Shown: in pieces, positions 1 through 64,000 of the stretch
How the letters are laid out: each line of letters begins with the position of its first letter
How positions within the stretch are numbered: the first letter of the stretch is position 1
NCBI GenBank assembly: GCA_016285245.1
Contig: JAEEQH010000012.1
Coordinates: 1-64,000 of the forward strand
DNA length: 64,000 nucleotides
Source of the DNA: Prevotella sp.
GTDB lineage: Bacteria; Bacteroidota; Bacteroidia; Bacteroidales; Bacteroidaceae
Direction: 5' to 3'
Notes under the pieces: generated by a model
Databases searched by the model: none
Told to the model about the DNA's origin: nothing
What the model saw: only the letters and a program-made list of their open reading frames with translations
Program-made: the position numbers and the translations under genes

Positions 1-1285
1 CAAGGTAAATACTTCCGAGGAAAGGCAGGTCCACCAACTTGCCCTGTTTGTAGGCGTTGTATGGATTCATCGTCTTGTGCAGACCAAGTGAACTGAGACG
101 CTTAACTTGCGTGGCTCCCTCCTTGCTTTTGTCGGTAAACCACACCACATCGCGACGAATAAAGTCCTCGTTCAGCAGGTTGATGTCGTGAGTGGTCATT
201 AGCAGTTGCGACGAGCCCTCGCTGTTGGCCAGGAACAGTTTGATGAAATAAGAGAGCAACTCATAGTGGATGCTGGTCTCTATCTCATCAACGGGGATGA
301 AGTTGTTTTCGTGCAACACGTAGTACAGCACAATTGACATTCCCAGGAAGCGATGCGTACCGGCAGACTCCAGTCGCTCGTGCAACTCATATTCGCCATC
401 CTCACCTGTATGCATGAACATTATATCATCGTGCTTGATGGTACCACGCCTGAGCATCTCTATCTTGGCCTCCTCAGGTATAGGTGCACTCTTGATGGTC
501 GTTTCCATTTCGGGCGTGATGGAATCTTCGCGCTCGTCGAGTGTCATGTCAACGATGTTAAAATCACTCGCCTTCAGCAGTTGCAGCAGGAACCGCTTCT
601 TCTTTCCGTCCTTGTCATTCCGAAGTTCGGTTTTTACGTCGAACGACAGAGAATCTCTTGGGCTCAAAATGTTCTGCAAACCGGCAAGGAAGAAATCAAA
701 CACATCGTTAAGCCTTGAAGCATGGGCATTCGTTTGCCCAAAGGCGGCCATCACCGTACAGTTGTTGGTGGTATTGCCCTCGATGGCGCGTCCTGTGGCC
801 TTGTCGATGCCAGCTTTATTGCCAAAAATCACCTCCGTATGATCCGACTCCGATTGATAGACACGTTTGTAGAGCGTGGTGGGACGGACGCTTGTATATA
901 CAATCAGCGACTCCTCATATATTCGCTTGCTGTCAAACTCCAGGTTTAAGACATACTTTTCTTCATTAACCCAGAAGGTCATCTGCATCAACGAATGCTC
1001 ATCCCTACTGTGGTTGTCGAGCAGGAACGGGTAGTAGCCCATGCCGTCATTCTTCGACTCAGGCTTGTCGAGCATCACGCTGCGGAAGTACGACAGGGCA
1101 TTGAGCAAGGTGGTCTTACCGCTGGCATTGCTACCATACACAATACCAATCTTCAGGAGTTCCACTCCCTCAGCCACTTGATGGACATATTGCCCACGCA
1201 TATTATCATCATTATTCGGCACAAAACTGATAGTTTGCCGCTCCCTGATGCTGTAGAAATTCTGTACTTGAAACTCCTGTATCAT
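1..1285 (-). CDS. AAA family ATPase (AAA_15/AAA_21-like), 3' end beyond window
   Basis: Minus-strand reading from ATG at 1285: MIQEFQVQNFYSIRERQTISFVPNN...GIVYGSNASGKTTLLNALSYF (Walker A), ...LESAGTHRFLGMS, ...IPVDEIETSIHYELLSYF (Walker B), ...LLMTTHDINLL. Frame stays open to position 1. Confidence 0.85.
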   Translation of the reverse strand, partial: MIQEFQVQNFYSIRERQTISFVPNNDDNMRGQYVHQVAEGVELLKIGIVYGSNASGKTTLLNALSYFRSVMLDKPESKNDGMGYYPFLLDNHSRDEHSLMQMTFWVNEEKYVLNLEFDSKRIYEESLIVYTSVRPTTLYKRVYQSESDHTEVIFGNKAGIDKATGRAIEGNTTNNCTVMAAFGQTNAHASRLNDVFDFFLAGLQNILSPRDSLSFDVKTELRNDKDGKKKRFLLQLLKASDFNIVDMTLDEREDSITPEMETTIKSAPIPEEAKIEMLRRGTIKHDDIMFMHTGEDGEYELHERLESAGTHRFLGMSIVLYYVLHENNFIPVDEIETSIHYELLSYFIKLFLANSEGSSQLLMTTHDINLLNEDFIRRDVVWFTDKSKEGATQVKRLSSLGLHKTMNPYNAYKQGKLVDLPFLGSIYL

Positions 1286-1519
1286 AGTCGTCGCTTTTAA
1301 AATGATAGAAATGTGCTGCAAATTTACATCAAAAAAGTCGAAATGCAAAATATAATTCAAGATTCCGTGAAATATTCACAATAATTTTAAGTATAAATAG
1401 CTTTTCAAGGCCTTAAAATGCCAAATCGGCGGTATTTTTGGACTCCAGAAAACTCGTAAAACGTCTCTATTGGTTTGTATGTCACGGGGACAGGTGAGTG
1501 ACACGGCCTTCAGCCCATT

Positions 1520-1546
1520 ACACAAACGGGACGGTTCCGTTTGTGT
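1520..1546. repeat. Perfect inverted repeat ACACAAACGG-N7-CCGTTTGTGT next to radA 3' end
   Basis: acacaaacgg gacggtt ccgtttgtgt, 10-bp arms, 16 nt beyond the radA stop. Confidence 0.8.
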
Positions 1547-1561
1547 ACTTTTTGTGTGGTT

Positions 1562-2980
1562 TCAGCCGAAGAGGGCGCGGAGGGCTTCCTCGACCTTGCG
1601 TACGGGGTGGAGGCGGATGGCGAACTTCTTGGCATCGATGCCCTGGAGGTTGTACTTCGGGATGATGATGTCGCTGAAGCCGAGCTTCTCGGCCTCGGCA
1701 ATGCGCTGTTCGATGCGGGCCACGGGACGCACCTCGCCCGACAGTCCCACCTCGCCGCACATACACCAGCCGGCCTCGATGGGGGTGTCGACATTCGACG
1801 AGAGGACGGCGGCGATGACCGAGAGGTCCATGGCGAGATCGGTGACGCGCAGGCCGCCGGCAATGTTGACGAAGACGTCCTTCTGCGCGAGCTTGAAGCC
1901 GACGCGCTTCTCGAGGACGGCGAGCAGCATATTCAGACGGCGCTGGTCGAAGCCGGTGGCGGTGCGCTGCGGCGTGCCATAGGCGGCGGTGGAGACGAGG
2001 GCCTGCGTCTCGACAAGGAAGGGTCGCACACCCTCGATGGCGGCGGCGATGGCTACGCCGGAGAGGTCGTCGTGGTCGTCGGTGAGCAGCAGCTCGGAGG
2101 GGTTCGACACCTGGCGCAGCCCGTTCTGGAGCATCTCGTAGATGCCCAGTTCGGCGGTGGAGCCGAAGCGGTTCTTGATGGCGCGGAGTATGCGGTAGAC
2201 GTGGTGCTGGTCGCCCTCGAACTGTATGACGGTGTCGACGATGTGCTCCAGGATCTTCGGTCCGGCGAGGGTGCCCTCCTTGGTGATGTGGCCGATGAGG
2301 ATGACGGGGACGCCGCTGGACTTGGCGAAGCGCAGCAGGGCGGCGGCACACTCGCGTACCTGGGCGATGGAGCCTGCCGACGACTCGACATCGTCGGTCA
2401 TGATGGTCTGTATGGAGTCGACGACGACGAGCTGGGGCTTCACCTCCTTGATGTGGTCGAAGATGGCCTCGAGGGAGTTTTCGCAGAGGAGTAGGAAGTT
2501 GTCTAACTGAGAACTGAGAGGTGAGTTCTCAGTTCCCAACAGGCGGTTGGCACGCATCTTCAGCTGGTGGGCGCTCTCCTCGCCGCTGACGTAGAGGACG
2601 CGCAGGGGCAGGCGGAGCATGGTCTGGAGGGTGAGGGTGGACTTGCCGATGCCGGGTTCGCCGCCCAGGAGGACGATGCTGCCGGGGACGAGGCCGCCGC
2701 CGAGGACGCGGTTCAGCTCGGTGTCGTGCATGTCGATGCGCGGGTCGTCGGTGGCGCTGATGTCGCTGAGGCGCAGCACGCGGGCGGCCTGGGTGAGTGA
2801 TGAGTTGAGCGTTGATAGCTGGGAACTGGCTGCCGCCTTCGCCCGAACGCTCGAGCTGGCGGGTGCCACCTTGATTTCCTTGAACGTGTTCCACTGCCCG
2901 CAGGCGGGGCACTTGCCAATCCATTTCGGCGATTCCTGTCCGCAGTTCTCGCAGACGTATGCTGTCTTGTCCTTTGCCAT
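1562..2980 (-). CDS. radA: DNA repair protein RadA
   Basis: N-terminal zinc finger CENCGQESPKWIGKCPACGQWNTF, Walker A GGEPGIGKST, LYVSGEESAHQ, KNRFGSTAELG and C-terminal Lon-like domain. Start placed at MAKDKTAY. Confidence 0.95.
   Translation of the reverse strand: MAKDKTAYVCENCGQESPKWIGKCPACGQWNTFKEIKVAPASSSVRAKAAASSQLSTLNSSLTQAARVLRLSDISATDDPRIDMHDTELNRVLGGGLVPGSIVLLGGEPGIGKSTLTLQTMLRLPLRVLYVSGEESAHQLKMRANRLLGTENSPLSSQLDNFLLLCENSLEAIFDHIKEVKPQLVVVDSIQTIMTDDVESSAGSIAQVRECAAALLRFAKSSGVPVILIGHITKEGTLAGPKILEHIVDTVIQFEGDQHHVYRILRAIKNRFGSTAELGIYEMLQNGLRQVSNPSELLLTDDHDDLSGVAIAAAIEGVRPFLVETQALVSTAAYGTPQRTATGFDQRRLNMLLAVLEKRVGFKLAQKDVFVNIAGGLRVTDLAMDLSVIAAVLSSNVDTPIEAGWCMCGEVGLSGEVRPVARIEQRIAEAEKLGFSDIIIPKYNLQGIDAKKFAIRLHPVRKVEEALRALFG
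2505..2534. repeat. Inverted repeat inside radA coding sequence
   Basis: AACTGAGAACT (2505-2515) / AGTTCTCAGTT (2524-2534), perfect 11-bp arms, translated in frame as part of GTENSPLSSQLDN. Confidence 0.8.
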
Positions 2981-3039
2981 GATGGCGCAAAAGTACAAAA
3001 AAAAAGTGATAATCCATTCTCAATTCCCAATTATTTTCG

Positions 3040-3047
3040 TACCTTTG
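3040..3047 (+). promoter_or_regulatory. Bacteroidetes -7 motif TACCTTTG
   Basis: tacctttg about 10 nt upstream of ATG 3057; divergent region shared with radA, which has ttgtacttttgcg on the minus strand. Confidence 0.6.
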
Positions 3048-3056
3048 CAATCAGTT

Positions 3057-3977
3057 ATGAGGAAATTATTCTGGATTCTGGCGACGCTGCTGCTCCTGGC
3101 GAGTTGCGGACGGTCGTACGAAGAGAAACGGAGGATATCGCGTGCAGAGCAGCGCCGACTGTGGCGCGAGGACTCGGCGGCGCTGAAGGTGGCGGTGATG
3201 CCCACGCTCGATTGTCTGCCGCTGTACGTGGCCAAGGAGCACGGTTTCTTCGAGAAGCAGGGCGTTGACGTCAGGCTGAAGCGCTTCACCGCCCAGATGG
3301 ACTGCGACACCGCCGTGGCCCGCGGCCGCGTGGAGGGACTGGTGAGTGACTTGGTGCGCACGGAGCGGCTGCAGCAGCAGGGCACGCCGCTGCGCTACAT
3401 GTCTGCCACGGACGCCTACTGGCAGCTGGTGACGAACCGTCAGGCACGCATCCGCGAGCTGAAGCAGCTCGACGACAAGATGGTGGCCATGACGCGCTAC
3501 TCGGCCACGGACCTGCTGACTTCGCTGGCTGTCGACAGCGCGAAGCTGAAGACGGAACGCGTGTTCCGCATACAGGTGAACGACGTGAACATCCGTCTCA
3601 GGATGCTCCAGGGCAACGAGCTCGACGCGATGTTGCTGACGGAGCCGCAGGCCGTCCAGGCACGGCTGCAGAAGCACCGCGTGCTGCTGGACAGCCGCCG
3701 TCTGGACATGAGGCTCGGCGTGCTGGCCTTCAGCGAGAACGCCCTGAAGGACAAGAAGCGCCAGCAGCAGCTCGATAAGTTCATGAAGGCCTACCGCCAG
3801 GCGTGCGACTCGCTGGCACAGCGGGGACTGGCAGCCTACCGCGACGTGGCCTCGAAGGCCTGCGACGTCACCACCGCCGCTCTCGACTCGCTGGCGAGGA
3901 GCTACAAGCCCAGCCGTGCCGCAGAGCCCCGGACAGCGGACGTGGAGCGGGCACAGAAATGGCTGAAGGAAAATTGA
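3057..3977 (+). CDS. ABC transporter substrate-binding lipoprotein (NMT1/THI5-like)
   Basis: Lipoprotein signal MRKLFWILATLLLLASCG; LKVAVMPTLDCLPLYVAKEHGFFEKQGVDVRL typical of NMT1/SsuA-like periplasmic proteins. Confidence 0.75.
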   Translation: MRKLFWILATLLLLASCGRSYEEKRRISRAEQRRLWREDSAALKVAVMPTLDCLPLYVAKEHGFFEKQGVDVRLKRFTAQMDCDTAVARGRVEGLVSDLVRTERLQQQGTPLRYMSATDAYWQLVTNRQARIRELKQLDDKMVAMTRYSATDLLTSLAVDSAKLKTERVFRIQVNDVNIRLRMLQGNELDAMLLTEPQAVQARLQKHRVLLDSRRLDMRLGVLAFSENALKDKKRQQQLDKFMKAYRQACDSLAQRGLAAYRDVASKACDVTTAALDSLARSYKPSRAAEPRTADVERAQKWLKEN

Positions 3978-4015
3978 AAAATTAAAAAATTGAAGAATTG
4001 AAGTTATAAAAGGCG

Positions 4016-6124
4016 ATGGTAGCTAAGAACGAGCAGTTGGAGACGGTGATGCGCCACGTCGGCGACGGACATCTGGGCCAGGCCATAGGCGGTCTGGAGA
4101 ACTACCTGCTGGCGTATAGCCACCCGCAGGAGATGGAACAGCTGATGCGCATCAAGGAGGACTACCGACTGATGACCGACTACTGGCAGCAGGGCTACCA
4201 GGACCCGCAGCGCGAGACGGTCTACCGACGGCTGCTGCAGCGCGTCCACCAGCTGGCCACACGACTCGCCGTGAGCCATGCCATCAAGAACACGTCGTTC
4301 ATGCTCTCCACCTACAAGCGCGCCAGGGCCGTGCGACAGGACTGGACGCTGACGTCGCTGCGCCGCGACCTGGAGGACTTCGTGGCTAACCAGGCGCTGC
4401 TCGAGCTGAACGCCGACGACGCCCAGGAGCAGCAGCTCTACGAGCGCCAGCAGGCGCTGCGTTGCGACCTCTTCGACTACATCTGGACGTCGCGCGTGTG
4501 GAGCGACAGCCTCGCCGACGCCTTCGTCGACCTCCTGACAACACCTACCGTCGACACCATGGACCAGCAGCTCGTGGTCAGCGCGATGACGCTGTCGCTG
4601 ATGAACGCCTTCGATTATAATAAGGTACGCGCATTGGTTGCCGTCTACCAGCGCAGCGCCGACGAGCAAGTGCGACAGCGCGCACTCGTGGGGTGGGTGC
4701 TGGCCGTCGATTCGACGATGATTCCGCTATACCCCGAGATGGCAGACTTGCTGCGCCAGCTGACGGCCGACGACGACTGCCGCCGCGAGCTGAAGGAGCT
4801 CCAGATGCAGCTGCTCTACTGTCTGAAGACCGACGAGGACAGCCGCATCATCAACCAGGAGGTGATACCCGAACTGATGAAGAACAACGACCAGTTCCGC
4901 TTCACGCGCAATGGCATCGAGGAGGTGGAGGAAGACCCCATGGAGGACATCCTGCACCCTGAGGCTGCCGAGCAGCGCATGGAGCAGATTGAGAAGACCA
5001 TGCGTCGGATGCTGGATATGCAGCGCGCTGGGTCGGACATCTTCTTCGGCGGCTTCGCACAGATGAAGCGCTTCCCCTTCTTTAGCGACACCTGCAATTG
5101 GTTCATGCCCTTCTACGACAAGCATCCCGCCATACGCCGTGCGCTGAAGGACGAACGCCAGCGGCGCATCATCCTCGGACTGATGGGTCGCACACCCTTC
5201 TGCAACAGCGACGCCTACTCGTTCGCCCTTGGATTCCAGATGACCATTGACCATCTGCCGCAGAACATCCAGGAGATGCTCGGACGCGGCGAACTGTCGA
5301 TAATGGGCGACATGGTGGACGACGCTACGGCCGCCCAGCCAGCATACATCCGGCGCCGATACCTGCAGGACCTCTACCGTTTCTGCCGCCTGTTCCCCGC
5401 ACGCAGCACCTTCGACCACCCCTTCGACGACAGCGACGGCGGCAGCCGTCTCTTCTTCCTGCTGCAGCCGGCCTTCCGCGATACCGCCCTCGCCGACGAT
5501 GTGGAGTACTACACCATCAGCGCCACCCTGTTGCAACTAATGGACGGCGTCGACCGTCAGCTGGCCGACTGCTACCGCGAGGTGCTGGCACGCGACCCGC
5601 GCAACGAGCGTGCCCTCAGAGGGCTGGCACGGCTGCTGTTCAAGGAGAACGATTACCAGCGGACGCTCGACGTCTACGAACAGCTGCTCGAGCTGCGTCC
5701 CGACCATCATAACTACCTGCTGAACAAGGCCGTCTGTCTGGGACGGCTGGAGCGTGGCGACGAGGCGCTGAAGATTCTCTACAAGATGGACTACGAGGAC
5801 GGCGACAACCCCAACGTGAAGCGCGTCCTGGCATGGACACTCGTGGGCTGCGGCAAGACGGAGCAGGCGAGGAAGATATACTCGCAGATGCTCGAGGCAC
5901 AGCAGCCTGAGGGCGACGACCTCCTGAACTACGGCCTATGCCAATGGATAGCCGGCGATGTCGTCGGCGCCGTAGGACTCTTCCGCCAGTATGCCCAGAC
6001 ACGTGGCGACAAGGGCTTCAACGCTGAGGCAGTATTCTGCCGCGAGGAAGCCGCGCTACTCAAACGTCACGGTATCAGCGACGTCGAAGTACGCATGATG
6101 ATTGATACAATTCACAATGCATAA
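4016..6124 (+). CDS. Tetratricopeptide repeat protein (702 aa)
   Basis: Single long ORF; C-terminal TPR pattern ARDPRNERALRGLARLLFKENDYQRTLDVYEQLLELRPDHHNYLLNKAVCLGRL. Confidence 0.75.
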   Translation: MVAKNEQLETVMRHVGDGHLGQAIGGLENYLLAYSHPQEMEQLMRIKEDYRLMTDYWQQGYQDPQRETVYRRLLQRVHQLATRLAVSHAIKNTSFMLSTYKRARAVRQDWTLTSLRRDLEDFVANQALLELNADDAQEQQLYERQQALRCDLFDYIWTSRVWSDSLADAFVDLLTTPTVDTMDQQLVVSAMTLSLMNAFDYNKVRALVAVYQRSADEQVRQRALVGWVLAVDSTMIPLYPEMADLLRQLTADDDCRRELKELQMQLLYCLKTDEDSRIINQEVIPELMKNNDQFRFTRNGIEEVEEDPMEDILHPEAAEQRMEQIEKTMRRMLDMQRAGSDIFFGGFAQMKRFPFFSDTCNWFMPFYDKHPAIRRALKDERQRRIILGLMGRTPFCNSDAYSFALGFQMTIDHLPQNIQEMLGRGELSIMGDMVDDATAAQPAYIRRRYLQDLYRFCRLFPARSTFDHPFDDSDGGSRLFFLLQPAFRDTALADDVEYYTISATLLQLMDGVDRQLADCYREVLARDPRNERALRGLARLLFKENDYQRTLDVYEQLLELRPDHHNYLLNKAVCLGRLERGDEALKILYKMDYEDGDNPNVKRVLAWTLVGCGKTEQARKIYSQMLEAQQPEGDDLLNYGLCQWIAGDVVGAVGLFRQYAQTRGDKGFNAEAVFCREEAALLKRHGISDVEVRMMIDTIHNA

Positions 6125-6281
6125 TGCTTAATGCATAATGCTTAATGCTTAATGCATAATGCTTAATGCATAATGCTTAATGCATAATGCTTAATGCTTA
6201 ATGCATAATGCTTAATGCATAATGCTTAATGCATAATGCTTAATGCATAATGCACAATTCACAATTCACAATGGACAATTA
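6108..6281. repeat. Heptanucleotide tandem array (ATAATGC/TTAATGC)n flanked by (ACAATTC)n
   Basis: From 6121 about 19 consecutive 7-mers of form [A/T]TAATGC, then acaattc acaattc acaatgg acaatta in the same 7-bp phase. Confidence 0.95.
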
Positions 6282-7562
6282 GAGGGTGAAGGCGAGGAGG
6301 TGGGCAAACCAGCCGCGGAACTTCTGCCAGGAGGTGCGCTTCTGCTTCCACCACTCGGGGGTCATCAGCTCGCTCTTTTGTGTGTCGCGCAGGAACATCG
6401 TGTCGAGTTCGGCGGTGGTCTCGCGGTTCACGATGATGGCATTGTCCTCGAAGTCGAAGCGCAGGCTACGCGAGTTGAGGTTTGCCGAGCCGATGGTACA
6501 GAAACGCCCGTCGACCATCATGATCTTGGAATGGTGGAACCCCGGCTGGTACACCCAGACGGTGGCGCCACGCTTCATCAGCTGATGGGCGTTATAGAAA
6601 ACACAGTCGGGCGTCAGGGGGATGTCGCTCTTCTGCGAGATCATGATGTTCAGTTTCACACCACGCTTGATGGCCCTCTTGAACGCCCGCTTCAAGGCCG
6701 GTGAGAGGGTGAAGTAGGGATTGATGATGTTGATGGAGTCGCGGGCGGCGTCGATGGCGGCGAGGTAGAAGCGGCGGATGGCATCGTTGCGCCCCAGGAG
6801 GTGGCCGTCGTCGACATAGACGGCGCCGGGCTCGCGGTTCAGGATGCCCACCGTCGTTGCGCCACCGTCGCGACCGCGGAAGTAGGCCGGGTCGGTGAGC
6901 TGCTCGCCGGTGACGTCACGCCATATCTCGCGGAAGATGAGCTGCAGGTCGTTCACCGCGCTGCCCTCCAGCCGACAATGCAAGTCGCGCCACTCGCCCA
7001 CCTGCTCCGTACCTTTTATATAATAGTCGGCAACGTTCATGCCGCCTGTGTAGCCAATGTGACCGTCGATGACCACGATCTTGCGGTGGTCGCGCGGCCA
7101 GATGTGGTTCAACCACGGGAAGCGGATGGGGTCGTACTCGTGGATGTCGATGCTGTCGTTGCGCAGGGCGGTGATGTGGTGCTTCTTCAGAGGCTGGTTG
7201 TTCGAGTCGTTGCCGAAGCCGTCGAACAGCGCGCGCACCTCCACTCCCTCGCGGCGCTTCTCGCGCAGCAGGTCGAAGAGCAGCGACGCTATGGAGTCGT
7301 TGCGGAAGTTGAAGTACTCCAGATGGATGCTGTGGCGTGCCTGGCGGATGGTCTCGAACAGGTCGTCGAACTTCGCCTGTCCGTTCATCAGCACGCGAAC
7401 GCTGTTGTCATCGGTGAAGCGCACGCCGTAGTCCGCCATCTGCCGGCGGATAAGCGTGTCGCTGGTCTGAGCCCCTACAGGGCTAGATGATATATGAAGA
7501 ATGAAAAATAATAAACCTATGCGGAGTAAAAGGCTGCTATGTCTCGTCGTTGCTCTTGTCAC
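6279..7562 (-). CDS. Phospholipase D family protein / cardiolipin synthase-like, exported
   Basis: Two HKD motifs: DHRKIVVIDGHIGYTGGMNV and HHSKIMMVDGRFCTIGSANLNSRS; signal peptide LLFFILHISSSPVGAQ; GTG start. Confidence 0.85.
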   Translation of the reverse strand: MTRATTRHSSLLLRIGLLFFILHISSSPVGAQTSDTLIRRQMADYGVRFTDDNSVRVLMNGQAKFDDLFETIRQARHSIHLEYFNFRNDSIASLLFDLLREKRREGVEVRALFDGFGNDSNNQPLKKHHITALRNDSIDIHEYDPIRFPWLNHIWPRDHRKIVVIDGHIGYTGGMNVADYYIKGTEQVGEWRDLHCRLEGSAVNDLQLIFREIWRDVTGEQLTDPAYFRGRDGGATTVGILNREPGAVYVDDGHLLGRNDAIRRFYLAAIDAARDSINIINPYFTLSPALKRAFKRAIKRGVKLNIMISQKSDIPLTPDCVFYNAHQLMKRGATVWVYQPGFHHSKIMMVDGRFCTIGSANLNSRSLRFDFEDNAIIVNRETTAELDTMFLRDTQKSELMTPEWWKQKRTSWQKFRGWFAHLLAFTL

Positions 7563-7632
7563 CTCTTAATTCTAATCTCTTATCTTAACTTATCTCTTAT
7601 CTATTATCTATTATCTATTATCTCTTATTTTA
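7563..7632. repeat. Short-period AT-rich repeat (TCTATTA / TCTTATC) between two minus-strand genes
   Basis: tctcttatcttaacttatctcttatctattatctattatctattatctcttatttta; overlaps the stop codon of the upstream gene. Confidence 0.85.
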
Positions 7633-10600
7633 CCCCTTGTGGTGCTTCAGGCGGTACTCCAGCGGCGACAGTCCGAACTTCTCCTTGAAGACGTTGATGA
7701 AGTTCTCGGCAGTCATGAAACCGATGTTCACAGCCAGCTCACTCATATTGATGTTCGTACGCTTCAGCAGGATGCACGCGTGCTTCAGACGGATGTCGCG
7801 AACGAGCTCCGTGGGCGTCTTGCCCGTGAGGTTGCGCACCTTGTGGAAGAACGGCACACGGCCCATGCCCATCGCCGAAGCCATCTCCTCAAGACTGATC
7901 TGACCACGGCTCATGTTCTGGAGAACGTATTGCTCGATGCTCATCATCAGGCGCTGGTCGACGGCACTCGTCATCGAGTAGTCGCTGCCCATCTCCTCGG
8001 CACTCTCCTCGGCCATGGCGGTCGTTATCTGATCCACCAGCTCGCTGTTGGTGCTCACGGCGGGGGCGTTGCCCTTCTTGATGCGCGTCTCAACCATCTG
8101 CATCTCGTCGTCGCCACCCTGGTCGCCGACAGGTGCAAGACCCGTCATGTCGATGCTCTCCGTGGACGTTGTCATACTCGAGTTGAGGCTCTCCAGACGG
8201 CGTGTCTCGGCACCCTCGATGAGGTTCGTGTCAATCTCGACAATGCCCAGGCCCAGCAGCTTGTTGAAGCGCATGACGGCCTCCTGGAGGTTGAACGGCT
8301 TGGCCAGGTAGTCGTCGGCAGAGAGCGTGATGTCCATATCCTTCATGTCGCGTGCCGTCAGCGCACCTTCGGTCATCAGGACGAACTTCATCTTCGCGCG
8401 TGAGGCGTCGAGCTTCAGCTGGTTGCACAGCTGGCTGCCCCTCATGCCCGGCATATCCTCCTTACAGACAATGATGTCGGCCTTCATCGTCTCCAGGTCC
8501 TCGGCGGCCTTGTGGATGTTGTTGTAGACGTGGAAGTCGTAGACGTTGATGAGACGCTCGTTGACGTAGCGCAGGAATTCCTCGTTGTCGTCGATGAAGA
8601 TGACAACGAACTTGCCCGTCGGCGAGTCGGCGGTGCGACGTGTGCTCACCTCCGTCGTCAGCGTGTTCGTGTTCGACTCAATCATCTGCATCTCGCCCTT
8701 CGTGTTCAGCTCGAAGCGGTTCTGTACGCTCTGCTTGGCCTTCACCTCGGGGTTCTCAAGCGACGACTGCATATCGCTGACACGCGTGATGACCTGAAGC
8801 ATCTGCGAGTGGAGGGCGTTCAGCTGCTCGCGCTCCTCGAGCGACTTCTCCGTCTGCGACAGGTTACTAATGATTGACGTCATGCGGATCATCGGCTGGC
8901 GGAGATCCTCGCTGGCAGCCTTGATCTCCTCGCGCTGGATCTTCAGCTGGTCGATGACAGCGTTCTTGCGGGCACGCATCTCGCGGATTTGACGGATGCC
9001 GATACGCCACATGTAAAGGATGATGATGAACGTCACGGCATAGGCCACGATCATCCACCATGACAGCAGCCAGTGGGGGGCGATGGTAATCTCGATGACG
9101 CGCTCCTGGTTACTCACGGAGCCGTCGGCGCTGACGGCCTTCACATGGAGCTTGTACGTACCGCTCTTCAGGTTGTGGAACGTCACGCCGTGCTTCAGCG
9201 CGTCGCCAGTCTTCCAGTCGACGTCGAGACCCTCCATCCAGTACTTGAACTGCAGGCGCTCGCTCTGGTTGTAGTTGCCAGCGGCAAACTTGATGGTGAT
9301 GGAGTTCTGGTGGTGCTTCAGCTCCAGATGGTTGCACTCGTTCAGGGCCTGTGTCAGCACAACATTGCCGTCGTAGTCGTGGCCAATCATGATCTCCTCC
9401 TCGCCAAGGAACAGCTGTGTCAGCATGACGCGGGGCAGCGACTTGCTGTCCTCGTCAAGGTCTTGACTCGTCCAGTTGATGCCGTGCAGGCCGCCAAACT
9501 GTACGTTGCCGCTCTTCTCCGTGAAGATGGAGCCAATGTTGAACTCGTTGCTCTGAAGACCGTCGCGCGTGTCGTAGTTATACAGACCGTAGGCAAAGCT
9601 GCTCTCCTCGTGGTCGCGCTGTACCACGACGCGGCTGATGCCGTTGCTCGTTGTTATCCAGATGTTATGCTTGTTGTCCTCGGTGATGCCGCAGATGTTG
9701 TTGTTGCACAGTCCCTGCTTCTCCGTGAGGTAGTGCAGGTCATCGGTAGCCAGGTTCAGAATGTTCACACCCTCGCGCGTACCTATCCATAATAAGTCGC
9801 GGGAGTCCTGGAACACCTGAGTGATGTAGTTGTTCGTGAACTTCTTCAGCGACGTCGTGTTGCCTATCAGGTGACGCATCTCCGACGTCGAGAGGTTCAT
9901 CAGGATCAGTCCCTCGCTGGTGCCCACGAACAGGGTGTTGCCCTTCGAGTAGTAGAGCGACGTGATGCTGTTCGTCGTCAGCTTACGGTTCTCGCGCGTG
10001 TAAGTGGAGAAGGTGTTCATCCTCGGGTTGAACACCTGCAGGCCGCCGTTGGTGGCTATCCACAAGTTGCCCGTCTTGTCGTAGCAGAGGTCGTTGATGT
10101 GGTCGTCAATCAGCGTGTTCGCATTGTTGCGGTCGTGACTGTAGATGGTTGCCACACCGTCCTTGATGCGTGTCAGACCGTTGTTCTTGGAGCCTACCCA
10201 AAGGCTGCCGTCGGGGGTGGTGGCCATGCACGAGACTTTCACGCTGGCCAGTGTCCCGCTATAGTCGAGAAGACCCTGGTTGCTCGTGCCGTACCACGTG
10301 CGTCCCGAGGCGTCCTGCGTGATGGCGGTGATGTCGCCAATAAGCTTTGATTCAAAACGGTAGATATTCTCGCCATGATAGGCGACGCCCGATTTCTCCG
10401 TGCCTACCCACAGCAAGTCTGTGTCGTCGATATAGATGCTCTGGATGCGGACAATCTCGTTCTTCCATTGACCCTCGTTGATGTTGTGCGGCTGGATGGA
10501 CTCCATTTCGTGCGTGTTCATGTTCATACGCACCAGACCGTGCTGGTCAGTACCTATCCAGATGTTGCCTTCGCGGTCGGCACCCATGCCGTGGATGGAG

Positions 10601-11412
10601 TTGTCGACGCTAACGGTCGTCATGCCAAGCTGGTCGCCGATAGTGGTGTCCCACGTGTTCGTGCTCTTGTTGTAGAAGAACAGCGTGCCGCGGCCGTAGA
10701 GCCACAGGTTGTCCATCTGGTCGGCCATGACGTGAAGCGTCGGCGTGTGGCGAAGCTTCTTGTCGGCCACCTCGTTGGCAGCCCAGACGGTATGCTGCTG
10801 GTGCATGACGTCGCAGCATACGAGACGGCCGTCGTCGTAGACCATTACCGCACCGTCGCGGCACTCGCCGATGTCGCAGATGTTACCCTGCGGAACACCC
10901 GTGATGTCGCCCGTGTAGCCGAACTCATAGAGAAGCTGCTGCTGTTGGTTGAAGCAGACGACACCCTTGTTAGGGATGGCGCCCCAGATGTTCTTGTGGC
11001 GGTCGATGTAGACGATGGACGGCACACGGTCGATGTTCATCTTAGCGAACACCTGCTTCATGTCGCGCTCGAAGGTCTCCGTTTGAGGCTTGTACAGGCA
11101 GTAACCCATTGCCGTGCCTATCCACAGGTTGCCGTCGAGCGACTCCTGGATGCTTTTGATGTAGCTGTCGGGCAGCGACGAGCCGTCCTGAGAGTCGCAC
11201 TGGAACACCTTGAATACGTAGCCGTCGTAGCGGTAGAGACCCGCCGAGGTACCAAACCACATATAGCCTCGCTGGTCCTTCAGGATGCAGTTCACCTGAC
11301 TGCTCGTCAGGCCGTCCTTGGCGTCGAGGGTTTTGAACAGATAGGCGGCCTCTGCCGACATTGCCATCAGCAGTACGACCGTCATCGTCAGGATGCGTCT
11401 TATTGTTCTCAT
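7630..11412 (-). CDS. HTCS-derived regulator (two-component propeller + Y_Y_Y + TM + degenerate kinase/receiver + AraC HTH)
   Basis: Repeated propeller motifs (LWIGTAMGYCLY, IWIGTDQHGLVRM, LLWIGTREGVNIL); TM YAVTFIIILYMW; receiver-like FVVIFIDDNEEFLRYVN; C-terminal AraC HTH KTPTELVRDIRLKHACILLKRTNINMSELAVNIGFMTAENFINVFKEKFGLSPLEYR. Confidence 0.9.
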   Translation of the reverse strand: MRTIRRILTMTVVLLMAMSAEAAYLFKTLDAKDGLTSSQVNCILKDQRGYMWFGTSAGLYRYDGYVFKVFQCDSQDGSSLPDSYIKSIQESLDGNLWIGTAMGYCLYKPQTETFERDMKQVFAKMNIDRVPSIVYIDRHKNIWGAIPNKGVVCFNQQQQLLYEFGYTGDITGVPQGNICDIGECRDGAVMVYDDGRLVCCDVMHQQHTVWAANEVADKKLRHTPTLHVMADQMDNLWLYGRGTLFFYNKSTNTWDTTIGDQLGMTTVSVDNSIHGMGADREGNIWIGTDQHGLVRMNMNTHEMESIQPHNINEGQWKNEIVRIQSIYIDDTDLLWVGTEKSGVAYHGENIYRFESKLIGDITAITQDASGRTWYGTSNQGLLDYSGTLASVKVSCMATTPDGSLWVGSKNNGLTRIKDGVATIYSHDRNNANTLIDDHINDLCYDKTGNLWIATNGGLQVFNPRMNTFSTYTRENRKLTTNSITSLYYSKGNTLFVGTSEGLILMNLSTSEMRHLIGNTTSLKKFTNNYITQVFQDSRDLLWIGTREGVNILNLATDDLHYLTEKQGLCNNNICGITEDNKHNIWITTSNGISRVVVQRDHEESSFAYGLYNYDTRDGLQSNEFNIGSIFTEKSGNVQFGGLHGINWTSQDLDEDSKSLPRVMLTQLFLGEEEIMIGHDYDGNVVLTQALNECNHLELKHHQNSITIKFAAGNYNQSERLQFKYWMEGLDVDWKTGDALKHGVTFHNLKSGTYKLHVKAVSADGSVSNQERVIEITIAPHWLLSWWMIVAYAVTFIIILYMWRIGIRQIREMRARKNAVIDQLKIQREEIKAASEDLRQPMIRMTSIISNLSQTEKSLEEREQLNALHSQMLQVITRVSDMQSSLENPEVKAKQSVQNRFELNTKGEMQMIESNTNTLTTEVSTRRTADSPTGKFVVIFIDDNEEFLRYVNERLINVYDFHVYNNIHKAAEDLETMKADIIVCKEDMPGMRGSQLCNQLKLDASRAKMKFVLMTEGALTARDMKDMDITLSADDYLAKPFNLQEAVMRFNKLLGLGIVEIDTNLIEGAETRRLESLNSSMTTSTESIDMTGLAPVGDQGGDDEMQMVETRIKKGNAPAVSTNSELVDQITTAMAEESAEEMGSDYSMTSAVDQRLMMSIEQYVLQNMSRGQISLEEMASAMGMGRVPFFHKVRNLTGKTPTELVRDIRLKHACILLKRTNINMSELAVNIGFMTAENFINVFKEKFGLSPLEYRLKHHKG

Positions 11413-11433
11413 AGTTCTTAGTTCCTTCTATTC

Positions 11434-12381
11434 TCAGACCATGCACGAGTAGTGGTCGACGACACCCAGCAGATGACGCTCGTGGTCGGTGACCAGTACG
11501 GAGTGGATCTTGTATTTGTTCATGATTCTCTGTATCTCGGATATTTTCGTCTCAAGGGTCACAGCCTTCGGGTCGCGCGTCATGATGTCGCTGACGGTGT
11601 GGTCGAAGAACTGCGCCTGCCAACGCTCCATGGCGCGGCGGATGTCGCCGTCGGTGATGAGGCCGGCTACCTGGTCGCCCTCCATGGCAATGCCCAGTCC
11701 CAGCTTGCCCTTGCTGACAAGGATGATGGCCTCGCCAAGCTTCATCTCGGGACTGATGACCGGCATATCGACGGTGCGCATCACATCTTGGGCGGTGGTC
11801 AGCAACCGCTTGCCCAACTCGCCGCCAGGGTGGAACTGTGCGAAGTCCTGAGGCTTGAAGTGGCGCTTCTTGATGAGGGCCACAGCCAGAGCGTCGCCCA
11901 TGACCATCTGCGCCGTGGCGCTACTCGTTGGCGCCAGGTTCAGAGGGTCGGCCTCGTGGCTCACGCTGACGTTCAGGTGGCAGTTGGCGTACTTGGCCAG
12001 CAGCGAACCGGCGTTGCCGCTCATGGCGATGATGGGAATCTCCATCTGAAGCACCATCGGGATGAAGCGCAGCAGTTCGTCCGTCTGGCCGCTGTTCGAG
12101 ATGGCCAGTACCACGTCGTCGCTCGTCATCACGCCAAGATCGCCGTGGAAGACGTCCAGCGGGTTGATGAAGAACGACGGCGTGCCCGTCGACGACAGCG
12201 TCGCCGCAATCTTTGCGCCCACATGGCCGCTCTTGCCCACGCCGGTGACGATAATCTTGCCATGGCAGCGGTACATCAGCTCGACGGCGCGCTCAAACTG
12301 CTCGTCCATCTTCGGAATCAGCTCCAGCAGCGCCTCAGCCTCGTCTTTGATGCATTGTATGCCGTAATCTATTGCGTTCAC
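11434..12381 (-). CDS. kdsD: KpsF/GutQ family arabinose-5-phosphate isomerase (SIS + CBS domains)
   Basis: KIIVTGVGKSGHVGAKIAATLSSTGTPSFFINPLDVFHGDLG; CBS pair at C terminus; GTG start. Confidence 0.9.
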   Translation of the reverse strand: MNAIDYGIQCIKDEAEALLELIPKMDEQFERAVELMYRCHGKIIVTGVGKSGHVGAKIAATLSSTGTPSFFINPLDVFHGDLGVMTSDDVVLAISNSGQTDELLRFIPMVLQMEIPIIAMSGNAGSLLAKYANCHLNVSVSHEADPLNLAPTSSATAQMVMGDALAVALIKKRHFKPQDFAQFHPGGELGKRLLTTAQDVMRTVDMPVISPEMKLGEAIILVSKGKLGLGIAMEGDQVAGLITDGDIRRAMERWQAQFFDHTVSDIMTRDPKAVTLETKISEIQRIMNKYKIHSVLVTDHERHLLGVVDHYSCMV

Positions 12382-12425
12382 TTCTCAATATCTCAATATT
12401 TCAATCTCTCAATCTATCAATTTCT
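12382..12425. repeat. 8-bp-period repeat between kdsA and kdsD
   Basis: tctcaata tctcaata tttcaatc tctcaatc tatcaatt tctcaac; includes the kdsA stop codon. Confidence 0.85.
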
Positions 12426-13167
12426 CAACCAGCCCCTCCAACTTCTCCAGCTCCAGCATATTAGCGGCGTCAGAGAGACCCTGATCCGGGGTGGGGTGTA
12501 CCTCGAAGAAATAGCCGGTGGCGCCGAAAGCCTTAGCTGCAAGCGCCATCTGAGGCACGTAGCGGCGGTCACCGCCAGTCTTGCCGTCGCTGCCGCCGGG
12601 GCGCTGTACGGAGTGCGTGCAGTCCATGATGACCGTAGGCACCAGTTCCAGCATATCGGGGATGTTGCGGAAGTCCACCACAAGGTTGTTGTAGCCCATC
12701 ATGTTGCCGCGCTCCGTCAGCCATACGTCCTGAGCACCGGCGTCGCGGGCTTTCTCGACGGGGTAGCGCATATCGCGACCACTGAGGAACTGCGCCTTCT
12801 TCACGTTCACCGTGCGCCCCGTCTTTGCGGCAGCCACGAGAAGGTCTGTCTGGCGACAGAGGAAGGCTGGAATCTGCAGCACGTCACACACCTCGCCGGC
12901 GGGGGCTGCCTGCCAAGTCTCGTGGATGTCGGTGAGCACACGGAGACCGTACTTCGACTTCACGTCGGCAAGCATCTGCAGACCATGCTCCAACCCCGGG
13001 CCGCGGAACGAGCGGATGCTCGTGCGGTTGGCTTTGTCGAACGATGCCTTGAAGATGATGTCCGTGCCCAGCACGCTGTTGATGCGCACCAGTTCATGCG
13101 CCACCGTGTCCAGCAATTCGGCTGATTCGATGACGCAGGGACCTGCTATAATGGTCGTCTTTTTCAT
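12409..13167 (-). CDS. kdsA: 3-deoxy-8-phosphooctulonate synthase
   Basis: IIAGPCVIESAELL; FKASFDKANRTSIRSFRGPGLEHGLQML; DCTHSVQRPGG. Confidence 0.95.
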   Translation of the reverse strand: MKKTTIIAGPCVIESAELLDTVAHELVRINSVLGTDIIFKASFDKANRTSIRSFRGPGLEHGLQMLADVKSKYGLRVLTDIHETWQAAPAGEVCDVLQIPAFLCRQTDLLVAAAKTGRTVNVKKAQFLSGRDMRYPVEKARDAGAQDVWLTERGNMMGYNNLVVDFRNIPDMLELVPTVIMDCTHSVQRPGGSDGKTGGDRRYVPQMALAAKAFGATGYFFEVHPTPDQGLSDAANMLELEKLEGLVEKLID

Positions 13168-13224
13168 TGTCCGTTGCAAAGATATTAATTTTTAATTAAT
13201 CCGCAAACAAAATTACCATTTTTT

Positions 13225-15564
13225 TTAACTTCCGCTGACAATGTGGACGTCGCGCTGCGGGAACGGAATCTCGATGCCGTTTCGGCCAAGTGTGTCGTAG
13301 ACACATTTCAGTACGTCGCTCACCACGTAGGAGCGCTTCACAGCATCGGCCCACACGAAGAGCTTGAAGTTGACGCTAGAGTCGCCCATCTCGTAGACGA
13401 CAGACTTCACCTTCTTCGACGGGTCCATCCACTCGTGGTTCATGCCGTTGACGGCATCCTCAACCAGGGAGGTCACCTGCTTGAGGTTCGAGCCATAGGC
13501 CACACCGAACGGGATGATGGCCAGTACGTAGCCGTGGTTGCGCGTCAGGTTCTTGTAGTTCTTCTGGAAGAGTTGTGCATTCTGGAACGTGATAACCTCG
13601 CCGGCCAGCGACTCGATGACCGTCGACGTATAGCTGATGCTGACGACCTTACCCAAGGTGCCGTCGATATCTATCCAGTCGCCCGCCTTGATACGTCCCG
13701 TCATGAGCGAGGCGCCGTAGTAGATGTTCTCGATGATGTCCTTCGAGGCGAAACCGATACCTGTCGACAGTCCGCCCGAGATGGCCAGCAGCCAGGCGAC
13801 GCTGATGTGGAGGTAGGCCAGCGCAAGCAGCAGCCAGGCACCCCAGATGACGAGCTGCACAACGTTCTTCGCCATCACCATGCGGCTCTCGGCCGACGAC
13901 GGGTCTTTGGTAATAAAGTGCAGGCGCATCAGGTTCAGCACTGTCCGCGACAGCCATCGGAACAGGAACCACGAACTGATGACGACAGCCAGCTTGACTA
14001 TGCTCACCTGCAGGTATTTCTGGTTGATGAACTTCTCGTTGAAGATGCCCCAGCACATATCGCTCAGGTTGAATACGTCGGCAGCCCAGTAGATAGAGAG
14101 CATCACCGAGCAGATGATGAGTACGGGCAGCGCCACCTTATGAATGAGCGCGTAGAACCACGTCTGCGTCACGGGACGCTCGGCGAAGCCGTGCTTGTCG
14201 GCATACATCTGCAGGTACTGCGAGATGCAGGTGATGGTCAGGATGCACGTCAGTTGCATGATCCACCAGATGAGTAACTGCACGGACAGTAGCGTGTAGC
14301 CCATCCACGAGCAGACGGCCGAGGCGATGAACACTGTCAGGGAGATGTACGTGTAGAACATATCTGAGCGCGGCACGTTGCGGTTGTGGCGGCGGATGCC
14401 CACCCATTGCCATACAAGACACGTTAGCAGTGCCGGTGGAAATAGCAGACTAACCAGTTCGCTGGGAATCAGGATGATACGGAATGTAATGACCACCAGT
14501 CCGATGACAAGCAACGGGGCGTAGATGCTGAACGCGCTGCGTATCTGGCTGCCGTTGACACGTAGCAGCAGCGAGATGAGGATGACTGCCAACAGCCATA
14601 GGTACTCGACCAGCAGACCCGAGGCCATGACGATGAAGTTCTGCTCAGTGTTGTAGCTGATGATACCCATGAGCAGGGCCAGCGTGATGGTCGTCGTGGC
14701 CCACATGATGCTCGACCGCTTCTTCAGAAACTCCGTCGTGTGCAGCCGTCGCGGCATAAAGCGGAATACCAGTAGGTTCAGTCCCACGGCTATCAGGGCG
14801 TAGAACGCGATGGCCGCAAACAGACCAAAGATGTAATAGACATTCCAGTCGGATCGCTCCGTCGTCCGGTCGGTTGTGTATTTGCCGGCTACCACTTCCT
14901 TCATCTTGCGCCACTTCTCCTTTAGGTGCATGACGATGTCGATGTAGGTGTCGCCGCCGTTAACGAAAATGCTTGTCTGGATGTCGTAGTAGCGCTTCTG
15001 CGCGTAATCGTTCATGTTCTTCAGCCGCTGCTCCGTACGGTCGTAGTAGCTGATGTAGTCTGACGTCTGACGCGAGTCCTCCTCCAACGTCCGCCGGATG
15101 CTCGTTGCCAGCGTCAGGCTGACGCTGCGGTCCGTACGGGCACGGTCGCTTAGCATGTTGACAGGCATCGTCTTCAGACTCGTCACCAGGCTGTCATAGC
15201 GTGCTATCTCGCCCGCTGTCGTATTGATATACTCGCGGAACGGCAACTGGCGCTGCTGGAACTCCTGATACAGCTCCGTGGCCTGGTGGCACGCATAAGT
15301 CAAGTCGAACAGGTACTCTTGCTGCTGAGAATAGAGCATCAGCGCGTTCTGATTAGCCTGCTGCATAGTCTGCGTCAGGTTCTGATAAACCTGCTGTCGC
15401 TGTTCCCGGCGTCCCTCGCGCTGGTCACGTAACTCCTGGTAGTGGCGTGTCAGCTCGGCTCTCAGAATGGCCAGCGTCTGCTCCAGGTCACGCTCCTTCA
15501 GCACAGCCCCGGCATCCGTCACTAGCGTCGCCAGCACGCATAGTATCATCACGAATCTCTTCAT
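13225..15564 (-). CDS. Mechanosensitive ion channel family protein (MscS-like)
   Basis: MscS core GGLSTGIGFASKDIIENIYYGASLMTGRIKAGDWIDIDGTLGKVVSISYTSTVIESLAGEVITFQNAQLF with multiple TMs. Confidence 0.9.
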   Translation of the reverse strand: MKRFVMILCVLATLVTDAGAVLKERDLEQTLAILRAELTRHYQELRDQREGRREQRQQVYQNLTQTMQQANQNALMLYSQQQEYLFDLTYACHQATELYQEFQQRQLPFREYINTTAGEIARYDSLVTSLKTMPVNMLSDRARTDRSVSLTLATSIRRTLEEDSRQTSDYISYYDRTEQRLKNMNDYAQKRYYDIQTSIFVNGGDTYIDIVMHLKEKWRKMKEVVAGKYTTDRTTERSDWNVYYIFGLFAAIAFYALIAVGLNLLVFRFMPRRLHTTEFLKKRSSIMWATTTITLALLMGIISYNTEQNFIVMASGLLVEYLWLLAVILISLLLRVNGSQIRSAFSIYAPLLVIGLVVITFRIILIPSELVSLLFPPALLTCLVWQWVGIRRHNRNVPRSDMFYTYISLTVFIASAVCSWMGYTLLSVQLLIWWIMQLTCILTITCISQYLQMYADKHGFAERPVTQTWFYALIHKVALPVLIICSVMLSIYWAADVFNLSDMCWGIFNEKFINQKYLQVSIVKLAVVISSWFLFRWLSRTVLNLMRLHFITKDPSSAESRMVMAKNVVQLVIWGAWLLLALAYLHISVAWLLAISGGLSTGIGFASKDIIENIYYGASLMTGRIKAGDWIDIDGTLGKVVSISYTSTVIESLAGEVITFQNAQLFQKNYKNLTRNHGYVLAIIPFGVAYGSNLKQVTSLVEDAVNGMNHEWMDPSKKVKSVVYEMGDSSVNFKLFVWADAVKRSYVVSDVLKCVYDTLGRNGIEIPFPQRDVHIVSGS

Positions 15565-15685
15565 CTTTCTCTTGATTTTCGTGCAAAGGTACGATTAAGT
15601 GAGGAAAAAACCAAAATAATTGTGTTTTTTCTCTTTTTTTGCACTAAAATAGGTTAACGGATGCCGGCGTTCTAGAAAAAAGTAG

Positions 15686-15693
15686 TACCTTTG
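15686..15693 (+). promoter_or_regulatory. -7 motif TACCTTTG upstream of gyrA
   Basis: agtagtacctttgcagac about 120 nt upstream of gyrA ATG. Confidence 0.55.
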
Positions 15694-15814
15694 CAGACTG
15701 TAAAAACGCGTCAGAGGGCTCGAAAATGGCCTTAAACGCAAAATTGCAGAATAATAGCAAAAAGAAAAACAGTAAATCGCAAAAAAGAAAATCAGTAAAT
15801 CGAAAATAAAAAAG

Positions 15815-18352
15815 ATGGATCAGACATTCGACAACGACAGAATTATCAAAATCAACATCGAGGAGGAAATGAAATCCTCGTACATCGACTACTCCATGTC
15901 GGTGATTGTTGCCCGTGCACTGCCTGATGTGCGCGACGGCTTCAAGCCTGTACACCGTCGTATCCTCTATGGTATGATGGGCATTAACAACGTTTCGACG
16001 CAACCTTATAAAAAATGTGCGCGCGTAGTGGGTGAGGTGCTTGGTAAGTATCACCCCCACGGCGACGGTTCTGTCTATGGTGCCCTTGTTCGTATGGCCC
16101 AGGACTGGAATATGCGCTATACGCTTGTCGACGGTCAGGGTAACTTCGGTTCTGTCGACGGCGACTCGCCTGCAGCCATGCGTTACACCGAGTGCCGCCT
16201 CTCGAAGATGGGTGAGCACATCATGGACGACCTCGACAAGGAGACCGTCGACATGACTCCCAACTTCGACGACTCGCTCGTGGAGCCCACCGTCATGCCG
16301 ACAAAGGTGCCTAACCTCCTGGTGAATGGCGGCAACGGTATTGCCGTGGGTATGGCCACGAATATGCCGACGCACAACCTTGGCGAGGTCATCGACGGCT
16401 GCTGTGCCTACATCGACAACCCCGAGATTGACGCCGACGGGCTGATGCAGTACATCCCTGGTCCCGACTTCCCAACGGGTGCCTATATCTATGGTCTGCA
16501 GGGAGTTCGCGACGCCTACGAGACAGGACGCGGACGCATCGTCATGCGTGCCAAGGCCGAGATTGAGAGTGGTGAGACCCACGACAAGATTGTTGTCACG
16601 GAGATTCCCTATGGTGTGAACAAGGCTGATCTTGTCGCTTATATCGCCGACCTCGCCAACCAGCACAAGATAGAGGGTGTGGCTAATGTGAACGACGAGT
16701 CGGGTCGTCAGGGTATGCGCATTGTCGTCGACTGCAAGCGCGATGCCAACGCCAATGTTCTGCTGAATAAACTCTTTAAGATGACAGCTCTACAGAGCTC
16801 GTTCTCAGTCAATAACATCGCTCTGGTAAAGGGACGTCCCCGCCTGCTGACACTCAAGGAATGTGTTAAGTATTTCGTCGAGCACCGTCACGACGTGACC
16901 ATCCGCCGCACGCAGTATGACCTGCGCAAAGCACAGGAGCGTGCACATATCCTCGAGGGCTTGATTATCGCCGTGAACAATATCGACGAGGTGGTGCGCA
17001 TCATCCGTAACTCGAAGACGCCCACCGATGCTCAGCGTAATCTCGAAGCCCGATTCGAGTTGGACGAACTCCAGTCGAAGGCCATCGTCGATATGCGTCT
17101 GGCACAGCTTACCGGTCTGCGTGTGGAGCAGCTTCACCAGGAGTATGACGACCTGATGAAGCTCATTGCCGACTTGCAGGAGATTCTCGACAATCCTGAG
17201 CGCTGTAAGGAGGTGATGAAGAACGATTTGTTAGAGGTGAAGGAGAAGTACGGCGACGAGCGCCGCACGGAGATTATCCCCTTCGATCATGAGTTCAACG
17301 CCGAGGACTTCTATCCCGATGACCCCGTGGTCATCACCATCTCGCATATGGGCTACATCAAGCGCACGCCGCTGGCGGAGTTCCATCAGCAGGGCCGTGG
17401 CGGCATGGGCTCGAAGGCTGCACGCCATCGCGACAACGACTTCACCGAGTATATCTACCCGGCTACGATGCACAATACGCTCCTTTTCTTCACACAGAAG
17501 GGCCGTTGCTACTGGCAGAAGTGCTACGAGATTCCCGAGGGCGACAAGAACTCGAAGGGCCGTGCCATCCAGAATATGCTGAACATCGAGTCCGACGACG
17601 CCATCAACGCCGTGCTGCGCATCAAGAACTTCAACGATGAGGAGTTCCTGAAGAGCCACTATGTCATGTTCGCCACGAAGCAGGGCGTCATCAAGAAGAC
17701 ACGTCTCGACCAATATAAGAACGTTCGTGCTGCCGGTGTCAAGGCCATCGTTATCAACGACGGAGACGAGGTCGTAGGCGTTCGTCTGACCAATGGCCAC
17801 AATGAGATTCTCATGGCCAACCGCAACGGCCGCGCTGTACGCTTCGACGAGGGACAGATACGCTCCATGGGTCGTGTGTCGGCTGGTGTCCGCGGTATGC
17901 GGCTCGACGACGGCGACGACGAGGTGGTAGGTATGGTTTGCGTCAACGACCCGCAGACGGAGACCATCATGGTTGTCTCTGAGAACGGCTACGGCAAGCG
18001 TACCGACATCGAGGATTACCGTAAGACTGCCCGTGGCGGTAAGGGCGTGAAGACACTTGCCGTGACGGAGAAAACGGGACGTCTTGTGGCCATCAAGGTG
18101 GTAACTGACGAGAACGACCTAATGATCATCAATAAGTCGGGCGTGCTCATCCGCCTGAAAGTGGCCGATGTCCGTGTCATGGGCCGAGCTACGCAGGGTG
18201 TACGTCTCATCAACCTCGCCAAGAAGAACGACTCCATCGCCTCGGTATGCAAGGTGATGTCCAGTCAGGAAGAGGACGTCGAGGAAGCCGAGGTCGTTCA
18301 GGACGGTGAAAACGCTGAGACTACGGAGACGACCGAGAATAACAACGAATAA
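15815..18352 (+). CDS. gyrA: DNA gyrase subunit A
   Basis: [51 protein letters not shown]; catalytic Tyr in [10 protein letters not shown]; GyrA C-terminal pinwheel. Confidence 0.97.
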
Positions 18353-18382
18353 CAAATGTTTAACCAATAATTTGACTGACTT

Positions 18383-19621
18383 ATGAAAAAAATCATGATG
18401 GTGGCCTTGATGGCCGCAGCCACAGCTACCGCTTTTGCACAGTCGGAGGTGGTGAAGAACGCTAAGAAGCTCTTTGACAAGGGCCAGATAGAGGAAGCCG
18501 CACAGGCCGTACAGTCTGCTCTCAACGAGGGTACCCCCGAGGACAAGGCTACTGCCTGGAACATTGTCAGTGAGGCTTACTACAAGAAGTTTGCTGACAT
18601 TCAGGAGATACAACTTAAGGAGAAAGTGCAGCCCACGGGTGCCGTCGTCGACGAGAAGACGATGCACGAGTCGATTATGAAAGCCCTCGAGGCTGCCATG
18701 AAGTGCGACGAGTTCGATGCCATGCCCAACGATAAGGGTAAGGTGAAGCCACGTTTCCGTCAGGCTAGTCAGCAGAAGTACCAGAATGGCCGTCTGCAGT
18801 GTATTGCTGCCGGACAGTGGTTCTACAACCAGAAGGATTACACCAGCGCCTTCAACGCCTTCAAACTCTATGTGGAGAGCGGTAAGTCGTCGATGTTCGA
18901 GGGTGTTAACCTCAATGACCAGTACGCCAACGAGATTGCCTACTTTGCCAGTCTCGCGGCTTATCAGGCTAAGGACTACGAGAATGTAGTAAAGTATGCC
19001 CAGATTGCTGCCCAGGACACTGCTAAGGCCAAGGATGCCACGGAGATTCTTGTCTTCGCGAAGAAAGAGACAATGAAGACCTCCCAGGACACCCTTGAGT
19101 ACATCGAAATGCTGAAGAAGGCTGCCCAGCAGTTCCCTGAGGATCAGCGCTACTCTGCCTGGATTGGCGACTACTACCTGAACTCCGGCAAGACCGCTGA
19201 GCTCGCTGAGTGGGCCGATGGTGAGATTGCCAAGAACCCTAACGACAAGTTCGGCTATGTCTACAAAGGCGAGGCCGCCCGTCTGCAGGATAAGTTCGAC
19301 GAGGCTGTGGAGTGCTACAGGAAGGCATTCGAGCTTGATCCGACTTACATCGCTGCAGCCTATCAGGCAGGTGTGACACTCAACTCCAAGGCTATCAAGC
19401 TGAAGGACGAGTTGTCGGATAAGAAGACCGGTATGTTGACAAAGGCCAATGCCGACAAGGTAAAGGCTGTTCTGACCGAGGCCAAGGGTTATTTGGAGAA
19501 GGTACGCGAGCTCGACCCCGACCACAGCCAGGTGAACTGGGTGTATGCCCTCTATCAGCTCTACTATAACCTCGGTGAGAAGGCTAAGGCCGACGAGCTC
19601 GAGAAAATGCTGAATCAGTAA
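18383..19621 (+). CDS. TPR repeat exported protein
   Basis: Signal peptide MKKIMMVALMAAATATAFAQ; TPR GEAARLQDKFDEAVECYRKAFELDPTYIAAAYQAG. Confidence 0.7.
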   Translation: MKKIMMVALMAAATATAFAQSEVVKNAKKLFDKGQIEEAAQAVQSALNEGTPEDKATAWNIVSEAYYKKFADIQEIQLKEKVQPTGAVVDEKTMHESIMKALEAAMKCDEFDAMPNDKGKVKPRFRQASQQKYQNGRLQCIAAGQWFYNQKDYTSAFNAFKLYVESGKSSMFEGVNLNDQYANEIAYFASLAAYQAKDYENVVKYAQIAAQDTAKAKDATEILVFAKKETMKTSQDTLEYIEMLKKAAQQFPEDQRYSAWIGDYYLNSGKTAELAEWADGEIAKNPNDKFGYVYKGEAARLQDKFDEAVECYRKAFELDPTYIAAAYQAGVTLNSKAIKLKDELSDKKTGMLTKANADKVKAVLTEAKGYLEKVRELDPDHSQVNWVYALYQLYYNLGEKAKADELEKMLNQ

Positions 19622-19627
19622 AAAACG

Positions 19628-19767
19628 AAGGGCATCGCCCTGGATGAGAAGTGATAAGTGAGAAGTGATAAATACATGAATTGCTTAAATGGTGTCAGTC
19701 GCCCATTTCTGCTGATAGGTTTATCGCTTATCACTTATCACTTCTCGTTTATCCCCTGTGAGGCGCA
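19628..19767 (+). repeat. Signal-peptide inverted-repeat cassette A
   Basis: Arms 19646-19672 GAGAAGTGATAAGTGAGAAGTGATAAA and 19720-19746 TTTATCGCTTATCACTTATCACTTCTC (25/27 complementary); GC tips gggcatcgccct and cccctgtgaggcgcag. Confidence 0.9.
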
Positions 19768-20911
19768 GACGAAGAAGGTGAATTCCGTTCGTCAGAACAT
19801 CAGTGAGGCACGTACTATCCTGAAGAGCGGACGGGGCGGCGACCAGGCCGAGCGTCTCATGACGGACCTACTCAAGGACTCCGTGAACCGTGAGGACAAG
19901 CGTATCTATGCCGTGTGGTATGATGCCGTGCTTATGCAGTATCTCGCTGTCAACGAGAAGCTCTACATGAAGCAGCGCCAGGACACCGCACAGTTCCTGG
20001 ATCTCACACGCCGTCTTTTCAACGTTGCAACGGCCCTTGATTCACTTGATATGCGACCCGACAAGAAGGGTAGGGTTGCACCCGAGTACCGCCGCGACCA
20101 CGCTCGCCAGCTCAGTACCTACCGTCCGAACCTCTTTGCCGCCGTTACCTATTTTGTACGTAAGGGTGACTATGTCAAAGCCTACGACTACGGTGAGACA
20201 TATATCGCCACCGCCCGCCAACCGCTGTTCAGCGACCTCCGCCTAGATTCCACCGACAGCCGTATGCCCGAGGCTGCCTACTGGACTACCTATAGTGGAT
20301 ATCGCCAACAGGATGCCGTCCGCACGCTGCGATACCGCCAGCTGGCGTTGCGCGACACGTCGAAGACCGCGTATACCCTGCAGTACATCGCTGAGGCACG
20401 TCGCTGGCTGAAGGACGATTCGCTTTATCTTGAGACACTTCGCCAGGGCTTCAGAGACTATCCGCGAAACCCCTACTTTTTTCCCCGGCTGATGGACTAC
20501 TATACGTCCCACAAAGACTACCATCGTGCCCTGCGAGTCGTCAACTGCGCCCTTGAGGCCAACGACAGCAGTCAGCTGACACTTTTCGCAAAAGCCACCG
20601 TCCTCTTCGATCTCGGACACTTCGACGAGAGCATCAGAGTATCCGAACAGTTACTCGAGCGCAACGACACCATGCCGGAACCTTATTATAATATTGGCAG
20701 TTGCTATATGAACAAGGCACTTGCCCTCAGCCCCCTGCGTGAGAAGAAACAACAGCGACGATTCTATCAGCAGGCCCGCCAGTATGTGGAGCGCTACCGC
20801 CAGCTGGCTCCCGACGAGAGGCAGAAATGGGGACCGGCACTCTATCGTATCTACCTGAATCTGAATATGGGCCGACAGTTTGACGAGATTGACCGATTGT
20901 TGAACCAGTAA
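19658..20911 (+). CDS. TPR-like exported protein, tandem paralog of upstream ORF
   Basis: Signal peptide LLIGLSLITYHFSFIPCEAQ; aligns to the preceding TPR protein (PDKKGRVAPEYR / NDKGKVKPRFR; C-terminal ...LLNQ / ...MLNQ). Confidence 0.65.
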   Translation: MRSDKYMNCLNGVSRPFLLIGLSLITYHFSFIPCEAQTKKVNSVRQNISEARTILKSGRGGDQAERLMTDLLKDSVNREDKRIYAVWYDAVLMQYLAVNEKLYMKQRQDTAQFLDLTRRLFNVATALDSLDMRPDKKGRVAPEYRRDHARQLSTYRPNLFAAVTYFVRKGDYVKAYDYGETYIATARQPLFSDLRLDSTDSRMPEAAYWTTYSGYRQQDAVRTLRYRQLALRDTSKTAYTLQYIAEARRWLKDDSLYLETLRQGFRDYPRNPYFFPRLMDYYTSHKDYHRALRVVNCALEANDSSQLTLFAKATVLFDLGHFDESIRVSEQLLERNDTMPEPYYNIGSCYMNKALALSPLREKKQQRRFYQQARQYVERYRQLAPDERQKWGPALYRIYLNLNMGRQFDEIDRLLNQ

Positions 20912-20920
20912 ATGACGGCC

Positions 20921-21056
20921 TTTGGCTTAAATGATAGTTGAAAAATGAAGAACGATAGTTTTATTACCACTACACATCGAGTCAGACGCTCCTTGATTCT
21001 GATTGTTTTGTCATTTATCATTTATCAATTATCAATTAGCCCTGCAAGGGCACAGA
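20921..21056 (+). repeat. Signal-peptide inverted-repeat cassette B
   Basis: 5' arm gcttaaatgatagttgaaaaatgaag; 3' arm tttgtcatttatcatttatcaattatcaattagc; tip gccctgcaagggcacag. Confidence 0.8.
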
Positions 21057-21907
21057 TGCGGTGGAACCAGCGCTACCAGCAGTACATCGACCAGTACAAG
21101 GACATTGCCATCGAACAGATGCAGCGCTGGAAGATTCCAGCCAGCATCACCCTGGCACAGGGCATCTTCGAGAGTGGGGCGGGGCAGAGTATGCTTGCCG
21201 TCAAAGGCAACAACCACTTCGGCATCAAGTGTCACGGATGGACAGGGCGTACTGTCTACAAGGACGACGATGCCACTAACGAGTGCTTCCGTGCTTATCC
21301 ATCGGCCTTCGACTCTTTTGAGGATCACTCACGTTTCCTGGCCAACGGTCAGCGTTACCGCTCGCTGTTCTCCTTGAAAACTACCGACTACAAAGGATGG
21401 GCGCGTGGATTGAAAGCCGCTGGTTACGCCACCAATCCCCAATATGCCGATCGCCTCATCGAACTCATACAACTCTACCGACTCTACCAGTATGACACGG
21501 CAAAGACCTACGACCGTTTCATGACCGAGCATACAAAGAGCCAGCCCGTCGGTGGTCAACAGCTGCACCCCATCAAGATTTACAACCAGAATTATTACCT
21601 CTATGCACGTCGGGGCGACACTTTCCGTACCATTGGTCAGGAGATAGGTATCTCCTATCGCAAGATTGCCAAGTACAACGAGCGCGACTGCCACGACACG
21701 TTGGAGGAGGGCGAGATTATCTGGTTGAAGAAAAAACAGAAAAAAGCACCCAAGGACTATAAGGGCCGCCTGCACTACGTCCGCCAAGGCGAATCTATGT
21801 ACTCCATTGCCCAGACATATGGTATACGGCTGAAGTCCCTCTACAAGATGAATCACCTCCCCGACGACTACGACCTTCGCATTGGCGACGCCCTCCGTCT
21901 GCGGTAG
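20945..21907 (+). CDS. Exported N-acetylglucosaminidase (FlgJ/LytG-like) with two LysM domains
   Basis: PASITLAQGIFESGAGQSMLAVKGNNHFGIKCH; LysM-like YYLYARRGDTFRTIGQEIGISYRKIAKYN and LHYVRQGESMYSIAQTYGIRLKSLYKMN. Confidence 0.9.
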   Translation: MKNDSFITTTHRVRRSLILIVLSFIIYQLSISPARAQMRWNQRYQQYIDQYKDIAIEQMQRWKIPASITLAQGIFESGAGQSMLAVKGNNHFGIKCHGWTGRTVYKDDDATNECFRAYPSAFDSFEDHSRFLANGQRYRSLFSLKTTDYKGWARGLKAAGYATNPQYADRLIELIQLYRLYQYDTAKTYDRFMTEHTKSQPVGGQQLHPIKIYNQNYYLYARRGDTFRTIGQEIGISYRKIAKYNERDCHDTLEEGEIIWLKKKQKKAPKDYKGRLHYVRQGESMYSIAQTYGIRLKSLYKMNHLPDDYDLRIGDALRLR

Positions 21908-22036
21908 TCCGCAGTCCATCTCAGGTGTTTATGTCACATGTAGAAACGCCTCACGACAAAAATAGGAGTGAAAGTTTGGCTAATTGGAGAAAAAAAAGTA
22001 ATTTTGCAGCACAAACTATTAAAACGGATAGGAAAT

Positions 22037-23077
22037 ATGAAACAAACAATCCTTGTGACAGGCGGTACAGGCTTCATCGGCAGCCATACCACCGTGGAAC
22101 TACAGGAGGCCGGCTACGAGGTAGTCATCATTGACAACTTGTCGAACTCCAACGCTAATGTTGTTGACGGCATCGAGAAAATTACGGGTGTGCGTCCCGC
22201 CTTCGAGAAGGTGGATTGCTGCGACATGGAGGCGCTGGAGGGCGTCTTCAAAAAGTACCCGAAAATTGAGGGTATCATCCATTTCGCCGCATCGAAGGCG
22301 GTTGGCGAGAGTGTCGAGAAGCCGCTGCTGTACTACCGTAACAACCTGACGAGTCTCATCAACCTGCTTGAGCTGATGCCGAAGTACCAGGTAAAGGGTA
22401 TCATCTTCTCATCGTCATGCACGGTCTACGGCCAGCCGACGGCTGAGAATCTGCCTGTAACCGAGAATGCGCCCATTCAGAAGGCTATGTCGCCCTATGG
22501 TAACACAAAGCAGGTGAACGAGGAGATTATTCAGGATTATATCCACTCGGGGGCACCTATCAAGAGTGTCATCTTGCGTTACTTCAATCCCATTGGCGCC
22601 CATCCGTCGGCTCTCATCGGCGAACTGCCTAACGGCGTTCCCATGAACCTTATCCCATTCGTGACACAAACGGCAATGGGCATCCGCGGTCAACTGAAAA
22701 TCTTCGGTAACGACTATAGCACGCCTGACAAGACCTGTATCCGCGACTATATCTATGTGGTGGACTTGGCAAAGGCTCACGTGAAGGCCATGGAACGCGT
22801 TTTGGATAATCCCGATACCGATGCCGTCGAGGTGTTCAACATCGGAACAGGTCGAGGATTGTCGACTCTGGAGGTTGTCGAGGGCTTCGAGAAGGCTACC
22901 GGCGTGAAGGTGAACTGGACTTACGCTCCGCGTCGCGAGGGTGACATCGAGCAGGTCTGGGGTGACGTCACGAAGGCCAACAAGGTGCTGGGCTGGAAGG
23001 CAGAAACGCCCACCGACGAGGTGCTCCGCTCGGCATGGCGCTGGCAGCAGAAACTGCGCGAGGACGGGATTCAGTAA
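22037..23077 (+). CDS. galE: UDP-glucose 4-epimerase
   Basis: ILVTGGTGFIGSHTTVELQEAGYEV; SSSCTVYG; YGNTKQVNEEI; RYFNPIGAHPS. Confidence 0.95.
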   Translation: MKQTILVTGGTGFIGSHTTVELQEAGYEVVIIDNLSNSNANVVDGIEKITGVRPAFEKVDCCDMEALEGVFKKYPKIEGIIHFAASKAVGESVEKPLLYYRNNLTSLINLLELMPKYQVKGIIFSSSCTVYGQPTAENLPVTENAPIQKAMSPYGNTKQVNEEIIQDYIHSGAPIKSVILRYFNPIGAHPSALIGELPNGVPMNLIPFVTQTAMGIRGQLKIFGNDYSTPDKTCIRDYIYVVDLAKAHVKAMERVLDNPDTDAVEVFNIGTGRGLSTLEVVEGFEKATGVKVNWTYAPRREGDIEQVWGDVTKANKVLGWKAETPTDEVLRSAWRWQQKLREDGIQ

Positions 23078-23090
23078 CCCAAATATATGT

Positions 23091-23119
23091 AGGCGGTCAT
23101 TTTTGACCGCCTTTTTTTA
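23091..23119 (+). terminator. Rho-independent terminator downstream of galE
   Basis: aggcggtca ttttt gaccgcc ttttttt: perfect stem followed by a T-run. Confidence 0.9.
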
Positions 23120-23151
23120 TATTTTCCTTTGGCATTTTGCCCTTTTTTTTG

Positions 23152-23159
23152 TACCTTTG
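23152..23159 (+). promoter_or_regulatory. -7 motif TACCTTTG upstream of pheT
   Basis: tttgtacctttgcgcgc about 70 nt upstream of pheT. Confidence 0.55.
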
Positions 23160-23224
23160 CGCGCGATTTCTGAAAATCGTCGATAAATCGTATATACTAA
23201 ATCGTCAAATAGTAAATAACAAAG

Positions 23225-25672
23225 ATGAATATTTCGTATAAATGGCTGAAGGAGTACGTCGATTTTGATCTTACACCGCAGGAGGTGTGCGATGCCCTGA
23301 CATCGACAGGACTAGAGGTGGACGCACTCGAGGAAGTACAGAGCATCAAGGGCGGGCTGAAGGGCCTCTATGTAGGTCAGGTGCTGACCTGCGAGATGCA
23401 CCCGAACAGCGATCACCTGCACGTGACGACAGTAGACCTGGGAAAGGGCGAGCCCTCTCAGATTGTTTGTGGCGCCCCCAACGTGGCTGCCGGACAGAAG
23501 GTCATCGTGGCCGATTTGGGTTGTGTGCTCTACGACGGCGACAAGGAGTTTGTCATCAAAAAGTCGAAGTTGCGCGGCGTGGAGTCCAACGGCATGATTT
23601 GTGCCGAGGACGAGATTGGCGTGGGCACGAGTCACGATGGTATTATTGTGCTACCCGAGGACGCTGTGGTAGGAACGCCTGCTGCAGAATACTACAATTT
23701 GGAGAGTGACTGGCTCATCGAGGTGGACATCACCGCCAACCGTGCCGACGCCCTGTCACACTGGGGCGTGGCCCGTGACCTGTACGCCTGGCTGCGCAGC
23801 AACGGCTATGAGACCAGCCTGCACCGCCCTGCTGACGACAATTTAGTCGTCGACAACAACGATCTGCCTATCGACGTGGTCATCGAGAATCAGGAGGCCT
23901 GCCGCCGCTATGCCTGCGTGAGCATTACTGGTTGTGAGGTGAAGGAGTCTCCAGAATGGCTGAAGACCAAACTTACGACCGTCGGCCTGCGCCCCATTAA
24001 TAATATCGTTGACATCACGAACTACATTATGTTCGCCTACGGACAGCCGTTACACACGTTCGATGCAGACATGGTGAAGGGTCACAAGATTGTAGTGAAG
24101 ACCATGCCCGAGGGTACGCCCTTCGTGACACTCGACGGTGAGGAACACAAGCTGAGCGACCGCGACCTGGCCATTTGTAACGAAGAGGAACCGATGTGTA
24201 TCGCCGGTGTCTTCGGTGGTAAGGGTAGCGGTACCTACGAGACTACGAAGAACGTGGTGCTGGAGTCGGCATATTTCCACCCGACGTGGATTCGCAAGTC
24301 GGCCCGTCGTCATGGACTGAGCACTGACGCCTCGTTCCGCTTTGAGCGCGGTATTGACCCCAATGGTGTCATCTACGCCTTGAAACAGGCAGCATTGCTC
24401 TGCAAGGAGCTGGCCGGTGGCAAGGTCTCGATGGAGATTCGTGACGAGTACCCCGTGAAGATGGAGAACCCGCAGGTGGACCTGCAGTACAGCTATGTAC
24501 ACAGCCTTGTGGGCAAGGATATCCCCGTGGAGACCATCAAGGCCATCTGCCAGTCGCTGGAGATGAAGGTGCTAAGCGAAACTGCCGAGGGACTGAAGCT
24601 TGAGGTGCCTGCTTATCGTGTGGACGTGACCCGTCCCTGCGACGTCGTCGAAGACATCCTACGCATCTACGGATATAATAATGTAGAGATTCCTACGCAG
24701 CTTAAGGGCTCGCTTGTCATCAAGGGCGACGAGGACCGTAAGCACAAGTTACAGAACCTAGTCAGCGAGCAGCTGGTGGGTGCTGGCTTCAACGAGATAT
24801 TAAACAACTCGTTAAGTAAGTCATCGTACTATGACGACAGACAAGACGTTGTGAGAATCATGAACCCCCTGTCGTCAGACCTCGGTGTGATGCGCCAGAC
24901 GTTGCTTTACGGCGGCTTGGAGAGCATTGAGCACAATGTGAAGCGCAAGAATGCCAACCTGAAGTTCTTCGAGTTCGGCAACTGCTACTTCTTTGACTCT
25001 GAGAAAGAGGATCCTGAGAATCCCATGCAGGCCTATAAGGAAGAGAACTATATGGGCATCTGGGTGACGGGTAAGCGCGTTGAAGGCTCATGGGCTCACA
25101 AGAACGAGGACACCACATACTACGAGCTGGCAGCTTACGTGCAGAACATCTTGAGCCGCATTGGCATGAAGCAGGGGCTGATGGTCCAAAAGAAGTCGGA
25201 GAACCCGAGCTTCTCGACAGGTGTGGTCATAGAGAACCGTGGTGGCAAGAAACTCATTGGGATGGGCATCCTGTCGAAGAAACTCCTGAAGAAATTCGAT
25301 TTGGAGCAGCCTGTCTACTTCGCTGAACTGAACTGGACACAGCTGATGAAGGCTACGAAGAAGAACGAGGTGCTCTTCACCGAGGTGCCCAAGTTCCCTG
25401 CCGTCAGCCGCGACCTCGCCCTGCTCGTCGACAACGCCGTGGAGTTTGCGCAGATTGAGCAGATAGCCCGTCAGACAGAGAAGAAGCTGCTGAAGAAGGT
25501 GGAACTCTTTGATGTCTACGAGGGCGACAAACTGCCTCAAGGCAAGAAGTCGTACGCCGTGAACTTCATCCTTCAGGATGAGACCCAGACCATGGGCGAC
25601 AAGCAGATTGACGCCATCATGAACAAGTTGATTCAGAACCTGAAGAAGCAACTCAATGCAGAGTTACGCTAA
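23225..25672 (+). CDS. pheT: Phenylalanine--tRNA ligase subunit beta
   Basis: MNISYKWLKEYVDFDLTPQEVCDALTSTGLEVD; tRNA-binding domain; PINNIVDITNYIMFAYGQPLHTFDAD. Confidence 0.97.
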   Translation: MNISYKWLKEYVDFDLTPQEVCDALTSTGLEVDALEEVQSIKGGLKGLYVGQVLTCEMHPNSDHLHVTTVDLGKGEPSQIVCGAPNVAAGQKVIVADLGCVLYDGDKEFVIKKSKLRGVESNGMICAEDEIGVGTSHDGIIVLPEDAVVGTPAAEYYNLESDWLIEVDITANRADALSHWGVARDLYAWLRSNGYETSLHRPADDNLVVDNNDLPIDVVIENQEACRRYACVSITGCEVKESPEWLKTKLTTVGLRPINNIVDITNYIMFAYGQPLHTFDADMVKGHKIVVKTMPEGTPFVTLDGEEHKLSDRDLAICNEEEPMCIAGVFGGKGSGTYETTKNVVLESAYFHPTWIRKSARRHGLSTDASFRFERGIDPNGVIYALKQAALLCKELAGGKVSMEIRDEYPVKMENPQVDLQYSYVHSLVGKDIPVETIKAICQSLEMKVLSETAEGLKLEVPAYRVDVTRPCDVVEDILRIYGYNNVEIPTQLKGSLVIKGDEDRKHKLQNLVSEQLVGAGFNEILNNSLSKSSYYDDRQDVVRIMNPLSSDLGVMRQTLLYGGLESIEHNVKRKNANLKFFEFGNCYFFDSEKEDPENPMQAYKEENYMGIWVTGKRVEGSWAHKNEDTTYYELAAYVQNILSRIGMKQGLMVQKKSENPSFSTGVVIENRGGKKLIGMGILSKKLLKKFDLEQPVYFAELNWTQLMKATKKNEVLFTEVPKFPAVSRDLALLVDNAVEFAQIEQIARQTEKKLLKKVELFDVYEGDKLPQGKKSYAVNFILQDETQTMGDKQIDAIMNKLIQNLKKQLNAELR

Positions 25673-25701
25673 TTATCAATTGTCAATTATCAATTAAAAT
25701 A
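25670..25701. repeat. 7-bp-period repeat AATTATC/AATTGTC between pheT and yebC
   Basis: taattatcaattgtcaattatcaattaaaa; starts at the pheT stop codon. Confidence 0.85.
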
Positions 25702-25708
25702 AATAGAA

Positions 25709-26446
25709 ATGGGAAGAGCATTTGAATATCGTAAAGCTACGAAGCTGAAGAGATGGGGTCACATGGCCAAGACATTCACCAAGATCGGTAAGCAGATTGC
25801 CATTGCCGTGAAGGCTGGCGGTCCCGAGCCCGAGAACAACCCTGCACTCCGTGCCTGTATTGCCAACGCTAAGCGCGAGAACATGCCGAAGGATAATATT
25901 GAGCGCGCCATCAAGAACGCTATGGGCAAGGACCAGAGCGACTACAAGGAGGTGACCTACGAGGGATACGGCCCTCACGGCGTTGCCATCTTCGTTGAGA
26001 CGCTGACCGACAACACCACACGTACCGTTGGTGACGTTCGCTCGGTGTTCAACAAGTTCAATGGTAACCTTGGTACACAGGGTTCACTCTCGTTCCTCTT
26101 TGACCACAAAAGCGTCTTCACTTTCAAGAAGAAGGACGATCTGGATATGGACGAGATGATTCTCGACCTGATTGACTACGGCGTGGACGACGAGTTCGAC
26201 GAGGACGAAGAAGAGGGTAGCATCACTATCTACGGCGACCCCTCGAGCTTCAGCGCTATCCAGAAGCATCTGGAGGAGAATGGCTTCGAGGTGACCGGTG
26301 CTGAGTTCACTCGCATCCCCAACGATCTGAAGGACGTCACAGCCGAGCAGCGCGAGACCATCGACAAGATGGTTGAGAAGCTCGAGGACTTCGACGATGT
26401 ACAGACCGTCTACACGAACATGAAGCCCGAGGCTGTCGAGGAATAA
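25709..26446 (+). CDS. yebC: YebC/PmpR family DNA-binding regulatory protein
   Basis: MGRAFEYRKATKLKRWGHMAKTFTKIGKQIAIAVKAGGPEPENNPALRACIANAKRENMPKDNIERAIKNA. Confidence 0.95.
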   Translation: MGRAFEYRKATKLKRWGHMAKTFTKIGKQIAIAVKAGGPEPENNPALRACIANAKRENMPKDNIERAIKNAMGKDQSDYKEVTYEGYGPHGVAIFVETLTDNTTRTVGDVRSVFNKFNGNLGTQGSLSFLFDHKSVFTFKKKDDLDMDEMILDLIDYGVDDEFDEDEEEGSITIYGDPSSFSAIQKHLEENGFEVTGAEFTRIPNDLKDVTAEQRETIDKMVEKLEDFDDVQTVYTNMKPEAVEE

Positions 26447-26462
26447 AGCCTGTTCTTGATAG

Positions 26463-26550
26463 AAAACCACGACTTTTACGAATTAATCGAATCGGTTGGA
26501 GGATAATACACCTCAAGGATTCGCGTCATTCGTGAAATTCGTGGTTTTAT
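26463..26550. repeat. Imperfect inverted repeat, arms about 30 bp (AAAACCACGAnTTTnACGAAT...)
   Basis: aaaaccacgacttttacgaattaatcgaat ... attcgcgtcattcgtgaaattcgtggtttt between convergent genes. Confidence 0.85.
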
Positions 26551-26576
26551 GTTTGGTAGTATTCGCGATTTTTTTG

Positions 26577-26969
26577 TTATTGGTAGTCTTTCGCCGTCAG
26601 TGTCACCTCATAGAGCACCTGCTCGGGATGTCGCTGTGAGTGGTAGATGAAGCGGAAGTTGTACTCTGCCTCCTTGTACATACGCATCATCGTCGTGTTG
26701 CGCACCTCCTTGACAAGGGCGTCGTGCACTTCTTTGTCAGACAGTAAGCCGATGCTTCCTGCAGCACCGGTCAGTGTGTAGTGATATTGCAGGGTGTGCG
26801 TTGAGGCCTCGAACGTCATGCTGTCTAGAATGGTTGACTTGTCGATCTGTGCAGGACAGTTCTTCTTCGTGTACTGCTGGCACTCGCGTGCGGCTTTCTC
26901 CTCTAATGTCTCCTGGCAACCGCACAATAGCAGGGCGACCAAGATGCCGCAAATGTGTTTCTTTTTCAT
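26577..26969 (-). CDS. Small lipoprotein of unknown function
   Basis: Lipobox MKKKHICGILVALLLCGCQETLEEKA; own promoter-like gcgcaaaagtacg upstream. Confidence 0.6.
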   Translation of the reverse strand: MKKKHICGILVALLLCGCQETLEEKAARECQQYTKKNCPAQIDKSTILDSMTFEASTHTLQYHYTLTGAAGSIGLLSDKEVHDALVKEVRNTTMMRMYKEAEYNFRFIYHSQRHPEQVLYEVTLTAKDYQ

Positions 26970-27020
26970 AAGCGTCGTCATTTTTTAGCAATCATGGCGC
27001 AAAAGTACGAAAAAAAGTTG

Positions 27021-27028
27021 TATCTTTG
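27021..27028 (+). promoter_or_regulatory. -7 motif TATCTTTG upstream of sigma factor gene
   Basis: gttgtatctttgcacac about 25 nt upstream of ATG 27052. Confidence 0.6.
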
Positions 27029-27051
27029 CACACGGAGAACCATTTTTTTGT

Positions 27052-27741
27052 ATGGAAGACAAGTCATTGAATCTCTATCTGGACGAGATCGGTCGTGAAC
27101 AGTTGCTGACGGCTGCCGAGGAACGGCAGCTCTCGGAGAGTATCAAGGCAGGCGACAGCCGCGCCCTCAGTAAACTGGTGGAGGCCAATCTTCGCTTTGT
27201 GGTGAAGGTGGCTACTCAGTACCGTGGCCGTGGGTTGCAACTCGACGATCTCATTAGTGAGGGAAACATCGGTTTGATGAAGGCGGCGGCGAAGTTTGAT
27301 GCCTCTCATGGCACACGCTTCGTGAACTATGCCGTCGTGCAGGTGCGTCAGGAGATTGAGCGGGCGCTTGAACAGCAGAACGGCCATCCGATAGAACAGC
27401 CGTCAGGACGGCCGATGTCCGTTGACGCGCCGATGAAAGGCCGTTCTAATATGAGTCTGCTCTCCGTGCTTGTCAATCCAGACTCGCCCATGGCCGACAG
27501 TCGCATCTTTTCCGAGGCTGTAGAGAACGCCATTGAGTTTGCCCTGCTGTCGCTGACAGAGCGCGAGCGGCGTGTTGTCGGCGCTTTTTTCGGCCTCGAC
27601 CGTGATCATGAGACGTTGGCCGAGATTGCCGAGGATATGCAGCTCAAGCGTGAGCGTGTCCGCCAAATCCGTAATCGTGCTATACGAAGACTGCGCAAGT
27701 CGTACAAGTATAAACTTGCCGAATTGCGCAGTCGTCAATAA
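27052..27741 (+). CDS. Sigma-70 family RNA polymerase sigma factor (short RpoD-like)
   Basis: Region 1.2 LNLYLDEIGREQLLTAAEERQLSE; region 2 VEANLRFVVKVATQYRGRGLQLDDLISEGNIGLMKAAAKFD; region 4 LTERERRVVGAFFGLDRDHETLAEIAEDMQLKRERVRQIRNRAIRRLR. Confidence 0.9.
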   Translation: MEDKSLNLYLDEIGREQLLTAAEERQLSESIKAGDSRALSKLVEANLRFVVKVATQYRGRGLQLDDLISEGNIGLMKAAAKFDASHGTRFVNYAVVQVRQEIERALEQQNGHPIEQPSGRPMSVDAPMKGRSNMSLLSVLVNPDSPMADSRIFSEAVENAIEFALLSLTERERRVVGAFFGLDRDHETLAEIAEDMQLKRERVRQIRNRAIRRLRKSYKYKLAELRSRQ

Positions 27742-27775
27742 CGCTTCTTTCTTATATATAAATAAGGTGTAAGTC

Positions 27776-29257
27776 TTAGTAGCTGCGTGCAATGATGACG
27801 CGGCACTTCGAAGGCTTGCCAGATACCATGTCCGTGCCAGGCGTCTGCTCGTAGGCGAAGGGTACGCAGCGGATGGTGGCCTGTGTCTCTTCCTTGATCT
27901 GAGCCTCGGTCTCGGCTGTGCCGTCCCAATGGCAGAGGAAGAAGCCGCCGTCCTTGATGCGCTCCTTGAACTCCTCGTAGTTGTCGCACTCGTAAACGTG
28001 TTCGTCGCGATACTTGCGGGCCTTCTCGAAGATGTTCTTCTGTATGTCGTCCAACAGTTTCTCTATGTACTGGGCGATACCGGCAATGCTACGTGTCTCC
28101 TTCTCCAGCGTGTCGCGGCGCATCACCTCGATCGTGCCGTTCTCCAGGTCGCGTGCTCCGAGTACAAGACGTACGGGAACACCCTTCAGCTCGTAGTCGG
28201 CGAACTTGAATCCGGGACGCTTGTTATCGGCATCGTCGAATTTCACAGTAATACCCTTTGAGCGCAGCTCTTCGATGATGGGCTGCACCTCCTTGTTCAC
28301 CAATTCCATCTGTTCGGGCTTGGTGGCAATAGGGATAATAACCACCTGGATGGGAGCCAGACGCGGAGGCAGCACGAGGCCGTTGTCGTCGGAGTGGGTC
28401 ATGATAAGTGCGCCGATGAGTCGGGTAGAGACGCCCCAGCTTGTAGCCCATACATACTCGGGCTTGTTCTCCTTATTAAGATAGGTGACCTCGAACGCCT
28501 TGGCGAAGTTCTGGCCGAGGAAGTGTGAGGTACCGCTCTGCAGCGCCTTGCCGTCCTGCATCATCGCCTCGATGGTGTAGGTGTCGAGGGCGCCGGCAAA
28601 ACGCTCGGTTTCGCTTTTCACACCCTGGAGCACGGGAACGGCCATCCACTCCTCGGCAAACTTGGCGTAGACCTTCAGCATCTTCTGGGCTTCCTCTTCT
28701 GCCTCCTCACGGGTGGCATGGGCGGTGTGACCCTCCTGCCACAGGAACTCCGAGGTACGCAGGAACGGACGCGTACGCATTTCCCAGCGCATGACGTTAC
28801 ACCACTGGTTGCACATCAGTGGCAGATCGCGCCAAGAGTGGATCCAGTTCTTGTAGGTGTTCCAGATAATCGTTTCTGACGTGGGGCGGACGATGAGTTC
28901 CTCCTCAAGTTTTGCAGCTGGGTCGACAACCACGCCGCTCTTGTCCTCAGTAGCCTTCAGACGGTAGTGGGTCACCACGGCGCACTCCTTGGCAAAGCCC
29001 TCAACGTGCTCTGCCTCGCGCGACAGGAACGATTTCGGTATCAGCAAGGGGAAGTAGGCATTCTGAGCGCCTGTCTCCTTGAACATCTTGTCCAACTGCT
29101 GCTGCATTTTCTCCCAAATAGCATAGCCATAGGGTTTAATGACCATGCATCCACGTACTGCCGACTGCTCAGCGAGGTCGGCCTTCACCACAAGGTCGTT
29201 GAACCACTGCGAGTAATTCTCGGCTCTTTTTGTTAAATCTTTTAATTCTTTTGCCAT
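27776..29257 (-). CDS. proS: Proline--tRNA ligase
   Basis: [59 protein letters not shown]-terminal archaeal/eukaryal-type extension. Confidence 0.96.
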
Positions 29258-29385
29258 AAAAAATGTCGATTAATCAATTTTGGGTGCAAAAATACTAAAA
29301 AAAAATGGTAAAAGCAATCAATTTACAAAGAAATAGATTATCTTTGCACTCAGAATCATCGTTTAACTATTAAAATTGTACGATT

Positions 29386-30054
29386 ATGAAGAGTTTCAAA
29401 GTATTGGCCGTCGCTTTGTGCGCCGGTATCGTAGTTTCAGGTTGTAACAATCTGGCTAAGGGAACAGCTATCGGTGCTGCCGGTGGTGCTGCTCTGGGTG
29501 CTATCATTGGTAAGATTGCCGGTAACACGGCTGTCGGTGCTGCCGTAGGTACGGCTGTTGGTGCCGGCACGGGTGCCCTTATCGGCAAGCACATGGACAA
29601 GGTGAAGGCTCAGGCTGCTGCTGTGGAGAATGCACAGGTTCAGGAGATTGAGGACGCTAACGGCTTCAAGGGCGTGAAGGTGACCTTCGACTCCGGTATC
29701 CTCTTCGCTACCAATTCTTCGACGCTGAGCGCTTCGGCTACCAACTGCATCAATCAGATTGCTGCTGTGCTGAATCAGAACAAGGATGTTGACGTGGCTA
29801 TCTTCGGACACACGGACAGCACGGGTTCTGACGCAATCAACGATCCTCTGTCGCTGAAGCGTGCACAGTCTGTTGAGAAGAGCCTGAAGGCAAAGGGTGT
29901 TTCTAACATCAAGCGTGTTGAGGGCCAGGGTTCTCACAATCCCGTTGCTGACAACTCTACCGCCGAGGGTAAGAAGCAGAACCGTCGTGTGGAGGTTTAT
30001 ATGTACGCCAGCAAGGAAATGGTTGAGGCTGCCGAGGCTGGTACGCTGAACTAA
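29386..30054 (+). CDS. OmpA family lipoprotein with glycine-zipper segment
   Basis: Lipobox VVSGCNN; GTAIGAAGGAALGAIIGKIAGNTAVGAAVGTAVGAGTGALIG; OmpA C-terminal domain IFGHTDSTGSDAINDPLSLKRAQSVEKSL. Confidence 0.92.
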   Translation: MKSFKVLAVALCAGIVVSGCNNLAKGTAIGAAGGAALGAIIGKIAGNTAVGAAVGTAVGAGTGALIGKHMDKVKAQAAAVENAQVQEIEDANGFKGVKVTFDSGILFATNSSTLSASATNCINQIAAVLNQNKDVDVAIFGHTDSTGSDAINDPLSLKRAQSVEKSLKAKGVSNIKRVEGQGSHNPVADNSTAEGKKQNRRVEVYMYASKEMVEAAEAGTLN

Positions 30055-30099
30055 TAGCAATGGCAGATTATAAGAATTGAAGAATCGAAGTTTTAAGAA

Positions 30100-30798
30100 T
30101 TGAAGTTTTTCAAGAAGATAGTGAAATGGATCGTGGTGGCGTTTTTCGCCTCCACGATTCTTTCTGTTATATTACTCCGCTTTGTTCCCGTCGTGTTCAC
30201 CCCGACGATGCTGATACGCTGTGTGCAACAGTTGAAGGAGGGCAAGGAACTGAAGCTTCGTCATCACTGGGTACCCTTAGAGTCGATATCGCCTGACCTG
30301 CCATTGGCTGTGATGGCTGGCGAGGATGCCCACTTTCTGGAGCACCACGGCTTTGATTTCAAAGCCATTGTTAACGCTGCTGAGCGAAATCGCCAACATC
30401 CTGAGAAACAGAAGCTGGGGGCATCGACCATTAGTCAGCAGACAGCTAAGAACGTATTCCTATGGCCGGGACGCTCCTGGCTCCGCAAAGGGTTCGAAGT
30501 TTATTTTACTGCACTCATCGAACTCTTCTGGACCAAGCAGCGTATCATGGAAGTGTACCTGAATTCCATCGAAATGGGTGATGGTATTTATGGCGCTGAC
30601 GCCGTGGCACAGGAGCATTTCAATGTGGCGGCCAGCCAACTGACCCGCAGCCAGTGTGCTCTTATAGCCGCCACGTTGCCTAATCCGCGCCGTTTCAGTT
30701 CCAAGCATCCCAGTGCCTATATGCTCAAACGGCAGTCAAGGTTACTGCATGAGATGCGCTTCGTCAAGAAGATGCCCCGTAAGGGTGAGGATAAATAA
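30100..30798 (+). CDS. mtgA: Monofunctional biosynthetic peptidoglycan transglycosylase
   Basis: GT51 motifs EDAHFLEHHGFDFKAI, GASTISQQTAKNVFLWPGRSWLRKGFEVYFTALIELFWTKQRIMEVYLNSIEMGDGIYG. TTG start. Confidence 0.93.
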   Translation: MKFFKKIVKWIVVAFFASTILSVILLRFVPVVFTPTMLIRCVQQLKEGKELKLRHHWVPLESISPDLPLAVMAGEDAHFLEHHGFDFKAIVNAAERNRQHPEKQKLGASTISQQTAKNVFLWPGRSWLRKGFEVYFTALIELFWTKQRIMEVYLNSIEMGDGIYGADAVAQEHFNVAASQLTRSQCALIAATLPNPRRFSSKHPSAYMLKRQSRLLHEMRFVKKMPRKGEDK

Positions 30799-30831
30799 AC
30801 TGTGAGATTGCAAGCCGTTTCTTTATATGGT

Positions 30832-31812
30832 TCAATCCCTGTAAATCCACGACAATAGCCTGTTCACCCATCCTATGGAAACGCGGAACCATCGGTAGGT
30901 GCTGACGGGCTTTCCACCAAAACTGAGGATAAACTCACGGAAAGGATTCCTGCGGAAGGGTAGGCCTACGTCAAGGAAGAATATGTGATCGTAGCCACGT
31001 TGATGGGCATCCTTGATGGCGTGCCAAATGGTGAGCATCGCCGGATGCATGAGTACGAACGACTTACGTCGGAAAGCGGCATACCAGAGATAGGCGTTCT
31101 TTCCGCTGTAAGCACACGCCGAACAGCCGATGACACGGTTTTTGTAAAGAGTGACAAAGAGACGGCCGTGACCGCCTTCGGCGATACCCTTAAAGAACTC
31201 CTCACGTGGTATGTAGCGTTTGGGCTTCAGCAGGTTATGCTTACTGAGCAGGCGCATGAACGCTCGGAATTCCTTTTCACCATCCACCTCTCTGGTGACG
31301 ACGCCACGCTCGTAGGCTTTGGCTATACGCTGCTGCATACGCTGGTCGATGCGCTCTTCAGGGGTATGACTGTGCAGCGAGTTGTGGATGCTCATCCAAT
31401 GGACGGGAAAGAACTGCTGCTGTCGGAACTCCTTGTAGGCAAACATCTTCTGGCTGAGGTTACTTACCTCTATATATAGTACGCGGCTGCCTAAGCGACG
31501 GCGCAGTGTCTCCAGCATCTGTTCGAAAACCTCTGCCCTGGTCGTGGTGATGTCTTCGGCATAGACACCCTCGCCTACCAAACGGCAATGCATGAAGAAA
31601 TAGGGTGGGAACCATGACGAGCGGTAACGTACGACAGCAAGCATATGAGCCACCACCCGTCCGTTGCCGTCTTCGGCCGTTACCATATAGGGCTTCTGCC
31701 GAGGAGTCTGCCTCGTCAACTGAAATAGTTGCCGGCTGTGAAAGAAGTTGTCGTCGCTGAGCGCCGGCAAGTCCTTCTCGTGGGTGATGACGGTGGTTTT
31801 CAGCTGGCTCAC
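30832..31812 (-). CDS. GNAT/FemAB-like acyltransferase family protein
   Basis: RLFVTLYKNRVIGCSACAYSGKNAYLWYAAFRRKSFVLMHPAMLTIWHAIKDAHQRGYDHIFFLDVG. Confidence 0.6.
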   Translation of the reverse strand: MSQLKTTVITHEKDLPALSDDNFFHSRQLFQLTRQTPRQKPYMVTAEDGNGRVVAHMLAVVRYRSSWFPPYFFMHCRLVGEGVYAEDITTTRAEVFEQMLETLRRRLGSRVLYIEVSNLSQKMFAYKEFRQQQFFPVHWMSIHNSLHSHTPEERIDQRMQQRIAKAYERGVVTREVDGEKEFRAFMRLLSKHNLLKPKRYIPREEFFKGIAEGGHGRLFVTLYKNRVIGCSACAYSGKNAYLWYAAFRRKSFVLMHPAMLTIWHAIKDAHQRGYDHIFFLDVGLPFRRNPFREFILSFGGKPVSTYRWFRVSIGWVNRLLSWIYRD

Positions 31813-31842
31813 ATTGCTCTCTTCGCTGTTATGTCAGTTCCC

Positions 31843-32295
31843 TTAGAAAGGCCACCAACTTTTCTTGTGGTGGCTCTTCCGCTGGTGCTCGTAGGAACTT
31901 TCGTAAGACGAACCCTCACCGGCTTCGCACAGCAAGTCATACCAGGTTTTGTTGTGGCTCACCATGCGGTAGATGGTGCCCCAGTCAGGCAGTCCGCCGA
32001 TGTTGCGATCGTCAATCCAGACGTCAACGGCCGATAGCTTACGGCTGTAGTAGGGATTACTCTTCGTCGTTTCCTCGGGGTATTCGCGGTTGACGGCATA
32101 GAACTCTACGCCACGCTTGCGACACCACTCGATGGCCTCGTCGAGGAGTTTCCCCTCTCGTACAGTCCATAGGATCAGCTTGTGACGGTCTTGTATGAGC
32201 ATCTTCAGGGTGTCCGTGGCAAAGGGTATCTCTTCGCCAATCTGTGGATAACGATGCTCAACGATGGTGCCGTCGAAGTCTACTGCTATTGTCAT
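31843..32295 (-). CDS. HAD-like hydrolase (BT0820-type)
   Basis: MTIAVDFDGTIVEHRYPQIGEEIPFATDTLKMLIQDRHKLILWTVREGKLLDEAIEWCRKRGVEF ... DVWIDDRNIGG. Confidence 0.7.
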   Translation of the reverse strand: MTIAVDFDGTIVEHRYPQIGEEIPFATDTLKMLIQDRHKLILWTVREGKLLDEAIEWCRKRGVEFYAVNREYPEETTKSNPYYSRKLSAVDVWIDDRNIGGLPDWGTIYRMVSHNKTWYDLLCEAGEGSSYESSYEHQRKSHHKKSWWPF

Positions 32296-32304
32296 GTCGG
32301 TACC

Positions 32305-34848
32305 TTATTTCTTAATTGTATCATCGTTCTTGTCACCATAGTGGCTGTTGGCATAATTGCCGTAGCTGCCATAGCCGTAGTAGCGTCCGTAACCGTAGTA
32401 ACCACCGTAGCCATTATAGCGTCCGTAGCGTCCGTACTTGCCGTAGCCATAGTAGTAGCTGTGCTTTTTCTTCGACATATCGACGCCGTTGAGGATGATA
32501 CACATATTAGGCAGTTTCTTCTCGGTGTTCAGGCTGTTGACCATGGCGAAGCTGGCCTTCGGCGTGTAGTCGGCGCGGCAGACGAAGCAGTTGACGTCGG
32601 CCAGCTTGCCAATCTGCAGCGTATCAGTAACGAGGCCTACAGGAGCAGTATCGAGGATGACGTAGTCGTAATTCTTACGCAGAATGTCGATAACAGCCTT
32701 CAGGTTCTCGCGGGCCAACAACTCCGTGGGGTTGGGGGGAACGGGACCAGCAAGCAGCAAGTCCAGGTTGTTGTTGATACCCGAGTTGTTGATGACGTCC
32801 CTGAGTGCTTCCTCTGTCACTTGCTCCTTAGCCAGCAGCGTGGTGATACCTTTCTGCTGGTCGGGACGGTTGAAGAGGCGGCCCAGAGCCGGCTTTCGGA
32901 TGTCCAAGCCGACAAGGATCACCCTCTTGCCCAATAGGGCGAACGACATGGCGAGGTTGGCCGCGTTGAACGTCTTACCCTCGCCGGCTGTCGACGAGGT
33001 GAACAGAATCACCTTCTGTTCTCCCTTCAGCATAAACTGAATATTCGTACGCATGGAGCGGAATATCTCGTCCGTCTGGTTGTTCTTGTTCTCGTGGACC
33101 ACGATGCCGGCCGACGTCTTCGCACTCTCGTTGGCCACGGCGACGTCAGCCACAATGGGCAGATTCGTCAGGCGCATGATGTCCTCACGACCCTCAATCT
33201 TGTAGCGCAGGAGGTTGAAGAGGTATATGAGCAATAGCGGCAGGCCAAGACCAAGGATAAGGGCCACAAGCAGGATGATGGTGCGCTTCGGGCTCACCTG
33301 GCCCTCGTAGGCCGGTGTGTCGATGAGCTTACCCTTGTCGGCTGTAGCGGCCAGCGAGATGGCGTTCTCCTCACGCTTTTCTAGCATCATCAGGTAGAGA
33401 CCTGACTTCACTTCCTGTTGACGGCCAATCTGTGTCAGCACGCGCTCTTGCTCAGGTGTGCTCGACACACGGCTGGTATAGATACGCAGCTGGCTCTCGA
33501 TTCCCTGGCGCTGGATATCTGCCGATCGGCGGGCTTGTAGCAGGGCTGTGCGGATACTCGACTGCAGCTCGTCAAGCTGGCTGGTGAGCGTCTGAACCTG
33601 AGGGGCGTTCTCGGAGGCCGTACGGAGCAGTTTGTTACGGTCCTGTACCTTCTGGTTATAATTAATAATAAGTTGTGTCGAAGCCTGGTCGGAGAGGCCA
33701 ACGTTCGAAGGAATGAGCTCGTAGCGGTTGTTGGGGTTGTTAACATATTCGCGCAGGTAGTCCAGCAACTGAATCTGTGTGTTTGCGTCCGACAGTCTCT
33801 GGCTGTACTGGTTGGACTGCTGCAGCGTCTCCGTGGCGTCCAGTCTGATCTGTGTCAGGTTGTGGCGCTTCTTGTAGCTCTCCAGGTCGCTCTCGGTCTT
33901 GCCCAGTTCGTGCTCAATCTTCTCCATACGGTCGTTGATGAACTCCTCGGTCTTCTTGGCTATCTCGTTCTTGTCGGCATTAGCCTGACGGTTGTAGCAG
34001 AGTGCCAACTGGTTCAGGAAGTCAATGGCACGGATGGGGTTGGAGTCTTTTATTCGCAGCAGGGCGATAGAAGTAAGCTTCGAAGTCGGCTCTACTGTCA
34101 GGGCGTTTAGATAGCGTGTGGCAACGAACATCGGTGCCTGGATGATGACAAACATGCTACGGTCTTTCAGATCCCATTCCTGTCCAGGGGTCTTCGTGAT
34201 GGTGATGACACCGGCCTTGGTCTTGAAATAGGCAGGCAGCGTGTCAAATGATGTCTCTAACGACTGGAGCAGTTGGCTGTTGCGGATAATCTGGCCACTC
34301 ATGTGATAGCGATTGTCTACCTTCTTGACGGCCATTCTGTACGAGGTGCTCTCCGTCAGGATGTTCTTGTCCATGCGTTCCAGACTGGCGGGGTCGAGGT
34401 CGAACGACAGGGGCTGTGTCTTGTACATGATGTTGTTCTTGACACGTCCTTCGGACAGGTAGTCAACATAGAGTTTCAAGTCCTTGACAGCCTCAGCGGC
34501 CAGAATCTTCGAGTGGAGAATCTCCACCTCGTTCTCGATACCTGCCGAGTTGGTGATGAAGCCCATGTCCTGCATATTCGCCAGGATTGAGTTTGCGCCG
34601 CTACGGTTGGGACGCTGCTCGTCCTTCACCAGGATCTTGGCTGATGCCTGGTACATGGGTGTCGTGTAGCGCAAATAAATGAACGCGCCGCACAGGCAGA
34701 TGAATGCTGAAAGGATGAACCATTGCCAGTTCAGAATGAAATACGACAAAATCGTTCGGAAATCAAACGAGGTTTCTTCTTCTTCTGGAACAAACGTCTC
34801 GTTTTTCTCTACCGCTTCTTTCTCTTTTTCGTTGATAATCTCTTGCAT
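32305..34848 (-). CDS. Polysaccharide biosynthesis tyrosine autokinase (Wzz + BY-kinase)
   Basis: Wzz domain FILNWQWFILSAFICLCGAFIYLRYTTPMYQASAKILVKDEQ; Walker A FTSSTAGEGKTFNAANLAMSFALLGKRVILVGLDIRKP; Walker B YDYVILDTAPVG; C-terminal Tyr cluster. Confidence 0.93.
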   Translation of the reverse strand: MQEIINEKEKEAVEKNETFVPEEEETSFDFRTILSYFILNWQWFILSAFICLCGAFIYLRYTTPMYQASAKILVKDEQRPNRSGANSILANMQDMGFITNSAGIENEVEILHSKILAAEAVKDLKLYVDYLSEGRVKNNIMYKTQPLSFDLDPASLERMDKNILTESTSYRMAVKKVDNRYHMSGQIIRNSQLLQSLETSFDTLPAYFKTKAGVITITKTPGQEWDLKDRSMFVIIQAPMFVATRYLNALTVEPTSKLTSIALLRIKDSNPIRAIDFLNQLALCYNRQANADKNEIAKKTEEFINDRMEKIEHELGKTESDLESYKKRHNLTQIRLDATETLQQSNQYSQRLSDANTQIQLLDYLREYVNNPNNRYELIPSNVGLSDQASTQLIINYNQKVQDRNKLLRTASENAPQVQTLTSQLDELQSSIRTALLQARRSADIQRQGIESQLRIYTSRVSSTPEQERVLTQIGRQQEVKSGLYLMMLEKREENAISLAATADKGKLIDTPAYEGQVSPKRTIILLVALILGLGLPLLLIYLFNLLRYKIEGREDIMRLTNLPIVADVAVANESAKTSAGIVVHENKNNQTDEIFRSMRTNIQFMLKGEQKVILFTSSTAGEGKTFNAANLAMSFALLGKRVILVGLDIRKPALGRLFNRPDQQKGITTLLAKEQVTEEALRDVINNSGINNNLDLLLAGPVPPNPTELLARENLKAVIDILRKNYDYVILDTAPVGLVTDTLQIGKLADVNCFVCRADYTPKASFAMVNSLNTEKKLPNMCIILNGVDMSKKKHSYYYGYGKYGRYGRYNGYGGYYGYGRYYGYGSYGNYANSHYGDKNDDTIKK

Positions 34849-34885
34849 GAGTTCTATTTTTTGTTCTTTTTCTGTTTGCTTGAAG

Positions 34886-35752
34886 TTATAGGCTCATCAA
34901 ATACTTCCCGTATTCGTTCTTGAGCATGGGCTTGGCTAGTTCCGTGAGCTGGTCACGGCTGATCCACCCCTGACGGAAGGCAATCTCTTCCAGGCAGGCG
35001 ACTTTCAGTCCCTGACGCTTCTCGATGACCTCGATGAACGTCGATGCCTCGGCCAGCGAGTCGTGGGTGCCGGTGTCAAGCCAGGCAAAGCCGCGTTGCA
35101 AGGTCAGCACCTTTAGCTGCTGCTGTTCGAGGTACGCCTGGTTGACGGTGGTAATCTCCAGTTCACCACGGGCGCTGGGCTTGATGTTCTTGGCAATCTT
35201 TACAACGCTGTTCGGATAGAAATAGAGTCCAACGACGGCATAGTTGGATTTCGGCGCTGCCGGCTTCTCCTCGATGCTCAGGCAGTTGCCGTCGTCGTCA
35301 AACTCCGCCACACCATAGCGCTCAGGGTCGTTGACGTAGTATCCGAAGACTGTTGCCAGCCCTTTCTCCTCTGCGTTCTCAACACTCTGCCGCAACAGGC
35401 CAGTGAAACCTGAACCGTAGAAGATGTTGTCGCCAAGGACGAGGCATACATTGTCATCGCCGATGAACTTCTCGCCAATGATGAATGCCTGTGCCAATCC
35501 GTCGGGAGAGGGTTGCTCGGCATATTCGAAATGGACTCCGAGTTCGCTGCCATCGCCCAAAAGACGCTGGAAGGCCGGAAGGTCGTATGGCGTAGAGATA
35601 ATCAGGATGTCACGGATGCCGGCAAGCATCAATACCGATACCGGATAGTATATCATCGGCTTGTCGAATATCGGTATCAACTGCTTGCTGATACCTTTCG
35701 TGATAGGGTAGAGGCGTGTGCCACTACCACCGGCTAATACGATACCTTTCAT
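34886..35752 (-). CDS. rfbA: Glucose-1-phosphate thymidylyltransferase
   Basis: [73 protein letters not shown]. Confidence 0.96.
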
Positions 35753-35873
35753 GTTTTTCTTATAATTTGGTTGCAAAGGTACGAATTTTTCCTTTAACAG
35801 CACAATTTCATTAGAAAAAATAGTGCAAATTAAAGAAAAAAGGTTACCTTTGCACCGCAAAATCAAAAAAAGT

Positions 35874-36506
35874 ATGGGAATTCTATCGAAAATACTCGGT
35901 CGCTCGACGGCCGAAACCTCAAGTGCCAAAGCTGGTGGCATGGAAGACTTCATGACTCTTATCCGCGTCTATTTCCAGGCGGTAATGGCAGCCGATCTGC
36001 ATATCACGAATCTGGCAGCGCTTCCTGACCTCCGTGTTTTCAAGGCAACCTTGAAGGTACCTACAGTCAATAACCGTCTTGGTGTGGGTGAGAAGCAGCG
36101 TGTGACGAAGATGTTCCGCGATATCTACAAGATGGATGAATCGTTTACCAAGGAGATTGATAAGAGCATCATCCGCCGTTGTAAGACGCCTCAGGATATC
36201 CAGACATATATGTATCAGTTTCAGGGACTTACCCAGGATTTGATGATGCTTGCCTCGAATATCCTCGGTGTGAAGGCCCGCATCCCCAGCATCTTCAAGA
36301 AAACGCTCTATGCCGTCACCGCCAAGGCTGTCGACGACATCTTCAACAAGAACGACTTTAAGGATGCTGGCGTGATGAAGTCAGCTGTTGGACTCCGTCA
36401 GCTGAACAAGAAGTTGGGCTTCTCACAGGAGTGGGTGACACAGTTCGTCTATCGCGTCCTCTTGCTTGCGAAAAAGGAACCCAGACCCAAGGAAAGTGGT
36501 AAATAG
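35874..36506 (+). CDS. Conserved hypothetical protein
   Basis: [17 protein letters not shown]...; preceded by ttacctttgcaccgc promoter motif. Confidence 0.6.
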
Positions 36507-36596
36507 GGTGTGGAAACCTTTAATAAATATTAAATAACAGGCAAAGTCGCAGATAATTACGTAAAATTTTTCTAACTTTGCCCGAAAATAGTCAAG

Positions 36597-36893
36597 ATGA
36601 CTCCTAACGAGAAGGTTATATCAACGTTCGAGACGCGTGTCAGGCAATTGCTCCTCCGTTTTCAAGAACTGAAGAAGGAGAACGGTGAGTTGTATGCCAT
36701 GATTAGCAAGAACGAGGAATGTATCAACGACCTCAAAGCAAAACTCTCTCAACAGGAGCGCGACTACAACTCGCTGAAGATGGCTCGTATGCTGGAGATT
36801 ACCGATGGCGACCTTGACGGTGCCAAAGCCAGGCTGCAGAAGCTGATTCGCGATGTCAATAAATGCATTGCAGTCTTGAGTGACGAAAAGTAA
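36597..36893 (+). CDS. Small coiled-coil protein, possible ZapB-like partner of downstream ZapA
   Basis: 98 aa, heptad-like FETRVRQLLLRFQELKKENGELYAMISKNEECINDLKAKL; 16 nt upstream of the ZapA start. Confidence 0.55.
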   Translation: MTPNEKVISTFETRVRQLLLRFQELKKENGELYAMISKNEECINDLKAKLSQQERDYNSLKMARMLEITDGDLDGAKARLQKLIRDVNKCIAVLSDEK

Positions 36894-36909
36894 CACAAGG
36901 ACCAAAGCG

Positions 36910-37212
36910 ATGAGCGAAGTAAAGAAAGAGAAACAACATATCAGTCTGAGCGTCTGTGATGAGAAACTCGACATCTACGTGAAGTCCGCCGAAGAGGAGG
37001 GCTACTATCGTGAAGCCGCAACTCTCATCAACGGCACCTATGGCAGGTACGCCGAGATGTTCCGAGGGCGTCGCAGCGAGCGGTTTATTGCTGCTGCAAC
37101 GTTATTGGACATTGGCGTGAAGTTCCAGATGGAACATGCTAATAAGGAGACCGATGCCTATAATGACTTTTTCTCGCGTCTTACTTCAGAAATCGATGAA
37201 GTCCTGAAGTAA
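36910..37212 (+). CDS. zapA: Cell division protein ZapA
   Basis: MSEVKKEKQHISLSVCDEKLDIYVKSAEEEGYYREAATLINGTYGRYAEMF...AAATLLDIGVKFQM. Confidence 0.75.
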   Translation: MSEVKKEKQHISLSVCDEKLDIYVKSAEEEGYYREAATLINGTYGRYAEMFRGRRSERFIAAATLLDIGVKFQMEHANKETDAYNDFFSRLTSEIDEVLK

Positions 37213-37260
37213 AGCTGCTACGCGATGAAAGAGTATTAACATTATAGATATATATTAATT

Positions 37261-38796
37261 ATGGTACTTACATTGATTATTGCCGCTGTCGCCCTTATTG
37301 TGGGTGGCATTTGCGGATACGCTGTGTTCCGTCATGTCATCAAGGGGAAATACAACGAGATTGTAGCTGCTGCCGAGAAAGAGGCAGAGGTCGTCAAAAA
37401 GAAGAAACTGCTCGAGGTAGAGGAGAAGTTCCTCAACAAGAAGAGCGAACTGCAGAAAGAGGTGCAGCAGCGCAACCAGCAGTTCCAGCAGAACGAGAAC
37501 AAACTGAAGCAGCGCGAGATCTCGCTCAACCAGCGCCATGAGGAGATGGGACGTCGTAAGAACGAACTCGACAACCAGCAGCAGCGCATCGACAACGAGA
37601 AGAAACTTCTGGCCGTCAAGCAGGAGGAACTGGAGAAGATGCAGCTCCGTGAGCGCGAGAAGCTTGAGGAACTCTCTGGACTGAGTGCTGAGGAAGCCCG
37701 CACACGACTCGTCGAGAGCCTGAAAGACGAGGCTCGTACCAATGCCCAGGCGTACATCAACGAGATTATGGACGAGGCCAAGCTCAACGCCAACGCCCAG
37801 GCCAAGAAGATTGTCATCCAGACCATTCAGCGTGTAGCCACCGAGACGGCCGTTGAGAACTCCGTTAGCGTCTTCCATATCGACAACGACGACGTCAAGG
37901 GGCGCGTCATCGGCCGTGAGGGACGTAACATCCGTGCCCTTGAGGCTGCCTGCGGCGTCGAGATTGTCGTCGACGACACCCCTGAGGCCATCGTCATCAG
38001 CGGCTTCGACCCCGTGCGCCGCGAGACCTGTCGTCTGGCTCTCCACCAGCTTGTGGCCGACGGACGTATCCACCCCGCACGTATCGAGGAGGTGGTCAAC
38101 AAAGTGAAGAAACAGCTCGACAACGAGATTATTGAGACCGGTAAGCGTACAGCCATCGACCTCGGTATACACGGCCTGCATCCCGAACTGGTACGCATCA
38201 TCGGTAAGATGAAGTACCGTTCCAGCTACGGCCAGAACCTGCTGCAGCACGCCCGTGAGACCGCCAACCTCTGCGCCGTTATGGCTGCCGAACTCGGACT
38301 GAATCCGAAGAAAGCGAAGCGCGCCGGACTGCTCCACGACATCGGCAAGGTGCCCGACGAGGAGAGCGAGATGCCCCACGCACTCTATGGCGCGAAGATT
38401 GCTGAGATGTACAAGGAGAAGCCCGACATCTGCAACGCCATTGGTGCCCACCACGACGAAATGGAGATGCAGACCCTGCTGGCTCCCATCGTACAGGTGT
38501 GCGACGCTATCAGCGGTGCCCGTCCCGGTGCCCGTCGTGAGATTGTCGAGGCCTACATCAAGCGCCTCAACGACCTCGAGGCCATTGCCATGAGCTATCC
38601 CGGCGTCACCAAGACCTACGCCATCCAGGCAGGTCGTGAGCTGCGTGTCATCGTCGGAGCCGACAAGATGTCCGATGCCGAGACTGAGGCACTCAGCGGT
38701 GAGATTGCCACGAAGATCCAGAACGAGATGACCTATCCCGGACAGGTGAAGATCACCGTCATCCGCGAGACTCGTTCCGTTGCCTACGCCAAATAA
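37261..38796 (+). CDS. rny: Ribonuclease Y
   Basis: N-terminal TM; KH domain [46 protein letters not shown] domain [18 protein letters not shown]. Confidence 0.96.
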
Positions 38797-38806
38797 ATGA
38801 AAGTAT

Positions 38807-38840
38807 AGGTAATCTTGCAAAACAGGTTGCAAGGTTACCT
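38807..38840. terminator. Hairpin downstream of rny
   Basis: aggtaatcttgcaa aacagg ttgcaaggttacct (14-bp arms, one G-T wobble); no strong T-run follows. Confidence 0.5.
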
Positions 38841-38866
38841 TCATGATTATTCGCATATTTATGCAT

Positions 38867-39032
38867 AAAAAGGTGACCTTTAGCCGGCTAAAGGTCACCT
38901 TTACGATTCTAAAGACCACCTTTTCGCCGCTAAAGGTCACCTTTTCGCCGCTAAAGGTCACCTTTTCGCCGCTAAAGGTCACCTTTTCGCCGCTAAAGAC
39001 CACCTTTTCACGGCTAAAGGTCACCTTTTTCC
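38867..39032. repeat. 21-bp tandem array, about 8 units, AAAGGTCACCTTTTCGCCGCT
   Basis: aaaggtcaccttttcgccgct repeated with minor variants; each unit centred on the near-palindrome AAAGGTCACCTTT. Confidence 0.95.
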
Positions 39033-39094
39033 AGGGGAAGGTGAACAATAATTGGAAGAAAATGCTTATCTTTGCGACCAAATTATAAAACAGC

Positions 39095-39538
39095 ATGGAA
39101 GAGATAAGAGTCTACCACACCATCTGGAGAAAAGAACTGTTTTGCGGCATCGGTTGCCTTGCTGTTACGGCCCTTATACCCTTTGTGGGAACTTTTACCC
39201 CCAGGGATGGTGGGGTTATGCTGGTCCTGTGCTTGTGGGGACTCTACTTGTTGTCCACGGTGTTCCGTGAGCGTTGGCAGCACCGGCCGTATCTGACCAT
39301 CACCGACGAGAGCATCATCATGCAACGCAAGGACTATCCAGAGAATGTCATACGCTTTGACGAGGTCAAGTCGTTCGAACGTGAGACGTCACGCTTTCTG
39401 GGGCATACCTCATTCACGGGCTTCATCATCGTCCACTTGAAGAACGGGCATGGATTCGTCAGCATTATCGGTGCCAGCGACCTCACCATGAAGTCACAGC
39501 AGCTATACGACCTGCTGAATGAACGGCTGAAAAAATAA
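39095..39538 (+). CDS. STM3941-like membrane protein (PH-like domain)
   Basis: Two TM helices then YLTITDESIIMQRKDYPENVIRFDEVKSFER; tatctttgcgacc promoter motif upstream. Confidence 0.55.
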   Translation: MEEIRVYHTIWRKELFCGIGCLAVTALIPFVGTFTPRDGGVMLVLCLWGLYLLSTVFRERWQHRPYLTITDESIIMQRKDYPENVIRFDEVKSFERETSRFLGHTSFTGFIIVHLKNGHGFVSIIGASDLTMKSQQLYDLLNERLKK

Positions 39539-39559
39539 AACGAAGAACCAGTCGTGTAA

Positions 39560-40138
39560 TTATTGTCCCTTCTCCTTCTTTAGTTTTAGGATACGACGGA
39601 CGCTCTGGTTGATGCGCTCCTCGCTGATGGTGCCATTCCCGACGGCGGCGATGACGGCATCGAAGGCTTCGATGAAGTTTTTCGGGGCGAGGACGATGTC
39701 GACGCCTGCCAGAATGCTGCCGACGGCGGCTTCGGCGTTGCTATACTGCTGGGTGATGGCCCCCATGTCCATAGCGTCGGTGACGATGATGTTTTGGTAG
39801 TCCAGTTCGCCGCGCAGCTTGTTCTGCAGGATAATGGAGGACATCGTCGAGGGAACATCTGTTCCGGTGACGTTGGGTGCTGCGATGTGGGCCGTCATGA
39901 TGAGCCGGCAGCCCCACTGGATGCCGGCGCGGAAGGTGACCATCTCGCAGGCGCTCATCTGCTCCCATGTCTTCATGGACTGTGCGTAGCCGAAGTGCGT
40001 GTCAGCCTTCGTGTCGCCGTGGCCAGGGAAGTGCTTGATGCAGCCGGTGATTCCAGCGTCCTTCAGTCCCTGGAGGTAGTTTGTGACCATCGGTGCGGCC
40101 ACGGCGGGGTCGTCGCTGAAGGCACGGGGACCGATTTG
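39560..40138 (-). pseudogene. 5'-truncated glycoside hydrolase family 3 / NagZ-like fragment
   Basis: IGPRAFSDDPAVAAPMVTNYLQGLKDAGITGCIKHFPGHGDTKADTHFG...IIVTDAMDMGAIT; in-frame TGA just before WQIGPRAF and no GH3-like sequence upstream. Confidence 0.8.
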
Positions 40139-40286
40139 CCATCAGCGTGCAAGGGTACACTAAATAGGAGACTTTCTGTAGATGTCGGCCGATTAATTAG
40201 GATAGTTTATGAATTGCTGTGATGAAGAATCCTCGCTATCATTTTGTCGTCTCGAAAAAAAGTGCTACTTTTGTAGCCCCAAAGAA

Positions 40287-42704
40287 ATGGTATTGATGAC
40301 TGAAGAGAAAATGACGGAGAGAACGGCGGCGCTGCTGCAGCAGCTGAACGAGAGTCAGCAGCAGGCGGTGGTTTACTGCGACGGGCCGTCGCTGGTGATT
40401 GCCGGTGCCGGTTCGGGCAAGACACGCGTTCTGACATACAAGATAGCGTACCTGCTGGAGCAGGGCATGAAGCCGTGGGAGATACTGGCTCTGACGTTCA
40501 CAAACAAGGCGGCGCGCGAGATGAAGGAGCGCATAGGCCGGCTGGTGGGCGAAGAGCGCGCACGATACCTGCAGATGGGTACGTTCCACTCGGTCTTCGC
40601 ACGCATCCTCAGAGCTGAGGCTGAGCGCATCGGCTTTCAGTCGAACTTCACCATCTATGACCAGAGCGATGCCCGCTCGCTGGTGAAGACCATCATCCGC
40701 GAGATGGAGCTCGACGACAAGGTGTACAAGCCGGCGTCGGTGGCAGACCGCATATCGATGGCCAAGAACCACCTGATACTGGCCGATATGTATGCCGTCA
40801 GCGCGTGGGCCGCTGACGATGCCGCGTCGAAGCGTCCGGCCGTGAAGGAGGTGTACCGCCGCTATGCGGAGCGCTGCCGTCAGGCTAACGCGATGGACTT
40901 CGACGACCTGTTGGTGCAGACCTTTGTGCTCTTTGACAGGAACGAGGACGTGCGGCAGAAATATGCCGAGAAGTTCCAGTTCGTGCTGGTCGACGAGTAC
41001 CAGGATACGAACTACGCGCAGCAGCAGATTGTGCTCCAGCTGACACGCGAACGCCAGCGTGTCTGTGTCGTCGGCGACGATGCCCAGAGTATCTATAGCT
41101 TCCGTGGAGCGAATATTGATAACATTTTGGATTTCAGAGAGAAATACGATGATGCTAAGCTCTTTAAGCTAGAGCAGAACTACCGCTCGACGCAGCTCAT
41201 CGTGCAGGCGGCGAACTCGCTCATTAAGAAGAACGAGCGCCAGATACCGAAGGACGTCTATAGCCGTAACGAGGAGGGCGAGCGACTGACGCTTAAGCCG
41301 ACGTATTCGGACCGCGAGGAGGCGATGGTAGTGTGTCAGGACATCAAGCGTCTGCACCGTCAGGAGAACAGCGCGTGGAGCGACTTTGCCATCCTCTACC
41401 GCACGAACGCACAGAGCCGCTCGTTCGAGGAACAGATGCGCAAGGACGGCATACCATACCGCATCTACGGCGGACTGTCGTTCTACCAGCGTAAGGAGAT
41501 CAAGGATGTCATCGCCTACTTCCGCTTGGTGGCGAACCCCGACGACGAGGAGGCTTTCAAGCGTATTGTGAACTACCCGGCACGCGGCATCGGCGGCACC
41601 ACGCTCGACAAGGTGGTTAAGACGGCATCGGACTACGGCGTCAGCCTGTGGCGCGTCATCTCCGAGCCTATCCTCTTTCCGCTCAATGTCAGCAAGGCAA
41701 CGATGGGGAAACTGACGGCCTTCAAGGAGATGGTCGAGGGCTGGCGTGTGCGATTGACGACCGACGACGCCTACCAGCTGGGCCACGACATTGTGACGAC
41801 GAGTGGCGTGAGCAAGGATATCTACAGCGGCCGATTGCCTGAGGACATCTCGCGACAGGAGAACCTCGAGGAGTTCTTCAGCGGTATGCAAGACTTTGTC
41901 GAGAGCCGCCGCGAGGAGGATATGGGCGACCAGCTCTACCTGACGGACTTTCTCCAGGAGGTGGCGCTGCTGACCGATCTGGACAGCGACGACGGCGACG
42001 AGAACGAGAAGGTGGCGCTGATGACCATCCATGCCGCGAAGGGACTGGAGTTTTCCACGGTGTTCATCGTCGGCTTGGAGGAGAACATCTTCCCCTCGCC
42101 GATGTGCGTGGGTTCTATGCGCGAGCTGGAGGAAGAGCGACGGCTGCTCTACGTAGCCATCACACGTGCCGAGAAGCATTGTATCATGACGTGCGCACAG
42201 AATCGCTGGCGCTACGGACGGATGGAGTATGACACGCCGTCGCGCTTCATTAAGGATATTGACTCGCGGCTGATCCGCGTGCTCTCAGAGACCGGCGGCG
42301 ATAGTTTTACGCGTGGCGCCGGACAGACGACGAGCCGCGGCAGCGACTGGATGCAGAACCCACGGCCTGTGGCCACCCAGTTCCGTGCAGACCCGAAGCC
42401 GCGTGTGGCAGCGCCGCGACAGCCGGAGAAGCCCGTTGACCCCTTTGGACCGAACTTCAAGCGACTCCGCCAGGTGGCGTCGCCACGGAATGTGGCTCTC
42501 GTCGGAACAAGCAGTACGGCCGGTGTCAGCAGCGCCAACGACGGCTTGAAGGAGGGTGCCCTTATCGAGCACCAGCGCTTTGGCGTGGGCCGCGTGCTGA
42601 AGGTCGAGGGCGTCGGTGAAAACAGAAAAGCAACTGTCGAGTTCCGTAATGCCGGAACCAAACAGCTGCTCCTGAAGTTTGCACGCTATCAAGTGATAGG
42701 GTAA
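40287..42704 (+). CDS. UvrD/PcrA family ATP-dependent DNA helicase
   Basis: LNESQQQAVVYCDGPSLVIAGAGSGKTRVLTYKIAYLLE; FVLVDEYQDTNYAQ; MTIHAAKGLEFSTVFIVGLEE; LLYVAITRAEKH. Confidence 0.95.
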   Translation: MVLMTEEKMTERTAALLQQLNESQQQAVVYCDGPSLVIAGAGSGKTRVLTYKIAYLLEQGMKPWEILALTFTNKAAREMKERIGRLVGEERARYLQMGTFHSVFARILRAEAERIGFQSNFTIYDQSDARSLVKTIIREMELDDKVYKPASVADRISMAKNHLILADMYAVSAWAADDAASKRPAVKEVYRRYAERCRQANAMDFDDLLVQTFVLFDRNEDVRQKYAEKFQFVLVDEYQDTNYAQQQIVLQLTRERQRVCVVGDDAQSIYSFRGANIDNILDFREKYDDAKLFKLEQNYRSTQLIVQAANSLIKKNERQIPKDVYSRNEEGERLTLKPTYSDREEAMVVCQDIKRLHRQENSAWSDFAILYRTNAQSRSFEEQMRKDGIPYRIYGGLSFYQRKEIKDVIAYFRLVANPDDEEAFKRIVNYPARGIGGTTLDKVVKTASDYGVSLWRVISEPILFPLNVSKATMGKLTAFKEMVEGWRVRLTTDDAYQLGHDIVTTSGVSKDIYSGRLPEDISRQENLEEFFSGMQDFVESRREEDMGDQLYLTDFLQEVALLTDLDSDDGDENEKVALMTIHAAKGLEFSTVFIVGLEENIFPSPMCVGSMRELEEERRLLYVAITRAEKHCIMTCAQNRWRYGRMEYDTPSRFIKDIDSRLIRVLSETGGDSFTRGAGQTTSRGSDWMQNPRPVATQFRADPKPRVAAPRQPEKPVDPFGPNFKRLRQVASPRNVALVGTSSTAGVSSANDGLKEGALIEHQRFGVGRVLKVEGVGENRKATVEFRNAGTKQLLLKFARYQVIG

Positions 42705-44005
42705 TTCTTTTGTTGTCCGCCCTTACTGCTTCCCTTACCGTTACCGTTTCCCTTACCACCACGCTTGTGCTTGCCGCCGCCATGGCCCTTGCCGCCGCCA
42801 TGGCTGTGCCAGCGACCGTTCTTGCGGGTGCCGGCGTGTTTCTTCTCGCGCTTGGTGTAGACGGGGCCTTCGCCCAAGCCTTCGGGTAGGGGACGCTTTT
42901 CCACCTCCTTGCCCAGGAAGTGCTCGATGCTTTGGAAACGGTAGATGTCCATGTCGCTGATGAACGTGATGGCCACGCCGTCGCGCTGGGCACGTGCCGT
43001 ACGGCCGATGCGGTGTACGTAGTCTTCGGCGTCGTGGGGCACGTCGTAGTTGATGACACAGAGGATGTCATCGATATCGATGCCGCGAGCCACGATGTCA
43101 GTAGCCACAAGGACGTCAACCTGTCCGGCCTTGAACTTCAGCATCACCTCGTCGCGCTCGCGCTGCTCGAGGTCGCTGTGCATCTCGGCGCAGTTGATCT
43201 TCATGCGCTTAAGCCGTCGTGCGATGTCCTTCACTTTGTCCTTCTTGCCCGAGAAGATGATGACGCGCTCCAGATCGCCGGATTTGAACAAATGTTCGAT
43301 GACACCGAGTTTCTGGGGCTCGTAGCAGACATAAGCCGACTGCTGAATCTTCTCCGCCGGCTTCGAGACGGCGAGTTTCACCTCGACGGGATCGTGGAGC
43401 AATGAGACGGCGAGCTCGCGGATCTTGCTGGGCATCGTGGCCGAGAACATCACGCGCTGACACGTCTTCGGCAGCTCGGCGACAATCTTCAGAATGTCGT
43501 CCGAGAAACCCATGTCGAGCATACGGTCGGCCTCATCGAGGACGAAGAACGAGCAGCGCGATAAGTCGAGGTTACCTACCTTCAGATGGCTCAGCAAGCG
43601 GCCGGGGGTGGCAATTATGACGTCGGCACCCAGACGCAGGCCCTTCAGCTCCTGGTCGTAGCGGTTGCCGTCGTTGCCGCCGTAGACGGCGACGCTCGAG
43701 ATGCCGTCCAGATAGTAGCCGAAGCCCTGCATGGCCTGGTCTATCTGCTGTGCCAGCTCGCGTGTGGGCGACATGATAACGCAGTTGATGGCGTCCTTCG
43801 GGTAGTCGCCGTCATCGAGCATCGAGAGGATGGGCAGCAGGTAGGCCGCCGTCTTGCCCGTGCCCGTCTGTGCCACGCCGAGCACGTCGTAGCCGTCAAG
43901 AATCTCGGGTATACAACGTTCTTGTACGGGTGTCATGTCCTCGAAGTGCATGTCGTAGAGCGCGTCGAGGATATTGTCATTGAGGTATGTTTCTTCGAAT
44001 GTCAT
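42689..44005 (-). CDS. DEAD/DEAH box RNA helicase with Gly/Lys-rich tail
   Basis: GVAQTGTGKTAAYLLPIL; VLDEADRMLDMGF; MFSATMP; DIVARGIDIDDILCVINYDVPHDAEDYVHRIGRTARA; tail GGGKGHGGGKHKRGGKGNGNGKGSSKGG. Confidence 0.96.
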   Translation of the reverse strand: MTFEETYLNDNILDALYDMHFEDMTPVQERCIPEILDGYDVLGVAQTGTGKTAAYLLPILSMLDDGDYPKDAINCVIMSPTRELAQQIDQAMQGFGYYLDGISSVAVYGGNDGNRYDQELKGLRLGADVIIATPGRLLSHLKVGNLDLSRCSFFVLDEADRMLDMGFSDDILKIVAELPKTCQRVMFSATMPSKIRELAVSLLHDPVEVKLAVSKPAEKIQQSAYVCYEPQKLGVIEHLFKSGDLERVIIFSGKKDKVKDIARRLKRMKINCAEMHSDLEQRERDEVMLKFKAGQVDVLVATDIVARGIDIDDILCVINYDVPHDAEDYVHRIGRTARAQRDGVAITFISDMDIYRFQSIEHFLGKEVEKRPLPEGLGEGPVYTKREKKHAGTRKNGRWHSHGGGKGHGGGKHKRGGKGNGNGKGSSKGGQQKNYPIT

Positions 44006-44006
44006 G

Positions 44007-44041
44007 AAATCGTAAATTGTAAATCGTCAAATAGTAAACTA
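44007..44041. repeat. 7-bp-period repeat (AAATCGT/AAATTGT) between lptF/G and DEAD helicase
   Basis: aaatcgtaaattgtaaatcgtcaaatagtaaacta; shares the 18-mer aaatcgtcaaatagtaaa with 23199-23216. Confidence 0.8.
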
Positions 44042-45214
44042 ATTTGGTGCTTGCCTGTAACAGTAGTAGGCAATGAATACATATAGTATATTAGGTATCC
44101 ATGCCGCCAGCATCGCCGGCATTCCGGCATTGATGGCGAAAGTCGAGCTGATGGTCTGGAGCATGATGTAGGAGAACGACAAACCAAGGCCGATGCCGAG
44201 GTACAGGCCCATGCCGCCCTTGCGCTTGCGCGACGACAGGCTGACGCCGATGATGGTGAGAATGAACGAGGCGAACGACATCGCTATGCGCTTGTGGAAC
44301 TCCACCTCGTATTGCACGACGTTCTGTGAACCGCGCTCTTGCTGCTTCGAGATATACTGCAGCAGCTCCGGCGAGGTAAACGTCTCCTGCTGACCCTTTG
44401 AGAAGACGAGGTCCATGGGTTCCATCATGATGAGCGTGTCAATGCTCATGCCCGTGGTAATCTCCTCGCGCAAACCTTTCAGCGTACGTATCTTGTAGTT
44501 CTGCGCACGCCAGTGGTACCGGCTATCGCTGATGGAGTCGTAGGAGATGGTCGTGGCGGTCATATGGCTGATGAGCTTCTTGTTCTCGAACTTGTCCAGC
44601 GAGAAACCGTAGCCTGTGCGGTTTGCATCGTCGTACTGCTGGATGTAGGCGATGATGCCCTTGCCCACCTGTAGTTGGACGTTGCTGGCCGTGGTAATTT
44701 TCTTCTTGTTCTTGTAAAGCGATTCGAAATGCTGGCGGACGACGTTGCCCTTGGGGATGACCATCGAACCGAGGTAGAAGTTGAGCGCGGCGATGAGGGC
44801 AGCCGAAATCATGTAAGGCCGCAGCAGGCGCTTGAAACTCGTTCCCGAGGCAAGCATGGCAATAATCTCGCTGTTGCCGGCCAGCTTCGAGGTGAAGAAG
44901 ATGACGGCGATGAACACAAACAACGGCGAGAAGAGGTTCGAGAAGTACGGAATGAAGTTGGCGTAGTAGTCAAAGACGATGGCCTTCAGCGGCGCGTGGT
45001 TCGTGGTGAATTTCGCCAGGTTCTCGTTGACGTCGAAGACGATGGATATCGAGATAATCAGTATGATGGAGTAGATATACGTGCCGATGAACTTCGCGAT
45101 GATGTAGCGGTCAAGCCGTTTCAGGTAGTGAAACGGATTCAAGTACTTCATCCAGCGAAGCCAGGAGCCTATCTTCCGAAGGCTCTTGCCGGTCTTCTGT
45201 AATATCTTCTTCAT
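44039..45214 (-). CDS. LptF/LptG family LPS export permease
   Basis: LDRYIIAKFIGTYIYSIILIISISIVFDVNENLAKF; FTSKLAGNSEIIAMLASGTSFKRLLRPYMISAALIA. Confidence 0.9.
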   Translation of the reverse strand: MKKILQKTGKSLRKIGSWLRWMKYLNPFHYLKRLDRYIIAKFIGTYIYSIILIISISIVFDVNENLAKFTTNHAPLKAIVFDYYANFIPYFSNLFSPLFVFIAVIFFTSKLAGNSEIIAMLASGTSFKRLLRPYMISAALIAALNFYLGSMVIPKGNVVRQHFESLYKNKKKITTASNVQLQVGKGIIAYIQQYDDANRTGYGFSLDKFENKKLISHMTATTISYDSISDSRYHWRAQNYKIRTLKGLREEITTGMSIDTLIMMEPMDLVFSKGQQETFTSPELLQYISKQQERGSQNVVQYEVEFHKRIAMSFASFILTIIGVSLSSRKRKGGMGLYLGIGLGLSFSYIMLQTISSTFAINAGMPAMLAAWIPNILYVFIAYYCYRQAPN

Positions 45215-45243
45215 TCTCCCTTTTATCTCTTATCTCTTATCTT

Positions 45244-45252
<9 letters not shown>
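45215..45252. repeat. 7-bp-period repeat TCTTATC between tgt and lptF/G
   Basis: tctcccttttatctcttatctcttatcttttatctcctc; includes the tgt stop codon. Confidence 0.8.
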
Positions 45253-46382
<1,130 letters not shown>

Positions 46383-46386
<4 letters not shown>

Positions 46387-48848
46387 TCTTTCTTCTCGTC
46401 TTCTGGAATCTCGAATGTCAGGGGGTGCTTCACCTTCTCGTCGGTCAGGGCGAAGTCCCAGACGTCCTGGACGTTCTCAACATAGTGAAACGTAACGCCA
46501 GTGAGGTAGATGTCGGGAATCTCGTTGATGTCCTTCTCGTTCTCACGGCACATCACGATGTCGGTGATGCCGGCACGTTTCGCGGCGAGAATCTTCTCCT
46601 TGATGCCGCCTACGGGCAGCACCTTGCCGCGGAGGGTGATCTCGCCCGTCATTGCGGTGTTCTTGCGCACCTTACGCTGAGTCAGCGCCGAGGCGATGGA
46701 TGTGGCGATGGTGATGCCAGCCGAGGGACCGTCTTTCGGCGTGGCGCCCTCGGGCACGTGGATGTGGATGTTCCAATGGTCGAAGATGCGGTAGTCGATG
46801 CCGAGACGGTCGACGTGTGCTTTGACATACTCCAGGGCGATGACGGCACTCTCCTTCATCACGTCGCCGAGATTGCCCGTGAGCGTTAGTTTACCGTTCT
46901 TGCCTTTCGACAGCGATGTCTCGATGAACAGAATCTCGCCGCCGACACTCGTCCATGCCAGTCCCGTCACTACGCCGGCATACTCGTTGCCCTGATAGAT
47001 GTCGCGGTAGAATGGCGGCTTGCCCAGCAGGTCCTCGAGTTCGGCGGGGGTGATCTTCGAGTAGGGCATATCGCCCTCCATCTGACGCTTGAATGCCAGC
47101 TTACGCATGGCTTTGTTGATCTGCTTCTCCAGCTGGCGTACGCCGCTCTCGCGGGTGTACTGCTCAATAATCTTCTCGATGGCCGACTTGTTAAACGTTA
47201 GCTTCGTGGGGAGTGTTTTCAGACCGGTATTGTCCAGCTCGCGGGGAATGAGGTGGCGCTTCGCTATCTCTATCTTCTCCTCGGTGATGTAGCCGCTCAC
47301 CTCGATAATCTCCATGCGGTCGAGTAGGGGACGGGGAATGGTCGACAGGTTGTTGGCCGTGGCTATGAAGAGCACTTTCGACAGGTCGTAGTCCACGTCA
47401 AGATAGTTGTCGTGGAAGGCGTTGTTCTGCTCAGGGTCGAGCACTTCAAGCAGGGCGCTGGCGGGGTCGCCGTTGACGGTGGCCTGCGTCACCTTGTCGA
47501 TTTCGTCGAGGATGAAGACGGGATTCGAGGAGCCTGCCTTCTGGATAGACTTGATGATGCGTCCGGGCATGGCGCCGATGTAGGTGCGGCGGTGGCCGCG
47601 GATTTCTGCCTCGTCGTGTAGACCGCCCAGCGACATACGCACATACTTGCGGCGCATGGCGGCAGCGATAGACTTGCCCAGCGAGGTCTTACCGACGCCC
47701 GGAGGACCGTAGAGACAGAGGATGGGGCTCTTCAGGTCACCGCGCAGCGACAGCACGGCCATATGCTCGAGGATGCGCTCCTTGACTTTCTCCATGCCGT
47801 AGTGGTCGCGGTCCAGGATCTTTTGGGCACGCTTCACGTCGAGGTCGTCCTTCGTGTATTCCTCCCACGGCAGGTTGACGAGTGTCTGCAGATAGGTTAG
47901 CTGGACGTTGAAGTCGGGCGATTGCGGATTGAGGTTGTCTAGCTTGTCGGCCTCCTTGTAGAACGTCTTGGCAATCTCCTCGGGCCATTTCTTCATCCTT
48001 GCTTTCTGAATCAGTTCAGCCTTCTCGGGCGACGTCTCGCCGTGGCCTATCTCCGCCTGCAGGTTCTTGATCTGCTGCTGGAGGAAGTAGTTTCGCTGCT
48101 GCTCGTCGATGTCCTCGCGCGTCTTGTTGCGGATGTTTAGCTTCAGGTTCAGCAGGTTGATCTCGCGGTTCAGCACCTTCATTGTCCCGAAGACACGCTC
48201 CTTGATGCTCCCCGTCGTCAACAGCTCCATCTTCTCCTTGATGCTGAACGGCAGGTTCGAGCAGGTGAAGTTCAGCGCCATGACGTTATTGTCGATGTTG
48301 CGGACGGCAAACGTCGCCTCGTCGGGAATGTCATCGTTCTTACTGACGTAATCGCTAACCATCTCGCGAAGGTCGTCCATCGCCGTACGGAACTCCTTGT
48401 CGTTGCTGTCGGGAAGATCCTCCCAGGCGGCCTCGACACGTCCCGTGAGGAACGGCTTTCGACCTGTGATCTCCTTCAGCTTCATGCGCCCGAGTCCCTG
48501 GATGATGCACGTCACGCTGCCGTTGGGCAGGTTCAGCTGCTTCATCACCTTCGCAAAGACACCATATTGGTATAAGTCATCATAGTCAGGATGTTCTACC
48601 TCAGGGTCGCGCTGGCAGACGATGCCGATGAGCGACTTCTTGCGCTCGGCACGCTTGACGAGTGTCATGCTCGACTCGCGTCCGATGAGTATCGGCGATA
48701 CCACGCCGGGGAAGAGCACAAGGTTTCGTACAGGTAGAATAGGTACTTCGTCAGGGGTCTCAAAGTCCATCAGGTCTTTGAAATCGCCTTCAATGTCTGC
48801 TATCATTGAGAACCCCTTGTTATTTTGGTTATCCATATAAAAATCCAT
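46383..48848 (-). CDS. lon: Endopeptidase La (Lon protease)
   Basis: [35 protein letters not shown]; catalytic [19 protein letters not shown]. Start placed at MDFYMDNQ. Confidence 0.96.
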
Positions 48849-48870
48849 AGTCGTTTTGCAAATTTGGCTG

Positions 48871-48980
48871 CAAAGGTACGAATAAGTGAGCGAAAACGCA
48901 AATAAATTTGCAGTTTTCAGAGCGAGAGTACCTAAGAACTTGTTCAAAGGTACGAATAAGTGAGCGAAAACGCAAATAAA
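48871..48980. repeat. Direct repeat of a 36-bp promoter-containing block upstream of lon
   Basis: caaaggtacgaataagtgagcgaaaacgcaaataaa at 48871-48906 and 48945-48980, identical by eye. Confidence 0.95.
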
Positions 48981-49063
48981 AGATTGATTCTTTTGTCGGT
49001 TCAGTCTTTTTTTGTACTTTTGCACCGCTTTTTGAATATTCATTAATAAACGTATACGTAATC

Positions 49064-50383
49064 ATGTTAACACTTAAACTCATCAACGAGGAAACAGAAC
49101 GTGTCATCCGCGGTCTGGAGAAGAAACATTTCCCCAATGCCAAGGAGGCCATAGACAATGTGCTCGCTATCGACAAGCGCCGTCGCGAAGCACAGCAGCA
49201 GCTGGACAGCAACCTGAGCGAGGCCAAGAAGATGGCAGCCCAGATTGGCGCACTCATGAAGGAGGGCAAGCGTGCTGAGGCCGATGCCATTAAGGAGACC
49301 GTCGCCACGATGAAGGAGACGAACAAACAGCTTGAGGAGCAGATGAACCTGGCTCAGGAGGAGATGACGACGCTGCTCTGCCAGATTCCGAACATCCCCT
49401 ACGACGAGGTGCCCGAGGGTGCTGCCGCTGAGGACAACCGCGTGGTGAAGTCGAACCTGAAGGAGTGCACGGACGCCGATACTGTCGGCAACTGGGACGT
49501 GAACCCGAAGCTGGGTATCGAGAACCCGCTGCCCCACTGGGAGCTTGCCAAGAAGTATAACCTCATCGACTTCGACCTCGGCGTGAAGATTACCGGCGCC
49601 GGCTTCCCTGTCTACATCGGCAAGGGTGCCCAGCTACAGCGTGCCCTCATCAACTTCTTCCTGGCCGAGGCCAACAAGAGTGGCTATACGGAGATCATGC
49701 CGCCGACGGTCGTCAATCAGGCTTCCGGCTACGGTACGGGTCAGCTGCCTGACAAGGAGGGCCAGATGTACCATTGCGAGGTCGACGACTTCTACCTCAT
49801 CCCCACGGCTGAGGTGCCTGTGACGAACATCTACCGTGACGTCATCCTCGACGAGGCCCAGTTGCCCATCAAGAACTGCGCCTACACGGAGTGCTTCCGT
49901 CGTGAGGCTGGCAGCTATGGCAAGGATGTGCGTGGTCTGAACCGCCTGCATGAGTTCTCGAAGATAGAGATTGTGCGCATCGACAAGCCCGAGCACTCGA
50001 AAGAGAGCCACAAGGAGATGCTCGCTCATGTAGAGGGCCTGCTGAAGAAACTGGAACTCCCCTATAGAATTCTGCTGTTGTGTGGTGGTGACCAGAGTTT
50101 TACGAGTTCTATTTGCTACGACTTCGAGGTCTATTCCGAGGCTCAGGGCCGCTGGCTCGAGGTCTCCAGCGTTTCGAACTTCGACACCTATCAGGCCAAC
50201 CGTCTGAAGTGCCGCTACCGTCGTGCCGACAACAAGAAGACTGAGCTCTGTCACACCTTGAACGGCTCCGCGCTGGCTCTGCCTCGCATCGTTGCCGCCC
50301 TGCTGGAGAACAACCAGACGGAAAAAGGCATCAAGATTCCTGCAGCCCTCGTGCCTTATACCGGCTTCGACATCATCGACTAA
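49064..50383 (+). CDS. serS: Serine--tRNA ligase
   Basis: LTLKLINEETERVIRGLEKKHF coiled-coil; YTEIMPPTVVNQASGYGTGQLPDKEGQMY; RREAGSYGKDVRGLNRLHEFSKIEIV. Confidence 0.97.
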   Translation: MLTLKLINEETERVIRGLEKKHFPNAKEAIDNVLAIDKRRREAQQQLDSNLSEAKKMAAQIGALMKEGKRAEADAIKETVATMKETNKQLEEQMNLAQEEMTTLLCQIPNIPYDEVPEGAAAEDNRVVKSNLKECTDADTVGNWDVNPKLGIENPLPHWELAKKYNLIDFDLGVKITGAGFPVYIGKGAQLQRALINFFLAEANKSGYTEIMPPTVVNQASGYGTGQLPDKEGQMYHCEVDDFYLIPTAEVPVTNIYRDVILDEAQLPIKNCAYTECFRREAGSYGKDVRGLNRLHEFSKIEIVRIDKPEHSKESHKEMLAHVEGLLKKLELPYRILLLCGGDQSFTSSICYDFEVYSEAQGRWLEVSSVSNFDTYQANRLKCRYRRADNKKTELCHTLNGSALALPRIVAALLENNQTEKGIKIPAALVPYTGFDIID

Positions 50384-50408
50384 AGACAAGTCCTGATAAT
50401 TACACAAT

Positions 50409-50491
50409 AAGTGGCACTTATTTTCGAATAGGTGCCACTTATTTCTGAAAAGGTGCCACTTATTTACAAAAAGGTGGCACTTATTTGTCTC
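50409..50491. repeat. 21-bp tandem array, 4 units, AGGTGCCACTTATTTCTGAAA
   Basis: aagtggcacttattttcgaat aggtgccacttatttctgaaa aggtgccacttatttacaaaa aggtggcacttatttgtctct. Confidence 0.95.
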
Positions 50492-50881
50492 TTATTTAGC
50501 CTCCTCCATGTTGCCCTCGATGTAGAGGCGGGTCTTCTCTACAACGCCGTTGGTGATGACGGTAATGGACTTCTTGAAGTGTCCGGGGAACTTGCCGGTG
50601 CCGTTGTAGGTCACCTTAATCTCACCCTTCTCGCCGGGCTTCACGGGTGTTTTTGTGTACTCGGGGACGGTGCAGCCGCAGGAGGCCATCGCCTGATTAA
50701 TGACCAGGGGCTTCTCGCCAACGTTGCTGAAGGTGAATGTGCAGGTGACAACGGGGCTCTTCTCCGAGAAGGTTCCAAAGTCGTGGGTTGTCTTTTCAAA
50801 CTTAATCTCGGCCTGTTTCTGAGCCGTTGCCATGGTGATGCCGCAGACGAGCAGCAATGTCATGAGTAAAAGTTTCTTCAT
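50492..50881 (-). CDS. DUF1573 domain-containing exported protein
   Basis: Signal peptide; IKFEKTTHDFGTFSEKSPVVTCTFTFSNVGEKPLVINQAMASCGCTVPEYTKTPVKPGEKGEIKVTYNGTGKFPGHFKKSITV. Confidence 0.9.
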   Translation of the reverse strand: MKKLLLMTLLLVCGITMATAQKQAEIKFEKTTHDFGTFSEKSPVVTCTFTFSNVGEKPLVINQAMASCGCTVPEYTKTPVKPGEKGEIKVTYNGTGKFPGHFKKSITVITNGVVEKTRLYIEGNMEEAK

Positions 50882-50972
50882 GTCGGTTTCGTGCTTTTTA
50901 ATGAAAATCTGCGGCAAAATTAAGTAATTTGCCGCAGATAACGTTGGATGTGCCCTGTAATTTAATAAAAAT

Positions 50973-52139
50973 TTATTTTCTTTTTAGCAGTTTATAATAC
51001 GCTGAGGCGCCGAGCAGGAAACAGCCGGTGCCGTAGTCTTCGAAGTCGGGCACGCGGTCGTAGCTGAGCGGCTGGCCTGCCGAAGGGTCTTTGCCGGTGC
51101 CCTGCATCCAGCCGAGGAAGCCGTCGGGATGGACGCTCTCGCGGACCATCGCCGCCCAAGCGCGGTCGCAGGCAGGACGGTAGTCCTTGGCCTTAAGGAA
51201 GCCGTTTTGAATGCCCCATGCCATGCCGTAGAGGAAGAGTGCCGTGCCCGAGGTCTCGGGCATGGCGTAGTTGGAAGAGACGAGCGAGGGGTTCCAGAAG
51301 CCGTCCTCGCGCTGGCACTTCAGTAGTCCTTTTGACATCAGGAGGAAGTCCTTTTTCAGCTCCTTGTATGCCTTGTCCTTCGGCGATAGCTCGTCCATGC
51401 AGCGCACGAGGGCAGCGTACACCCATCCGTTGCCGCGGCTCCAGTAGCAGTCCTTGCCGTCGGGCTCCTTGTAGGGAGGCACATAGTCGGCATCGCGCCA
51501 CCATAGGCCGTCCGTGGTGTTGAAGAGTCCGCCGCCGCACTCATTACGGCTCCAGCGGTACATGGCCATGGCGTGGTCGCGATATTTCGTCTCGCCAGTC
51601 AGACGGTACATCTGCATATAGACGGGCATGGCCATCTGGATGGCGTCAATCCACGTCCACCAGCCGTAGAGCGAGGGCTGGGTGCCCTTCGTCTTGGCTG
51701 TAGCGTTCTTCTTGTCGTTGGGTGTCTGCATTTGGTGATCCAGATTCTCACGTACACGGCTGATCTTCTCGTTACCACCCACCTGTGCGTAGCGCATAAG
51801 GTAGGTCTGGGCGCAGCATTGGTCATCGGCATCGCAGCTGTTGATGCCGTTGCGCGGCGTCCATTGGTGGAACGTGGCCCAGCGGTCGGTATAGTCGATG
51901 TAGCGCGGCTGTGGGTCAATGTCGTTGAGGGCCATCAGTCCTTCGTAGTAGACGGCGCGCGTCCAGAGGCTGGAGGGACGCACCTTGTTGACGTTCGTGG
52001 GCAAGGTGGGGTCGCTGTACTTCGCCATGAAGTAGTCGTTGGCTCGGCGGGCAACGTCGAGGACGTCGTCGGCGGTGGTCTGTGCCATGGCGCTGAGGGC
52101 CAAAAAGGCCACGGTGAGTAGTGTTGTCAGTCGTTTCAT
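50973..52139 (-). CDS. Glycoside hydrolase family 88/105 protein (unsaturated rhamnogalacturonyl hydrolase-like)
   Basis: Signal peptide MKRLTTLLTVAFLALSAMAQ; WTWIDAIQMAMPVYMQMYRLTGETKY; LWWRDADYVPP; CYWSRGNGWVYAALVR. Confidence 0.85.
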   Translation of the reverse strand: MKRLTTLLTVAFLALSAMAQTTADDVLDVARRANDYFMAKYSDPTLPTNVNKVRPSSLWTRAVYYEGLMALNDIDPQPRYIDYTDRWATFHQWTPRNGINSCDADDQCCAQTYLMRYAQVGGNEKISRVRENLDHQMQTPNDKKNATAKTKGTQPSLYGWWTWIDAIQMAMPVYMQMYRLTGETKYRDHAMAMYRWSRNECGGGLFNTTDGLWWRDADYVPPYKEPDGKDCYWSRGNGWVYAALVRCMDELSPKDKAYKELKKDFLLMSKGLLKCQREDGFWNPSLVSSNYAMPETSGTALFLYGMAWGIQNGFLKAKDYRPACDRAWAAMVRESVHPDGFLGWMQGTGKDPSAGQPLSYDRVPDFEDYGTGCFLLGASAYYKLLKRK

Positions 52140-52180
52140 TGTTTCAGTAGATTTTAGTTTCTGCGTGCAAAGGTACGAAA

Positions 52181-52216
52181 AAAAAGTGAAGCGAGAAGCG
52201 TGAAGCATGAAGAATT
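52181..52216. repeat. 7-bp-period repeat GTGAAGC/GAGAAGC in the GH88-aspS divergent region
   Basis: gtgaagc gagaagc gtgaagc atgaaga att. Confidence 0.7.
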
Positions 52217-54060
52217 TGCTGTCGCTGGAGAAAAAAGTGATGGATGACGCATGGAGACTGAAAAATTCTTCGTAACTTTGCAGCTCAAAATAATTCGTCA
52301 ATCGAAAATAATTAAAACGTAAATATAAAAGATGTATAGAACGAACACTTGTGGCGAGCTGCGACTCGCCAATGCCGGACAGCAGGTAACGCTGGCCGGA
52401 TGGGTGCAGCGCACCCGTAAGATGGGAGGAATGACGTTTGTAGACCTGCGTGACCGCTACGGACTGACGCAGCTGGTGTTCGACGAGAGCGACGACGCCG
52501 CCCTCTGCGAGCGTGCCAACAAGCTGGGACGCGAATACTGTATCCAGGTGAAGGGCACGGTGCGCGAACGCGAGTCGAAGAACGCGAAGATGGAAACGGG
52601 CGACGTGGAGATCGTCGTCACGGAGCTGAACATACTGAGCGAGAGCGTGACGCCCCCGTTCACCATCGAGGACAATACCGACGGCGGCGACGACATCCGC
52701 ATGAAGTACCGCTACCTGGACCTGCGCCGCAATAGCGTGCGCAAGAACCTGGAGCTGCGCCACAGGATGACCATCCTCATCCGTAACTTCCTGGACTCGC
52801 TGAACTTCATCGAGGTGGAGACGCCGATACTCATCGGCTCGACGCCCGAGGGTGCCCGCGACTTCGTGGTGCCCTCGCGCATGAATCCTGGACAGTTTTA
52901 CGCCTTGCCGCAGTCGCCGCAGACGCTGAAGCAGCTGCTGATGGTCTCGGGCTTCGACCGCTACTTCCAGATTGCGAAGTGCTTCCGCGACGAGGACCTG
53001 CGTGCCGACCGTCAGCCGGAGTTCACGCAGATAGACTGTGAGATGTCGTTTGCCGACCAGGAGGACGTGCTGGAGATATTCGAGAATCTGGCCCGCCACC
53101 TGTTCAAGGAAGTACGTGGCGTGGAGCTGCCGCCGCTGCAGCGTATGACGTGGCACGAGGCCATGAAGCGTTTCGGTAGCGACAAGCCCGACTTGCGCTT
53201 TGGCATGGAGTTTGTAGAACTGATGGACCAGCTGAAGGGTACGGGCACGTTCCCCGTGTTCAACGACGCCAACTATATCGGCGGTATCTGCGTCCCCGGC
53301 TGTGCCGACTATACGCGCAAGCAGCTGGACCAGCTGACGGACTTCGTGAAACGTCCCCAGGTGGGTGCCAAGGGCCTGGTCTACGTGAAGTTCAACCAGG
53401 ATGGCACGGTGAAGTCAAGCATCGACAAGTTCTATGAGCCCGAGGTGTGGCAGCAGGTAAAGGAGGCCATGGGTGCCAAGGACGGCGACCTAGTGCTCAT
53501 CATGAGCGGCGACAACGCCAATAAGACCCGCGTACAGTTGTGCACGCTGCGTCTGGAGATGGGCGAGCGTCTGGGCTTGCGCGACAAGGATAAGTTCGTC
53601 TGCCTGTGGATTGTGGACTTCCCCCTGTTCGAGTGGAGCGACGAAGAGCAGCGCCTGATGGCTACACACCATCCGTTCACACTACCGAACCCCGACGATA
53701 TTCCTCTGCTGGACACCGCTCCCGAGAAGGTGCGTGCCGTGGCTTACGACTTCGTCTGCAACGGCGTCGAGGTTGGCGGTGGCTCGCTGCGTATCCACGA
53801 CGGCAAGCTCCAGGAGAAGATGTTCCAGATTTTGGGCTTCACGCCCGAGAAGGCGATGGCGCAGTTCGGCTTCCTCATCAACGCCTTCAAGTATGGTGCG
53901 CCCCCTCACGCTGGTTTGGCCTTCGGACTGGACCGCTTCGTGAGCCTCATGGCCGGACTGGACAGCATCCGCGACTGCATCGCTTTCCCAAAGAACAACT
54001 CGGGACGCGACGTGATGCTCGATGCACCAGGCTTCCTGGACCAGAAGCAACTGGACGAGC

Positions 54061-57027
<2,967 letters not shown>

Positions 57028-57033
57028 GGGGGC

Positions 57034-57765
57034 TTAGGGGTTTGTAGTGCCGGAGTTTCCCGTCTCAATGTAACCCCGGAGGAGGTTCACGTCCTTGCGG
57101 ATGTTGTACACACGGCCGTCGGAGCCCTTAGCTTTCACCAACACGTAGTAGACACCTTCCTTCACAGGGTGGCCGTTGTGTTTGCCGTCCCATCCGCCGC
57201 TAACGTCCGTCCACTCGTAGAGCTTCTGGCCCTGGCGGTTGAAGATGTAAGCATGGAACTCGACGATATTTTTCCAATGCTGTGGGCTGTTCTCCTCGTT
57301 GACACCCTTCGCGCCGTAGATGTCGTTGTGCTTGTCGTCGTTGGGCGAGAAGGCATTGGGGAACTCCAGGCGGCTCTCGCTGATGGCGACGACAACGACC
57401 GAGGAGTCCAACTGCTCGCCAATGTCGGTGAGTGTGGCCTTCAGGACGACGTCGAACGTGCCCGACTCAACAAAGCGGTATGTCGTCTCTTCCTCGTAGC
57501 GCACCATGAAGTCACCCTCCTCGCCCTGTTTGCGGAAGTGCCACTCGTAACTGATGGTATGGTCGCCGATGTTCTGGGCGTTGGGACGGAAGGTCACCTC
57601 CAGCGGTGCGTCGCCGTCGTCGATGTTGTTGGACTCCTTTGACTCCTTGTCGGCGTTGATATAACTGCCCGTTGCCGACACCTTGGGTTGCGTGTCGTCT
57701 TGCGACAGCGCCGTCAGCGGTAAAAATGTGGCCATGAGAAGGCCTAAAAGGTGCTTTTTCTTCAT
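57034..57765 (-). CDS. T9SS type B sorting domain protein (gliding motility-associated C-terminal domain)
   Basis: Signal peptide; PKD-like middle region; C-terminal [19 protein letters not shown]...[46 protein letters not shown]. Confidence 0.85.
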
Positions 57766-57859
57766 TTTCTCAGCTTTGAAAGTGCAAAAATAGTGAATAA
57801 TGTTGATTTAGCCGCGCTTTTTTTGTACTTTTGTAGCGCGAAACCCGAAAAAAGTGAAA

Positions 57860-58981
57860 ATGAAGAACCTGATAATGCGTTTTTTCGTCCTCTTGATGCT
57901 CCTGACGATAACCCTTGGGAGCGGTGCGAAGACCATCCGGCTGGGGGTGATGCTGCCCCTTCATGACAACAATGGCGACGGACGTCGCATGGTGGAGTAT
58001 TATCGTGGCATACTGATGGCCTGCGACAGTCTGAAGGAGGAAGGTCTCTCTATCGATGTGAGGGCATGGAACACGCCCGAGGACTGTGATATGAAAACGG
58101 TCCTCGCTGACCCTGCTGCCGCGAAGTGCGACGTGATCATCGGCCCCTTGTATTCCCGGCAGGTGCGCGCACTCTCCGATTTCGTCAGCGCCCACGACAT
58201 CAAACTGCTCATACCGTTCTCCATCACGGCGCCGCCGCTCTACACTAATAAGAACGTCTACCAAGTATACCAGAACGCCAACGACATCAATACCCGTACA
58301 ATCAATGCCTTCCTGTCGCAGTTTGTCGACTATCATCCCGTCATCATCGACTGCAATGATACCACCAGCAAGAAAGGTATCTTTACGTTTGGGCTACGCC
58401 GTAAGTTGGAAGAGCGCGGCCTGGAGTACAATGTGACGAATCTGAAGTCGGGTGAGGAAAACTTCTTTAAGGCATTCAGTACAACGAGGCCCAACATCGT
58501 GGTGCTGAACACCGGCCGCCACCAGGAGCTGGGTGTGGCGCTGGCGAAGATGAACGGCCTGAAAACTACGCATCCTGAACTCAGCATCTCCGTGTTCGGT
58601 TATACCGAGTGGCTGGGCTATACGCGTCTGTATCTAGACCAGTTCTACCGTTACAACGTCTTTGTCCCCGCTACGTTCTATACGAACCAGACGGCTCCCG
58701 CCACTATCCGTCTGCAGCAGAAATATCGCTGGAACTTCCATCAGGAGATGATACAGATGCTGCCGCGTATGGCGCTGACGGGCTTCGACCATGCGATGTT
58801 TTTCCTTTCGGGACTGGCGCAACACGGCAAAGCTTTCAACGGCGAGGCTGGCCAGTCGCGAGTGCAGCCCGTGCAGACGCCATTGCTCTTCGAGCGTATA
58901 GGCAATGGCGGATTGCGTAACCGCACGCTGCTGTTTGTGAACTACCAGCAAGGACAGCGGATTAACGTGATTGAGAAATAG
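57860..58981 (+). CDS. Periplasmic binding-protein-like (PBP1 / receptor-ligand-binding fold) exported protein
   Basis: KTIRLGVMLPLHDNNGDGRRMVEYYRGILMACDSLKEEGLSIDVRAWNTPED; DVIIGPLYSRQVRALSDFVSAHDIKLLIPFSI. Confidence 0.65.
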   Translation: MKNLIMRFFVLLMLLTITLGSGAKTIRLGVMLPLHDNNGDGRRMVEYYRGILMACDSLKEEGLSIDVRAWNTPEDCDMKTVLADPAAAKCDVIIGPLYSRQVRALSDFVSAHDIKLLIPFSITAPPLYTNKNVYQVYQNANDINTRTINAFLSQFVDYHPVIIDCNDTTSKKGIFTFGLRRKLEERGLEYNVTNLKSGEENFFKAFSTTRPNIVVLNTGRHQELGVALAKMNGLKTTHPELSISVFGYTEWLGYTRLYLDQFYRYNVFVPATFYTNQTAPATIRLQQKYRWNFHQEMIQMLPRMALTGFDHAMFFLSGLAQHGKAFNGEAGQSRVQPVQTPLLFERIGNGGLRNRTLLFVNYQQGQRINVIEK

Positions 58982-59094
58982 AGAGATTGAGATGACTATC
59001 AATAAAGAGATATATAGGAGAATGAGGGTGATCGGCTTGTCACTCGTCATATCTTACCTGTCAATTGGCACCGTCAGGGCGCAAGTCGGCGAGT
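58970..59094 (+). repeat. Signal-peptide inverted-repeat cassette C (degenerate)
   Basis: 5' ttgagaaatagagagattgagatgac; 3' cttgtcactcgtcatatcttacctgtcaattggcaccgtcagggcgcaa. Confidence 0.5.
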
Positions 59095-59777
59095 ATCGCA
59101 ACGACTTCGCCGTCGGTGGCGGTGGCGGTGTGACGTTGACTACCGTCAACTTCCAGCCGAAGGTGCCACAGGACCAGTACCAGGGACGAATGTTCGGCTT
59201 GACGATGCGCTATACTGGCGAGAAGTATTTCAACAGTATCTGCTCCGTCGTTGCCGAGGCCAACTTAGCCCAGGTGGGATGGAAAGAGAGCATCCTTGAC
59301 AAGGAAGACCAGCCCGTGATGCGTATTGACGCCGATATCCCTGAGCGGTACGAGCGCCAGCTGACATACCTTCAGGTGCCCGTCTTTGCACGACTGGGGT
59401 GGGGGCGTGAGCGCCGCGGTTTCCAGTTCTTCTTCCAAGTAGGTCCCCAGATTGGTTTCCTGAAGAGTGAGAAGACGAAGAAGAACTTCGACATCGAACT
59501 GCGCAACTCAGAGAAACGCACGTCACAGGTCATCGCCCAAGACACGATGGCCGTGGAGCACTCCTTCGACTACGGCATCGCCGGCGGTGTGGGAGTGGAA
59601 TTCTCGCACCCCAAGGTGGGGCATTTCCTCCTGGAGGGCCGCTACTACTATGGACTGGGCAACCTCTATGGCAACTCCAAGCGCGACTACTTTGCCATCT
59701 CCAATATGCAGAGCATCATCATCAAGCTGTCGTACCTCTTCGACATCACCAGAACGAAAAATTCTAAAATCAAATAA
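58992..59777 (+). CDS. PorT-family outer-membrane beta-barrel protein
   Basis: Signal LSLVISYLSIGTVRAQ; RQLTYLQVPVFARLGWG; FFFQVGPQIGFLKS; C-terminal ISNMQSIIIKLSYLFD. Confidence 0.75.
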   Translation: MTINKEIYRRMRVIGLSLVISYLSIGTVRAQVGEYRNDFAVGGGGGVTLTTVNFQPKVPQDQYQGRMFGLTMRYTGEKYFNSICSVVAEANLAQVGWKESILDKEDQPVMRIDADIPERYERQLTYLQVPVFARLGWGRERRGFQFFFQVGPQIGFLKSEKTKKNFDIELRNSEKRTSQVIAQDTMAVEHSFDYGIAGGVGVEFSHPKVGHFLLEGRYYYGLGNLYGNSKRDYFAISNMQSIIIKLSYLFDITRTKNSKIK

Positions 59778-59780
59778 GTT

Positions 59781-61313
59781 ATGTTCGAAAATCAACCTAA
59801 AGGACTCTATGCGTTGGCTTTGGCCAACACCGGTGAGCGCTTCGGATACTACACGATGCTCGCCGTCTTCGCACTCTTCCTGCGTGCTAACTATGGTCTA
59901 GATGCTGGCTGGGCTGGCGAGATCTACAGCGACTTCCTGATGCTCGTCTACTTCCTGCCTATTGTTGGCGGCTGGCTGGCTGATAAGTTCGGCTTTGGTC
60001 GCATGGTCACTATTGGCATCCTCATCATGTTTGCCGGCTACCTGCTGCTTTCCGTACCTCTAGGCGGTGACACGCTGGCACTCGTCGTGATGTTAGCCGC
60101 ACTGGTGCTCATCGGACTGGGCACGGGACTCTTCAAGGGTAACCTCCAGGTGATGGTGGGCGACCTCTACAACGACCCGAAATATGCGGGACAGCGCGAC
60201 TCGGGCTTTTCCATCTTCTACATGGCCATCAACATCGGTGCACTCTTTGCTCCGACGGCAGCCGTGAAGATCATGGAGTGGGCACAGCAGAACCTCGGCA
60301 CGAGCGTGAACGACTCCTACCATTTCGCCTTTGCCGTGGCCTGTGCCTCGCTCATCCTCTCCATCGCTATCTACTACATTTTCCGCGGCACTTTCCGCCA
60401 CGTGGAGGGCGGCAAGAAAACGGCGGACAGCGCTTCTGCCGCTGTCGAGGAGTTGTCGAAGGAAGAAACCAAGGCCCGCATCGTGGCACTTTGCCTTGTC
60501 TTCGCTGTAGTCATCTTCTTCTGGATGGCGTTCCATCAGAATGGCCTGTCGTTGACATATTTCGCCGACGAGTTCACCGCTAAGACTTCGGAGGGCGTCG
60601 AGGGCATGGCCTTCAACGTGTGGAACCTCGTGGCAATCATCTTCATTGTCTACGCCCTGTTCTCGCTGTTCCAGTCGAAGACGGGCAAGGGTAAGGCTAT
60701 TTCTGCTGTCGTCATCTGTATAGCACTGGCATTCCTTTTCTTGCAGTACGATAGAACCTCTGGCGAGATTGTTGCTGTCTCGGCACCTATCTTCCAGCAG
60801 TTCAATCCTTTCTATGTGGTTGCCTTGACACCTGTCTCGCTGGCCATTTTCGGCTCACTGTCTGCTAAGGGTAAGGAGCCTTCAGCTCCGCGAAAGATTG
60901 CCTATGGTATGGTGGTGGCCGGACTGGCCTACTGCCTGATGGCTGTCGCCTCCTTCGGACTGCCTATGCCTCAGACAACAACCGGTGCCGACGGCGAGCC
61001 CGTTGCCGTCCATGTGGCAGACGTCACGCCGCAGCTCCTTATCTATACCTATCTTATATTGACGTTCGCCGAGCTGCTGCTCTCTCCGATGGGCATCTCG
61101 TTTGTCTCGAAGGTGGCACCTCCGAAGTACAAGGGCCTGATGATGGGTGGTTGGTTCGTGGCTACCGCCATCGGCAACAAACTTGTGGGCGTTGGCGGTT
61201 ATCTCTGGGGTAACATCCCCCTCTGGGCCGTTTGGAGCGTGTTCATCGCTCTCTGCATCATTTCGGCCGTCTTCATGTTCTCTATCATGAAGCGTCTGGA
61301 GAAAGTCTGTTAG
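59781..61313 (+). CDS. POT family peptide MFS transporter
   Basis: YALALANTGERFGYYTMLAVFALFLRANYGL; GWLADKFGFGRMVTIG; GTGLFKGNLQVMVGDLYNDPKYAGQRDSGFSIFYMAINIGALFAP. Confidence 0.93.
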   Translation: MFENQPKGLYALALANTGERFGYYTMLAVFALFLRANYGLDAGWAGEIYSDFLMLVYFLPIVGGWLADKFGFGRMVTIGILIMFAGYLLLSVPLGGDTLALVVMLAALVLIGLGTGLFKGNLQVMVGDLYNDPKYAGQRDSGFSIFYMAINIGALFAPTAAVKIMEWAQQNLGTSVNDSYHFAFAVACASLILSIAIYYIFRGTFRHVEGGKKTADSASAAVEELSKEETKARIVALCLVFAVVIFFWMAFHQNGLSLTYFADEFTAKTSEGVEGMAFNVWNLVAIIFIVYALFSLFQSKTGKGKAISAVVICIALAFLFLQYDRTSGEIVAVSAPIFQQFNPFYVVALTPVSLAIFGSLSAKGKEPSAPRKIAYGMVVAGLAYCLMAVASFGLPMPQTTTGADGEPVAVHVADVTPQLLIYTYLILTFAELLLSPMGISFVSKVAPPKYKGLMMGGWFVATAIGNKLVGVGGYLWGNIPLWAVWSVFIALCIISAVFMFSIMKRLEKVC

Positions 61314-61446
61314 CGGGCTTCGCCCTAAATGAAAACTGAAAAATGGTAAATGATAAATTGCTGCCGCCTTGTGGAATTCATGTGATGGTGATAGTATTAT
61401 CATTTGTCATTTTTCATTTATCATTTAACCCCGTAGGAGCACAGAC
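61311..61446 (+). repeat. Signal-peptide inverted-repeat cassette D
   Basis: Arms 61326-61357 TAAATGAAAACTGAAAAATGGTAAATGATAAA and 61396-61427 ATTATCATTTGTCATTTTTCATTTATCATTTA (27/32 complementary); tips gcgggcttcgccct and ccccgtaggagcacag. Confidence 0.9.
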
Positions 61447-62353
61447 CTTAACGTTTGTTGAACTGAACTGCGAGAATCTCTTCGACACACAACACGACAG
61501 CCTCAAGCAGGACAATGAGTACCTGCCTGAGGCTGTCCGTCGTTGGACGAAGAAACGCTACTGGCGCAAGCTGAACAACATTGGGCAAGAACTGCTCTCC
61601 GTCTGTGACGACGGTGTGCCTGACATCGTTGCCTTGTGTGAGGTCGAGAACGATTCAGTCATGCGCGATCTCATAAAGAGATCCTTGTTGCGAGGTGCGG
61701 GGTATCAATATGTGATGACGCAGTCGCCCGATCTTCGCGGTATCGACGTTGCGTTGCTCTACCAGCCGCTGACCTTTGCCCTCGATACGGCTTTCGCCCT
61801 TCGTGTGACGCCTGTCGGCGATATGCGTCCTACGCGTGACATCCTCTATGCACGGGGACGTGTCATCAGCGGCGACACCCTCCATGTCTATGTCGTCCAT
61901 GCTCCCAGCCGCTATGGTGGCGAGCGTTACAGCCGTCCGTTCCGTCAGGCGGTCGCTACGCGCCTCTGCCAGTCGCTCGACTCGCTAAGACAACTGTCGC
62001 CGGATGCTCATGTGATCGTTGCTGGCGACTTCAACGACGCGGCCGACAGTCCGGCCTTGCGCCAATTGACGGAAAACGGCCTGCTACATCTCACTAGTCA
62101 TGCCCGTGGTGAGAACGGCGTCCGCGGCACCTACCGCTATCAAGGAGAGTGGGGGAGCCTGGATCATGTCCTTGGCTCCCCCACCATCAGCAGTATGGTT
62201 GATACTGTGTTTATTCATTCACCTCGTTTCCTACTCGAAGAGGAAGCACTCTACGGTGGACTGCGCCCCCGGAGAACATACAACGGAATACGCTATCAGC
62301 CTGGCTATAGCGACCACTTGCCACTGGTCGTCAGGCTACGTCTCCAGCCATAG
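61343..62353 (+). CDS. Exported endonuclease/exonuclease/phosphatase family protein
   Basis: TFVELNCENLFDTQHDSLKQDNEYLPEAVRRWTKKRYWRKLNNIGQELL; ALCEVENDSVMRDL; HVIVAGDFNDAADSPAL; YSDHLPLVVRL. Confidence 0.88.
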   Translation: MVNDKLLPPCGIHVMVIVLSFVIFHLSFNPVGAQTLTFVELNCENLFDTQHDSLKQDNEYLPEAVRRWTKKRYWRKLNNIGQELLSVCDDGVPDIVALCEVENDSVMRDLIKRSLLRGAGYQYVMTQSPDLRGIDVALLYQPLTFALDTAFALRVTPVGDMRPTRDILYARGRVISGDTLHVYVVHAPSRYGGERYSRPFRQAVATRLCQSLDSLRQLSPDAHVIVAGDFNDAADSPALRQLTENGLLHLTSHARGENGVRGTYRYQGEWGSLDHVLGSPTISSMVDTVFIHSPRFLLEEEALYGGLRPRRTYNGIRYQPGYSDHLPLVVRLRLQP

Positions 62354-62371
62354 TTGTGGCTTCTCAGAAAC

Positions 62372-64000
62372 TTAGAAGATATTCGGCTCGTCCCACACCT
62401 TCGTCGTCTGGCAGGCGATGCCTACAGTCAGCTTTCCTGCCTTCAGCACGAAGTCGCCCTCTTCCAGCGTCCAGCGTCCGTCGGCACCGACGAAAGCCAA
62501 CTGCGTTGCCGGCAGACGGAAGGTGACGGTCTTTTGCTCGCCGGGCTGCAGCGACACCTTGGTGAAGGCACGGAGACGGCGGTTGTCGGGAACGATTGAT
62601 GCTACGAGGTCGCTGGAATAGAGTAGCACGGGCTCCTTTCCTGCACGGTCGCCGGTATTCTTCACGTCGACGCTGACGGTAAGGGTGTCGGCGGCGGTGA
62701 ACTGCTGCTTGTCCACCCGTAGGTTACTATATTCGTAGGTGGTGTAGCTCATGCCGTAGCCGAAAGGCCACTGGAGGCTTACCTTGGCGTCGTAGTCATA
62801 GGCACCGGCCATCGTCCCCACCTCCTCGCTCACCTTATAGTCATAGGTGGCCAGCGAGTTGATCTCCTTCGGATAGGTATATGGCATCTTGGCCGAGAAG
62901 TTGGCATTGCCGCTGAGAAGGTTTGCCAGCGCGTCGCCGCCGTAGTTGCCTGGCAGCAGGATGTCGACGACGGCCTTTGCCAGCGGTTCGATGTCGGCGA
63001 CGAGTCGCGGACGTCCCTCATTCAGCACGAGGACAATGGGCTTGCCCGTCTTGGCGAGGGCCTTCACCAGTGTCCGCTGGTTCTGCGACAGCCAGAGGTC
63101 TGTCAGGTTGCCAAGCGTCTCGCAGTAGCTGTTCTCGCCGATGCAGGCCACGATGACGTCGCAGTCGGCAGCAGCCTTTGCCAGTCGGCTGCCCTCCACT
63201 AGTTGTGCATCGTGCATGTCGCATTGTGTCTTGTCTACAATCTCGTCGTAGTACCGGCCGTTCTCGTTGTAGGTGACGCCCTGTTCCAGAACTACGTTGT
63301 CCTTGCCGAACTTCTCGCAGAAGGCTTCGTAGATGGTGTTGTACTGTGTGGCCAGGTGCTCGGCCTTAGAACCTTGCCAGGTGTAGCTCCAGCCGCCGTT
63401 CAGGCAGCGCATCTGGTTGGCGTTGGGGCCGGTCAAGAGAATTTTACGATTGACAGTTTTTCCATTCTCTGTTTTCCCCTTCGCAAGCGGCAGGATATTG
63501 TCCTTGTTCTTCAGCAGCACGATGCTCTCCTCGGCACTACGCAGGGCCATCTCGGCGTGCTCCTTGCTGCCGAATTTCGCATAATCCTTGCCGCCGGTGT
63601 TGGGCCTCTCGAACAGTCCCAAACGGTACTTCAGTCGGAGTATGCGGCGCACGGCGTCGTCTATGCGCTCGCGGCTCACCTTGCCTTCTTCGACGAGCTC
63701 CTTCAACAGCTTACAGAAGTCCACGCTGTAGGGGTCCATCGACATATCGATACCGGCGTTGATGGCGATGCGTATGGCGTCCTTTTTGTCCTTGGCCACG
63801 CGCTCGCGTTGGAAAAGGTTGTTGATGTCGGCCCAGTCGGTAATAATCATACCGTCCCATTGCAGGTCTTCCTTGAGCCACTTCGTCAGGTACTCGTAGC
63901 TGGCATGGACGGGTACGCCGTTGATGCTGGCGGAGTTGACCATAATGGTCAGGGCGCCGGCCTTGATGGCGGCACGGAAGGGCTCGAAGTACTTCTCGCG
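62372..64000 (-). CDS. Glycoside hydrolase family 3 (beta-glucosidase-like), 5' end beyond window
   Basis: [62 protein letters not shown]; fibronectin-III-like C-terminal domain. Frame open to window end. Confidence 0.93.

Follow-up and report, generated by a model that had tools for sequence, protein, structure and literature searches.

Heptad-built palindromic repeats as a probable source of predicted signal peptides in a Prevotella lineage

The leader of a predicted exported protein in Prevotella sp. is encoded by a palindromic cassette whose two arms are arrays of heptanucleotide units. We consider it probable, at roughly three chances in four, that such cassettes belong to a lineage-specific class of interspersed, heptad-built palindromes, similar to REPs and to the palindromic elements of Rickettsia (RPEs), and that some of the copies have been domesticated as signal peptides. 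The cassette was found in the window, i.e., the whole stretch of 64,000 nucleotides that was analyzed, taken from a genome of 2.77 Mb in 60 contigs. It was compared with other regions of its own genome and with related genomes, using one genome per species.

Cassettes within the window

The layout of the cassette and of the other features of the window is given in Table 1. A sequence-only reading had claimed complementary heptad arms 38 nt apart, with the start codon in the 5' arm, the h-region in the 3' arm and the c-region NPVGAQ behind it, and coordinates and translation agree with it on every one of these points. The pairing score of the two arms is 23, against a maximum of 21 among 384 mismatched pairings between orthologs, and local alignment pairs cores of 27 nt around a 40-nt loop. 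GC-rich tips had been described at both arms; in this gene, only the 5' one forms a perfect hairpin. The gene has its nearest named relatives in rumen Prevotella, and the start M-[IV/M]-N-D-K is seen again in three orthologs (L073, L098 and L122). A basic n-region, a hydrophobic h-region and an AxA-Q end are all present, here (MVNDK..LSFVIFHLSF NPVGA-Q) and in other genes, as read by eye from the translations. The Q follows the rule described for the cleavage site of Bacteroidetes signal peptides (PMC5837995). The leaders thus look like predicted Sec/SPI signal peptides of this phylum, and they are probably functional.

Table 1. Features of the reported cassette and of related elements in the window
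Feature	Position	Strand	Details
Upstream POT-type transporter gene	59781..61313	+	From ORF listing and translation; own stop TAG at 61311-61313
5' terminal GC hairpin	61315..61325	+	GGGC-TTC-GCCC (GGGCTTCGCCC), perfect, abutting the array
5' heptad arm	61326..61357	+	TAAATGAAAACTGAAAAATGGTAAATGATAAA, TGATAAA-type, start codon within
Start codon	61343..61345	+	ATG, M-V-N-D-K
Spacer	61358..61395	+	38 nt, most of the n-region coding
3' heptad arm	61396..61427	+	TTTATCA-type, hydrophobic core LSFVIFHLSF
c-region	61427..61444	+	N-P-V-G-A-Q, AxA-Q cleavage site (Bacteroidetes Q-rule)
Reported gene	61343..62353	+	ORF MVNDK...VIVLSFVIFHLSFNPVGAQ; endonuclease/exonuclease/phosphatase-family, Exo_endo_phos_3 (PF19580), predicted exported
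Second complete cassette	19630..19753	+	Hairpin GGGCATCGCCC, 5' array, start 19676, 3' array, c-region IPCEAQ
Third cassette	20927..21041	+	5' arm weaker; start 20945, 3' arm 21000-21041
Heptad-encoded h-region	7488..7515	-	ILHISSSPVGAQ
Palindromic element in uvrA	55066..55161	-	TATGATTAC..GTAATCATA family, in frame within uvrA (54061-57027)

The RNA of 61311-61446 is predicted to fold at -40.4 kcal/mol (z = -3.64; none of 200 shuffles equals it), with the start codon (61343) inside the predicted stem. The window had no match to Rfam families at gathering thresholds. Such a stable fold, together with the start codons that lie within the 5' arm in several cassettes and the co-variation of arms in orthologs (see below), would fit a translation-control hairpin, i.e., arms under selection for an RNA structure in which the start codon of exported proteins is hidden. 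However, hairpins as good or better are found within the ORFs of cytosolic enzymes and between genes, many of the signal-peptide genes carry the 3' arm alone, and most orthologs of the reported gene do not have the structure at all, and we regard this explanation as quite unlikely. Since hairpins occur in these other contexts too, hiding of the start codon need not be their purpose.

The same layout had been proposed for four other genes of the window. Paired arms can be made out clearly at 19.63-19.75 kb and less so at 20.93-21.04 kb, where the c-region SPARAQ comes with the hairpin GCCCTGCAAGGGC. The gene at 7.49-7.63 kb has just its 3' arm from the TTTATCA-type family, and the region upstream of the h-region (7582-7634) is an array of another unit. 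The heptad scan was negative for the gene at 59.02 kb. The idea that the array ends upstream translation does not apply to the reported locus, because the POT gene stops at its own TAG, but it does apply to three orthologs (L068, L074 and L077), in which the array supplies the stop of the upstream gene.

Signal-peptide DNA and turnover of the cassette

Heptad-encoded predicted signal peptides were found in at least 22 exported-protein genes, a number that is a count and not an unbiased enrichment because the genes were located via their arrays. A codon-shuffle null had been set beforehand, and in each of the 22 genes, including the reported one, 0/2000 codon-resampled versions reach the period-7 score. 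Elsewhere in the genome, TTA is used at 2.0% of the Leu positions and TCA at 7.1% of the Ser positions, yet both are the standard choice in the heptad h-regions. Hydrophobic segments are of course expected in signal peptides, and DNA could look repetitive merely from h-regions rich in F, I, L and S. This convergence in composition is hardly credible, given that the resampled controls fail in 22/22 genes, that rare codons are preferred and that the arrays reach beyond coding DNA into the inverted 5' arms; the codon resampling led us to reject it. This supports a repeat element, rather than codon choice, as the origin of the signal-peptide DNA.

The cassette had also been called portable. Two genes (L047 and L061) have in common a 133-nt block, comprising the upstream array, the start codon and the signal peptide, with 97.7% DNA identity, although neither their flanks nor their mature proteins are related (blastp E = 7.7). 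They are located on short contigs (C29 and C48), and as both resemble parts of polysaccharide-utilization loci, the block could have been exchanged within such loci. Among 64 distinct orthologs of the reported gene, 9 have a TGATAAA cassette, 11 have other hairpins and 44 have none. Their tree implies about 16 changes in the presence or the unit of the cassette, and for presence/absence at least 10 of them are forced by well-supported branches. Sister pairs of orthologs differ in whether they carry the cassette, as do the close sisters L068 and L092, which differ by the presence and absence, respectively, of a block of ~117 nt. Portability stands in this respect, and the comparisons support a cassette that appears to move or turn over as a block. 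The alternative is that the reported cassette is ancestral and was simply inherited. The TGATAAA type is indeed clustered on the ortholog tree (5 changes vs 8.6 when shuffled) and is common to four related species (L122, L130, L133 and L142). Even so, well-supported branches require at least 4 changes for this type alone, besides those in presence/absence, and the two sisters mentioned above point the same way. We consider simple inheritance unlikely. Six orthologs (L079, L081, L084, L085, L092 and L096) start with MILSLLLSGFLTFVELN, do not have AxA-Q and are found directly after a different upstream gene.

The 5' arms are not restricted to the reported locus, and arms tend to match within a copy. 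A complementary array was found within 200 nt, and above the 95th percentile of mismatched pairings, for 17/44 arrays of the own genome (2.2 expected); a 99th-percentile cut is insensitive here because related arrays elsewhere pair too. The fit of the arms is better within than between copies, both in the congener G167 (p = 0.003) and in the own genome (p = 0.009). In 11/64 orthologs, the arms of one gene pair with a score above the 99th percentile of the pairings between genes, and in four of the orthologs, L107 (AAATATA / TTTTTTATTTCTTATT), L099, L077 and L069, both arms are made of other units. Perfect GC hairpins flush with TNANTGA arrays were present at 4/15 own and 7/16 Prevotella loci, compared to a background of 1.2-2.0%. 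A hairpin at the 3' tip was only weakly above the codon null at the ends of signal peptides (p = 0.03), and we discarded it as a strong feature. A tandem duplication of the whole hairpin-plus-array half-element is found in the ortholog L133, in the last ~170 nt before the mature part; the two versions (GGGCAGAGCCC-TAAATGAG.. and GGCCTTCGGCC-TAAATGAT..) have different hairpin stems.

Palindromes and period-7 arrays across the genome

A sister family of palindromes (TATGATTAC..GTAATCATA) gave 53 arm matches in the own genome, versus 0 in the reversed control, and includes 12+ copies of the element dispersed over non-homologous sites. Copies are in frame within mfd, uvrA, dnaE, dnaG, mutY, recQ, tRNA nucleotidyltransferase, pseudouridine synthase, a LytTR regulator and glycosidases (the names of loci other than uvrA and the reported gene were read from translations). 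In about 18 ORFs, they are read in one common frame as a hydrophilic linker peptide (..ERYDYSQG..NHTSQFS..). The copies located at N-termini (L038, L043, L066 twice, L160 and L048) are read in a shifted frame, the 3' arm giving VIISLIFHF, and in most of them the ATG of TATGATTA is the start codon. The own mfd (L167) and that of G167 (L263) carry the palindrome at one common Mfd loop, which could be either an old insertion that both have kept or a loop that is prone to insertion. The insertion loops of mfd in congeners (about 29 loci compared, with the nearest homologue at 73% identity) are empty or hold other short inserts. The exact core GTATGATTAC..GTAATCATAC is absent, by exact match, from 114 genomes of other genera of the family. 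Among plasmids and phages, no carrier of the palindrome was found except for a 30-nt match on two Rhodococcus plasmids, which we took as chance. Hybrid cassettes (L066) suggest common descent of this family and the reported type, whose core, GGTAAATGATAAA, is different. As similar palindromes occur between genes and in frame inside cytosolic enzymes, the secretion-signal module that had been proposed is too narrow a view; the cassette is not dedicated to secretion, which is one use that survives selection.

Period-7 arrays are frequent well beyond these elements. The own genome was sampled as a systematic 464 kb plus the stretches around matches. The 464 kb contained 38 tandem arrays of period 7, 9 of period 8 and two to three of periods 9 and 16, with 0 in shuffles; a further 13 and 6 arrays had periods 14 and 15, the former being a harmonic. 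With a looser cut, 50 period-7 arrays were detected in the own genome. After N-runs were subtracted by hand, their density per 100 kb was 10.8 in the own genome, ~4.8 in congeners and ~0.8 in other genera of the family. The ortholog neighbourhoods in named Prevotellaceae had 28 period-7 arrays compared to 1-6 for periods 5, 6 and 8-12. Period 8 is a second non-random period, and weaker arrays of it (AATTGAAG/CTCAATCT) are found just 5' of gene starts (window 12379-12429 and 3966-4007; L148:6241-6292). The heptad units are many and different, and arrays occur both between genes and in frame inside genes. An array of 177 nt of AATGCTT/AATGCAT heptads lies between convergent genes (window 6105-6281), with similar ones at L153:2169-2244 and L163:18202-18299; these are possibly a third unit family, exclusively intergenic. 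TTTCTCA arrays were seen directly 5' of TTTGTACCTTTGCA-like sequences (L049:3423-3457, L056:2453-2480, L057:9786-9820, L057:5110-5137 and L064:9075-9102), which resemble the Bacteroidetes -7 promoter element TAnnTTTG. A different repeat, of 7 residues (21 nt), makes up a short ORF (MIIRIFMHKKVTFSRLKVTFTILKTTFSPLKVTFSPLK..) at window 38843-39088, upstream of the gene at 39095.

Each unit has one fixed amino-acid cycle in all frames, because a period of 7 nt passes through every codon phase. The arithmetic advanced by the sequence-only reading is right: (TTTATCA)n reads FIIYHLS in all three frames, and (TGATAAA)n reads two stops followed by MINDK. Likewise, TCGTTCC gives SFLVPRS and GGAACGA gives GTRNEER, each in all three frames, and the TGATAAA and GAACTGA units contain stops. 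These per-unit cycles would be the reason that, judging from the array list, TTTATCA is found mainly at signal peptides and GGAACGA/TCGTTCC in the interior of enzymes.

A mobile element may not be needed at all. Slippage would create the arrays, and template switching at quasi-palindromes would copy an array as its matched inverted partner, the signal peptides being simply places where TTTATCA arrays survive. This would explain the many unrelated unit sequences and the arms that co-vary although units differ between orthologs (L107, L099 and L069), and no transposase is consistently linked. However, the conserved core and defined arm length at many non-homologous sites (the matches counted above), the about four heptads plus core that make up most G167 copies, and the 133-nt block common to unrelated genes all speak against it, as slippage spreads no core. 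Since the shared core and shared blocks are left unexplained, slippage and template switching are insufficient alone, and we give them an appreciable but clearly minor chance; a mixed history is likely.

Mechanism, related systems and significance

We favor a class of short interspersed palindromes, multiplied in the Prevotella lineage, of which the reported cassette would be one copy. The element consists of two inverted arms, with some 3-5 degenerate 7-nt units per arm and a short spacer between them, and in the reported sub-class small GC hairpins close the arms. Elements may land or form between or inside genes and survive where read-through is possible, the sequence of the unit deciding where a copy is tolerated: GGAACGA/TCGTTCC, free of stops on both strands, inside enzymes, and the hydrophobic TTTATCA as a signal peptide. 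At the 5' end of an exported-protein or lipoprotein gene, the start codon comes from the 5' arm and the hydrophobic core from the 3' arm, and selection would then supply a basic n-region together with an AxA-Q or lipobox terminus. Copies presumably move by DNA copying, either transposition or template switching. Neither a transposase nor a fixed terminus or a target-site duplication could be identified, and the comparison of one genome per species revealed no polymorphic insertion. The own genome has a single, possibly domesticated RAYT/Y1-like protein (L147:1303-2538, contig C50), with a DHVHL motif, internal GSGENAAGVHG repeats and a PF01797 score below the cut-off. Two PF01797 matches were found in G167 and none in G115, another heptad-rich congener.

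Several known repeats are comparable. RPEs (Ogata et al. 2000, 2002, reviewed in PMC10969869) are palindromes of ~100-150 bp located in frame in unrelated protein genes. By their description, they share with the Prevotella elements the genome-wide repetition of palindromes, the in-frame position in unrelated genes and a recurrent peptide. The Prevotella arms, in contrast, are degenerate heptad arrays that vary between copies, no CGTC end was seen, one family is read in two frames (as linker, or as start plus signal peptide), and the phylum is different. REPs, too, are found within genes for replication and repair, and their termini can provide the stop codons of flanking ORFs (PMC3733652), features that, together with small GC end hairpins and inverted doublets, liken our elements to the REP/REPIN-RAYT system; unlike it, they have a heptad array between hairpin and center and no linked RAYT. 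The GTAG/CGTC tag was absent from the foot of the terminal hairpins inspected, which lie next to TAANTGA/ATTTAG; GTAG is confined to the interior of some 3' hairpins. For the enterobacterial repeat units RU-1/2/3 (ERIC-like; Delihas 2007), a predicted signal peptide that derives from a repeat has been described (PMC2759123). A single case or a few there compare with at least 22 genes here, in which start codon and h-region come from inverted arms. The heptameric tandem repeats of cyanobacteria and Xanthomonas (PMC4692102) are likewise interspersed heptanucleotide arrays, but they are G-rich and mostly intergenic, with no inverted-arm pairing and none described as signal peptides. Finally, PARCELs (PMC2996958) are protein-coding palindromic DNA that spreads among membrane proteins, and they differ in being tandem amphipathic repeats of 25 residues and not heptad arms or leaders. 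The open-access literature searched contains no description of heptad palindromes in Prevotella. Nor does it mention an architecture of heptads, arms that co-vary or the recurrent use of such copies as start plus signal peptide, and these features are to that extent new.

The usual view is that signal peptides originate through point mutations or the fusion of genes. In this dominant genus of gut and rumen, a family of repeats seems to have been their source again and again, at base-level resolution, and the origin of secretion signals becomes directly testable. From one element, the reading frame would decide between a soluble linker and a membrane-targeting leader. The co-variation of the arms, in spite of their differing units, raises the question of how palindromes are copied. 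The findings as a whole also warn that the N-termini of Prevotella proteins, like their annotated start codons and inserted loops, may derive from repeats. A stronger version, in which the palindromes are an active, self-spreading system whose copies act as interchangeable secretion modules (stop, start and signal peptide in ~130 nt, in any frame), is doubtful; if true, it would constantly supply new exported proteins, as well as altered regulation by leaders and 5' hairpins.
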